A stretch of 64,000 nucleotides of DNA from Gossypium raimondii (Eukaryota > Streptophyta > Magnoliopsida > Malvales > Malvaceae). Location: positions 59,405,980-59,469,979 of the forward strand of contig NC_068575.1 of assembly GCF_025698545.1 (NCBI RefSeq), given 5' to 3'. The translations under genes were made by a program, and so were the position numbers. Positions 1 to 64,000 of this stretch are shown here, one piece after another. The notes under the pieces were generated by a model, which saw only the letters and a list, made by a program, of their open reading frames with translations, was not told where the DNA came from and did no database searches. The first letter of the stretch is position 1. Each line of letters starts with the position of its first letter.

Positions 1-1
1 C

Positions 2-758
2 GGTATGTTCAAGCACTTTGGTACCTGCGTTTACTACAACAGCAAATATCAAGCAAAGGTAAATTTTTTTTTACAACATTATATAAAATTTAAAATAAAA
101 TAAAATACAAGATTTCGGAACCAAAATGTTTTAGATGAAGATATTGTCTTTTTTTCTTTTATGTTCGAATAGATATTGTCAGGATCCTGTCATTCACTAT
201 ACACATGTGCTTATTGACAGACACATGATACTATATGTCAGATAATTTAGAAATTAAAAAAAAAAACCCAGATCTGCAATAATTATGTGGTTGATATAAA
301 ACTTGAAAATGGTTCCCTCGTTTCTCATCAAGAAATTAATTTTCCCAAGGGATGAAGACAATTATACGATATCCTCATTGGGTATGAGCAATGCATTTAT
401 TGTTTTATAAATATATCCCCTAACCTTTTTGGTAAATCCTATTTATTAAATGCAGATAGTTGAGGAAGTACCATACTTGAACTACTTCTCGCTGTTTGGA
501 TTCTTTCCGATGCATATGAACGCCATTTATGAGGTGATAAGAAGCTTCACAATGAAGGTTAAATATGGAGCAGATTATACAGATGGGTGGCTGATGTTTG
601 GTGTGAGATTATTTGGAATGTTAATCCCTGGAGTTGCAAACCATTGTCCCCAAGACTATGTCAACTCCACTCGTCTTGGCAAACCCGATGATGTTTTATT
701 CCTTCCTCTCCACACTAAAAAGGCACTTGGTTTTGAAGTCCCTTTGCTTGCTGCCTAA
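2..758 (+). CDS. OBL1-like class 3 lipase gene 1, 3'-terminal part only
   Basis: The 5' part lies outside the window. Seen here are the end of the penultimate exon (2-58, encoding [13 protein letters not shown]...YQAK, GT donor at 59) and the last exon (456-758, after a CAG acceptor, stop TAA 756-758). The same two-exon ending, with the same phase-0 junction after the YQA(K/S) motif, recurs in the five complete paralogs downstream. The last exon carries the motif [14 protein letters not shown], whose His is the probable catalytic His of the class 3 lipase triad; the Ser and Asp lie upstream of the window or of base 2. The closest paralogs by eye are the genes at 8960 and 29133 (shared IVEE.PY.NY start and Y-GADY motif). 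I infer a triacylglycerol lipase associated with oil bodies. Confidence 0.88.
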
Positions 759-3700
759 TGCATCTTCCTCCATAATAAATATCTATCTGTGTAAACTTAT
801 CGGGCTTGGGATTTGGGAGTTCATGATGAATTTCCATTTCCATGATATCTGGGAGAATAACTGGAAGGTGTTCCAATACCACCAGGGTTGAATCTAGCCG
901 TTGTGTTTACTTCCAAGTTTATGTATTTTCATCTGTGTTTGTGATAATAAAATTGTACCTTCGTCTACTTTGCATCCTTTTTTGTTTTCTTTTTACAGAC
1001 TCATAATATATACTTTTAATGGAGTATTGAAGGCAAATTCAAATTATAAATATTTGTATCCAAATTAATAACAGTTATAATTCATAAGTTCATAATCATG
1101 TTGGGATTAATTACAGCATTAGGAACTGTAAATATGGGAGTGCAGCTTGAAAAGTTTGATGAAATGGGGTCATCCCTTTTTAAAAGTTTGCATTTCATTC
1201 ACATTTTTAAATCTGTTTGGACACAACTTTATATTTTTTGCAGGAAAATTTCAATAAATAATATGTTTGGTTTCCCATCAATCTGGTTGTCTATTCAGAG
1301 TGGGAACCAATAATGGCATGCGAAGAAGATAGGGGCTATGATTGACCATAGCATCTGACATTTTATTAAAAGGTTCCCTCTCTCGTAAAGATAGCGTTTC
1401 TCGTGGAACATGAGTATCCCACTGCAATATTAATGTTTTTAAGACTACAGCTCTAATCATTGGCTTTTAGTTTAACTAGTGTGACCGATTGTATAATTTA
1501 AAATAAATATTATTAAAAAATCACTTTAAATAAAATCTGGATCTCTTAAATGTTTAGTTTATAAATATTGTTAAATGTTTAAGCTCATTAAAAAAAAAAA
1601 AAAACCATAATCTTATCATTTTCTACTATTACAGCATCCCATCTTCCCTAGCTCCCTTTTCTGATTTTTCATCTTTCATCACTCTCTTCTTCCTTTTTTT
1701 TTTTTTTTTCCCACAAATAAGTGTTATCTCAACTCATATATAAATAGATAACCAAGTCTTCAATATATAACAATATTAGACATGTGATTCTTCAACTCGT
1801 ATGCTCGGGCATTAATGATTGGTTGAAAGTTATCTTCCTCAGAGTTTTTGCCTCGAAAAGTTCTCCGAAATGGGGGACAAAAAGTTTTGTAAACAATGTT
1901 ATAAGACTTTTGATTTAGAAAGTGAAATTTCGAAATAATTTAATATACCCATTCTTTAAAAAATAATTATCTTACTGATCCTTTTATCAAAGATTTAAAG
2001 TAGAAAATGATATCTTTCACTTTCAGATGCTTGAAAGTGGAAGTGGAGATCATTATCATTCCAGGAATATTGCTACAACTATCCACTGGACTGCCTATTT
2101 AGTGCTTTATAAGGAGTGAAAAATAATCATTTTTATTGATATCAAATGCAGCAATTCCCATCCAGAAACTGGAATCATATAAAATGCCTAAAAATCCAAC
2201 TAAAATTCTATGTTTTATCTTTTCCATTCATTTTCATTTTAGGCAGTTAGACTTTTTTTTATTTAAGTTCTAATCCAAGATGTTAAGAACCCTACAGAAG
2301 ATTGAAAATAATACAGTAAATGAACACATAAACTTAATATTTATTAAAATACCAAGGAAAACTCAATTAACTAAACCAAACGTGTTCAAAGATTTTCTTT
2401 TTCTCACTCACAATCAACTCATTACTTAGACCAGCCCAAAGCTCGGCCTTTACCTCATCCAGTCCAAAGCTACATTGCCTGCCACCGCTGCACCATCTTA
2501 TTCAATCAATTTTGCTTTATTAAGGACATATATACATATAATTTTAAAACGCTTCAATCATAAAATATTTTACCAAAAAATAAACATGCAGCTTATAGTT
2601 TAGCTAAGGTGATTTTATTGTATGCAAACCGTTTTATTTATGTTATTGTTTCCATTTGTCTTATAAGTATTTTGAATAATGATGTTTTTTTTTTGGTTTA
2701 TTCATGAAAATTGACGAACCTAAAATGGGCGTATAAGATAAATCTATCAACTTAACATTTTGATAGCTTCATACTAATGAGATGCTTTTATTAAAAAAAA
2801 AATCCTCCAACTTCTTCTAACATTTTGGTGATTTATTGGATTACATTTGTTGTATAAACTATTTTGTTCTCTTGGTTATTATCTTCAACATTTCAGATTT
2901 TTAATGAAATATATTATTACTTGGAAAAATTAATTTTAAAAATAACATCCATCATAACGAAAAGTTCCTACATATATCAATTCGATTTCCGGTATAATAT
3001 GAACGAATGTATTTAATTATTTTTATATATATTTAATAAACAATAATTACTTTTTATTTATATATAAATAAACACGCATCCCATAATTACTTGTCAATTA
3101 ACTTTTAATTCAATTGATATCGATGATGTTAAAATAATATGAAAAACATGGATGTCAAGGTGGGAGAGGAAGACGTAGGCAGACAAGTGCATGGATATTT
3201 GGAGTAGAGCTGTATTAATACAGAAAAAAATGACGATTAATAATATTGTTGATTGGATGGAGGAACATGGGGTTTGGAAGCAATCCAGGGCCAGTGCGTT
3301 TGAAAGTTCAAAGTAAAAACAGGCTGCCGCTGAACATACCTCCATCATAGCTCCATTGAGGCGATATCTATCAGCCGATGAGATTTTAAGTAAAAATTCT
3401 ATTGATCGGTAGATGTCAAATTTTTCTATTTTTTTTAATGAATTTTTAGTAATTTATTTTATCAAAGTTCGTAGAAAATTAGGGAAGGAAATAGAGTTTG
3501 AAAGCGGACAGCAGTGAGGAGGGAATTACGAAATAGTTGTTGAATCTTGAAGCTGTTTGGGAAAGGATAGTAGGGTGTGGAATCATGAAGATGCTTTGTT
3601 TTATGATTAGATTTAGTCCATGTGTTGATTCTTACTTCAACTCACCAGAATCTTAGAATCTCTCCTGGGTTAAGCAAATATATGTATATAGTATTCGTCG

Positions 3701-3990
3701 GAATCTTCATCGTTGAAACGCCAAGTAATTACCTAACAATATTCCATTCACTGCTTCAACTAAATGCTTAATTATTAATTAAATCAGATGATCAAATATC
3801 GTTAGAGGTAATACGTTGTTGCAAAATTGCTGGATTACGAAGCTAGGGATATATACCTATACAACTCGTGTCTACAATGTCTACATTAACCGAATATAAA
3901 AAATTTAATTAACACAAATGCGTTGTAATTATAGTAATTAAAACAAATAAAACCAACTCTCGAATACATTTCCTTCGACCCAATAAGCCT
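759..3990. other. Intergenic, AT-rich, no gene recognised
   Basis: This is the downstream region of lipase gene 1, with an AATAAA-like stretch near 944, followed by low-complexity AT sequence and poly-A/T runs near 1590 and 1690. Open frames here are short and show no recognisable domain. I saw no further lipase exon remnant in it. Confidence 0.6.
3895..3900 (+). promoter_or_regulatory. Possible TATA box of lipase gene 2
   Basis: TATAAA followed by an A-run lies about 95 bp before the ATG at 3991. The distance fits a short 5' leader. AT-rich sequence gives such matches by chance, so support is modest. Confidence 0.4.
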
Positions 3991-6263
3991 ATGGCTTCTC
4001 AGTCTCATAATTTTTCCGGAAATTATTTAGTGTTGAGGCCAAACGAAGTGAGTGTTCTCGATCTTTTCCGCCTCCTATGGGACCATGAACTTGAAAAGAA
4101 AGCCTTTGTGGAGTGCCCACCGGAGAAATTCCAGGAAAATATCCGCCGGAAATGGCTTATTTTCATGTCTCTATCGTCCCAAAAGATGCTTCTCCATGCA
4201 GCGAAGCCCCTGAGATGGATCGGCGAAAAGCTGGAAATGTGGGTGAACTTGGTCTCATTGAACGACAACATTTTCGTGCTTTTCTTCAATCTTTTGCGAG
4301 GTTATAATTAACCCACATTAACAGATAAATTGCTGTAAATAAAAACAGAGAATGTGCATGGATTGATGATTAGCTTGACTACAGGTAAGGTGAAAATGGT
4401 GGATCGAGAATCGGAAGCTTTCGTGTCCTTCATTGGAAGCCTAGATAGGCGAGTTGAATTAGATCAGAATATCAAACCTGGAGATTGCAGATACTTTGGA
4501 GCATTGGCGGCTATGGCGGCTAAAATTTCTTACGAGAATCAAGCTTTTGTTGAAAGAGTTGTTAGGGATTACTGGAAGGTAATTTCTTTAAAATTTTAAT
4601 TTATTTTTCTGAAAACTCGTGTACGCTGCATGCAATAAGTTAATGCATATATTCTTTTCTGTGTTAAAAATGAAGTGATTTCTGGAATTTGGAAGGTCGG
4701 GCAAATTTCATTGTTTACAATTGTGATGCCTTTTGTCTGATTTTTCGACTGTTGGATGGATTATATATCGTAGTTAATGGGATATATATATATATATATA
4801 TATTACTACATATCTAATTTTACTATTTGAAAGATCAAATGTTAGTCAATATAAATTATTTAAAAAATTATACATTTTAATATTTATTGAACCTACAAAA
4901 TACAAAAATAACGTTTTTTTTGTAATTTGTAGTCAAACAATTGATGACAATTCTTTTTACACTTTAACATCCTTCTTACAGTTCTTTTCCTATCCATCCA
5001 TTTAAAATAATAGATCCAATTGATTGAATATTGAATATTGAATATTGAATAATATGAAGAGGCTACCAATTGGTGCAGATGGAATTTATTGGGTACTACT
5101 GCTTCTGGAATGGTAAGAAAAAATCCAATCTTTCACAAATATCTCGCTCGTATTTATATTTGTAAGATCATAATTTCTGTATCTATATTTTAAAAATAAA
5201 TAAATAAAGAATCGGATCCACATAATTCTTTTATTATTTACAAAATTAAACTCCGAAGCACGGAAACTCCTTTAGCAGATTATCAAAAGAAGAGCAACAC
5301 GCAAGCCTTTATGGTCCACGATAAAACAACAGACATGATAATCGTAGCCTTCAGAGGAACCGAACCCTTCAATGCAGATGATTGGAGCACCGATTTAGAC
5401 CTCTCCTGGTACGAACTCGACGAGATGGGAAAGATCCATGGCGGATTCATGAAAGCTTTGGGGTTAGTCATGGAAAAAGGTTGGCCACCTCACATCGACG
5501 ACCACCGCCGCTCACTGGCTTACTACACCATACGGGAGAAGCTGAAACAAAAACTGAATCCGAACAACGAAACCAGATTCATGGTGGCTGGTCACAGTCT
5601 GGGAGGGGCTTTATCGATATTGTTCGCGGCTGTTTTGGCGTTGCATAAAGAAACGTGGCTGTTGAATAGAATGGAAGGGGTGTATACGTTTGGGCAGCCG
5701 AGGGTCGGTGACAAGAAGTTCAAAGAGTTCATGGAATTACAGTTGAGGAAGCATGGGATTAGGTATCTGAGATATGTTTACTGCAATGATATGGTCCCTA
5801 GAACACCTACCGATGATTTGACCTTTCTGTATAAGCACTTTGGGGCATGCCTTTACTTCAATAGCTGCTACAAAGGGAAGGTGAGAGTCCCAAAAACCTT
5901 TAACACATCGGATTATTGTTTCGGTTTGGTCAGTTTTCTGGAATAATGAAATCTGATTTTGTGGAGCAGGTACTTGAGGAACAACCCCACAAGAATTACA
6001 TCTCACTGTTTGTATGGATACCCAGATTCTTGAATTCGGGATGGGAACTTGTAAGGGGGTTCATTCTGCCATTGATAAAGGGTCCAGAATATAAAGAAAC
6101 TTGGTCGCTTATTGTGCTTAGATTATGGGGACTTGGTTTCCCAGGCCTATCTGCTCATAATCCCCATGAATATGTTAATGCAACTCGATTGATTTCTCGT
6201 CGGATATATCACCAACTTCAACATCATCGCCATCCATGGAAAACTATCAATGGATATGCCTAA
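3991..6263 (+). CDS. OBL1-like triacylglycerol lipase, gene 2 (5 exons, 477 aa)
   Basis: Exons 3991-4300, 4385-4578, 5079-5112, 5279-5880 and 5970-6263 join in frame with GT..AG introns and end at TAA. The product is a class 3 (alpha/beta hydrolase) lipase of the OBL1 group, which hydrolyses acylglycerols at oil bodies or membranes in plants. The N-terminal about 105 residues carry hydrophobic segments (around 50-75 and 85-103) instead of a signal peptide, in keeping with a membrane- or lipid-droplet-anchored lipase. The lipase core follows: FRGTEPF near 204, the nucleophile elbow GHSLGG at 284-289 (Ser286), FGQPRVGD near 317, Asp350 in YCNDMVPR, and probable catalytic His443 in AHNPHEYVN. 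The length matches the family and the neighbouring paralogs. No break was seen. By motif (MVH or MSY in place of MFRDK; KHG/RHG) it groups with the gene at 37917. The exact substrate cannot be read from sequence. Confidence 0.93.
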
Positions 6264-6532
6264 AATAAGAGACCTTTTTAACACCCATTTTAGCTAATGA
6301 ATTAGAGATGCTGTACTTCATTTTTATTCTTCAGAACAAATGGAAATGATCACTTTAATTAGGGACTTTGGGCAATTGTTTGAAGATTATTGCTGTGATT
6401 ATAAAGATTCATTAATAGAATTAAAGAAGTAATAATCGTAATGATTTGCAAAAAATGATGAATTCATTTTGGTGGAGCTCCAAAGCTGATGGAAGACATA
6501 AAACTCATTGGATGTCTTGGGATTGTCTTTGT

Positions 6533-6771
6533 CAGGGATTTAAATAGCGGTCCGTTACCGAAATAGTGGCCGTTATATAGTGGTAGCGGCACCATCCAAA
6601 ATTGTTACTGTAAAAACCACGCGCTATTATATTTTACAATAAGTTGTGTGAATTTTTTTTTAAATTCACGACCACGATACCCGCAATTACCGCAATAGCA
6701 TCCGTTATATCCGTAACCGCGAAAATGCAATACGACCGAAAACACGGCCGTGACCGCAATTTAAATCCCTG
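6533..6771. mobile_element. hAT-type MITE with 8-bp target duplication
   Basis: A 239-bp non-coding element. Its ends are inverted repeats (CAGGGATTTAAAT.GCGGTC at the left, its reverse complement at the right). It is flanked on both sides by the identical 8-bp GTCTTTGT (6525-6532 and 6772-6779). An 8-bp duplication and CAGGG-type termini are features of the hAT superfamily. It is unusually GC-rich for this region and dense in CCG/CGG, and it has no ORF, so it would need a transposase supplied in trans. It lies about 270 bp downstream of lipase gene 2. Confidence 0.85.
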
Positions 6772-6949
6772 GTCTTTGTGTTCCTAAGAAATTGGAAGGT
6801 ATGGGGTTCAAAAGTCTTCACTAGTTCAACTTAGCGATGCTTGCAAAACGGGGTTGGAGGTTCTTGCCGTATCCTATTTCTCTTCCATCACAAATCTTCA
6901 AAACCAAATATTATTCTTATTAGTGAACTGACTACGCTCAGTTAATGAC

Positions 6950-7725
6950 TGTTAACAGTTTGTTAGTAGTTAGGTTTCAGTTTGGTCGGCGTTAATCAGT
7001 TTGCTATATAAACACAGTCCATCTTGTATTGTAAGTAAGAGTTTTAAGCTGAAATAAGAAAGTTTCATCATCTTCTTTCTTTAGTTTCTTGTTTTGTGTT
7101 CATGGTATCAAAGCTATTGCGTAATAGCTTTTGGAGTCCTGTTGAGAATTATTTATATTGACTGAACTAGTGCTGTAAGGTTGTACAGTTTTGCTGGCGT
7201 TTCTATTGGTATTCAGGGTTCTAGTGTAATGGCTGTTGTGACATACAAAATTCAAAACAATCCTGTAAATCAACATGATCGTGGTGACCCTATCAATGAG
7301 GAGCTTGAATTGACAGCCTGTGTTTCAATCAGGTACAGGGATGATGCCACCACCGTTTCACCTAGGTACAGGGATGTCTTCTTAGAATGTTAATGAGTTT
7401 CTTGGTCTTCTTTTTTACCAACCCATCAGTTTCCAAAGCATGAGATTGTCAAGTTGACTGAGAATAATGACATTGTATGGAAACATCAAGTTACATTGAT
7501 AGTTGAGGGCTATGGGTTAAGTGGTTTTGTTTTAGACACTATAGAAACTCCTCCTCAGTATGTCAAAAAGGAGGACAGTGAAGTAACTGAGAATCCACAG
7601 TTTGTTGGTTTTAGACAACAGGATAAGCTACTTGCATGGTGCAGTTAGTATCAACAGCTAATGATGATATCGTACCTCATCTGATTGGTACAAATACTGC
7701 TCTTGCTGTATTTAATTGCAGATAT
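6950..7725 (+). mobile_element. Truncated Ty1/copia element: 5' LTR, primer site and start of gag
   Basis: A short LTR (6950-7102, TG..CA, with TATATAAA near 7003) is followed at once by a primer-binding site tggtatcaaagc (7103-7114), complementary to the initiator Met-tRNA end as in plant copia elements. A gag-like frame starts at ATG 7229 and is interrupted: one part encodes WKHQVTLIVEGYGL.. at about 7479-7640, and the frame then shifts once, with the gag-like sequence running on to about 7723. The same gag region is found in the longer element at 11136, but the LTR sequence differs, so this is another subfamily. Nothing beyond the gag N-terminus is left, and no 3' LTR was found. Confidence 0.75.
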
Positions 7726-8868
7726 CAGATACAGTACTTAATTGCAGTTAAGAAAATAAAGGAATTCATCAATCAATAATTCAAAACTCGTCCCTGCTAA
7801 ACAAATGGAAGCCACTCAAAAGTCTATCGCAAAATGTCATCAATAATGACAGATAAAAGTAGTAATAAATGCATCTCACACTTTCAATTTAAAATTTTAA
7901 TGTAACGATTGATTAAATATTTATAACCGTGCATGGTCTATCTTGTGATGTACAAATGATTCTATGCATGATACAAGCTAGATATATAATATATTATTAT
8001 TTATAACCGTGCATGGTCTATCTTGTGATGTACAAATGATTCTATAATATATAATATATTATTAAGCGTCTGGTGCTCACATTTCACTATTATTATTTAT
8101 TTTATTAATTTCTCTTTCTTCACAATTCACGAGAGGTTGAAATTAAAGTTACTCACCCAACTTTCAATATTATGAGGTGTTACGTTTTCATCATTTCATT
8201 ATCATAAAATTAATGAATAATTGAATTATAAATAAAAATTAACTTTTATTTATTTACTTTAACTATAGATAATTTTTTAAAAATATCAGAAAATTCAAAA
8301 AAATTGAAATTTATAACTTATTTTCAAAAATAAAAAAATTATTTAAAAATTTATAATTATACTAATTTTTAAAAAATTTTATAAAATTCTAATCAAATTC
8401 ATAACAACCTTTACAATGACTATTATATTTAAAAATTTAATAAAAAATGGTATGAATTTTAATAGTTGAATTCAAAAATACTAAAATTATAAAAATAAAA
8501 GTAGGTAAACTAAATGAAAAGCGTAGAGTAACATAATAAGAAAATCAAGGTGAAAAGGTATTAGAAACGGTAGGTGAAAATAAACTTGTGAATAAAAAGG
8601 AATTTCCTTGCAATTTCTAGTATTAGGGTGGCATCTGATGACTTTTAAACACTCACCGACTTACACCTTTTAATGATTTTAAATGTCAACAGCTGAGTAC
8701 CCAAGTATTGACGGATGGATTTATATTACTTGATGGAATCAACAAGGTTAAGGTTGAATTTTTTGCTTTATAGACAAATAATTGTGATAATAAATACACG
8801 TGAAAATAAATATTCAGTGTGCCAACTGCCAAAGACGTGTTGTATATCTCTAGGTAATTTCTTTCTGC
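7726..8868. other. Intergenic AT-rich sequence upstream of lipase gene 3
   Basis: Apart from the local duplication at 7921-8045, the stretch is very AT-rich (especially 8180-8500) and holds no supported gene. The last few hundred bases presumably contain the promoter of gene 3. Confidence 0.6.
7921..8045. repeat. Direct duplication, 45-bp identical units 80 bp apart
   Basis: The segment starting TTATAACCGTGCATGG occurs at 7921-7965 and again, identical, at 8001-8045. A related stretch (ATGATTCTATGCATGATAC) lies upstream of lipase gene 4 near 27,770, so the sequence may be an old shared upstream region of the two paralogs. Confidence 0.85.
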
Positions 8869-8869
8869 C

Positions 8870-8876
8870 TATAAAT
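8870..8876 (+). promoter_or_regulatory. TATA box of lipase gene 3, conserved with gene 4
   Basis: TATAAAT sits in the block TCTGCCTATAAATTTGGCA, about 85-90 bp before the ATG. The same block is found at the same distance before gene 4 (29,045). It is followed in both by a CAAGCATCCCAAAAA segment and a C-rich run. Conservation between paralogs makes this a better-than-chance core promoter. Confidence 0.7.
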
Positions 8877-8959
8877 TTGGCATTTAAAGCTGATTCTCAA
8901 GCATCCCAAAAAGTAATCGAAGCCCCCCTCCCCACAAATAGTGTATTCCAGTGTCGATC

Positions 8960-10988
8960 ATGGAAGCCAAACCCAGCAAAAAAGACTTGTACACAAGTTA
9001 TTTGCTTATAAACCCTAAGGAAGCCTCTCTCTTTGACATTTTTAGCGTCTTATTTTCCAGAAATGTAAAGAAGAGGAAATTCATCGAGTCCTCTCTTGAA
9101 GAACTAGAAAGTTTCCTGTACAGGCTTCTTATAGTCATTTCTGCACTGATACAAAAGTTTCTGCTAAAGTTATCCATGCCGATGGCGATGATAGGGAGAA
9201 CCATAGTGTTTTTACTCAACTTTTTCTACATTAATGGTGGCTTCTTTGGTCTCATAAGAAATATCATGCAAGGTATATAAATATTTATGTCCTTCACTTT
9301 GAGATATTAGCTTTGGGTGCAATAAATATAATCATGTCTGGTTGTACGTTGAACAGTGAGGGTTGTGATTCCAGACAAGAAGGCTGCAACCTACCTCTCT
9401 TTTGTTGGATTTACAGACACGAGAATGGAGTTAGATATTAATATTAAATATGGAAATGCCATGTATTATCCAGCACTCTCGATTATGGCTTGTAAAGCAG
9501 CTTACAATAACGCTGCTTATAACCAAGCTCTTATCGAAGGTCAATGGAAGGTATGTAGGACGATGGTTTCCTTTTACTTACTGTTATTTATAAAAGAAAT
9601 TAGGTTAATATTCATAATTGGACTTACAGTTTGCTTGGTTCGTGTGCAGATGGAGTTCTTGGGATATAAAGATTATTGGAATGGTATCCGATTACCTCTT
9701 GATTTGCAGTATAATTAATTATTTTCAACTTATATTAATGGAATGATTTGTTAATTAATTGTTAATGACATGGACAGATTTCCTTGGAAGAGCCGATACA
9801 CAAGTTGTAATGTTTCGAGATAAAAGTGTTGACCACGACACCATTGTTGTGTGCTTCAGAGGAACACAACCGTTTAATTCCGAAGATTGGTGTTCGGACG
9901 TTGATTTGTCATGGTACGAATTCCCTCACATTGGAAAAGTTCATAGCGGTTTCTTGAAAGCCCTGGGGATGCAAAATAATGCAGGGTGGGCGCAACAAGT
10001 GGACCACGATTCAGCTCACCCTCCACGCCGAGCACCCTTGGCTTACTACGACATAAGGGATACGTTGAGATACCTTTTGCAACAGAACCCCGAAGCCAAA
10101 TTTATAGTGACGGGCCACAGTTTGGGCGGGGCGTTGGCAATTCTTTTCCCGGGGATACTGTTTTACCATGACGAGGAATTGTTGCTTGAGAGGATGGAAG
10201 GGGTTTACACGTTCGGACAACCCAGAGTTGGGGACGAAGCGTTCGGGCAGTACATGGAGGAGAATTTCAGAAAGAATAGGATTGAATATTACAGATATGT
10301 TTACTGTAATGATATGGTTCCTAGGATTCCTTCTGATGGCCTCTTCAAGCACTTTGGTACCTGCGTTTACTATAACAGCCAATATCAAGCATCGGTAAGA
10401 AAGTCAACATCATACATATTTCAACAAATTAAAGGGGTTTTCAATATAGCTTATAAAAAATTATGTTATTTCCCGTTGATTGGAAATCTTGTTTAGGGTT
10501 AAATCTAGATAACATAATCCTCTTCTCCTTCTATAAAAAAAAATAGTTATAATATATTATTGTGGTCAATTCAACCGACCAGAGTTATCATCTTAAATGT
10601 AATAGTCAAGACCCAATTTAGTTACTAAAAATGCCGAAGGCGACATTATTTAATCAAGCCTTTCTTGAAAGAGCTTGACCCGGTCTGATGAATTGGGAAA
10701 TGTATGCAGATAGTTGAGGAAGAACCATACAAGAACTATTTGTCAATTTGGGGCTCCATTGACATGCGAAGAAACGCCATTTATGAGCTGATAAGAAGCT
10801 TCATTATGTTGACCAAGTATGGAGCAGATTACAAGGAAGGGTGGCCGCTATTTTTTATCAGAATCTTTGGATTGATGATCCCTGGTATACCAGCTCACTG
10901 TGCCCAAGATTATGTCAACTCCACTCGTCTTGGATCCCTCCGCCATCTTCATTTCCATCCTTTCCACCATAAAAAGAACCGTTCCTAA
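8960..10988 (+). CDS. OBL1-like triacylglycerol lipase, gene 3 (5 exons, 478 aa)
   Basis: Exons 8960-9272, 9357-9550, 9650-9683, 9778-10394 and 10710-10988 give one frame from ATG (MEAKPSKKD) to TAA. Intron positions and phases equal those of gene 2. The N-terminal hydrophobic region (about residues 55-100) is followed by the lipase core: CFRGTQPF near 206, TGHSLGG at 292-298 (Ser295), [11 protein letters not shown], Asp in [10 protein letters not shown], and His in [14 protein letters not shown] near the C-terminus. The start was chosen because gene 4 begins with the same MEAK motif; the GTG nine bases upstream is not needed. A copia element is inserted about 150 bp after the stop and may supply or disturb the 3' end. 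It is most like gene 4. The biochemical role (acylglycerol hydrolysis) is inferred from family. Confidence 0.93.
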
Positions 10989-11135
10989 ACAAGAGTTTCG
11001 TTTGCACTTTTAATATTTCAACAGAAATGTTAAAAGTTTAAATATGTACTAAAGAGTTAGTGTGATAGGTTGTTAGTTGCATGAGCTTTTTTTATGGTTT
11101 CTATCTAATCCTCTTGTATAAATCTAGCTCATCTC

Positions 11136-11307
11136 TATTAAGGAATGAAAGTAGTTGTGGTAGTTAGCTGCAGTTGTGGTAGTTAGCTGGTATTCTGGTA
11201 GTAGTTAGTTAGCTGTTAATACTTAGTGTTAGCTTGTATTTCAGATGTATGTTAAGAATGTACAACTATTATTCAGTTTCTCAATGTTCTTCTCTTAATT
11301 CTCTTTA
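11136..11307 (+). repeat. 5' LTR of the copia element
   Basis: 172 bp, matching the 3' LTR at 17758-17922 over nearly its whole length. It differs by an extra copy of GTTGTGGTAGTTAGCT and by loss of the ATAAATACAGTG segment (the likely TATA box) that the 3' LTR keeps. Its first bases are TATTAAGG where the 3' LTR has TGTTAAGG, so one terminal base has mutated. Both LTRs end CTCTTTA rather than the usual CA. Confidence 0.9.
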
Positions 11308-11320
11308 TGGTATCTGAGCC
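11308..11320 (+). other. Primer-binding site (initiator Met-tRNA type)
   Basis: TGGTATCTGAGCC directly abuts the 5' LTR and differs by one base from the plant copia consensus TGGTATCAGAGCC. Confidence 0.85.
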
Positions 11321-14300
11321 ATAAGTTGTTTTCTTTAATGGCAACAGATGCAGTTTCAGGTAATGATAATGGTAACCATCCCTCCATTCATATTTCCTCT
11401 TCTGATCCTGATCCTGGGTGTGGTTTTTTGAGGAAAATTTAGCAGTTTCCCAAACATGATACAATAAAACTAGGTGAGCGTAATTTTCTGTTGTGGAAAC
11501 AATAAGTCTTGTTGATTCTTGAAGGGTACGGACTACAAGATTTCGTTCTTGGCACTGTTAGTGTTCCTCCACAGTCTCTTGTTGAAAGTGATGGCAATCT
11601 TGTGGCTAATCCTGACTTCTTGGTTCACAAACAGCAAAACAAGCTGTTGGCTTCTTGGCTGTTATCCACGATTTTTGATGATATTCTGGTACATCTTGCT
11701 GATGCTCGTTCGAGCTTTGATATCTGAAGTGCTGTTATTCGGAGGGTTGCTACTAAATCTACTATGTCAGTCTCTACTTTACGACATACTTTGTATTCTC
11801 AAAAGAAAGGGCATCTCACCATTAAAGAATATTTGTCCAAGATAAAAATTTTGTTTGACACATTGGTTGCTGCTGGTCATCTCGTGTCTGCACTGGAACA
11901 TAATAGCATTATTCTTGCTGGATTGCCCATAGAGTATGAATCAATCTGTGTTGTCGCTTCAGCAATGCCTGTTTCTCTTGATCTTCTTGCTGAAATGTTG
12001 ATTAATTGTGAGGCTTGACAGCAAGACTCAGTTTTGAGCATGCCTTTGCAGGTTAATATGGCTCAACAAAGTGCAACTAATGCCAAAAATACTGAGCAGC
12101 TTGAAAGTGGTTCTCGACCACCTTATAGAGGCCGTGGCTCTCGGTCGTTTCGAGGCAGAGGTTAAGAAAGGCGTTTTGCTCACAATAAGCCTCAGTGTTA
12201 GTTGTGTGGTCGCATTGGTCATACAGTTTAGAAATGCTACTACAGGTTTGATGAGTCATTTGAAGGTGTGTCCAACCAACCTATGCAAGCTCATTGTCAT
12301 CAGTTTCAGGATATTTCAAACTCATTTTGTGGAGGTCCTCATTGATGTTCTCAAAAGCCCTCTGTGCATCATTCTGACTTGCAAGTCAATACTACTTCTA
12401 CAAATAGTCATTTTTCTACAGGATCTTTGAATACAAAGGTCTGGTATCCCGACTCCAGAGCTTCTAATCATGTTACCAGTGATCTGGAAAATTTGCATGA
12501 GGCTACCCAATACACAAGTAACAACACGCTCTTCATGAGCAATGGTATGTCTGTGCCAGTAGCTAACATTGGGTCTTCTTCCTTTGCAAGTTCTAATAAA
12601 GTTTTTCATCTGAAATGTGTATTGCATGTCCCACAAATCTGCAAGAACTTATTATATGTTGCTCAATTTGCTAATGATAATCAAGTTTTATTTGAATTTC
12701 ATCCATTCCATTGCTTTGTGAAGGATATCAAGACAGGGAAAATACTGCTGGTGGGCCGCATTCATAATGGCTTGTATCAGTTCGATTTGTCAGACACTCA
12801 AAGCTGCACTGCTGCATTAGCTTCATATACTACTGTTCACACCACCTCCCTAGAGCTACCTGGTTCTAATGTTTCATTTTTTGACCTGTGGCACAAACGC
12901 CTTGGTCATCCTTGTAATAAGACTATTATGTCAGTTCTTCAAAAATGTAATCTTGCTTCAAAAGTTTCAATGATGAATTCAATTTGTTCAGCATGTCAAC
13001 TTGGCAAGTTTTATAAGTTACCATTCTCTCCTTCTACAACTGTGTACACAGCTCTTTTTGAGCTTCTTGTCTCTGACTTATGGGGTCCTGCTCCTATGGC
13101 ATCTGAAGGATATTTTTATTATATTTCTTTTGTGGATGTACACTCGATGTACGTTTGGATCTATCTTATCAACCGAAAGTCTAAGGCTTTAGACAAATTT
13201 CTTCAATTGCAGAAATTGGTGGAGGTTCAATTTGGTTGTAAAATTAAAGCTCTTCAAATAGATTAGGGATGAGAGTTTCGTTCTTTTCCAAAGGTTCTTT
13301 CTCGACTAGGGATTCAGCACAGGTTGTCTTGTCCTCATACATCTGAACAAAATGGTTTGGTTGAGAGGAAGCATAGACATTTGGTTGACACTGGACTAAC
13401 CTTGCTAGCTCAAGCTAACATGCCTATGCACTTTTAGGCTCATACCTTCATTAGTGTTGCATATCTTGTAAACAGACTTCCACCTACAGTTCTAGCTGGT
13501 AAGTCACCTTTTAAAGTATTGCATAAGACTGTGCCAAGCTACAAGCATCTAAGCGTGTTTGGATGTAGGTGTTATCCTTATCTTAGACCATTTAATACTC
13601 ATAAACTTCAATTTTGGTCCAGACCATGTGTATTTCTTGGTTATAGTCTTGTTCACAAGGGATATAAGTGTCTTGTTGACAACAGCAGAGTGTTTATTTC
13701 TAGGCATGTGGTTTTCAATGAGGGGTGCTTTCCTTTTGGCAGTTCTGCTAGCTCTACTAGTGATTTGTTACACACACAATTTGGTTTACAGCATCAATGG
13801 TCTTCAGTTCCAGTTGTGGTGCCTTTTAAGGGTCACTCCAGGTTAGTTCTCCTAGTGTCTCTATTTCCTCAAATCACCAGGTTTCAGGTTGCATGTCAGG
13901 GTCTGCTCCTTCTCATTCTACTCCACTCCCCTTTAAGTCCACTAGTTTTCGAGTGCAGCCTCATACTCATACTTCACCAGGGTCTGCATCTTTCAGTAGT
14001 AATTCTAATTCTGCCTCATTTTCTCTTCCTGATCTTGTCATTCCTCCAGTTTTGGTTGCTCAGAATCCTCCTGTCAACTCCCATGTCAATGCTCATCCTA
14101 TGACAACCAGATCCAAGAATGGTATTTTTAAGCCCAGGGTGTTCTCTGCTGAGCTGAGTGAGACAGAGCCTGCTACAATTGACAAGGCCCTTGCGAGCAA
14201 AGAATGGGCGCTCGCAGCTTAACAAGAGTATGATGCTCTCCTGAAGAATGATACCAAGGATTTGGTTCCCTTACTAACAAATCGACGAGCTGTGGGGTGT

Positions 14301-14643
14301 AAATGAGTTTTCAAGCTCAAAAGTCGTTCAAATGGCACCATTGCTCGATACAAAGGTCGTCTGGTGGTTAAAGGCTATCTTCAAGAAGCTGGGGTTGATT
14401 TTCAGGACACATTCAGTCCTATTGTTAAGTCAACAACTATTACAGTTGTCTTGGTAGTGGCGGTTTAGTTTGGCTGGCAAAGCAGGCAGGTGGACATCAA
14501 CAATGCCTTTCTCAATGGTGACCTGTCAGAGGAAATTTATATGCTTCAACCACTTGGATTCGAACAGAACCATGGTGACAAACCAATGGTATGTAAGCTA
14601 AAGAAGGCTCTGTATGGCCTCAAACAGGCTCCTAAGGCCTGGT

Positions 14644-16697
14644 TGTAACAGCCCGATTTTGAGTCTAGTCAGAACAGTGGTTTTTCGACTACAAATCCGA
14701 CTAGAAAAAAATTATTTTTATTATATGTTTATGGTCTACAATTTCATGGAATGATTTCGTGAAAATTTCGTTTGAAAATTTTGACGTTTGAGCACTCAAT
14801 TTATTTAAAAGGTCTAAATTGATATGTGATCCCGAAAATTTTTACAGTAAGAGAGTAGGGATTCTTGATATAGTAAAATAAGTAAATTTCGAGGACGAAA
14901 TTTATTTTAAGGGGAAGAGAACTGTAATACCCCGAAAATTTTTACAGTAAGATATTATCTTTGATATAGTAAGGAAATAAAGTGACAAAAAGAAGAATTT
15001 TGAGTTATGACAACATTGGGAAATATATGAATGATTTGTGTATAATTGGTCATAGGCTTGATTACAATTGATAAACGATGAAATAGAAATGATGCTTATA
15101 TTTGTGCATTATTGGTCATGGTTTAAGCTCATGTGTGAAAATAAAGTTTCATAGTATGTGTGTATGGTATATTCGGTATATGATTTGGCATGAAATAATG
15201 TCATGAATGGTTTATGAATTAACACATATTGGTAAGCGTGATACATGAATTAACACATATTGATAAGCGTGATACATGCTTAGGCTTTGGCCAAGTAGTG
15301 GCTAGATTATGCCACGTTAAATTTATAAATTATGCATTGAAATGGTAAGTGCCTAATTGAAAATATGCTTGTGATCAAGAAAAGGGTGGTAAGGTTTAAA
15401 TTATGTAATCTCTAGTGAAATGGTTTAACATGTGGTTAGTTCAAAAAAAGAGTTATGTTTAAATACACTAGCTTGCGACTATGGTTGAATGATATGTTTA
15501 TATATTGTGTGATGTGTATAGAAAATGAGTGTGGAAATGTAATGAAATAGTAAGTTCATATGGCTGAAATTTAATGATTAAATGTTAATTTCATGAATTA
15601 TATAGTATATGATGATATATATTTGTTGATGGATTGAGAATAAAATAACAATACGAAAAATCGAGTAAATGATCAAATTGAGAGGAACATCGGATTTGAG
15701 TACTTCTAACAAGTGACAAGTGATAAGTGGTAGCTTTAGCTACACTTATCTGATCAGTGACAAGTAACAAGTGATAAGTGGTAGCTTTAGCTACACTTAA
15801 CTGATCAGTGACAAGTGATAAGTGGTAGCTTTAGCTACACTTATCTGATTAGTGACAAGTGACAAGTGATAAGTGGTAGCTTTAGCTACACTTATCTGAT
15901 CAGTGACAAGTAACAAGTGATAAGTGGTAGCTTTAGCTACACTTATCTGATCAGTGACAAGTGACAAGTGATAAGTGGTAGCTTTAGCTACACTTATCTT
16001 ATCAGTGACAAGTAACAAGTGATAAGTGGTAGCTTTAGCTACACTTATCTGATCAGGGACAAGTGACAAGTGATAAATGTGATCCGTGTAAGACCGTGGC
16101 AGTGCTATGGCTTCGGAAAGTTATAAGTGATCATATGCAAGACCATAGTTATACTATGACAAAGTGGAAGGGAAATACTCAATTTTCCATAACCGTTCCC
16201 TAATTTGATTAAGAATGGTAAGTGAGAAATGGGCCCAAAAGAATTAAAGTAAATGGATAAGTGGTAGTGTATTTATACCAGGATGATGTTGTTATTTAAG
16301 CTAAAGTGATATTTACATTGCAAAATTGAGTTAAATGGTATAATCAATAAACGTTGAGTTAAATGGTAATTACGTATTAGTGTTGAACTTAATGACATTG
16401 AATTGTACGTGAATTAAATGGAAAATGCTAGTGATATAATTTAAATTGTGAGCATGAGAAATTACGAATTGAATGAAATGAAAATGATGCATTGAATTGC
16501 ATGAGTATGTATCGGGTCTAGTAGGCCCTATTTATTATGATTATAAATTGTGAAGAATTATAAAAGCATGTTAATAATTTTGAAAGTTTTAATTTAGATG
16601 TAATTTTATAACTAGGATAAATACGTTTACAAGTGTATGTGTTCTGGTAATGCCTCGTACCCTATTCAGGTGTTGGATACGGGTAAGGAGTGTTACA
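14644..16697 (+). mobile_element. Gypsy-type LTR block nested in the copia reverse transcriptase
   Basis: It begins TGTAACAGCCCGATTTTGAG and ends ..CGGGTAAGGAGTGTTACA, the inverted TGTAACA/TGTTACA termini of gypsy LTRs. It interrupts the copia codons for KAW|FSK; flanks are CTGGT (14639-14643) and GTGGT (16698-16702), a 5-bp duplication with one change. It is more than a simple solo LTR. At 14882-14921 there is a gypsy internal 3' tail (TTCGAGGACGAAATTT) and a polypurine tract (AAGGGGAAGAGAA), followed at 14923 by a second LTR start, TGTAATACCCCG. A stretch beginning CCCGAAAATTTTTACAGTAA is present at 14831 and again at 14931. The block is best read as a collapsed or recombined element. No protein-coding domain is left. 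Confidence 0.78.
15712..16075 (+). repeat. 51-bp minisatellite with an internal hairpin, seven copies
   Basis: The unit is about 51 bp (one copy shorter, near 15,810), with seven clear copies and a decayed eighth. Each holds GATAAGTGGTAGCT-TT-AGCTACACTTATC, an inverted repeat differing by one base, flanked by GTGACAAGT repeats and TGATCA. The regular open frame on the minus strand (15797-16069, 17-residue repeat) is a by-product of the 51-bp period and is not considered a gene. Confidence 0.92.
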
Positions 16698-17757
16698 GTG
16701 GTTCTCTAAACTTTGAGATTTCCTACTGTGTTCACAGTTTTCTTTGGCCAAGTCTGATGGCTCACTTTTTATTAAGAAGACTGATGATGTGCTTTTATAT
16801 GTCTTGGTCTATATCGATGACATAATTATTACTGGAAACCATCAGGCTAGTATTGATCAGTTTGTTACAAACTTGGATACTTAGTTTTCTCTGAAGGATT
16901 TGGGACATCTCAGCTACTTTCTTGGAATTGAGGTGTCTTCCACCTCTGCTGGCTTGTTTCTCAGTCAGCGCAAGTATGTGCTCGATCTTCTCCGAAAGGC
17001 TAAAATGGATCATGCTAATAGCTTTCTTACACCCATACTCGCCTCTTCCATCTTGTCTCAGCACACTGGATGTGAGATTGAAAATGCATCTGAATATCGC
17101 AACATTGTAGGAGCACTGTAGTATGTGGTCATCACCAGACTAGAAATCACTTTTGCTGTCAACAAATTTTGTCAGTTCATGCATCGACCTCTTGATGCAC
17201 ATTTTAAAGCAATCAAACACATCATTCGATACCTGCAAGGTATTTTGGACTATGGCATTCAGTTTTCTCCAATTGCCACTTTGGATGTTGTTGGCTATTC
17301 AGATGCGAATTGATGCACTGATGTTGATGATCGAAGGTCAACCTCGAGGTTTTGTGGATCGAAGAAGCAACAGGTGGTCTCTAGGTCCATTGCAGAAGCT
17401 GAGTATAGAGGGCTAGCTCATACAGTGACTGAGGTGGTCTGGCTTGAGTCTTTATTGTCTGAACTCCATGTTTCACCTTCAAGGAAGACCACTGTGTGGT
17501 GTGATAACTCTGGAGCTGTTACGGTTTCTGCCAATCCAGTGATGCATTCGAAGTTTAAACATGTTAAATTTAACTTATATTTTGTTAGAGAAAAGGTTGC
17601 TGTTGGGAAGCTAAGTGTGGGACATGTTCCAGCACAGAAGTAAGTTGCGAATGTGTTTACAAAGCCTTTAACAGTGCCTTTGTTTACAAAGTTTAGATCG
17701 TGTCTTAAGGTGACTATGAAAGCTGATCACTCAGCAGGAGTCAAGACGATGGGAGCA

Positions 17758-17922
17758 TGTTAAGGAATGAAAGAAGTTGTGGTAGTTAGCTGGTATTCTG
17801 GTATTAGTTAGTTAGCTGTTAATACTTAGTGTTATAAATACAGTGAGCTTGTATTTCAGATGTATGTTAAGAATATACAACTATTATTCAGTTTTTCAAT
17901 GTTCTTCTCTTAATTCTCTTTA
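17758..17922 (+). repeat. 3' LTR of the copia element
   Basis: 165 bp from TGTTAAGG to CTCTTTA, preceded by a purine-rich GATGGGAGCA segment (probable polypurine tract). It keeps a TATA-like ATAAATAC at about 17,836. See the 5' LTR for differences. Confidence 0.9.
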
Positions 17923-18579
17923 ATCTCCATTTGGAGATATTAGAGATTATTGAATAAAATAGGTAGATCTGTTTTTTTTCTCCCAGCTTCATTCTTTCTG
18001 GTTTCACTAGTTGAGGCAAAAGGTGAATAGTTTTAGGGATTTGTGGGTAGATACGGAGTGGGTTGGTGTCGATGATGAAGATTGTTGGCAATAATATGGT
18101 CTATGGGTGACTTTTCAAGGGCAAATGATTTTTTTTAGATTTGAAGAATTAATGATAAAGTTAATTAATTATTTTCTTTAAATGGCGAAGCGATTTTTTT
18201 TAGGTACTAACTTGATGATATGACAAGAACACATTAGACGAGATGTTTTTTAGTGGATATGTCAATATCTTCAATAAAAGTTTGAGTGTTAATTTTTGGA
18301 GGTACCAATGTGGCAATGTGCTGGAGCACCAAATTCTTTAGGTTTAGGGCTAACTAAAATTTACATTAGGGCTAACTAAATTCTTTTAAAATTATTAATT
18401 TTATCGAAATAAGGGTAACTGAACATGAATTTCAAAATTTAAAAGGTTAAAAGATTAATTTCTTAAAAAAATTGGCATATGTTAACCATTACAAAATATG
18501 TTCAACATGATCTTGTATTTTTCCTTTAGGCTAGAAGCCAACAAAATGCAAAGGAAAAGCTTTAAACATATGTATAATT
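17923..18579. other. Non-genic stretch between two retroelements
   Basis: No open frame of interest and no recognised repeat other than the target duplication at its start. Confidence 0.55.
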
Positions 18580-18719
18580 AAGGAGGCTAAAAACATCATC
18601 ATTCAGCACATCAAGAATCATTTTAAGAAGGTTTAAAAGTAATTGTAGCCCAGATCCATTTGTTAGAGCTAATTTCGTATCTGTATAACTAAGGAGGCCA
18701 AAAACATCATCATTCAGCG
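18580..18719. repeat. 111-bp direct duplication, second copy split by an LTR
   Basis: AAGGAGGC.AAAAACATCATC starts at 18580 and again at 18691. The second copy stops at ATTCAGC, where the LTR at 18720 begins; the rest (AAGGTCTAAAAGTACTTGTAGCCC..) resumes at about 21,523 after the LTR. Roughly 19 bp present in the first copy are missing at the junction. Confidence 0.8.
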
Positions 18720-19702
18720 GGTCAACAGCTCGGTTTTGACCCTAGTCGGACAGTGGTTTCAGGACCACAAATTCGAGTTAGAAAAATATTTTAATATTAT
18801 TTTCCGTGCTTAAAGTATGTGAATTAGTATGTGTGAAATTTTCGTGATTTAATTTATCCGTTTGTGTGTTTAATTTGATAAAAAGAATTTAATCGCGTAA
18901 AGTGAAAATTTTGAAGTCTATTTGTTAAAGGCATTAAATTGATATAAAATGGAAATGTGGAGCACTTGCATGTCAATTACACCATTAATAATAGTGATGG
19001 AAAATATTAGACAAGGTTAGTTGAATTTTTATGTTAAATAATTAAGGCTAAAATAGTAATAAGTAAATAACATAATATTAAATAAAATAAAACACCAAAT
19101 TTTACATGCATTTGGTTTGGTTTTGCCGAAACTTGAAGAACAAAAGAGATATATTGGTGTTTTAGGTATTCGACACATTAGAAGCTAAAAATTGGTATGT
19201 ATTTTGTTTGATTTTTTTTAATTTTTACGTTTCTGAGATTGATGCTTAGAGTACTAGCTAGCCCATGCCTAAATTTTAGAATTTGACGATGAATTTGAGT
19301 TATGCCATCGTTGATTTTGTAAGCTTTGTGATGTTAAAAGGTGAAATATGAAAGCTTGACTCTTTAGCCTTCTCTTTTCCTTTTTCTTCAATTAGGTCCT
19401 CTCCTTTCTTTTCTTTCTCTTCAATTTCATATAAAACATATAACATTTATATATTAGAGAAAAACAATCAAATGATTTTCCTATATTATTTAATAAAAAT
19501 AAACATGTATGATATAATAAATTCATCATTTCTTACCTTAGCTCACATTTCAATTTAATTCATAACTATAATTATTTCTATTTCTATCACAATCTATACC
19601 TTATTTTTACTTAAATTCTACTTATAACTTAACTTAACTCTCAAATTTTCACTAATAAACCCTAATTTCAAATTTCTTACAATATTAAAATAAATTTTTT
19701 TC

Positions 19703-19761
19703 TAGCTCAGATTTGTGGTTACGAACCCACTATTCCGATTTACTGAAAATGGGTCATTACA
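19703..19761 (-). repeat. Fragment of a gypsy LTR 5' end in opposite orientation
   Basis: Read on the minus strand, the segment starts TGTAATGACCCATTTTCAGT and continues through a conserved AGTGGGTTCGTAACCACAAATCTGAG-like region, like the beginning of the LTR at 14644 (TGTAACAGCCCGATTTTGAG..ACAGTGG..ACAAATC). Its other end was not found. Confidence 0.6.
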
Positions 19762-20845
19762 ACATCTAGGACGTTGGCCTCGATTTGAGATTTAAGTGTA
19801 AGACCATGTCTGGGACATTGACGTCGTATATAATTACGTGTAAGACCCTGTCTGGGATAGTGGCATTGATATTTAATTACATGTAAGATCACGTCTGGGA
19901 CGTTGGCATTGTACGAGCTTTATGGAACTATCCGAATATCCTAATTGATTCTGAATAGTTTAACGAGCAATGTCAAGTTATGATCGAATGTGAAAATCTA
20001 ACTAAATGGTTCCGGTACGTGTGAATTAAAATGATTATAAAAGTAAGGTAAGTATAGTATTTGAGATGAAGATATGAAATTTGTTTGTTATAAAAGGCTA
20101 CTTATTTGTACATGTGATTATTCTTATTCAGCCAAATGACATTATAAGGTTAATGTTCATGTGATGATATAAATGAATTTGCAAGTATGATAAATGTATA
20201 TGTGGTTAAGGCTTTCTTGATTTGGCCTAATTTGGCCTAGTTTAATTGAATTATGTATGTCATTGAAATGATTTAATTGCTTATGACTTACTAAGCTATT
20301 TAAGCTTACTGTGTGTGTGTTTGTTCATTGTTTTATAGATTTAGAAAGCTAGTTACGAGCTCGGGGATCGTCAGAGAAATCCGTCACACTATCGATTACT
20401 ATTTCGGTATTTTTTTTAAAAAAAAGCTTGAATTATGAACCTATGGCATGTATAGGCTAGTACTTGTTTTGGTTGATTTTGAAATTGTAAATATAAAGCC
20501 ATGCGAAAATGACTATAGATGATGTTTATGTTTTTTTTGTATGTTCGGTCATGGTATATGTTCATGTTGGAAAAATTATGTTTCATGATATTTATATATG
20601 TGGTAGGATTTGCAAATGTGGATTGTTATGACTCGGTTCAAGTGAATTTGGTATGGTTGATGAATGTGTTTTAGTTGTGATTATTGTTGGCTTATTAATG
20701 AAATGTATAATTGGTATTATGAATTGGTTTAGAAGTGATAAATGATGTGATTATATGTTTGGTTAATGATAGGTTGATTGAATATGTATATATATAAGTA
20801 TGACATATTTGTCAATGAATGAATTGTTGGTAAATTATTTGATTC

Positions 20846-20847
<2 letters not shown>

Positions 20848-20889
<42 letters not shown>

Positions 20890-21014
20890 TCAATTTGGTG
20901 TATAAAATGTTGTTCAATTTGGTGTATATATGCTGTCCAATTGGTGTATAAATGTTGTCCAATTTGATTTATATATGTTGTCCAATTTGGTGTATATATG
21001 CTGTCCAATTTGGT

Positions 21015-21066
<52 letters not shown>

Positions 21067-21085
21067 CCGATTTGATGTATAAAAG
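20848..21085. repeat. AT microsatellites and an approximately 25-bp minisatellite in the LTR
   Basis: Pure TA runs lie at 20848-20886 and 21016-21061. Between and after them a unit close to TTGTCCAATTTGGTGTATATA is repeated about eight times. TA runs of this length are expected to vary between accessions. Confidence 0.88.
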
Positions 21086-21521
21086 CTGTCCAAAATAGGG
21101 TAGATTACCTATGTTTGTAATATGTTGTATAGTTAGTAAATTGAAATGAAATAAATGTGTACAAATAGATGTTTTGATATATGCTTGGTATATGATATGT
21201 AATGATAAATGTTTGAAAATGTTTTTAGTATTTGAATGATATCAAATTTTGATTAGGTAAATGATAATGATATGGTTGAATTATGAAACATGGTTGGTAT
21301 ATGTAATTTGATTAATGATGCATGTTTGATTTTAAATGGTTATGTGCTTATATACATATGAGAGAGAAAAAAAAACAAATATATATACGAAATGAAATTT
21401 AGTGATTGGGTTAGTCTAATTTATGCATAATTTTAAAATGAAAGAATGTTCTGAGTTGGATTTTGATCGATAATGCCTCGTAACCCTAATCCAGCTACGG
21501 ACACGGGTTCAGGGTGTTACA

Positions 21522-23778
21522 GAAGGTCTAAAAGTACTTGTAGCCCAGGTTTATTTGTTAGAGCTAATTTTGCTAGGCAATCAGCGACCACATTACCTTA
21601 CCAACCTTCAAATATGCCAAACATGCACTATTTAGTTCATTCTGCATAAGTCTTTTAACTTTTCGAAACGGATCAAATTCCACTATATCATCACCTTGAC
21701 AATTTGGGAGTTAACAAAATGGATCAAATTCCACTATATCATAACCTGAATTAGTAAGCGGGTTAACAATTTGAAGATTATCACATTCCAACATTATTTG
21801 CCCAAAGCCTTTGTTTTAAGCAATATACAAGCCATCATGAAAACATGAAGTCTAAATCTGTTCATTGGTTCGGTCAGCCGTCCAGATCAAAAGGCTTGTT
21901 CAAAAAGTGGAGAAATTTAGACAAAAATATAAGTCCAAAAAAATAAGCTTAAACAAAAACTAAGACTCGTTTTCTAAATGGATCAAGTCTCGGGTAGAAT
22001 TTTTTTGCCCAGACTTGGCTTGACTCGAATCAGCCTAATTTTTTTCTGCTATTGCTTTGTTGTCATTTCGCTATTAAATTGTTACTATTTTATTATTATT
22101 ATTTGGATATTGTATAACTTTTATTTTATTGTTAAGTTTGCTACTATTTTAGAAGCATTTGCTTGCTAAGTTGCAACTATTTTAGTGTTATTTAAGTATA
22201 AAATTTTTAAATATATTTTTAATTTGTCGGAAATATTTATTTTAATATTTTTAATATATTCGATTTATTCGGTTTTTATTTCGACAATGAAGCTCTATAT
22301 TCTATATTCAACCCAATTTCAAATAATGTAATACTAATATACCCTCAAACAAAACATAACTGGAAAACTTCATTGTCGTCTAATTACTTGCTTTATTGAC
22401 AAAAATTTCAAAGTTTGATTAGATGCAACAAAGCAATTAAAATAATATATTTTTTAGAGTTTTACTTACGTTAACCTCTTAAAATCACGAGTTACGATTT
22501 TAAGTTCCCGGTCGTTCTTAACAAGTACTCTTTTAAAATATGGTAGAAAATTCAATGAAAATAAAATAAATAGATAATTTGTGATATAACTTACGAACTT
22601 AAAATGAATCGAAACGAACCAACGTTATAAACGTGACCTAATTTCTATAGAAAGAAGAACCTTGATCTACTATCTATATGGAGATAAGAGCCAAAGGTAT
22701 AGAGTTGATCACCACACTCAAAATACGAGAAGAGAAGAGATAAAATTGAAAATGGATCAACACCACAAAACAAATTTTTAATATGTTGGGAATAATTAAT
22801 AAAGAATAATTAAGAACAAAGAGTTATCACTCAAAAAAAAGTATATTTATCAAAATAGGCTAACCTTTTACAAAACATATGACTAACTATATATAGGAAA
22901 GCATCTAGGTAAATAAATGGCCACAAATACGACCATGAATTACATGTATAAACCTATTCATGAACCAATTTAATGATGCAAGTTCATTCATAAAGTCACA
23001 TTCTTCCCCCATGCCGTATACATTCATCTTAAGGCCGTTCAATGTATATGAGAATGGACACATTCTCCTACCTTTGGACGTGCATGCATGTTGACATTCA
23101 TTCCCTTTGTCAAATGCATCTCCTTGCATGTTCATGCATCCACAAGTTCATTGTTCAGCATTTAGTTTGTACAACACCCCCTTGGACGTAGATGCATGTG
23201 GATGTGCATGTATCAGCCGAATAGTCACTTTAATCCCTTGTAATGCTATTCATTCATGGCAAGTTCATACATTGAATTCGGCCATGCGTTCATGTGCAGA
23301 AACCTTGAATCTATGGTGGAATATGAAGAGACGTATGGACTTGGTTGAGTACATGAATCCATGGTGCATGTGTTTGTCATGGAAAACGATCAACCACTTG
23401 AGGAAATATGGTCACACGAATGAACCTGAAAACAATATAAAAGGGTTCACGAGATCACAACCAAAACACTCAAACAAAGATATAACACATAAGACTTGAA
23501 AAAAGGAAAACATAGCTATATTACTAATGAAATTAAACATGTTGTGATCATAAAATAAACGTGAAAATATTTAATCTTAAAAAATCGTGGAATTTAAATA
23601 AAAGTAATTTGAACTTCAAAAGTTCACGTGTAAAATGTTGCATGGATTTGTTAGTTTTCATCTTGCATTTAGACCCTTCGAGTTTGATTTAATTTTAAGT
23701 TCTTTTAGTCGATTTACATGATGTGACCCGTATCACATCACTTATTTAGAGATATTTTAAGTTCTTTTAGTTCTTTTA
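21522..23778. other. Repeat-derived, no intact gene
   Basis: This starts with the displaced remainder of the 111-bp duplication. The part at about 21,860-22,300 resembles a repeat I associate with cotton genomes and contains the 99-bp block noted separately. At 22,900-23,500 open frames exist on both strands (for example 23107-23499 plus), but they show no domain and are rich in GCATG/CATGC words, so they are not called as genes. Confidence 0.55.
22171..22269 (+). repeat. 99-bp block, first copy
   Basis: The sequence from TTGCAACTATTTTAGTGTTA to CGATTTATT is identical, base for base, to 27191-27289, while the sequence on either side differs. Probably two copies of one non-coding transposon family. 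Confidence 0.85.
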
Positions 23779-23962
23779 GGACGAGTTTTGTTTTAGAGTG
23801 AGAATCAAGACCACTAGACAGTGTAAAGATGCTAGCAATAAGAGCAGTGGTAACATAGATGACAGTGGCTAGGGTTCATTGTGGAGAAAGAAATGAAGAA
23901 AATGAAAGTAGAGAGAAAGAAGATAAAAAAGAAAACAAAACAAAACAAAATAAATGGGTTTA
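23779..23962 (+). repeat. Approximately 180-bp direct repeat, first copy
   Basis: It starts GGACGAGTTTTGTTTTAGAG and matches 24959-25136 closely, including AGGGTTCATTGTGGAGAAAG and the terminal AAATGGGTTTA. The differences are a few substitutions and small indels in the purine-rich 3' half. Confidence 0.85.
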
Positions 23963-23984
23963 GAAAACATGATGGAGTATAAAT

Positions 23985-24240
23985 TTAGGCATCTTTAAAA
24001 GATATATAATTCGAAAACCATTTTCCTTAATAATAAAAACAAAATAAGCGTTTATAATAAAATATAGGTTCAAGTATAATAAAAGATGTATGATTCGATA
24101 ACGAAAGCAAAATAAGTATTTATAAAACACGATGGAATATAAACTTTAAGTATCGTTAAAAGATATATAATTCAAAATTGTTTTCCTTATTAAAAGAAAA
24201 CAAAATAAGCATTTATAATTAAATAGAGGTTTAGGTATAG
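23985..24240 (+). repeat. 162-bp tandem repeat, short array (about 1.6 copies)
   Basis: Units start near AAAAGATATATAATTC at 23,997 and 24,158. The same repeat forms a longer array at 26575-27180. Shared words are AACGAAAGCAAAATAAGTAT and GGAATATAAACTTTAAGTAT. Confidence 0.88.
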
Positions 24241-25587
24241 CGGAAGGTTCAATGAAAACCCAACTTGGAGTAATCTACCATTGAAGTCATGACACTAATC
24301 ATGTGGGTCGCAACACCAAGCCTTAAAGCTGCAACTACAAGCCCTCGAAGTTATGACTCCAAGCCAATTGTTCAAGTGAAGGAACCTAGTGCCATTGTCG
24401 TCAAGATCACGACAAGGTGCCCCCAAGCCAAGCTCGTGCGCACTGCCATGAATGTCGCAACACCGAAAGCCTAGGTGTTGCGACACTCAAGTCTAACGGG
24501 TGAAGAAAAATTGTAAGGGTAATTTTGTGTCCAAACAAGCTTAAGTCACTTTTTCTTTAAGGACATAATTTTCAATGTTAGGTTAAATTTTTTTTCCTAT
24601 AAATACCACCTTATATCAACTATTTGGGTGACTAGGTCAGCGTAGAAAATTATGTTAGACATTGTATAATTTTTACTCTTCTTTTCTTAGCTTAGGTTTT
24701 CATTTATCTTTTCTCTTCTTTTCTTTTTATTTCTTTTTGTTGTATTATTTTTCTTCATTTTTGGTAGAATCTTGTGGATAGAGATGGATTAAACTCTCGC
24801 ACTCCATCATATTTTTATCTATTTATAAACATTTTCTTAGCCCAACATTGCTAGAACCTTGTGGATGGAGATGGATCAAGGTTTTTTTTTTTTTTGAAAC
24901 TTTGGTTGAACTTTTTGTTGGTTATGGGGAGGTCAAAAGCGAGAAAGAGAAATGGGAAGGACGAGCTTTGTTTTAGAGTGAGAATCAAGACCACTAGACA
25001 GTGTAGAGATGCTAGCAATAGGAGCAACGGCGACAACAATGATGGTGGTGAGGGTTCATTGTGGAGAAAGAAATGAAGAAAATGAAAGTAGAGAGAAAAA
25101 AGATAAAAAAAAAAGAATAGAAAATAAATGGGTTTATAATTTTTTAAATTTAATACTTTTAATTTAATTAAAAAATATTTCTTTGTTAAAAGATATATTT
25201 TAATAAAATTTCATGTATGTTTATTTGATTTTCTAAATGATATTTAAAAAATAAAGGAGAATTTTTTTAGCAAATCCAAAAATTCTATTCTTTTAACATT
25301 TTGCCCTAATCACTGTGCCATATCACATTCTATCAATAGTCTATGTGTCAAATTTTAACACAATGTTCCAAAAAATAAAAATATAATTAATAAATCAAAT
25401 AAATTAAAAGTACAAATACCACATTGACAATTTCATTAAGGCACAAGAGTAACTTTCAAACTGGAGTATGTCATTCCAACAATATAGAAACATAAAGTCA
25501 CACCCAAAATCATCTTTGAAAAACCAATGATAAATTCCCCATCCTGTTCAAAATCCTTAACGAATCCAAAAATCCTTGACAATAAGA
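24241..25587. other. Non-genic, repeat-derived
   Basis: Near 24,280-24,490 the motif GTCGCAACACC / GTTGCGACAC recurs, as in some plant LTRs; the open frames across it are not believed. The second copy of the 180-bp direct repeat lies at 24959-25136. Nothing else was recognised. Confidence 0.5.
24959..25136 (+). repeat. Approximately 180-bp direct repeat, second copy
   Basis: Partner of 23779-23962, same orientation, about 1.18 kb apart. A smaller pair (TAGAA.CTTGTGGAT.GAGATGG at about 24,765 and 24,852) lies just before it. Confidence 0.85.
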
Positions 25588-26307
25588 CTAGTTTAGGGTT
25601 GAGACCCATCTTCCAAAACTACCATCAAATTGGGGTGGCGGTTTAAGAAGAATGGAGACATCAATGGAGGATCTAGGCAGTGAAAGTAAACCAAGAGTTG
25701 CCTCACCCCCTTCTCTAGAGCAGTCATGGTTACACCAAATCTCTATTCTCTTCAACTTGGCACCTTTCGTAATCAGATGCCTTGGGAATTCCATTTCCCC
25801 ATCTTTCCCTTTGAATCCCTTAATGGATACTTGTTTTAGTGTGAATGTAATACAGTCGCACAGCCCCCTTTTCTCCCATAGCTTTGTCTCTGGATATGGC
25901 AATCGGTTGTTTACACTACTGTAATCCCTGGTTGCTTCCTCTATTTCACTTCTACTTTCCTGAATATAATGCATAAATCAAGGATCATCACATGTTCATA
26001 ACATTTCCACCACTACAGGATGATCTAAATATATATAAATTACCTCTATGTTGATTTCAAGTTGGTGTAGACTAAGGCAGCGTTGTAGAACGATACAGAG
26101 GATCAACATTTCCCTTCTATCGTTCAAGTCTAAATCAATGGTTAGCTCCCTCAAATTCATAAACAGATTTAGGTCTTCCATTGGTTCATTAGCTTCATAA
26201 TTAACAGGTGTCTGCACGGGCCAACCAAAATAATTTATCAAGTCATCATGTTCGTTTTGCAGTTCACAGAGACCAATTTTTTCGAGATTCATGATTGCTG
26301 CTCTCAA
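25588..26307 (-). pseudogene. FBD/F-box-LRR protein, C-terminal relic
   Basis: Two minus-strand exons, 26307-26044 and 25959-25588, join in phase 0 across a GT..AG intron (reads ..LEINIE then ESRSEIEE..). The second exon has the FBD-domain pattern W.K..LCDC....LK.V.I.GF.GK..E.EF..HLI and ends at a stop. The first has LRR-like text (NLRELTIDLDL, CLSLHQLEI). The F-box and most of the leucine-rich region expected upstream are missing; upstream sequence runs into non-coding DNA and the 162-bp array. The family acts as substrate adaptor of SCF ubiquitin ligases; a piece without the F-box would not be expected to do so. It may be an expressed fragment, but I consider it a truncated copy. Confidence 0.6.
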
Positions 26308-26574
26308 TCATATCATCTCCAAGGTTCGAATCTAAATTCTCCCCTTAAAAATATAATGTGTTTTACAATTACATCCAATATTTTTCGGTTATTTATATCT
26401 AGCTATTCATCTCTTTTAACACCCAAACATTTATATATAACACTGCAATTTACGTATTAAAAACAAAACATGCATGAATATATACACGATAATATGTATA
26501 ATTTAAAACTACTAATGCATTAATAGAGTAATCATTTATACAACACGAGAAAATAAAATTTAAATAAAAGGTGT

Positions 26575-27180
26575 ATAATTCAAAAGTTACTTATTAACAT
26601 AAATTACAAGTATTGTAAAAGATACCTAATTTGAAAACCAATTTGCATATTAAAATAAATACAAAATAAGTATTTATAATAAAATACGGGTTTAGGTATA
26701 GTAAAAGGTGTATGATTTCAATAACCAAAGAAAATAAGCATTTATAAGACATGATGGAGTATAGATTTAGTCATCGTTAAAAGATATATAATTTGAAAAC
26801 CATCTTACTTAATAATAAAAACAAAATAAGCATTTATAATAAAATACAAGTTTAAGTATAATAAAAGATGTATGATTCCGATAACGAAAGCGAAATAAGA
26901 ATTTATAAAACACGATGGAATATAAACTTTAAGTATCGTTAAAAGATATATAAATTGAAAACCATTTTACTTATTAAAACAAAAACAAAATAAGCATTTA
27001 TAATAAAAATATAAGTTTAGGTATAGAAAAAAGTGTACGATTCCGATAACGAAAGCAAAATAAGTATTTATAGAACACAATGGAATATAAACTTTAGGTA
27101 TCGTTAAAAGATATATAATTTGAAACCATTTTGCTTATTAAAACAGAACAAAATAATCATTTATCATAAAATAAATTAAT
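26575..27180 (+). repeat. 162-bp tandem repeat, main array (about 3.7 copies)
   Basis: Equivalent GATATATAATTTGAAAACC points fall near 26,621, 26,783, 26,945 and 27,110, giving periods of 162, 162 and 165 bp. Units are AT-rich with no ORF. Confidence 0.9.
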
Positions 27181-27190
27181 AAATACCATT

Positions 27191-27289
27191 TTGCAACTAT
27201 TTTAGTGTTATTTAAGTATAAAATTTTTAAATATATTTTTAATTTGTCGGAAATATTTATTTTAATATTTTTAATATATTCGATTTATT
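27191..27289 (+). repeat. 99-bp block, second copy
   Basis: Identical to 22171-22269. It is followed by AGGACAGGTTGGGTCAAGTTTGG and a GGTCTAAATAGGG end near 27,466, text I associate with a repeat family common in cotton. Confidence 0.85.
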
Positions 27290-29043
27290 ATATTTTTAAA
27301 TTTGTTTTCAAGGACAGGTTGGGTCAAGTTTGGATTTAACATTTTTAATTTAGGTCGAACTTCGACAATATTTTAAGCTTATTTTTTGAGTCTAGCCCAA
27401 ACTTAAAAAATGTATTTAAAATTTTGCATTAACCCAATCTGATCTATGATCAGGTCTAAATAGGGCATCCTAAACAAAAGGAAGACGCTGGTAATTATGA
27501 CAAATACTAACCTCCCAAAAAATTATTTAAAGAAAATGAATACCCTATTTATTTTAAGATTAATTTGATTTTGAATTGTTATTGTAAAAATTTATTTGGG
27601 TACATAATTATTTATTTTGTAAAAGCATGTATGCACTTCACACGTTCACATATATAACTATTTTCCAATGTTTTTGTTCACTTTGATTACAACTTGTAAA
27701 AGGAAGGCAAGTTGAACTTGCATCGATTTTTGTTCTTCAAATATATATCAATTATTGCGATATACCAATGATTCTATGCATGATACGAGGCAGATAATAA
27801 AGAAATCTGTTTTTATATGATTTTGCTGCTCAATTGATTGGATTCGTTTTATTGTTTTTTATTCAAATTATACTAATCAATCAAAAATCCAAATTGTAGC
27901 TTGGGGGGGGAAAAGGTGTATATAGATGTTGAATTTTCAACCTATGCCTGCTGGATACAAACCATTAATTATATTTATATCATTTTAAATTCAATTGAGG
28001 GGAAGGTACTTTGAAGCGTCCATTGAGGGATTGTAGATCAACATTTGCTCTTAATGAGATTTAAACCCATGTTAGTATTTGGCCTTCCCTTAGCACAACA
28101 AAAGTTTATTCAATACAAAGATTAAACATTACAAAATGACTATATTTATTACATCATGGATATATAATCTAGTTATATTTAAATAATTGGTTGAGCTGGT
28201 GACATAAATTAACCGATTTTCTAACTTAGTTAAATTTTATTATAGGCGAATATATATTTTATAAAATAACAACTTTAAACCTTTAAAATTAAAATAGATA
28301 AATAGTTTTGTAAAAAAAGAGTACATTTTAACGTAGGTTGAATTGTGAAGGAAGGTTTCTTTTCTTAATTCAAAGTCAAGAAAGGAAGTTAAATGACTCC
28401 CATTTGCACCAATGCTTTTTTTTCTTTTTCAAGTTCAGATTTGCACTAGTTACATAAATATCTCACAATTAATAAAAGATTATTATCCATAAGTGGTTAA
28501 GAAAATGGAAGAGGAATTCCTTTTTCGGATTAAATTTATATTGTTAAATTGTTTTTACATGAATATCATTTTGATTCGAATAAGATTAAGCTGAAAATAT
28601 ATAATTATAAAAAAGAAATTAGGTACAACTTCAGCTGCAATGAAGCCAATAGTAAAGGAAAAGGAGTGTTACAGTTTCCACACAAAACCAAAATAATTGC
28701 AAAGGCCATGGCATGAATCTGTTGGAAGCCATTCCGCAAAGTCCCACCATCAATCGCAAATTAAACAAATTCAAAAAAAGGGGTTAGTGAAGTGGATTAA
28801 TGAAAGAGATGGTTTTCTTCTTTAGGGTTAAATTTCTGTAAAATGCATTTCAATAATAGAAATTTAGACTTGCTTCATTGAGATGCCCGAGAAAGATGTC
28901 TTCAAAAAAAATATGAAGCTATTCTGATCCTATTAAATGCATTTCACGTGGGAAAAAAATTATATAATGTGGCCTGACAAGTCATACTTCTAGGTAATAT
29001 ATCCTGCCTCCCACATTGCGTCGTATCTCCATTATTTTTCTGC
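27290..29043. other. Intergenic, upstream region of lipase gene 4
   Basis: AT-rich, without a supported gene. Near 27,770 a stretch resembles the duplicated block upstream of gene 3 (7921-8045). A run of C (about 29,099-29,109) lies just before the gene. Confidence 0.55.
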
Positions 29044-29044
29044 C

Positions 29045-29051
29045 TATAAAT
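29045..29051 (+). promoter_or_regulatory. TATA box of lipase gene 4
   Basis: TATAAAT in the block TCTGCCTATAAATTTGGCA, shared with gene 3, about 85 bp before the ATG. Confidence 0.7.
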
Positions 29052-29132
29052 TTGGCACCATAGCTGATTATCAAGCATCCCAAAAATCAATCAAATCCCC
29101 CCCCCCCCCACTTGTGTTTTGCAGTGTTGACC

Positions 29133-30897
29133 ATGGAGGCCAAATTGAGCGAGAAAGTGTATTGTTCAAATTATTTGGTAATAAATTCTAAGGAAGCCTC
29201 ATGGTCTGATACTGTTAAAGTCTTATTTTCTAGTAATTTAAGGAAGAGAAAATTTATCCACTCCTCTTTTGAGAGACAGGAAAGTGTCTTCTATAGATTT
29301 CTTATAGTCATCTCTGTGCTCTTACAAAAGCTTCTGCTTAAGATAGCTTTCCCAGTGAAGATCATGGGGAGTATCATAGTGTATTCACTCAACTTTCTCT
29401 ATGCTAATGGTGGCTTCTTTGGTCTCATAAGAAATATCTTGCACGGTATATATCTTTACGTCCATTTCTTCTATCATTATTTTCGACATTATTTGGAAAC
29501 TGACGAACCAACCTAATGATGTCCTGAACAGTGAAGATTGTGATTCCAGACTATAAGGCCGCAACATTTATGTCTTTTATCGGATTTATAGACATGAGAA
29601 CCAAGTTAGATAGTGATATTAAATATGGGAATCCCATGTATTATCCAGCAGTTTCCATCATGGCCTGTAAGGCGGTTTACAATAATGCTGCTTACAATAA
29701 GGCTTTAATCGAAGGTCAATGGGAGGTATAAAGAGGGCTTTCGTTTCTTCTATTGTTATTATTTGTAATACCATTGAATTTTACATTCATTATCAATGTT
29801 TGTGTGCAGATGGAGTTTTTGGGATTTAATGATTATTGGAATGGTACCCAACCTAACCTCTCGATTTTCAGTATATTTATTTATAAATTTGATTGTTTCA
29901 TTATAAATTATAATGACTTTTGGGCAGATTTCCTTGGACAAGCTGACACACAAGTTGTCATGTTTAGAGATAAAAGTGTTGAACACGACACCATTTTTGT
30001 GTGCTTCAGAGGGACACAACCGTTTAATTTAAATGATTGGTGCTCCGACATTGATCTGTCATGGTACGAGTTCCCCAACATCGGAAAGATTCACTGCGGT
30101 TTCTTGAAAGCCTTGGGGATGCAAAATATTGTAGGATGGGCGCAAGAAGTGGAGTTGGAATCAACCCACCGTCCACGCCGAGCAGCCTTGGCTTACTACG
30201 ACATAAGGGATAAGTTGAGAGTTCTTTTGAAAAAGAACCCCAAAGCCAAATTTGTAGTGACGGGACATAGTTTAGGCGGTGCATTGGCCGCGATTTTCCC
30301 GGCGATTTTGTTTTACCACGACGACCAATTGTTGCTTGAGAGATTGGAAGCGGTTTACACGTTCGGACAACCCAGAGTTGGGGACGAAGCCTTTGGGAAT
30401 TACATGGAGAAGAATCTGAAAAAGCATGGGATTCAATTTTACAGATATGTTTACTGTCATGACATGGTTCCTAGGGTCCCTTTTGATGGCATCTTCAAGC
30501 ACTTCGGTACCTGCGTTTACTACGACAGCAAATATCAAGCGTCGGTAAGATAAATTATAACAGTTTCCTATGTATTAACTTAAATAATTTTTGAGAGGAG
30601 AAATAAATGGTGGGAATTGGAATGCAGATAGTTGAGGAAGAAGTACCATACAAGAACTACCTGTCGATTCGGGGCTGTTTTACCATGCGAAAGAACGCCA
30701 TTTATGAGCTGATAAGAAGCTTCAGAATGTGGACCAAGTATGGAGAAGATTACAAAGAAGGTTGGGTGCTGTTTTTCCTTAGAATTTTCGGACTGCTGGT
30801 TCCTGGTTTGCCACCTCATTGCTCCCAAGATTACGTCAACGCCACTCGTCTTGGATCCCACCACCATCTTCTTTCCCTTCCTTTCCACCATAACTAG
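29133..30897 (+). CDS. OBL1-like triacylglycerol lipase, gene 4 (5 exons, 475 aa)
   Basis: Exons 29133-29445, 29532-29725, 29810-29843, 29928-30544 and 30628-30897 join in frame and end at TAG. The start MEAKLSEK matches the MEAK start of gene 3; an upstream in-frame TTG is not needed. Hydrophobic N-terminal segments lie at about 55-100. The catalytic set is TGHSLGG at 292-298 (Ser295), Asp in YCHDMVPRVP, and His in PHCSQDYVNATRLG. A small difference from the others is CHD in place of CND before the Asp. Introns 2-4 are all about 83-85 bp; the last is much shorter than in gene 3 (315 bp). Closest paralog gene 3. Role inferred as acylglycerol hydrolysis at oil bodies or membranes. Confidence 0.93.
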
Positions 30898-31948
30898 TGC
30901 TGCTCATGAACCACAGTTGCAATCGGCATGTCTTTCGCAGAGTTGGACACAGATAACTAAATCAATATTGTTTCAGCCCTGTTTAAGTCTTCATGTGTTT
31001 TTTTGTTTTAATTTGACCGTATGTGATTCACTTTGTAGATTATCATTATTAATATTCTTATCTATTTATCTCAATAAATGATGATCTAATTGCAGTTTAA
31101 AAATATTATGTGGTAAAATCGTCTATTACTCCTTTGATGACTTGCCTGCAAGTGTTTAATTGTTACAGAATCAATAAAATCAAAAGCATATATTCCATAA
31201 TAACCAACAGTATAAAGAGGTAATAGATCAGAACAACTGAGCATAAAAGGATTACTAGCTACGTTACATCCAATCAGTGAACAAACTTAGAGCTATGCTT
31301 TGGTGTTGTTGAATCCTGGGAGTTTTCTGCTGCCATGGACACTGTTAAATATATCAAGAACTGTTTTGGAGTGAGATTGTACGTTTTTTTATTTATTTAT
31401 ATCTGTAATGTCGATTTTGTTTGTCTGTAGGATCTTTTTTTATTTACAGTCACAAAGTCATTTTCATTAGAAAATTAGAGCCCATATCAAAAGTTGAAAG
31501 ATGGGAGCATTCAGAAATAGAAGCAGAACAACACTCTGGTTTCGTTATAATCCAGCCTACTGCACTTACTATTACCATCTGTTAGAAACGTGACAAAAGT
31601 ATGCCATGGCACAAATTACACCGTCAAACGCTGACTCAACTTCCATGTTTACCGATTCTAATACCAAAACAAGCAGATTAAACTATCCACTTTATTCAGC
31701 CGAGTACCATTTGGGTTTTGGGTAGACTTTTTATTCGAATCTCGTTTATGGAAGCATTTAAATTTAATTTTTTATTTAATTAGTATTTAAATTTAAATTT
31801 TGTCATCTACTATTAGAAAACAATAACATGAGAATAATAATAATTAATAGTATAGTCACATGTGATATCTTTATATCAAGGTACATGACAAGCATTCATG
31901 CAAGTGGTGGAACAAAAACGATAGTAGAAGTAGCTGTCAAATTTGGGC
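30898..31948. other. Intergenic after lipase gene 4
   Basis: 3' flank of gene 4 with AATAAA near 31,074, then AT-rich DNA without a supported gene. Confidence 0.55.
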
Positions 31949-32125
31949 ATGCGAAAAGAAGCCATTTATTAGCTGATAAACAACTTCAAAATGTGGACCA
32001 AGAATGATCCAAGTTACAAAGATGATGGTCTGGTTTTTGTCGTAATCTTTGAATTGCCATCTCAATCTGTTGTGCCCAAATGATTTCAACGATCCACTCA
32101 CCACCACCACCACCACCATAAAAAA
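31949..32125 (+). pseudogene. Relic of a lipase last exon
   Basis: The sequence ATGCGAAAAGAAGCCATTTA.. AATGTGGACCAAG.ATG.. AAGTTACAAAGATGATGG aligns by eye with the last exon of gene 4 (ATGCGAAAGAACGCCATTTA.. AATGTGGACCAAGTATGG.. GATTACAAAGAAGGTTGG). It continues to the CCACCACCA tail before the stop. It has frame-breaking indels and stops, and no splice acceptor or other lipase exon is attached. It lies in the same orientation as, and between, genes 4 and 5, so a further member of the array once stood here. The minus-strand open frame over it is a shadow. Confidence 0.82.
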
Positions 32126-32159
32126 AGAGAGTGGAATTTGGCACTTCTTTTGCATTTTG

Positions 32160-33098
32160 AATATTCTAATGTTTCCATAATCTCATAATTCTGGATTTGT
32201 AGTTGGCTGTTATTGTTAGCCTATTTCTGGGACTTTTGTTCTGAATTTTAATAATTTTATATGGTTGGTAGAGAAAAACAAAGCAGCAGCACATTCTAAT
32301 AATTATCTTCCCAAATTTGTCTTTTCCGCTTCATTAATAATTTACCTCCATTTATTAAACTATACGCATGTACCGCGTTCCCCTTTTTCTACAACATCCA
32401 TCACATTCCCAGTTCCCACCCACAACCACGTTCTTCACGATGAAAACGAAATTTGAAATTAATAAAGTGGAGGGGCCAGATGTTAACAATTCATTTCTTG
32501 GGTACTACTGACATCAATAATACTAAGTTTTTTTATCTTCAAATCATAATATTGTAGTACCCGTGGCTATTTTGTCACTTCATATTTCAATTGAAAAAAG
32601 AATTAAACAAGTTACAAAATAGTGCTTTGTTTCACATCAAAATTCTACAAATGTTGAATCACACAGATTATTTGGTCTGCCATAAATTTTTTTTTATAAT
32701 ATAAGAAAATCATCTTAAACCCTTATATCGATCGAATATTCTTTTAAAAATTAAATTTGAATATGATTATTCGTGTAATTATTTTAATTCTTATTTTTCC
32801 GCTAAAACTAGAAAACTGTAATTAAAATATTTCAATTACCCGAGTTAGTAAATGACTTTCCAAATACTTCGTTACCAAGATGCTAAGGATTTTTTTTTTT
32901 TTAAATAGTTGGGATCCTCAAATATCAAATTAATTACCTTATTTAATCATTAGCATAACAGCATACAAATCAATGCTTTGTAAAGAAATATAATAAAATC
33001 GCCTCACTACTGCTATCTCGAAAAAAAAAAAGAAGGAAGAAAGAGGCATAGTTCGAAAGTCGAAACCGAGAAATTCCATCATCTTCTCTGCAGTAGTA
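32160..33098. other. Intergenic, promoter region of lipase gene 5
   Basis: AT-rich and without recognised features apart from poly-T/A runs. Confidence 0.5.
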
Positions 33099-36000
33099 AT
33101 GGAAAAGCAAGAAGAAAGCAGGGAATGCGACAAGGGTTTCTCTTGCAGTTTCATGCTATTGAAACCCGAAGAAGTTAAATTCATTGATCTGTTTCGGATC
33201 TTGTTTTCAAGTAACTTGGAGGACCGGAAATTTGTGGATAGTTCGTCGGAAACTGAAGAGAGTTTCAGATACCGATGGCTGATATTCATCTCCATTCTGG
33301 CCCAGAAGATGCTCATGCTTACGTCCAAGCCAATGGCATGGATGGGATCCAAGATCGAGATGTTGCTAAATCTTCTCGCTATTAACAACTTCCTTGTGCT
33401 CCTACGAGGTATTCATCTTTCTTTCTCTGCTATCAACGCTCATAGAATTTGTTTTGCATATGATGTTCTTGATGATCCTTCACCAAAATTTTTTTCAAAT
33501 AAAAAGTCGTCTCAGTACTACTTCATAGATCACTGCAACTGGTTTTCATCATTAAAATCTTGAGCATCAATTAATTATCAAACCACCAAATTAATTAAAA
33601 GACAATGAATTTTCATACTACTGTTGTCCCAAAAAAAGGATTTTCTTGGTATGAATTGTCTTGTTTTTTAAAATAATTATCACTTTACTTAATGTCGCGT
33701 TGATTAAGATATTTCGTTAATTTATTACGTGATGACTTTAGTTTCAGAGTTAATTGTATAATTCTTTTTATTATAAAGGAAGCTAATAGTAAAAACTTTT
33801 AATGTTTCCTTTAAACTTGGAAAGTGAACAGAACATTGCCTTTTACTTTTATTGGTTTGTGGGATTGATTCTTTTGTTGACTTACTGTGTGAGAAAACCA
33901 AAAGGAAAGCTAGTGGTACAATACATTATCAAAATTTGTAATGATAAGATTAAACTTTGTATATTAAATTAATTGGTAAATTGGACCTTTCATCTTTAAT
34001 GTAATTCACATAGTACATCACGTGTATCTTATGTCAACATATAAAATTAATTTACTCATTTTTAAATAAAAAGATAAAATTCTAGAAAATAAAAACCCAT
34101 AGATTCAATATATAAGCCATCATAAAGATACTTAATAAAAACTTTAACTGTTTTTTAATGATGCTTTTAATCTTCGTTATACTGGCAAAAAGTAATTCAT
34201 ATTAAAATGGGTTCATAAATTATCCGTAATATAATATGGGTGAAAAGTTTAATAATATATACTTATAAAATATAATATAAAATTTTAGTAGTTTTTATTA
34301 AATAAGGGACTTATTTGAATCGATTATTTAAGAAAAGTTATTTAAAGTAGTTAATTCTTTTTATAAAATAGTTATTTGTTAAATATAATGATAAGACACG
34401 AAGAGAATTTAAGACAATATTATTAGAAAAATTCCCATTATATTTTTTTATTTTTCTAAATTATGATAGGATATGGATGAAAGAATTTATAAAAATATAT
34501 ATATTTATTGATTAAATCATAGGTGAAATGATAAATCACTCGTACACAAACTAGGTTCATTTTAATTATTAATTATTAATTGTTTTATTTAAAAAATAAT
34601 ATAAGACAAAAATTTAAAAAAAAATCAAATTGATTATTATTATGGATATAAATTAAATAATAGTTTGGTCCACTATTATTTAAATCGATGAATGTGGGCC
34701 CATGTCGGTGGTGCACCAAAGCCTACCTACCCTGCTCCACTATTTTACTACGGTCACTTAGCAGCCTCCTTCCTTTTTTTCTTAATTAAAATTGAATATA
34801 GTAAAAGTCCTAGTTCAAGTCTCCTCATCTGCATCTTTTATCTTAAAAAAAATTTAATAGTAAAATATTTAAATTTAATTATAAAAAATATAAAATCAAT
34901 CAAACATTTTTGTACCGCTTTATTTCTGGAGAAATTATTACATGGTCCCTTCCGATAATAAGTGTTTTTTACATGTCACTTCTTATTTCTAATTCGTCGC
35001 ATGCATCTCTATCTTGCCTTCCTTCTCCCTCCGTCTTCCCTCTTCCTAACCACTAGAGAATCACAGAAGAAAACCCAGTACAGAAAGGATGAATCAAAAG
35101 AAAATAAGAAACGATAGAAAACCTAAAAAGTATGACTTAATGTTTTCTGATATCTTAATTCATGAACCTGCATTTTCTGGAATGAATTTTATGGTGGTTT
35201 GATTAGAAAGAGACCATGTTTGAAGGGATTTGGTGCGAAAATAAGATTGACATTTAAAAACATGCTTATGTAAAGATTGACTTGTGTGTCTAAGGCATTT
35301 TTGGGTGTATATATAAAAGAATATAATCTTCTGAAGATCCATCAAAACTTAAAAAAGAGTTCAACATACATATACTTATTTGGAACGATCATACCTGAGT
35401 ACGTAACATAACAGTTCTGCATGTCGAACAATCAATAATGTAATCTTTTTTCCCCATTTCCATACAGGAAAGACTAAGAAGCCAGATAAAGATTCGGCAA
35501 CATTCATCTCTTTCATCGGTAATATGGACAAGAGAATGAAGCTGGACAGTAAGATCAAACCCGAACATGGATGCCACTATTATTCGGCACTGTCGATGAT
35601 GGCTTCCAAAGCATCGTATGAGAATCGAGCCTACATTGAAACTATTGTCAAGGATCATTGGAAGGTATATATGAAAGAACTGAGAGAAATTGTATTGAAA
35701 TATGACAAATAATTAACTCCTTTTGTAATCTTTTTGGCAGATGGAGTACTTGGGGTTTTTTGATCACTGGAATGGTAAGACCCGATAATTTCTTCAAGCT
35801 TGTTAGACTTAAATCCGCAATGGGGATGCATCACCATTTGTTTGCGTGTGTTTGGTTTGGCAGATTACCAAGAAAAAGCCACGACGCAACTCTTCTTTAT
35901 GCGTGATAAAAGTGAAAACCATGACACCATAGTTGTTGCCTTCAGAGGAACGGAGCCATTCGATGCAGATGCATGGTGTTCGGACTTCGATTTGTCTTGG

Positions 36001-36827
36001 TATGAGCTTCAAGGAATGGGGAAAATCCATGGCGGATTTATGAAAGCTCTAGGGTTACAAAAGAACGTAGGGTGGCCAATGGAATACAAAGCAAACGAAA
36101 CCCGGAAAGAACCCTTAGCTTATTATTTCGTTAGAGACAAGTTAAAAGCACTCTTGAGCGAAAGTGAAAACACAAAGTATATATTGACAGGTCATAGTTT
36201 GGGCGGGGCATTAGCCATTCTTTTTCCTTCAATTTTGTTTCTCCATGAAGAGAAATTGTTGTTGCAGAGATTAGAAGGGGTTTATACATATGGCCAACCT
36301 AGAGTCGGGGACGAGAAGTTCGGGAAATACATGGAAAGCAAGTTGGAAGAACATAAAATACGTTATTTCAGAATTGTTTATTGCAATGATATGGTGCCGA
36401 GGTTGCCATACGATGACAAGGATCTTTTGTTCAAGCACTTTGGCACCTGCGTCTACTATAACAGGCACTATCAAGGAAAGGTAAGACATTGTCCCTTTCT
36501 ATCTTTCATTTGATAAACAAAAAAAGGTTGCAAGTAATAAATGTGTAGTTTTTGTGGCAGGTTGTAGCAGAAATACCAAACAAGAACTATTTCTCACCGT
36601 TGTCGGCAATACCAATGATGATAAACGCCATTTGTGAGTTGATAAGAAGCTTCACTATATGTTATTCAAAAGGAGCGGAGTACAAAGAAGGTTGGTTTTT
36701 AAGAGTTTTTAGGATAATTGGATTGGTGATCCCTGGAGTTTCAGCTCATTCTACTCAAGATTATGTTAACTCTACTCGTCTTGGTTCCTCCGATGTTTTT
36801 CTTCCATCCGAGGAAACGATTCCATAA
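33099..36827 (+). CDS. OBL1-like triacylglycerol lipase, gene 5 (5 exons, 474 aa)
   Basis: Exons 33099-33408, 35468-35664, 35741-35774, 35864-36480 and 36561-36827 give one frame ending at TAA. Intron 1 is 2,059 bp, far longer than the 84-492 bp seen in the other copies. The N-terminal region has the same [14 protein letters not shown] hydrophobic stretch. Core motifs are AFRGTEPF near 206, TGHSLGG at 289-295 (Ser292), [11 protein letters not shown], Asp in [10 protein letters not shown], and His in [14 protein letters not shown]. Exon 2 is one codon longer than in the others. The motif MRDKS places it nearer to genes 3 and 4, while the GGFMKALGL text is like genes 2 and 6. Function is inferred from family. 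Confidence 0.92.
33409..35467 (+). other. Long first intron of lipase gene 5
   Basis: Intron sequence with no ORF that continues the gene. It is AT-rich throughout, with a less AT-rich patch near 34,690-34,760 and 34,980-35,050. No complete transposon could be outlined by eye. Confidence 0.6.
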
Positions 36828-36927
36828 TTCTAATCCTTTTACTTCCAACATGATTGAAAACATCAAAACTTCATATTTATGTCATTACGGAGCATAATAT
36901 TGAGAATATATATATATAGTTAAGAGT

Positions 36928-37107
36928 ATTTTTACACTAACTGCAGATAAACACGCCGTTCATACAAATTTATCTCACCCTAAATATATATATATATAGT
37001 GCAGTGTATTTAGCTTACTTTTTGTCTCACATTACGGTATCTAATCTCACCGTCACCGCTGTTTTTACATTAACCGCAGATAAACACGCCGTTCATCTAA
37101 ACTTATC
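36928..37107. repeat. Direct repeat, about 47 bp, 133 bp apart
   Basis: TTTTTACA.TAAC.GCAGATAAACACGCCGTTCAT occurs at about 36,929 and again at about 37,062 with few differences. It lies in the 3' flank of gene 5. It could be a piece of a dispersed repeat. Confidence 0.8.
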
Positions 37108-37720
37108 TTTAATTTTATGGCTCCCTCGGCCCAAAAGTATGAACCCAAAATTTAACATTTGTGGCTGGCAAAGATTTCAGAGGTGTAAAAAGCCCAAGTT
37201 GATTTGTATGATAAATTTTGTTTAGCTTGTCTCCCATGTGTTACATGAAATGGAGTGAAATGTGTTTCTCATGTAGTTGTAGAACCAGTGCTTTCCCAAA
37301 TTGTCACTCTTGGGATATATATATTCATTTCAATCTTGTTATTCTTGACCAAACAAATTAAAACTTTATTATTAGAATCCGAATCTCCATTTGCTAAATG
37401 TAAAAGCAATCACCATGTCATGATCCTCCTCTTTTACTCAACTTCTTTTTTCTTGCTAAATGCTAACTCTCAATGATATGATTATACAAATCAATTAAGT
37501 TGTAGATTCAATTAGGTTGCAACTTCTATATAAGATTCAAAACATATAAAATGCTGCTTATTAAAGGTGATTGGATATTAACCCAAATGAAATAAATGAT
37601 CTATGATTTAATTTATCAAACGTGACACATGCATTGATTAAGGAGCTAATTACACATTAGCAAATGCTGAAGAGCCTTTGGTTAAATATAGTTGAATGTT
37701 TCTACTTTATTTTACCCCAT
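37108..37720. other. Intergenic between lipase genes 5 and 6
   Basis: No gene or repeat recognised. The TATA-like site for gene 6 follows at 37722. Confidence 0.5.
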
Positions 37721-37721
37721 C

Positions 37722-37728
37722 TATAAAT
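37722..37728 (+). promoter_or_regulatory. Possible TATA box of lipase gene 6
   Basis: CTATAAATTCC lies about 190 bp before the ATG, which would give a leader of about 160 bases. Confidence 0.4.
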
Positions 37729-37916
37729 TCCTTATTCCTATGGTTTTCAATTCCTTTGATGAGTGAGAAAGCAAAGCATATATCCCGCAATGCAAATGTA
37801 AGTTTGCGACAATATTTAAGCAGCTGATAATAGGTTATGAAATTCACACCCAAATCAAACCAAAGCCTAGTATTCTCTTCTTCTTCTGTGTGTTTTTTGT
37901 CTGATTAATTAAAGCC

Positions 37917-40137
37917 ATGGCTGTTAACAAATACCAAGCAGACCATTATTTAATGCTGAAACCAGATGAAGTGAGTATACGGAAGGTTGTTCGATTATTA
38001 TGGAGCAAAAGAATGGAGGAAAACGATTACTTTTATATACGAGAAAGTGATGAAAAGGAAGATTTCATTGAAAAGGGACTTGCCATCGCCTCGCTCGCAG
38101 CTCAAAAGGGTCTGCTCCATGCTGCCAAACCCTTGAAATGCTTTGGACAAAAGCTGGAGATGTGGTTGAACCTCGTCTCCTTTAACACCAACATTTTCAT
38201 GCTCTTCTTCAACACTCTGCGATGTTAGTCACTCCTTTCTTTCTTTTCTTTCATGTTACATTATCTTTTCGACAAAAATATTGATTTTATTCAATTTTTA
38301 AAAATTTATTTTAAAATTTTTATATTAGAATTTGAGTAAGATAAAATTATTTTAAACAAAATATATTATTAAATTTAAATTAATTTAAGGTTAGCAATTT
38401 ACAAATATGAATAAATTGACCTATTTTTATTACAAAACTGTACTTAAGTAAACATGTATGATATACATACGTTAGCCCAACACTAACGCTTGCACCAAAT
38501 TTTAATATGTATATGTTGAATATTTTTAGCCATAAATTTTGAGATGAGATTATTATGTTAAAATTCAATTTGCCAAAGTTTATTTGTAGCAATAGTTAGA
38601 ACTCTTATTTGATACTTATATAATACGAATTCAAACCTTATTATCTCCCTTCCCCTTCTCAATTATGTAATGATAAAAAAACATTTCATTAACATATTAA
38701 TTTGTAAGTATTTAGGTAAAGTGAAAATTCCAGAGCGTAAATCAGATGATTTTATGTCGTTCGCGGGGTATATAGACAAACGGGTTAAATTAGATGAGAA
38801 GATAGAACCTGGAAATGCGAGATATAATTCAGCACTGGCTATAATGGCGGCTAAACTAGCTTATGAGAATAAGGGCTTTATTAGGAACACAGTTGAACAA
38901 CATTGGAAGGTAATTTTCCTTCCTGCCTCTTAATTATGGATGATATAACTTGTTTATCTCACTTTGAAGAGTGTACATGGTGCAGATGGAATTCATTGAT
39001 ATGGACACCGACTTTTGGAATGGTATCAAATTCCATTTCTATTTTTGTTTCTTTTGTATTAATTTCAAATTTATATACACAAAATTAATTATATTAAATT
39101 TGGACAGATTATTTAGAGAATTATCATACCCAAGGCTTCATGTCTTATGATGAAAGCGTGAATATGATAGTGGTATCTTTCAGAGGAACAGAAGCTTTCA
39201 ACGCATACGATTGGTGTACGGATTTCGATATCTCCTGCTTTGAAAACCCGGAAATGGGGAAGATCCATGGCGGATTTATGAAAGCTTTAGGCTTAGTAAT
39301 GGAACATGGTTGGCCACCTCATCTCCCTGCCGATAAACGAGACAAGAACTTGGCTTATTATGCCATAAGAGATAAGCTTAAAGAAAGGATAGATTTAAAC
39401 AAAGAAACCAAGTTCATAGTGACCGGTCACAGTCTCGGCGGTGCATTGGCGGTATTGTTCCCTGCGATCTTGGCATTGCATGGAGAAACAAAGTTGCTGG
39501 AGAGATTGAAAGGGATTTACACGTTTGGACAACCCAGAGTTGGAGATGGCAAGTTTAAAAGTTTCATGGAAGAACAAGTGCTGGATAGACATGGCGTTAA
39601 ATATTTGAGATTTGTTTACTGCAATGATTTGATTACCAGATTGCCTTTCGACGATCCTGTAACTTCCCTTTACACCCATTTTGGAACTTGCCTTTACTTC
39701 AACAGCTGCTATAAAGGACAGGTGAATGGTTTGAATTAAACACGCACAACAATGGTCGAAACTGAGATTGATTTTAACAATTAATTTATTTTTCACTTTG
39801 GGGTTTGCAGATACTGCCCGAAGAACCACACAAGAACTACTTTGAAACGTTTGGAGGAACTCGGAGGTTCTTGAATGCACTGTTTGAGTTAGTGAGGTGT
39901 CTTTATCTGCCATTGTTGAAAGGAGGAGATTACAGAGAAGGTTTAGCGATGATATTGATAGTTAGGTTTAGTGCACTGGCTTTTCCAGGGGCGGCGGATC
40001 ATAATCCTTTGGATTATGTTAACGCAACTCGATTGGGATCCAAGGAAGTATTTCAAAGTGCTGAATCTTCCAAGAAATGGCTCAAAAATTCAGCAACTTC
40101 TGGTCGGGAGGTCCAAGATAAGATTAAATATTGTTGA
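37917..40137 (+). CDS. OBL1-like triacylglycerol lipase, gene 6 (5 exons, 492 aa)
   Basis: Exons 37917-38223, 38716-38909, 38986-39022, 39108-39721 and 39811-40137 join in one frame to TGA. Exon 1 ends CGAT before the donor, so the codon across intron 1 gives Cys where the others have Gly or Val. The N-terminus has the conserved LLHAAKPL..FGQKLEMWLNLVSF hydrophobic region. Core: SFRGTEAF near 203, TGHSLGG at 285-291 (Ser288), FGQPRVGD, Asp in YCNDLITRLP (others have NDMVPR), and His in DHNPLDYVNATRLG. It also has DISCFEN where others have DLSWYE. The C-terminal tail after TRLG is longer and charged (..GSKEVFQSAESSKKW..). All triad residues are present, so activity is likely. Closest to gene 2. 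Confidence 0.92.
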
Positions 40138-42169
40138 CAGTCCAATGTACACTATTTTAGGTGTCCACTACCGTACAAACTTTTATAGCGAGAACCGTGG
40201 AATTAAAAATAACCGGCACATCACATACGAAGTTTCATATTTGTTGATTTGTCCATGTCTACATAACTTTATTTAGCTGATGCAAATGTAATCTAATAAA
40301 TTACACAAGTAATAAAGCTACCATTATTTAATAGAATAATATTTAGTATTGTGAAGTAAAATTTTTAGACTTCACAAGTAAACTTAAAGAGTTGATAATA
40401 GTCCTACAAAAATATAGTAAAATATTTAAAATAAACGACACATGACAATTTTCTAAAATTGTTTCTAGAATAAAAAGAATACAGTGTATGTGTACCAAAT
40501 ACTAACCCTTATTTAATTAAATAAATGTGCATACAAGCGATGTCATTATAACCACATATAACTTCACTCAATTAGATAAATAATTAATCAATTAATTGTA
40601 CAATTCAATCCAAAATGTGTATATATAAGTAAAGTTATAATATTGAATGAGTTGATTGTTTACAAGGCACATTTCAGTCTTTCTCTTTTCTTTTTGCATT
40701 TTACAGAAAATAGGTCAAATATCACTTTTGCTCCTCTATTAGGCCTAAAATTAAGATTTAATCTTTATACTCAATTTCTACAATAATTTGGTCCTGTTTT
40801 TTTTTATAATGTTTAGTCCAAATAGTTAATATTGTTGGTTATTTTGATAAAAAATTTTACATGAAATTTTTTATCAAAATACTATTTTAACCAAAAAAAC
40901 CACATCAACTATCAAAATGATTAACAATGCTAATTATTTGGACAAACTAATGACATGATTTTTGCCTTTTCAGTCGTAAGATAATGATAAAATTGTAGTT
41001 TTGATTTCTCTACTATACTTACATCTGTTATTTAAATTTTATATTTTATTTTTACATAATTTGGTCTTTCACTTTTACAATGGCATTGATTAGTCCAAAT
41101 AATTTACACACTTATATGTGATAGTTATCTTATTATTTTATTATTATACCCTTTGTATGCTGACAGGTGCCCAAGAATAAAAAAAAGAAGTTATTTCTAG
41201 TTGAAAGGCTAATGGTGATTATTTTCAACTATTTATAAACGTCTTGAAAAAAAAGAGACTATGAACATGGCAAAATGGCATGACACTGTATTTTATCTAT
41301 AGATTATATGGCAATGGCGAAGTTTCAATTTTGATTCCTATTCCATGTTCAAATTTAGATTTAATCTTTATATTTCAACTTCTTTGACATAAATTGGTAT
41401 TTTATCTATAGATTATATAACAATGGTGAGTATTAAATGCCAACATGCATATCCGATATCACTTATGTTTGACTTTAAAAATTTAATTAATTAAATTTAT
41501 TTAATTAAAACATCAATTAATTTACTTGGCTGGACATGCACGTTAGCATTTAAAACCTATTTTAACTGCCACATTTGGTTATCGTTTGGGAGTTAACAGA
41601 TCTTAACGGTAGAGTAACAATTTTGTAACAAAACGATCACGTAAATAACTAAAACGTAAAATTTTAAACATAAATAAATACGGTATTGTTTTATAATATG
41701 TTTGTTAATAACTTTGGTAATAAAAATTCCGCGTATCACTGTTGTAAAACGTTTCCACCTTAAATTAGTCGAAAATTGACAAAACAGAGATATAAAAACA
41801 AAAAATAAAAAGCGGGAGAAAAAGTCAAATTGATGGGTGTCTTTAAAATTTTCCAACATTGATGCTCTCACGTTTATTTCCACAACTCTTTATGTCCCGT
41901 CCAATTCACGCTATATGTTAACACAAATTTATTTAATATTGATTGGAAACCACACCCAATATTTGTGTTACATTCTGGTGTGGTCTATCAACAAAGTCAT
42001 CATAGCACACGTAACCTTTTTGTCTTTTATTTTTAAGAATTATTGAAAATTAATTTTAAGAATTAATACCTAGTTTATTATTTGAATTTGTTTAAAAATA
42101 TTTAGTTGGTATATCAATTTATCATATATATTATTTTAATTTGTTCATGGTGTTAATTTTTTTTAATTA
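40138..42169. other. Intergenic with MITE-like AT-rich sequence
   Basis: No gene supported. About 40,790-40,960 is partly self-complementary (AGTCCAAATAGTTAATATTG against CAATGCTAATTATTTGGAC), like small foldback elements. The open frames at 41593-42046 have no recognisable content. Confidence 0.5.
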
Positions 42170-42262
42170 TAAGAGGAGGGCAAAACCTTAATAGTAAAGC
42201 GACTCAAATCCAGGTCATATCTGGGGCAGTGAATACTCTGACCATTAGGCCAACACACGGGG
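42170..42262 (-). mobile_element. tRNA-derived SINE-like fragment
   Basis: On the minus strand, a Pol III A-box-like TGGCCTAATGGT (42241-42252) is followed about 30 bases later by a B-box-like GGATTTGAGTC (42201-42211), the spacing seen in tRNA-derived SINEs. It lacks a clean tRNA fold and a discriminator, so it is not called a tRNA gene. Confidence 0.5.
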
Positions 42263-42802
42263 TTCAATGGTGTTAAATTTTTAAGTGCTAACATGTAGTT
42301 TGTCCACTAAACTTATCCAAAATTACTTAGTTGATACTTAAATTTACGTCTACTATATGTCATACTGAGAGGTTGTGTCACTATAAAATTAGCCATCAAT
42401 ACCACATCAACACAAACTAATGATGTTAATGTGGAGGTACAATTTAAATCACGAAATACAATTTTAGGTATCAATTAGATAAAGAAAAATTCAAGTATTA
42501 ACTAAAAATTTAGAAAAATTACATATTAACCCTAATTTTAAATTGTACTATATAAAATTTTAATTTGATAATTAAGAATAAATTTTTATTTTATTTTACA
42601 AATAGTGTATCGAATATTCTATCTCCTACAATAAGATTGTTTTAGCTAAACTTCTTTAGGACAACGAAGCGTGCAAAGATGGGTGGACTTGGAACTCACG
42701 TTCGAGCTCTAAACAAGATAATATAGCTTCTAATCAACACGTGTTAAGATCACGTTTGTTTCCAGGAGGATACTTGTGCAACAAGCCAACAGTTTAATTA
42801 AT

Positions 42803-43170
42803 GGTTAAAATATGCCTATAATCCCTGCACTTTTTGAAAAATAGGAAGTTAGTCCCTGTACTTGTATTTCTAAAAATTTAGTTCATCTATTTTTCAGAAT
42901 TTAGGCCTTACTGTTAATATTATTAAATTTTTGTTAAACAATGTGATTAATTAAAATATACTTTTTAATTATATAGCTACCAAAACAAGAAGTTTTTAAT
43001 TTAAAAATGTCACAACAATGATTTAACAAAAAAAAAAAACTAACAGTGCTAACAATTATACTTGAATTTTAAAATCTAAAAATAAATGAGCTAAATTCCT
43101 AAAAATAAGTATATAGACTAAATTCTAATTTTCAAAAATATAGAAACTATAAACACATTTTTATCTTAAT
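42803..43170. mobile_element. Foldback (MITE-like) element, about 370 bp
   Basis: The left arm (..AATATGCCTATAATCCCTGC.., TTTAGTTCATCTATTTTT) and the right arm (read in reverse: ..ATGTGTTTATAGTTTCTATA.., TTTAGCTCATTTATTTTT) are imperfect inverted copies of about 100-120 bp around an AT-rich centre. There is no ORF. The target duplication was not resolved. Confidence 0.65.
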
Positions 43171-43526
43171 TAATTTGTTATTAATTAGTCAGATTCAACT
43201 CAAATATAGAGTTTGTGACTGATTGAGTTTAATTGTTGGATCAAACTATATTAACCATGAGCTAAACCAATAAAATATGGAAAAAAAAACAAATTATAAA
43301 TATCTTAGGAAATAAAAATAAAATATCTTTTTATTTTTATTTTTATCTTTACCCATGTAGCATCCAGACAATATATAATATATATATACTAATTTGTTAT
43401 CTCTGCTTCTTTTCAAGTAAACATATAATCATTTAAAATAATTTAAATAGACAATTTTTTTTAAATATCAATATTTTCTAATCAAATAACGAATGGTTGT
43501 GTTAAGTATAGATTATTTTAGATCAA

Positions 43527-44228
43527 ATTATGGTTATAGTCTCTTTACTATGTTTACATTTAGGATTTAGCATCTATACATTAATCTAGTATTAATCTGG
43601 TTCCTTTACATAATATCATTAGTTAGTTGAAATAGTTAATACTTTTTTTTGGTTAAAATGTTAAGGTCAATTTTTTGGTGTAATCGAGTTGAGTTGAACC
43701 TGAATATTGCCAAGGTTGAGGTCGAATCAAAATTCGAAGCTCGATACTCGGCTCAAGTTCGATCGAACATCTATTTTTTAGCTCGAGCTCTGCTCAATAA
43801 TTAAGCTTAGGGTTGATAATATGTTTCAAGCCAATAATGTAATTTAATAACATAAAAATATGAAAAGCTCAATAAGGCTGGCGAGCCGTTTGAAACAAAT
43901 ATTACCAAACTCGAATTCGGGTTGACCAACAGCTCGACAATTACCGAATTGAGTTTATTTTTCCAAGTCAAACTCGAGTAACTTGCAAGCACTAGTGTCT
44001 CATTTACACTCCTATTACAAAATCATGAAGAAATATATATATTTAGTATTAAAGTATGGTTTAAGAGAAATTAGTGAAATCATTTTAATCAAGATAGTTA
44101 AGGATGTTAATTATTTGGATTAGTTAATGTCATTGTAAAAGTAGAGGACCAAATTATGCTAAATTAAAATATAAAGACTAAGTCCTAAATGTAAGCATAA
44201 TAGAGAGATGAAAACTACAATTTTACCA
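43527..44228. mobile_element. Inverted-repeat element with an internal insertion
   Basis: About 110 bp at 43,527-43,650 (GTTTACATTTAGGATTTAGC..) is matched in reverse at about 44,093-44,228 (..GACTAAGTCCTAAATGTAAGC). Between them lies about 430 bp with repeated GCTCGA/TCGAGC words, unlike the arms, suggesting a second insertion or an unrelated core. Confidence 0.6.
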
Positions 44229-44614
44229 TTCTCGTATAATGGCTAAAAAGTAAAGAAAAAATTCGTGTCATTGGTTTGCCAAAACAATTAACACTCTTAA
44301 TAATTTTGATAGTTGACCTAGATTTTTTAAAATTCTTATTTCTACTTATCTTATTAATATAAATATTTTTTTGTTAGAATAGTATTTTTAAAAATTCAAA
44401 TAAAAAATAATTAGAGTCAACAATATTAACTATTTAAATTAAGTGATAACATTATAAAATATAGAGATGAAGTTAGAAATTAAAATATAAATATTAAATC
44501 TAAAGTATAAAACTTAATAGAGGGACTGAAAATGAGATTTGACCGTGTTTCTATAATGAAAAAAAATTGATAGGGTTACGTGTCAACGTGAGAAGGCTGT
44601 ATATGAGTGTGTGT

Positions 44615-44694
44615 TTCTAGAAAACAACAAAATGAGATACATTAGTCAAACTTAAATGAGCCAAAAATTTCTTTAGAAATGTAATAGAAGCTTC
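44615..44694 (+). promoter_or_regulatory. Heat-shock elements upstream of HSFB1
   Basis: TTCTAGAA (44615-44622) and GAAGCTTC followed by CTTTGAA (44687-44701) are perfect or near-perfect nGAAnnTTCn arrays. They lie 480-560 bp before the start codon and upstream of the likely leader. This fits heat-inducible or auto-regulated expression, as known for HSFB genes. Confidence 0.6.
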
Positions 44695-44788
44695 CTTTGA
44701 AGAAAAATGTGGGAGCATTTTTCACGTTAGAAAAGTATATCTCCCTCTCCCCCTCTTATCTCTATTTTCTTCAAGACAGCACAAAAGC

Positions 44789-44830
44789 ATGTTGTTTTCT
44801 CCTTTCCCTTTCCTCTTTTTGTTCTTCTGA
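44789..44830 (+). promoter_or_regulatory. Upstream ORF 1 in the HSFB1 leader, Phe-rich (13 aa)
   Basis: ATG to TGA encodes 13 residues, MLFSPFPFLFLFF, six of them Phe. Arabidopsis HSFB1 (also called TBF1) has two short leader ORFs enriched in Phe that repress translation until stress. A Phe-rich ORF in the equivalent place here is therefore a good candidate for the same control. The transcription start is not known from sequence, so leader membership is inferred. Confidence 0.6.
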
Positions 44831-44961
44831 ATTTTAAAACTCTAATTTCAGTGGAGAGGTCCTTTAAAGGCTTCCTTTTTCCCTTGGCTTTGCTTTCTTT
44901 AATTCTCAGGCGCCTACATCGAAATCTCTAGAAACCCAATCTCCATTAAGAACAAGTGATA

Positions 44962-45015
44962 ATGGAGTTGTTGAGATTAAGAAAAACCAGAGAGCTCTTA
45001 CTGTCAATCCTTTGA
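44962..45015 (+). promoter_or_regulatory. Upstream ORF 2 in the HSFB1 leader (17 aa)
   Basis: ATG 44962 to TGA 45013-45015 encodes MELLRLRKTRELLLSIL. It is followed by two more very short frames (45021-45038 and 45071-45103) before the main ATG. It matches the second leader ORF of Arabidopsis HSFB1 in position but is shorter. Confidence 0.55.
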
Positions 45016-45176
45016 AACTGATGAAGCAAACACAGTGAGAGTGAGGACCTCCTTCATTTCCTCTCTGGGGATGGCAATTCTTAACCTCTCTTCTTCTCTT
45101 TAGTTGTTCTTATTCTTAATTCTAGGTTAGATTTTTGTTTTCTGTTTTCTTTTTACGTAATTTGCCGATAATCGGA

Positions 45177-47451
45177 ATGACTCAAAGGTGTGTTCCGGCG
45201 CCTTTCTTGACGAAAACATACAAGCTGGTGGACGATCCCATCACCGACGATGTGATTTCCTGGAATGAAAACGGCACATCGTTTGTCGTCTGGAATATTG
45301 CTGATTTTGCTAAGGATTTGCTTCCCAAGTATTTCAAACACGACAACTTTTCTAGCTTCGTGCGTCAGCTCAACACTTACGTAACTTCTCTATTTCCTTA
45401 CTTTATTCTAAACCCTTTACTAATTGCATTAAAAGTCTATATTCCATTATTTTGTTTTTAAAATAAAATATAGATAAACTTAATGTTAGTGACAGAATAT
45501 TATCGCTTAAACTGTAAATGGTTGCTTTTCATCATATTCCTGAACTAATTAAATAAAGAATAAATTATTAAATAATCACTTTTGTTTACCTCGGGTTACA
45601 TTTTAATGACTTATATATATTTAAAATCTTATATTTTAGTTATTTACGCTATCATGTTGTAACATTTTAGTTCTTGAGTTGTTAATTTTAGTTAACGGTG
45701 TAATGATAAGTGACGTGGCATGTTAAATCATCATTTCAAACAAAAATTTTACGTTTATTTATACAATTGGTCCCCATATTTTTTGTTTTAAGCAATTTAA
45801 TTTTTTATGTTCTTTTAATTTTCCTTTTTTTTCATTCTCTTCTCTTCTCCTTCTATTTTCCCTATTATCTATCTCTTTTAACATTGTTTTCTATGTTTGC
45901 CATTTGTTAAAACTAGTTCCTATATTTTTTATTTTTTTGAATAATTTAATTTTTTCGAGTGAGGCAAACTTGTGGATTAGTTTTAACAAATGGAAAACAT
46001 AGAAAAACCACATTAAAAGAAATGAAGAAAGGAGGAAAACAGAGGGAGAAGCAGAAGAGAATGGAAAATAAAGAAAGAAAGAAAAAGTTAAAAGAACATT
46101 AAAGAAAAAAACTAAATTGCTCAAAATGATAAAATATAGGGACCAATTATAGAATTTAACCTAAAATTTTTATTTGAAATTATGATTTAACGTGCGATGT
46201 CATGTCAGCTTACCATTACACGGTTAACGGTAGTTAATGACTTAATGATTAAAATATTACAACACGATAACAAGTGAGTAAAACGTAACATTTCAAACAT
46301 AAATTACTAAAATATAACCTGAGTCAAACAAAAGTGACTATTATAATAATTTACCCAATAATACTTTATCCTTCTACTGCTTCTATTCAAAACACAATTA
46401 TTTAGTTATTTTAAGGCAAGGGTTATAGTTTTCATTTTCTCCTTTCTCGATTAATGAAATTATAGATCCTTTGTCTTTCATAATATTGTTAAACGTACTA
46501 CAACATACATTCAATTTTAATTTCTTTATTGAAAAATAGGTAAATTAATGGGTGAGAAAATAATCTCTCTATTAAATGTTTATTTTAGTGTTTTATACAT
46601 AATATAATAGTAAATTCAATATTCAATATTTACCTATTTATTCAATTAAGTACTTTTAAAATTTTAAAATAAAAACAAATACTTTTTCTACTAACAAGCA
46701 TCCATTTTAAAAAAAAAAAAACTGAAAGAAATATATTCTTTTAAATATTTATCGTTTTCCTTTGCAGGGATTTCGAAAGGTTGTCCAAGACAAATGGGAA
46801 TTCGCAAACGAGAACTTCAAGCGAGGGCAAAAAGAGCTATTGTCCGAAATGCGCCGTCGGAAGGCAGTGACACCATCTCCGGCGAACGGTAAAACGCCTG
46901 CTGCTGTTCCTTCCTCCCCGACTAAGTCCGGAGAGGACCAAGGGTCCACTTCCACGTCATCACTGGACTCGAAGAATCCAGGATCAGTTGAAACGAAGCA
47001 GGAGACAATGAATGTATTCTCTAATTTATCAAACGAGAACGAAAAACTGAAAAAACATAACGAGTTGTTGAGCTCGGAGCTGGCGCAAGCGAAGAAGCAA
47101 TGCGACGAGCTGGTGGCCTTCTTAACCGAACGTGTGAAGGTGAGTCCCGACCAATTCAATCGCATCATGCGGCAAGGAAGCTATGATTCCACCCGTGATG
47201 ACGATGATCATGGCCGTAGGTACGGTGCTGGTGATCCTGATGACCACGATCACGATGATGACGACGAAAATGGTAGCCAAGATTGGAACGGAAGTTTGAA
47301 ACTGTTTGGGGTTTGGTTGAAAGGCGCGGGAAAAAAGAGGTTGCCGAAGGAGAAGAAAATTGTGTACGGTGAGCCATATGCTAAGCAGATGAAGACCGTA
47401 GATTTTAACCACGCGGGAATGAGAATGAAAAGCGGCAAAGTTTGCAACTGA
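45177..47451 (+). CDS. HSFB1: Heat stress transcription factor B-1 (HSFB1/TBF1 type), 295 aa
   Basis: Exons 45177-45380 and 46768-47451 join after QLNTY|GFRK, the conserved intron position in the DNA-binding domain of plant HSFs. Residues 6-100 are the winged-helix DNA-binding domain ([15 protein letters not shown].., [18 protein letters not shown]). Residues 150-190 form the HR-A/B coiled coil ([17 protein letters not shown]). An Asp/His-rich acidic stretch lies at about 211-235. KLFGVWLKG (246-254) holds the LFGV repressor motif of class B HSFs, a basic [10 protein letters not shown] (256-265) is the likely nuclear signal, and the chain ends GKVCN like Arabidopsis HSFB1 (SKVCN). It acts in the nucleus as a repressor or modulator binding heat-shock elements, linked in Arabidopsis to growth-defence switching. 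The start is [10 protein letters not shown]; an upstream in-frame alternative at 45135 is unlikely. Assignment to B1 rather than B2 rests on LFGVWLKG and the VCN end. Confidence 0.93.
45559..46356. mobile_element. Approximately 800-bp near-palindromic foldback element in the HSFB1 intron
   Basis: The two halves are inverted copies. AAATTATTAAATAATCACTT at the left end matches the reverse of ..GTGACTATTATAATAATTTA at the right end. The centre holds TTTCTATGTTTGCCATTTGT against ACAAATGGAAAACATAGAAA, separated by about 55 bp. Intermediate blocks (AATTGGTCCCCATATTTT against ATATAGGGACCAATTAT; TTCATTCTCTTCTC against AGAAGAGAATGGAA) also pair. It occupies more than half of the 1,387-bp intron. It has no ORF and is probably a non-autonomous DNA transposon. 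Confidence 0.85.
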
Positions 47452-48214
47452 CCAATCAAAGGTGGACACAAATAAGTCAGGTTATATTCTTGTAATTTTA
47501 AAATTAAAAGAAGAAGAGATGTGGGAGGTAAAATATAAAGGCATCGTTGGCTTCCTTTTTCCGCTCTAAAGAAAATAATTATTATCATCGTTGTTTTTTT
47601 AAGTCAAAAAACATTGACTCTATTAACTAAATTAAACTTTAAAAATAACATATAATTAAAATATCGTCCTTTGTGTGTAAGCTTGTATGCATCTAAAACA
47701 CATGTTACAGCCAATTAATTATACTATATTTGAATAAAAGGACATTTTAAGATTTTATCACTTTACCAAATAATATTATTTCTTATAGAATTGCATTTAC
47801 TTTTGTAAATACTGCTTGAATTGAGGAAAATAAATCGCGTGTGAATATGTGATTATCAATTTCATCAAATTTACCAACTATTTATGAGAATTTTGCTATA
47901 GATATATACACGTATCAATTTTAATGTTGTTATTCAATTTCAACTAAATTGATCAAAATAAGATAATACTAATAATTAGAATGATTATATTTATGTTTAT
48001 TATCTATCTATGTTAATATAAAATTTTCAATGAATTACTGTCACGATATGAACTCAATTAAAAAATTAAAAATCATTTAAAGAATAAAAGATTTTGTTTT
48101 AGGCATTTGAAATAAAACATTTGTAATTTAAGCACTGTTTTACATAATTCGGTTATTTTGGCCACTCACATAAAAATCACAAACCGTGACAATTAAAAAA
48201 TTAGTATAATAGTA
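47452..48214. other. 3' flank of HSFB1, no gene
   Basis: AT-rich sequence; nothing recognised. Confidence 0.5.
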
Positions 48215-49060
48215 AATTTAGTCCTCAACTTTTATATATTATATTAATTTAGTCATAATTTTAAAAAATTAACCCTCAGAATTTAAAATGACCACCCTAA
48301 TTTTTAAAAAATCAAAGAAATGTATAAAAATATATAAATATTTTTTTAAAAATATAATAATAAATTTAAATTTTATATTAATATTAAATATAAAAAACCC
48401 TTCCCACCCCACGTCCCTCTCCTCCGACCCTCGCTCTCCCCATTGGCTGAGCAACGAGACGCATGGCGAATTCTGTCTGGAACATAATAGTGCACACCTA
48501 AAAGCAGACTGATAAAATAGTAAGTTGAATGTAAGAGGAAAAGATATTTGATACGGAATATTCACCACATATCTCAAATTAGGGCAAATTCGTCTTCACC
48601 ACATCTCCTTGAATAACCTCAACTAAAATCAACATTTTAGACAACATTGTCAAATCCCCAATTCTAGAACATTCAAATTTTTTAGGTAATTGGCTATTAA
48701 AGCTCCTAAAGTTGAGAATTTGATCCATTTAAGCGATGAGAGAAAGGGGTGCCTTGAAAATCACGTTGAAGCTTGAGGACCATACAAGGATCGAGTTTGA
48801 CGACAATGGCCAAGGAGGGGAGAGGTCCGGTGAAGGAGAGGGAGACGGACGAGGTGAGGAGGGGAGGGTTTTTGTTTGATTTAATATTAATATAAAATTT
48901 AAATTTATTATTATATTTTTTGAAAAATATTTATGTATTTTTGTATATTTTTAAATTTTTTAAAATCATGATCAAATTGAGATATTTATAAAACTTGAGG
49001 GTTAAATTTTTTTAAATTATGACTAAATTAATATAATATGTAAAATATGAGAGTTGTTTG
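48215..49060. mobile_element. Long-TIR non-autonomous element, about 850 bp
   Basis: Arms of about 190 bp at 48,215-48,405 and 48,861-49,060 are inverted copies. ATATTAATTTAGTCATAATT and TTTAAATTTTATATTAATAT in the left arm recur reversed in the right arm, as does CCCTCA / TGAGGG. The inner 450 bp is relatively GC-rich (GGAGGGGAGAGGTCCGG..) and has no convincing ORF. The exact ends and the target duplication were not resolved. Confidence 0.75.
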
Positions 49061-50101
49061 TGCCTAAAATGAAAATAATTTATAATTGAGTCACTATATG
49101 GAGTTTACCCAATACATAATCATAAATGATAGTAGAAAATCTTGGTAAGTTTTTGAAAGAAGGTAAGAATAATAGAGCCCATAAGATGGGCCCGAAGCCC
49201 ATTTTTAGCAAAACTCAAAAGAGTTGCCTGAAAGGGCATTGGGTTCCAAAACTATCCGACTTATATTATTATTTAAAATTGGTTGCAAATGAAGTTGACA
49301 TTAATTTAAGACTGATAGTAATATAATGAATAATTGCATGTGATTAAATTTGTGGTGGGAACATCCACAGTAAGTCTATGGAAAACTAGGTCAACAATTC
49401 TTGACATGGGGAATTATCCTACTTGGGGATCTTTGCATCACACCTCAGTACACATGGAAAACTATGTGTGACCTTTTAAAACTGATTTAGCTTAAGATCT
49501 GCTTTCTGAACTTTTATGTCACTGTAGTCTATATTAATTAGACAAGTTTATTTCAGATGAAAACTGTAACTGCGCATATTCCACATCTTTTCTAAGATTG
49601 CTCCTTCATATTGTAGCAAAATTAAACTTGGTTAATCTTAGTTTTAGAAGAGTATGACCTCCTATCTATTTGCGACAACAGTCAATTTATAATCAGCTTT
49701 TATGCATCATTTCCATTTTTTTTGGATCCTTTACTTTGGGATATTTACATGGCTTATTCTTCCATTTCTGCTTTGCTTTTTATTCTCCTGCTATTTGCCA
49801 CTGGTCGAATGAATTTTAGAATGAAAAGCATTGTGTATTTGACTTACTAAGATTTGATACCTGGAATTCTGTTCTACCACTTACTTGATGAATCAATTCT
49901 ATGTGGGCCTTAGAAACTCACAATTTAATATATATATATATATATATATATACATTTTTCACTTATTATTATTAATTGTTTCAAACTGTACATTTTATTA
50001 TTTATTGTATGTTAATTTTAAATACATCAGCAGAAACAATTAAACTTTAATTGAATCATAAATTAAATGATAATGAAACATATCGTAAGATAATAGTTGG
50101 C
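49061..50101. other. Intergenic between HSFB1 and the patatin gene
   Basis: No gene supported. An AT microsatellite lies at about 49,927-49,952. Confidence 0.5.
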
Positions 50102-52459
50102 CTACGGTGATTTGCAATTGGAGCACCTCAGTTTGTTTTCATCCGACAGTAGTTTTGCGAACCTACAAATATTAATCCATGATTTTATGTGTATATATAT
50201 AGTTAAAAACATGTTGTAAAATGTTATGAAAATTAAAAATAATTATTGACTAAAATATATGATATATACCTTTGCAGTGCTTCTGCATTGGAGCCGCCAT
50301 TTTCTACTGGTTCGTAAAAGCCGGTGTCGAGATTGATGCGTGAAACAGTTTTAGTGAGCAACTTGTGTCCTTTATCGACAAGGCTGTCCAGATTCTCCTT
50401 TGTAGATATATCGACGGAGGCCATATCCCCAGTTAGCGTGTCATCCTGGTTTTAAAAAAATCATCAAATTATATATATAGAAGAGGATATTTATAGCATA
50501 TAGACATAGGAAAAAGACAAGAAAATTACATCGATACGAAGATACATGTCCTCAGAATGAAGGGCCCGGAAAATAACAGAGTTATGGTAGTCAATCATAT
50601 CCTTGCTAGCTTCGCCATAAAAATCCAGTATGGGACTAGCATTATTTTCAAATAACCAGCTTATCAGACCCCATTTGGACGCCGTTTTGGCATCGTATTT
50701 CTTTTCGTGCCTGTTGGATCCTGCTCCTAGCGAGATCACAAGATAGCGTCCATAATCCAAGGGGTCCATCGCTGCAAAATCTGGGTTCTCTTTCATTAAC
50801 TCTTTCGTCACTTCTCGTATGGCAACCAATGTCTGATCCATCCAAATTCCAACCATTAACTTAATTCTCAGCAAATCATTCTTATATGAGTTCATTTTAG
50901 GGTTTTATTTTTATTTCTTAACTTACGGGATTGTTGGCTGCGATGCCGCCGTCGATAAGGTTGAATTCTTCATCGTTGTTCTTGAAATAATAAGATGGGA
51001 AATAGGTTGGCGCTGCAGACGTGGATATGCAGATGTCTGATAACAGGGCGTCAATCTCTGGTCTTTGAGGAATCTGCATGCATACCCAAAATTACATAAC
51101 GTGCCTGTCTCTGCTATTATTTGCCTAGCTGCTATAGTTGACCATTTGTAAAATTAATTAGTTGACAACACAAATTTAATTATATATATATACAAACCTC
51201 AATTTACCCACCCCACAAAGGTTCTGTCTATTCATTTTTTAGATGTCCATCCAGCCTAATATAAAGTTTACGCAAGGATCCAACTTGGAATACAAAAAAT
51301 GATAGACAACCCGACTTGCAACAAACGAAATTGTCAAATAACACCACTACGTTTAAACAATTCATTGTTATATATCATTACAAACTTGAAAGAAAGATAG
51401 GCAAAGAATCCTAAAATAAAGAACCCAATCTTCATATCATGTTTGACATTAACTTAAAGATCCAACCAATTGGACTTTTGGATTTGGGTTCAATTCACTG
51501 AATTGAATATTTTAAACACTTATTTAATGTGAAATAAATTATAAAAAATACTTAACAAAAAAATGCATTTAGCTTAATGTTAGTATTTAAAATATAAGAC
51601 TAAAATATTAAAACTATAAATCTCATTAATTACAAATAAAATTTTAAAAATATATAAATACATAAAACCAATTTTTACTTATTCAATTCAATTATGCACG
51701 ATTGACTTCACCATGTGTAATTCACCGTGGTTCTCTCCTTTATTTATTTCGATTAATTATAACTGGAATAACGGTAGTCAGTTAATTACCTGATAGGTGG
51801 AGAAGATAGTAGGCTGAAGTTTCTTGATGTCGAAAGTAGGAATGGCAATACTGGTCAAGGTTTGATGCAATTTAGTGTTCCCTAATAAGTCTCTAATCAG
51901 CTTGTAAAGATACTTCCCATCGTATCTGGGTCCCGTTAGTGCTTTCGTTATCGTCGAAGCCCATGCCAGGATCCCACTGCATCTTCCAAATCCCCATAAA
52001 CTTCGAAACGATAACATACAATATATATAAACACACAGCTATCATATATATAGGTTATGTTATATACCTCGGCTGTGGGAAAATTTGAGGGCCATTTTTA
52101 ACGTAAAAAGGCACTATATCTTTAGCAGCAAAAAGAGGACGACCACTTTCATCTGGGGCAGCTAACATGGCTGTTATAAGACCACCGGTGCTTGTTCCTG
52201 CCATGACGTCGAAGTAATCCGCAAGCCTAACATCCTCACCATCCAGTTTCTGTTTTCAACACAAAGCTTATACATAAATTGATGAATCATCGTTTATATA
52301 TATAATCTGTTAATTAATTACCTGAAGTTCAGATTCAAGTGCAGCGAGAATAACACCAGGAATGATTCCTCTAATTCCCCCTCCATCGATGCTGAGAACA
52401 GTGATAAGGTTTCCATATTTTGGTGGTTGGATTTGTACGGACGATAATCTTGCATCCAT
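50102..52459 (-). CDS. Patatin-like phospholipase / acyl hydrolase (7 exons, 397 aa)
   Basis: Minus-strand exons 52459-52322, 52249-52068, 51976-51790, 51073-50927, 50832-50530, 50445-50270 and 50162-50102 join in frame with GT..AG introns. The last short exon restores the family's RFAKLLS C-terminal region and ends at TAG. Patatin-fold enzymes remove acyl groups from phospho- and galactolipids with a Ser-Asp dyad. Seen here: the oxyanion loop DGGGIRG at 25-31, GTSTGG at 64-69 (Ser66), [12 protein letters not shown] near 188, and DGG at 210-212 (Asp210). The conserved [17 protein letters not shown] segment is present, as is [14 protein letters not shown] near the end. Length fits the cytosolic plant PLP1-5 (PLP2-like) group; no signal or transit peptide is seen. 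The start at 52459 is preferred over the in-frame ATG at 52534 because the TATA-like site lies just upstream of the latter. Such genes are often stress- or pathogen-induced; that is family knowledge. Confidence 0.93.
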
Positions 52460-52540
52460 TTTGAAGTTGGAAAACTTAAATGATAGATATTTACTGAAAC
52501 AAGAATATGTAGTATTGGAAATAATGAAAGACACAATGTG

Positions 52541-52548
52541 TATTTATA
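52541..52548 (-). promoter_or_regulatory. TATA box of the patatin-like gene
   Basis: TATAAATA on the minus strand, about 82 bp before the chosen ATG (52459). It lies only about 7 bp before the in-frame ATG at 52534, which would then fall upstream of the transcription start. Confidence 0.6.
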
Positions 52549-52929
52549 GACATATATAATTGCAGAGTTAGGCGTCTGAGAATGGAATTTCATTTGATTA
52601 TTCATTATTCAAATTACTTAGCAGTCAGCCATCAGCCATCAGCCATCAGCTATATCCTCGCTGGGACCATCACCAACATGCTACTTAAAAAATTGAAACA
52701 AATGAAGCTTGATCTAATTCACAAGGTATTCGTTGTATGGTTTTGTCTGTCATTCCCCACCAGTATGGATTTAAGTACACATATCATACTAATCCTTAGA
52801 GAGTTTCCTAAGGTTGGATTGAATGGTACTATAACAAAACTTGTTGTAACATTTTCTTTTTTCTTTCAGACAACTTCGTACTCATCAAATACCAGATATT
52901 ATAATCATAATCAGGATTAGAAAACAATT

Positions 52930-53050
52930 TTAATGGCATTAATTGAGCACATGGTTTCGGGTGCGCTAAAGTATATTATTTATGAGTTGAGAAGAAACTA
53001 TAGATAGTTTTAAGCATTGTGCCTATAATGATATTATTAAAAAAATTTAA
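52930..53050 (+). mobile_element. SINE-like fragment (same family as 63782)
   Basis: TGGCATTAATTGAGCACATG.. GGGTGCGCTAAAGTATATTATT.. TAAGCATTGTG and ATAATGATATTATTAAAAA match, with decay, the better-preserved copy near the end of the window. Confidence 0.6.
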
Positions 53051-53999
53051 ATATTTAACTACAACTGCATTTGTCAAACTAGGCCAAATCCTAGTAGTAA
53101 AAGGAATTTGCTTGTTAAAGCTTTACCCAAACCGATTTATTTAATCTAAAAATTCATTTTATTATTTAAAAATTAAAATATTTTATATTAAACTTATATA
53201 AAATAATATTTATGAAAAAAAATTTAGTTATACTGTGCTATATCATGTTTGAGTGGCATATCTCTATTGGAAACTGCATGAGCAAATGAAAGAAGAAAAT
53301 AACAAATTGAAAGTTGGGTTATAATTTTTGGTGGACCAATTAAACAATCATTCACACATTCAATGTCGTCGTGACATTTGCTTACCTTGGCTCAAGCCAC
53401 GGTTGGTCTAATTTATTTATTTGATTAATTATAATATCCTTTGTCACAACACTATATTACTCAGTAGTACTCTTACATCACCATAGCTTGAGAAAGTAAA
53501 CTTGATCCTATTTTTAGATTCATTTTAAAATATAATTTTAAATATAAAAATGAAACAAAAGGGATATCTTAAGATGAAAATTCTAATCCAAATGCTAAGG
53601 TTACCAAGTCAAATAGAGCTTCAAATCATATTATCCAAAAGCCAATTGTTCACCTAAATTCGCATACAAAGGGATTAGACTCTATTATAGCCTAAAGATC
53701 CATTTAAATTTTATATTAATAATACTAAGAAAAAGCTGAACTAAAATTAGAAAATGCCATGCAATAAATCTAATCCTGTTTCTTATCCAAATTATTCATA
53801 AAATTATACTCAAGGTTAAAAATATCAATTTTGGACATTCAATCCTATTTATTGTTAATTAATTAAGCCCACAAATTAAACTTGAGGATACTTTCGGTTA
53901 GAGATTGTGCGACCTGAATTCTATCACTTGTTGAAGAAATAAATAAAATATCAAAATAAGGGATCTGTGAGGACGAGAGGCCGAGGGTCAGTGGCGAAT
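53051..53999. other. Intergenic, no feature recognised
   Basis: AT-rich DNA upstream of the patatin gene; no ORF or repeat recognised. Confidence 0.5.
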
Positions 54000-54210
54000 C
54001 TAGAGGGGGCTGGCATGGGCCCGGCCCCTGCCCCCCCTAAAATTTAAAATTATTATTTAAGTCCTTAAATTTTTTAAAAAATTTAAAATTAATAAATGTA
54101 AAATTATACTTTGGCCCCCTTAAAATTATAAAAATTTAATTTAATCCTTTAAAAATTATAAATATATAGACTATTAAAAATTAAAATTTCATTCGGCCCC
54201 CTTAAAAGGT
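54000..54210. repeat. GGCCCCCT-type dispersed repeat
   Basis: CCCCCCTAAAATTT and two GGCCCCCTTAAAA motifs separated by AT-rich text (AATTTAATTTAATCC, TTTAAAAATTATAAA). The AT-rich text recurs in weaker form at about 63,420-63,545. I associate this repeat with cotton genomes from general knowledge. Confidence 0.55.
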
Positions 54211-57199
54211 TGTTCTGGCTTCTCCCCTGCCGAGGGTCGTATCGTTATAGATCCCCATTAAGCACAAAACTGGACTGGAGTTGCAACCCCACCCCTACAA
54301 TACAAACCATACCACACAAGTTGAGGTTGTATAGAACTATACTTCTACTATTTGACTTTGATTAAAATAGAGTTTTTCATGTAGTCGAAATTTCTTTTAT
54401 ATCATTAGTTTTTCAACATTAGTGAATTTATTTTCCACTGTCCGTAGTTTTTTTTTTTCTGAAAGAGTTTTCACATAAAATATGTATGTTCTTTTTTTTC
54501 TTTTCTTATTTCTCAGCGATCGTTCTACTGTCATTATCGACATTTATTACAACTCCTGAAAAAACAATTCAGGATAATTTATAATTTATTCAATGTAATT
54601 TTGTTCATTTCACACGCAATATTAAGAAGCTATAATGTTGATTTTGTTTTAGAGATTTATTTGTGAAATTAAAGGGAAAAAGAAAAAACAAAATGAGATA
54701 ATGAGTTGTATATATAAGATTAGAAAATTTGGAGTTTCTTGCTTCCTTCCTAATATTAAATACTAATTGGGAGAGAACTGATGAGATGTTGATTTCATCC
54801 CCGCACGTATACTGTTTCTTAGTTGAATCCATTTCCCTGGCTTTCGTCCCAACCTCGTCCATCATTTTCTTTCTTATTTAAACTTTTCCACGAAAAAGAG
54901 TACATTTAAAATATATTGGTGGGCTGGATAATTAATTACATGAGAAATTCCCTGTTTTAATTTTACACTGAACCTGGTGATAAAATAAAATAAAATAAAG
55001 TGAGCATCATCATCTTTCTTGAATGGATAATGATGGAGTTATTTGAATTCATACCAGTTGACCCACAAACTAACTAAAATGACATTTTCTTGCCTTCTCT
55101 ATATCCAACCCTAAGGTTGTGTACAGCTTGATTTATTAATAAATATGACATTCAATGCTTTCATAATACTCAAATTAAATTTTGATTTAATTTACAATTT
55201 GATGCATAAATCTTTATTTTTTATTTAATTATATATATTTAAAATAATAGTATTGATAATTCCAGAAAATATAAAAGTAGAATACGTCTGAATGAAGCTG
55301 AAAATAAAGGAAGGAAAGGATTGTAAACTCCTCTCTCTTTATTTGCTTTTTTAATTATTCTAAGTTGAAACCTTCTCAAATCTAATATCATTTTATACAT
55401 TGAATTTAATTATCAACTTTTCCTTTTAATTTTATAAAATAAATAAACCAATTTACATTATTTTGAAATTCATGCAAAAACCTTTAAAAACAATTTTAAA
55501 TGTGCAAACGCATCAAACTATAGGAAACGAAAATACTTATTATTTTTAAATTTTATCAAATGATATTTTTAACTAAAATGTTTTCTTTATTTTAAAAATT
55601 ATTTATGGTATATAAAAAGTATAATTTTATTTAAAAAGATGTAATTAGAAAATTAAAAAGTAATATATAACTTGGTTTCCTTTCTTTTCCTTTACATAGA
55701 GAAACTAGAAACGAAGTCGTCCCGTACTTTAATTGAAGATCAAACCATGTAAAACAAAAAACTTTATCTCAAATCAAAATTTAATTTTAAAAATAAAAAT
55801 TGATGCAACTTAAGCCAACTTCAAATTTCTTGACTTCAATTTAGTCCTTAGAGAAAGAAACTGCAATGTAACATAAGATCCATGCAGCTATTTTTGGTTG
55901 AATAATGAAGGGGAAAGTTCAAAATCCACACTCTGAAGGCCCATTATTGTTAAATGGCTGAAGCTTGTTAATACACTATTTTAATGTCCCACATTTTAAT
56001 TTTAATTCAAAATTTTCAACATGAATACATTACAAGTGCAATAAAACTTAAAAAATTATAGAAAGAAATTTATTATAACCGAGATATGATATGATTGAAC
56101 TTTGTTTAATTTGTTAGTAAAATTTCAGATGTTTTTATTTGATATGATTATGCCTTTTTTTAATGTTTATATTATGATTAGTGGATTTGTGGCTACTTCT
56201 TTTAACAATACATTAATTAATAAAAAAAATCAAATTTTCTCCCACACTTTTTAACTCATTTTTTCAACATTTTGGTGGGGCAATCACCATTAACAATTTG
56301 CTGGTGACCATAGAACCAGGGGGTTTGCAACTCTAGAGGATTTGCCCATAGGCACAACCCTCTACATACTTATTAGTCTGTAACTTTTGCATTAGCCAAG
56401 CTTACTTAATGTTTAAACATCTCTGGCTCACTGTTGGGATTTCCATTTTATCATTTGAGAACAAAGATAGATGCCTGATCCTCGAACCGACAAAAACTAG
56501 TCCTTTGGCAAGGATATTCTGCATATGTAATCAATTATTCCACTGTAAGTGGAGGGGGTTAAGAGATGGCCATAAATGTTAAGTGGAGTGGAGGGACCTC
56601 TCTTTTTGATTGCTTTGCTTCACTTTCTTATTAATTATTCAATTATACGCGTCCATTTTTTGTTGTTCCATGTTATTGTTATTACCAATGTAATATCAAT
56701 ATAAAAAATAACAATAAATCTCCATTCTAATTTCTTGTATACACATATTATACTTATTTTATGGGTAAATTACTTAGTTGGTCACCAAATTTTTAGGGCG
56801 TTTTCATTTTGATCACTCAAAAAAATTCTTTCGATTTGGTCACTGTCATTTTGATCACTCAAGCTCTAAATCTCTAACTACCATTAAAAAATCAAATTTA
56901 AATATGTATTTTGGGTCAATTTTTCTTTAAATCTGAGTCAAACTTTTATATCCACCTTCAACATCTTCCAACCTCCATTGTCCTATCCATGCCCAACACC
57001 TTCTTTGCCTCTCCTTGCACCCACCAACACCATTGCACCACCCATTTAAAACTTATCTAAATGATAAACACATAGAGAGATATTAACAGATTTCTAATGC
57101 TATCTATCTGCAGTGGTTCTTGCATACGCACCCATTGTAGAGAAAAGGAAGAATACACCATTTACTGAGAGTAACAAAGCATGGCAACATGCGAGGGGG
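54211..57199. other. Intergenic, no gene recognised
   Basis: Low-complexity AT sequence. At 56,762-56,870 a GGGTAAATTACTTAGTTGGTC start with repeated TTTTGATCACTCAA looks like one end of a MITE, but no partner end was found. Confidence 0.5.
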
Positions 57200-59865
57200 C
57201 CGCTACGTGGAATTAAACTTTTATCATATCGAATTTATTATGCCGAATTGTCTGGAAAGCTAAATCAAGAAAGTTATAAGTCGAATTAAGGGTTTAAGGA
57301 ATGGAATTAGCAAGAAAATAAAGCAAATAAGTTGTTATAAAAATAATATAGGGACTAAACAGTAGGAATCAAGAAATGAGTAAATAATAATTGAGGAATT
57401 TAAGTAGAAATTAACCAAGGATTAAATAAGTAATTAAACCATTGATAATATGAGTTTAATGCTCATGGATGATCCTATATCCATCAAATACCACTAACTA
57501 ATGTTATGTTAAATGATGGCCATTGATTTAATAAAATAAATGAATAGTTAATGGATAATTATTCTTAAAAACATGTTAGTGGAAAAGAAAGAAAACTCAA
57601 AGCTTTTTATTCACATTCAGTCAACAAATTGATGAGGTCAATATGTGTATTTTCATTAGATTTTGTAAATTCATAATCTTAAACTAGCATGTCTTACCAT
57701 GCGTTAAATTCCAAATTATTAAATTAAATTCAAGTTATCATTAAAAGATTTAGTGAAATTAAGCTTGATTTTAATGACATTTTATAAAGTATAAGTTTTG
57801 AGTATGTTGGGACTAAGTTAAAAAGTAGAGATATTGAAACTGATTAAAAATTCAATTAAGTTACATATGCAAGTTTAGACCAAATTGAATAAATTGAAAT
57901 TTGTTAAAAATTTTGTCATGAATTGAAAATTAGGGTTTCTAGTAAAGAAATGTGAAATTTATTTCCTATTCAATAAGGAAAACCAAAAGTTATGAGTATT
58001 GAATTATGTTTGAATTGTGTGATGAATGTGTTTCTATACTCTGGTTAATTTTTATAGCTAAATATGATGTAGGACCATCTCGAGACAAAGGAAAAGTTAA
58101 AGTCGTTAACGAATAGTCACTTCTAGTTTCTGCTTTTACAATTTAATTTCAATTTGCTTGCGTAGATTAATTGGTTTTTATAATCAAATATGAATATACA
58201 TCGAGGTAACGATAACTTTTCCCTACAAACTTTGAATAATGGATTCAATATGGTGATAGTTGAAATATGTGGTAAATATTCGAATTCTTTTTACATGTAT
58301 ATAAATGTTGAGACATTGATATTATGATGACATGTGATACAACAATAGTTATAATGATAATGCCCCATTAAATGATGTTAGATGTAGTTCGGGTATAGTT
58401 GGCATGCCATAGTATCACTGATATAGTAATTTACTAGTCATCATTGTCGAGCAATACGACATGGTAGAATAAGTAGTACGGACAATTACTAAAACCATCC
58501 TTGTCGGGTAACCCGAGATGGTAAAATAAAATAGTCTCAATTCTCAAAGGGTCGAGGACTTACTCGTTATATAGATCTGAGTGTTTGTCCTAATGTATTT
58601 CGTCAGTTAATAGGGGTCGAAAAGTAAGTAATGAAAAACACATTGAATGACATGTTGAATTATTGAATACACCATGATATGAAATTGTGGAATATTCAAA
58701 TAAGTATTGAATGTGAAAGTTTGGGAATTATATGAATTTGATCTTGTGATAAAGTAAAGCAATGTAGTTAATGTTATATTTATGTATTTGTTTTAATTCA
58801 ATCTTAATATATTGAATTTGAATTATATTAACACCACTGAGTATTCAATACTCAGCGTACGATTATATTTGTTTTCGTGCGTAGCTCTCGAACGAGAATT
58901 GACATAGATTTGAAATGGGCAAGCATCCAACTCAACAACTAACTAACTAAAATGACAAAATAATAAAATTTGGTTATATACCTAGGTTGTATGTATATAC
59001 GTGTTCGAGTTAATTAGCATGTACCTAAGTTGTTGTTGTGACTTGTTGATAAACTAATGTTTTGGTACTTTGGTTTTAAGGTCTGAAAGTTTAATTAATT
59101 TTATCTCTTAATTAAGAAGTTAATAAGCTTGACCTTATAGACTTAATTTGAACATGCAAAGTGGTTGATTATATTTTGATGCATTAGATACTAAACTTTA
59201 ATGTTATTGGATGTGACTTCATATGATAAATTGATGAATATGCATTGATACTATGTTTAAACATGATATAGCTACAATTTAGTATAGTTAAAAGTGTATA
59301 AAAATGTACAATTTGGGACATTTTGTTATTTAGTCTCGAGATCGGAATAACATGTCTTGAGACCCTAAGCATAAAATGTACCATTTTAGATGTAGTATTG
59401 ATCTTGGTCGAGAAAATGGAACCTATGTCTCGAGATAGAGCAACCTTTGTCTTGAGACAAGTTCACATCAAAGCTAAATTAGTTTTGCCCTATTATAGGT
59501 CTCGAGACAAGAACTCCTTGACTTGAGACAACCAAACATTGAAACTAAAATAAGAAATCATGGGAGACTTGTCTCGAAACTTAGTCTGAAGACACGAAGG
59601 ACTTGTCTCGAGACATAATGTTAAAACTTGAAAATTGCATTTGGATTCGAATCTCAACTGTCAAATTGACTTAGTATCACCTCAAAACTTAATGAATTAG
59701 ATTAATACACTTTATGAATGTATGACTATGCATGAAATGGATAATTGTTTTAATACAAATGATATGATTAAAGAAGTAACCTAGCTTGAGTTGCTTCAGC
59801 AATGTAATGTGACATCACATATTTAGATCTGGCGACCGGGTTGGACGTAGGGTGTACATCATATC
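57200..59865 (+). mobile_element. Probable degenerate gypsy-type LTR (boundaries approximate)
   Basis: No ORF domain is present. The style is that of a long plant gypsy LTR: alternating AT-rich text, CGAG/GGTAAC.CGAGATGGTAA repeats near 58,440-58,520, a cluster of GTCTCGAGAC palindromes at 59,331-59,620, and the end CTGGCGACCGGGTTGGACG..GGGTGTACA near 59,829-59,865. The start was not found with certainty. Confidence 0.45.
59331..59620. repeat. Cluster of GTCTCGAGAC-like palindromes
   Basis: At least eight GTCT(C/T)GAGAC or one-mismatch forms occur in 290 bp (for example near 59,333, 59,429, 59,449, 59,501, 59,573 and 59,604), often two in tandem with a spacer of 10-20 bases. Confidence 0.8.
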
Positions 59866-61749
59866 TACCTATAACTAAACTGTAGGGATTTTGACATTGT
59901 AGATATCTCTTAATCAGACCATTCTAACTTAATTTGAATTGTTAATAAAAGTTGTATGGACTGAAGATTGGGGGTTGAATCGGAAATTTTCTCATTTCTG
60001 TCCCTTTAACTGCACGGCGTGAATAAGATCACGTAAGCTTTCTTCCCTCATCTTCCTTTTCCACTCCCTCTAAGGAAACAAAAAAAATCTCATTATTTAC
60101 AAATAATGTAAACCGATTTATGTTAATGAGGAGTATGCCAATATATATTTTGTGTTGGACATACAGAAACCCGAAGAAAGAAGCGAAGAGTGGAAACAAG
60201 AAATGGATTTGAGACATAGTGGTTGAGTTTGTGTGGGTTCCCTGCTCCGAGTTTCTACAAAGGGACACTTCGCAAAATGCAAGGAAGCATTGAAGGGTCA
60301 AATTCTGTTGGCATTTTAAAAATCTAAAAAAGCAAGATTTCATATCAAAATCAACTTATGGCATTGATATTTGATCAAATTTCGGCTGTCCTATGAACCC
60401 GTTAGTGGAACCTAAATAGAGTCAAGTTTTCTTAATTTAACATTTTTCATCACTGTAGTGCCTTCGATACTGTTGCATAAATTGTGTTTGTTTAAAGGCG
60501 TATAAATAAGATATTTGTGTTTAATAAAAGTATTTGAAAATTATAAATTTAGTTTAGTTATAATTAAATCAAGTTTGAGGTACCCTAAGTTCAACCAAAG
60601 GCTTTTTTATTTCCTATTATTATTAAAAAATTACAATTCAAATTAAGAAGGGTGGTGTATTGGGTTGGCCCTAGTTTTATTTTGGTTGCCATTCAATTAA
60701 TACTTTTAACTCCAGCAAAATTGGTTGGAAAGTGAAAAGTCAATCCCGTATGAGAATCTATGGTTATATAATTTTGATGTCATTTAAAAATGGATAGAGA
60801 TACAAAGCTACAAAACTTTCAAGCGTAACTCTCGATGGCACATATTCATCCTTCTTAACTCTTACAAATTTAACAGTTTATTATGACTTATAAACAAAGT
60901 CTAGAAATCTTATTTAAGTGATGTGGGATAAATACTCCTTAACAATTATTTTAATTCCAATAAGTTTAATATTTCAATTTCAAAATTTGCAATCAATGTG
61001 TTCTGACTTTTTTATATCAATTATATATTATAATGAGAAATTCATTTTGAACCCCTTTGCTTTTGATTTTTTTTCTAAGGAAATTTGAGGAATGAATTTA
61101 ATGTCAACTAAACTTTCATAACAATAAATCATGGGTTGAACTTAATATGATGCAGTGTATATTGATGGGTTTTTTGGAATAGAAATCAAAACTTTGTACG
61201 TTTTCGTTCAAATTTGATTACCAAACTGTAGTTAATTTACTTCAAATATAGTCACTGGACCACACAGATGTGAGATTGACTTGAAATTGTGGACCAAAGA
61301 GAGCTGCCATGTGTATATAATATACATTTATGGGTTTGCAAAGTGGAGAATTGTACATGAGAATCTTTATCTTGTCTAATTTTTTCAGTGGTGGGGGAAC
61401 CCTAATATTTCTTAGAACTTAATTTGCTATCACTAAACCAGCACGGTTAAACCATCTTCAAACCATAAAGTAACATTTCAGCACTATCAAAGGTCAAGGA
61501 TCCCACTTCTTGTTTCAACGGGCAGGCTTTCTTCTTTAATATTTTTTTAAAATATAAAATAAACCCAGTGTTGAGGAAGCCATTGCTTTGGGATTTGATC
61601 TCCCATCCCATTTTTAACTACATTCCAACATTATTGCGTTTTTTTTTTAAAGGAAAACAAGGTTTGTACAATTTAAACCGTCCATTATTGCAATTAATCC
61701 CACACCATTGATTGCGGTTAGATCTTACATGGCCCCTAATTCCTTGCAT
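59866..61749. other. Intergenic upstream of the CEP gene
   Basis: No gene supported. The minus-strand open frame at 60029-60343 has no recognisable domain. The final few hundred bases are the presumed CEP promoter. Confidence 0.5.
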
Positions 61750-61757
61750 TATAAATA
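61750..61757 (+). promoter_or_regulatory. TATA box of the CEP gene
   Basis: TATAAATA lies 111 bp before the ATG. A second TATA-like run (TTTATATAATA) lies about 60 bp before it, after a TGCATGC (RY-type) word. Confidence 0.55.
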
Positions 61758-61860
61758 CCAAAGAAGTCATCGCTCCATTGTGCATGCTTGGCCCTTTATA
61801 TAATAATTTGATTGAATTCCCTTGAGAGAGGCATTCAAGTAACTTACTTCCTACTTAATC

Positions 61861-62172
61861 ATGGAATTTAGACCCATGCATAAGTTTGCTGTTTTTGTTG
61901 TTGCAGTGATTGTTTGCAGTCATTTAGTTTTCTCAGTCAATGCAAGACCAATGAAATTGCTGATCGATGACTCCGCAATGCACAAAGCAGATCATCCTCA
62001 ACCAAATGCTGAGCAAGTTTTGCCACCCTCTATACCATTACCAGCTAAAACCTCAGGTTTGGGTGAATCAGTGAGGGGTTTCAAAGATGACTTTTGGCCC
62101 ACTGCACCGGGGAACAGCCCCGGTATCGGACATTCTTTCAAAGAAGATAACGATGAAAGGAATGAAGAATAA
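61861..62172 (+). CDS. CEP (C-terminally encoded peptide) precursor, 103 aa, likely cut short
   Basis: Intronless frame from ATG to TAA. Residues 1-28 are a secretory signal peptide (hydrophobic VFVVAVIVCSHLVFSV, likely cleavage after NA). A variable, Pro-rich spacer follows. Residues 77-91, DFWPTAPGNSPGIGH, are a CEP domain (consensus DF.PT.PG.SPG.GH). CEPs are secreted 15-residue hydroxyproline peptides perceived by CEPR receptor kinases; they control root growth and systemic nitrogen signalling. The frame stops at 62,170, but the same frame continues to 62,292 with a second CEP domain (separate entry). It is either a recent nonsense allele or a precursor that now releases one peptide. Assignment to the CEP family is firm; the particular member is not identified. 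Confidence 0.9.
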   Translation: MEFRPMHKFAVFVVAVIVCSHLVFSVNARPMKLLIDDSAMHKADHPQPNAEQVLPPSIPLPAKTSGLGESVRGFKDDFWPTAPGNSPGIGHSFKEDNDERNEE

Positions 62173-62292
62173 CCGGCAAGTTTTAGGTCCACTAATGGCA
62201 AGCATGCCCAAGATTTCAAGCGTACAAGTCCAGGGCACAGCCCTGGAGTTGGTCATGTTTTTTCAAGCAAAAATTCTAAGAAAAATGTCTAG
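62173..62292 (+). pseudogene. In-frame continuation of the CEP gene holding a second CEP domain
   Basis: Directly after the TAA the same frame stays open for 39 codons to TAG 62290-62292. It contains DFKRTSPGHSPGVGH, a full 15-residue CEP domain (codons 118-132 from the ATG), then a basic end (SSKNSKKNV). Many CEP precursors carry two or more CEP domains followed by a short tail, so this is most simply the original C-terminus, lost by one nonsense change. The stop context is TAA-C. Intron removal of the stop is possible but no fitting GT..AG pair was seen. Confidence 0.85.
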
Positions 62293-63781
62293 GTACCATT
62301 TAAAAACTTTGTAATAGCAGTGGATTAAAAAGAAGTAGTTCCAATAATCACGTAGGAAATGCATGAATGCTCGTAGGTTTTAAAGACAGAGGTTCGAGTT
62401 CAGATGTAACAAAATAATTGTCCCTGCTTAATTTGAGTCATGAACTATACTCTTTGCAATCTTTGCTTTCATTCATATTAATAAATTGTTTCCAACTTTA
62501 AGAAATTAAAACAAAAACCTCTCTATGTATTTCCCATATTTATATTTGAATATAGATAATAAACGAATTTTAAAGGCGAGAAAAAATTCTCAATTTCATA
62601 TGAGAACGCATTGATCCCCACTTGTCACAAATCGAGCCATCAACAATTAATTTCATAAAATCATTTGGTTAAAATTCTCATATGAAATAAAATACATGCT
62701 CAAAATTGTTACAGTTCATCTATATATTTATCATACTTCAACTCCGGAGAATTTTCAGATAAGTTTTTGTTTTTTCTTCCATATCTATTTAACGATTCAT
62801 ATTTAAAATTTACGATTACCCATTTCAACAATGTTATCTCCGATTATTAAACTAGTATTATTTTTAATCTTCTTGAGGGCTAGTATTATTTTTTATCTTC
62901 TTCAGGGTGTAGTGGCCTTTACTATTACTCCAACACTTGTTGATTTACTTTTCATTTGTTCAACATATTAAACCTTTAATATCTCGATTAAATTTAACTC
63001 AACTGGCATAAACATTATATATCACCAATATAAGTAGACATAGATAACATAATAACCAATACTATTTAATCTAATTTAGCTTCGCAACTTCTTCTAAAAC
63101 TCAATGAAAACTACAATTTCTCATATTGAATATCATAGATGATGATGCTCCTTGACCGTCATGGCTTAACTAGTCATCTCTCACTAGCTAGTGCTATTGC
63201 CCTTCCTCCAACATTCTCGATAAATAACATTGGTCGATAAAATTCTACTTACATCGATGATTCTGCCATGATCATTTAATATAACAAGCGATGCTTGTCT
63301 CTATTGAAAGCACAGTTGCTTATGCTATTGCTTCTTTCAATAACTCACAAAATGGAAATGATACTTTATATTTTATAATATTATAAACTAGTAAATATAT
63401 TTTGTTCTCCAAAATGATAAAATTGTAATTTAATTCTTTAAAAATTATAAAGATATAAATTAATATAATGATGAAATTACATTTTAACTCTCATTAAAAT
63501 ATATAATTTAATTCTGACCTCCTCAAAAATAATTTTTTACTTCGTCCCTCTCCATCATCAACTCAAACAAATTACCAAAAGATCAAGGGTATGGTTAAAT
63601 ATTTGCATGAGATCAGAACGATATCTGATGAAAATGAAGTTGTTTGCTCGCCAATTTCTTTAAAAGAGTTGGAATAAAAATCGTCCGTGGTCTTTGATAT
63701 GATTTTCATGAAATATCTATTTCAATTCGTGTCAGTAATAACCCAAATTAAAGTTTTCGTTTCTACTTATTAAAAAAAACT
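62293..63781. other. 3' flank of the CEP gene, no further gene
   Basis: AT-rich. At about 63,420-63,545 sequence similar to the AT-rich parts of the 54,000 repeat is present, ending in ACTTCGTCCCTC. Nothing else recognised. Confidence 0.5.
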
Positions 63782-63970
63782 TGACTGAGTCTTAACTTAA
63801 TTGGCATGGATATTGTTACCAATGCAAGAGGATTTGGATTCGAGTGCACTGAAGCACATTATCCTCCTATTTATAAGTGGAGAGAAGTTACGAATAGTTA
63901 TAAGCATTATATAAAAAAAAGAAGAAGGAAGAAACGAATATGAGTTTATAATGATATTATTAAAAAGATT
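63782..63970 (+). mobile_element. tRNA-derived SINE copy
   Basis: TTAACTTAATTGGCATGG (A-box-like, near 63,793) and GGATTCGAGTGC (B-box-like, 63,836) are about 40 bases apart. They are followed by a tRNA-unrelated body (AAGCACATTATCCTCCTATT..) and an A-rich end near 63,912-63,930. The tail ATAATGATATTATTAAAAA is also present in the fragment at 52,930. Precise ends are uncertain. Confidence 0.6.
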
Positions 63971-64000
63971 CTGTCATTTCAATGGAGTGGACCCTACGGA

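Follow-up and report, generated by a model that had tools for sequence, protein, structure and literature searches.

A Gossypium raimondii CEP gene that probably lost its last peptide domain to a nonsense change

Overview

In this report, we will focus on a CEP precursor gene whose reading frame is interrupted by a single TAA, behind which a second CEP domain lies in frame. The gene sits in a 64,000-nucleotide stretch of Gossypium raimondii DNA, here called the window, which corresponds to C11:59405980-59469979 of a 750.8-Mb assembly of 281 contigs. It is most probably a truncated but otherwise intact single-domain CEP gene, which a nonsense change has made out of a multi-domain precursor. The evidence that carries this reading comes from the relatives of the gene in the same assembly; the main alternatives are those in which domain 2 is still produced, through an error in the assembled sequence, splicing or read-through of the stop.

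The interrupted frame and its two domains

Translation of positions 61861-62292 (+ strand) yields 103 residues, one TAA, 39 further residues and then a TAG, so that the coordinates, the codon number and the tail length given for this frame in the earlier note were right. The precursor ORF (61861-62172, +), counted with its TAA, encodes 103 amino acids, made up of a hydrophobic N-terminus that looks by eye like a signal peptide, a variable region and domain 1. CEP precursors are described in PMC10773996 as short proteins of about 80-200 amino acids with an N-terminal secretion signal. Codon 104, placed by translation and by alignment to the paralogs, is the in-frame TAA (62170-62172, +). It is followed by an open frame of 39 codons plus its stop (62173-62292, +) that is akin to the paralogs' C-terminal part and is closed by the TAG at 62290-62292 (+). 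A possible TATA box (TATAAA, 61750-61755, +) lies 111 nt upstream of the ATG and a possible polyadenylation signal (AATAAA, 62480-62485, +) lies downstream of domain 2, both being motif matches. In the main texts searched, the exact sequences of the two domains matched no paper, and we found no printed account of this locus or of a CEP domain behind a premature stop.

Both domains were delimited by translation and motif. Domain 1, DFWPTAPGNSPGIGH, occupies 62089-62133 (+) and carries the SPG[V/A/I]G[H/N] core preceded by PTxPG of the cotton group I motif (PMC11050269), with N for H ahead of the core, as in the paralogs on C2. From its sequence, the precursor is accordingly classed here as a putative group I CEP. 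Domain 2, DFKRTSPGHSPGVGH, occupies 62212-62256 (+); its core is intact, but it departs from the same motif at position 4, where Pro is replaced by Arg, and it has Lys at position 3. The earlier note called this domain consensus-perfect, which is too strong, as 17 of the 23 listed domain copies keep Pro4, the others having His (3), Arg (2) or Ala (1) in a hand count that includes the window gene's own copies. For comparison, DFRPTAPGHSPGVGH is the commonest of 1,223 CEP domains that were surveyed in PMC4197245, a source in whose available text multi-domain terms have no match. The Arg4 alone is not a proof of decay, because the uninterrupted gene C12:13727253-13727567 has as its single domain DFRRTSPGHSPGIGH, which is identical to domain 2 at 13 of 15 positions, including Arg4. 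This gene differs from the window gene in having one domain, no interrupting stop and a different N-terminus. The second domain (D2) of the pea gene PsCEP1 is likewise without Pro4 (PMC9739355).

Chance is not the explanation for domain 2, since it forms with domain 1 a 32-nt direct repeat of 72% identity at a spacing of 123 nt and since a search with the post-stop text also recovers other CEP genes (best E after the self-match, 8.1e-5). Pfam returned no family for either the pre-stop or the post-stop protein (2 proteins, E up to 10), and therefore the CEP name rests on the motif and on the paralogs.

Relatives in the same assembly and the origin of the stop

A protein search of the gene's own assembly gave 11 matches, including itself, among 21 scored candidates. 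The 10 further matches have E values of at most 7.1e-6, and all 10 lie in ORFs with the CEP core motif. The seven closest-scoring paralogs are multi-domain CEP genes that are clustered on C2, at 1.62-1.73 Mb, and that have an N-terminus of the MEFRPMH type and a second domain, or what remains of one. These genes (C2:1721780-1722208, C2:1718492-1718899, C2:1647533-1648171 and four more) resemble the window gene in the N-terminus, domain 1, the linker and the end, but unlike it all seven are open at the column of the TAA, where they have AAA (five), AAC (one) or CAA (one). The post-stop text shares with them a P-x-S, the NG[K/E/N][H/R] linker, the GHSPGVGH core (in six of the seven) and a similar short end, whereas the DFKRTSP half of the last domain is kept in the window gene and is absent from the C2 cluster genes. 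Three of the latter have a middle domain, and one has its last domain deleted.

Because all seven of these paralogs are open at this column, the TAA is most simply taken as a derived nonsense change, a polarity that is drawn from the paralogs of one assembly. This supports the view of the earlier note that a CEP domain once read in frame was severed by the stop and now makes up the downstream text. None of the seven, which are paralogs and not the orthologs that the note wished to see compared, stops at codon 104 with a decayed domain behind it, the pattern that the note had set against its own proposal. The ancestor would thus have been a multi-domain group I CEP gene in which a single nonsense change, one base away from the AAA or CAA codons of six of the seven paralogs, cut off domain 2. 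The mRNA would still yield a prepropeptide of 103 residues, out of which domain 1 may be released, so that the gene could still make this first peptide, while domain 2 would lie untranslated in the 3' UTR and drift. We do not find credible the opposite history, in which a 3' UTR with a chance CEP domain would have been opened by stop loss in the paralogs.

Loss of the last domain appears to recur in this family, since C2:1624322-1624876 lost its own separately, by deletion. The domain loss seen here would be an event of a familiar sort, because the domain count varies between orthologs elsewhere: the legume group I precursors PsCEP1, PsCEP7, MtCEP6 and MtCEP9 have two CEP domains each, and CEP6 and CEP9 have one domain versus two between pea and Medicago (PMC9739355). 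The difference is that, for these legume multi-domain genes, the available text of the same source describes no intact domain behind an in-frame stop.

Gossypium raimondii has 35 CEP genes, and over half of the cotton CEP genes are found in clusters (PMC11050269). Another CEP gene, of a different type and with the domain GVRPTKPGHSPGVGH, lies at C11:59470187-59470501, about 200 nt past the end of the window. It is on the same strand as the window gene and about 1.9 kb downstream of it, so the two form a small CEP cluster. On C2, the closely similar CEP genes C2:1623595-1624233 (+) and C2:1624322-1624876 (-) stand tail to tail, ~90 nt apart. Some 35 kb separate the CEP ORFs C2:1692136-1692441 and C2:1657559-1657864, whose products are the same but for one residue; this would suggest that a segment was copied recently, or that gene conversion took place, within the C2 cluster.

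Copy number and the possibility of an error

The earlier note also considered that the stop could be specific to one subgenome, with a homeolog to compare. This is not supported by the DNA search, in which the best candidates were scored and a single copy of the locus turned up. The next match by score in the assembly is 66% identical over query positions 127-567; those that exceed this identity are all shorter, the highest reaching 84% over 45 nt. The same search bears on a sequencing or assembly error, in which case the true base would give a sense codon and the gene would make both peptides. The intact state of domain 2 and of its end is what one would expect from such an error, but this would have to be a single substitution that keeps the frame and lies outside any homopolymer, and no near-identical second copy that could have been mixed in was found among the best DNA candidates. 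We thus regard an error as unlikely.

Persistence of the tail and age of the stop

The earlier note argued that a free-drifting sequence would not keep both the domain and the frame. This expectation does not hold when neutral evolution of the 120-nt tail is simulated (20,000 runs per step), with an assumed transition share and an assumed indel rate of 0.1 per substitution, 75% of the indels breaking the frame. The core, the frame and the end all survive in 28.5% of the runs at 0.04 neutral substitutions per site and in 4.7% at 0.10; when indels are not counted, survival is 11.3% at 0.10 and 4.1% at 0.15 substitutions per site. Under this model, the intact tail would demand no selection, and its survival limits the age of the stop no more closely than to some 0.10-0.15 neutral substitutions per site. 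Before the stop, the window gene is separated from the C2 paralogs by a dS of 0.50-1.05; the lineage is therefore long, and the simulated bound puts the stop only in its later part. On these simulated bounds, the stop need not be specific to this accession, as the earlier note had suggested it perhaps was.

One measure counts against a plain loss. In hand-anchored blocks, which are the alignable parts (20 of the 39 post-stop codons, 8 in one paralog, and 36 of the 103 pre-stop codons), dN is 0.11-0.20 after the stop versus 0.25-0.33 before it, and constraint after the stop would also give this result. Much of the history that is common to the window gene and its paralogs precedes the stop. When the alignment is taken as a whole, conservation is no higher after the stop, with 7-17 identities of 22-39 positions there versus 44-49 of 85-87 before it.

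Splicing, re-initiation or a separate gene

Domain 2 could still be joined to the signal peptide if an alternative intron removed the TAA. An unfiltered count of GT and AG dinucleotides, in which the sites carry no score, gives 37 in-frame GT-AG combinations of at least 60 nt across the TAA, some of which would leave the N-terminus with domain 2. However, the last GT before the TAA is at 62123, which leaves none after the end of domain 1, and therefore each intron that removes the TAA deletes or cuts domain 1; the site scan found no GT-AG intron that removes the TAA while sparing domain 1. The candidate introns are only 51-59% AT, and in each of the seven C2 paralogs a single open frame runs through the site. 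Such splicing is thus scarcely probable. As for the downstream domain being a separate gene or belonging to another frame, we found no support for it: there is no in-frame ATG after the TAA, and in the alignment the post-stop text falls on the C-terminal part of paralogs that are single ORFs, which puts this possibility practically out of the question. The lack of an in-frame ATG after the TAA also led us to reject re-initiation. Among viral contigs, 8 pattern matches were found, none of which is a relative.

Read-through of the stop

If some ribosomes decoded the UAA, the gene would make a two-domain precursor and domain 2 would still be secreted. The frame and the core are intact past the stop, the lower dN of the post-stop blocks is in line with this, and the 120 nt after the stop fold into a stem-loop (z of -2.10; 9 of 200 shuffled sequences reach at least this stability). 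UAA is also known to be read: in the context of TMV it is decoded in plants as tyrosine, and in the Drosophila gene hdc 20% read-through of a UAA is reported (PMC2754532). Finally, the stop is preceded here by an A, a base that is enriched in Arabidopsis read-through transcripts (PMC11062462).

The sequence around the stop argues in the other direction. Three types of read-through context are described in plants: UAG followed by CARYYA (type I), UGA followed by CGG or CUA with a stem-loop at about 8 nt (type II) and UAG with a G/purine octamer and a 3' structure (type III) (PMC5382211). The context found here, GAA TAA CCG GCA, fits none of them. UAA can also serve in a fourth class, that of the luteoviruses, which requires a tract of CCXXXX repeats (PMC5382211), and no such tract is seen by eye at the stop of the window gene. 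In the TMV context, UAA or UGA in place of UAG gave less read-through, and none was left once the C after the stop had been changed to G (PMC2754532). From these TMV-context results it would follow that the C after the stop matters but is no signal by itself, and that UAA is not proof against read-through. In Arabidopsis, the read-through transcripts prefer UGA and, according to the review PMC11062462, are enriched in A or U on both sides of the stop, and thus not in C after it, as here. The suggestion of the earlier note that a TAA followed by C is a weak context, which may at times be read through, is consequently not supported, as UAA CCG GCA falls outside types I-III, although read-through of UAA is known elsewhere.

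The stem-loop does not make the case stronger. The strongest helix in the 120 nt after the stop is domain 2's own palindrome, a 12-nt inverted repeat that is 92% complementary, with a 3-nt loop (62225-62251, +), and that lies inside the domain and begins 53 nt past the TAA. Domain 1 shares the core of this palindrome, and so do the domains of paralogs whose frame is open at the column of the TAA. We therefore disfavour the hairpin as a read-through element, since the palindrome arises from the PG-x-SPG codons and is common to the C2-clade copies without the stop. These codons form palindromes at 62107-62123 (CCGGGG..CCCCGG) and 62230-62246 (CCAGGG..CCCTGG), with a paired change between domains 1 and 2. 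Of the 23 domain copies, 11 have the complete palindrome, and each of these belongs to the window gene or to the C2 clade; the 12 others do not have it complete. Shuffling gave p values of 0.005 and 0.022 for the two pairings, which are no evidence of covariation because the rows are related copies.

As drift alone would keep the tail long enough in the simulation, we consider functional read-through very unlikely. We give even less credence to the more specific proposal that the TAA is a regulated leaky stop dosing two CEP peptides, in which domain 2, of the KRTSPGHSPG type, would be made only when termination is inefficient. Production of domain 2 by read-through would amount to a new means of tuning hormone peptides, but there is little here that points to it.

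Other features of the window

The window also holds a tandem array of class 3 lipase-like ORFs, at 5200-5943, 9759-10493, 29732-30550, 35779-36510 and 39098-39736. They were recognized by eye from the GHSLGGAL motif; Pfam was run on 9759-10493, which matches Lipase_3 (3.8e-36). Retrotransposon pieces lie amid the lipase genes at 12346-14219, with Pol_BBD and GAG-pre-integrase matches in 12346-13263 and the rest assigned by eye. A partial heat-shock-factor DNA-binding domain is found at 45126-45458 (Pfam HSF_DNA-bind, profile positions 1-59 of 100).

Implications

If loss of the last domain by a nonsense change is the right reading of the window gene, it would have a practical consequence for the way in which CEP peptides are counted, as surveys based on ORFs would find one domain at this locus where DNA homology scans would find two. 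It would also provide a further example of multi-domain plant peptide genes losing their copies one at a time.
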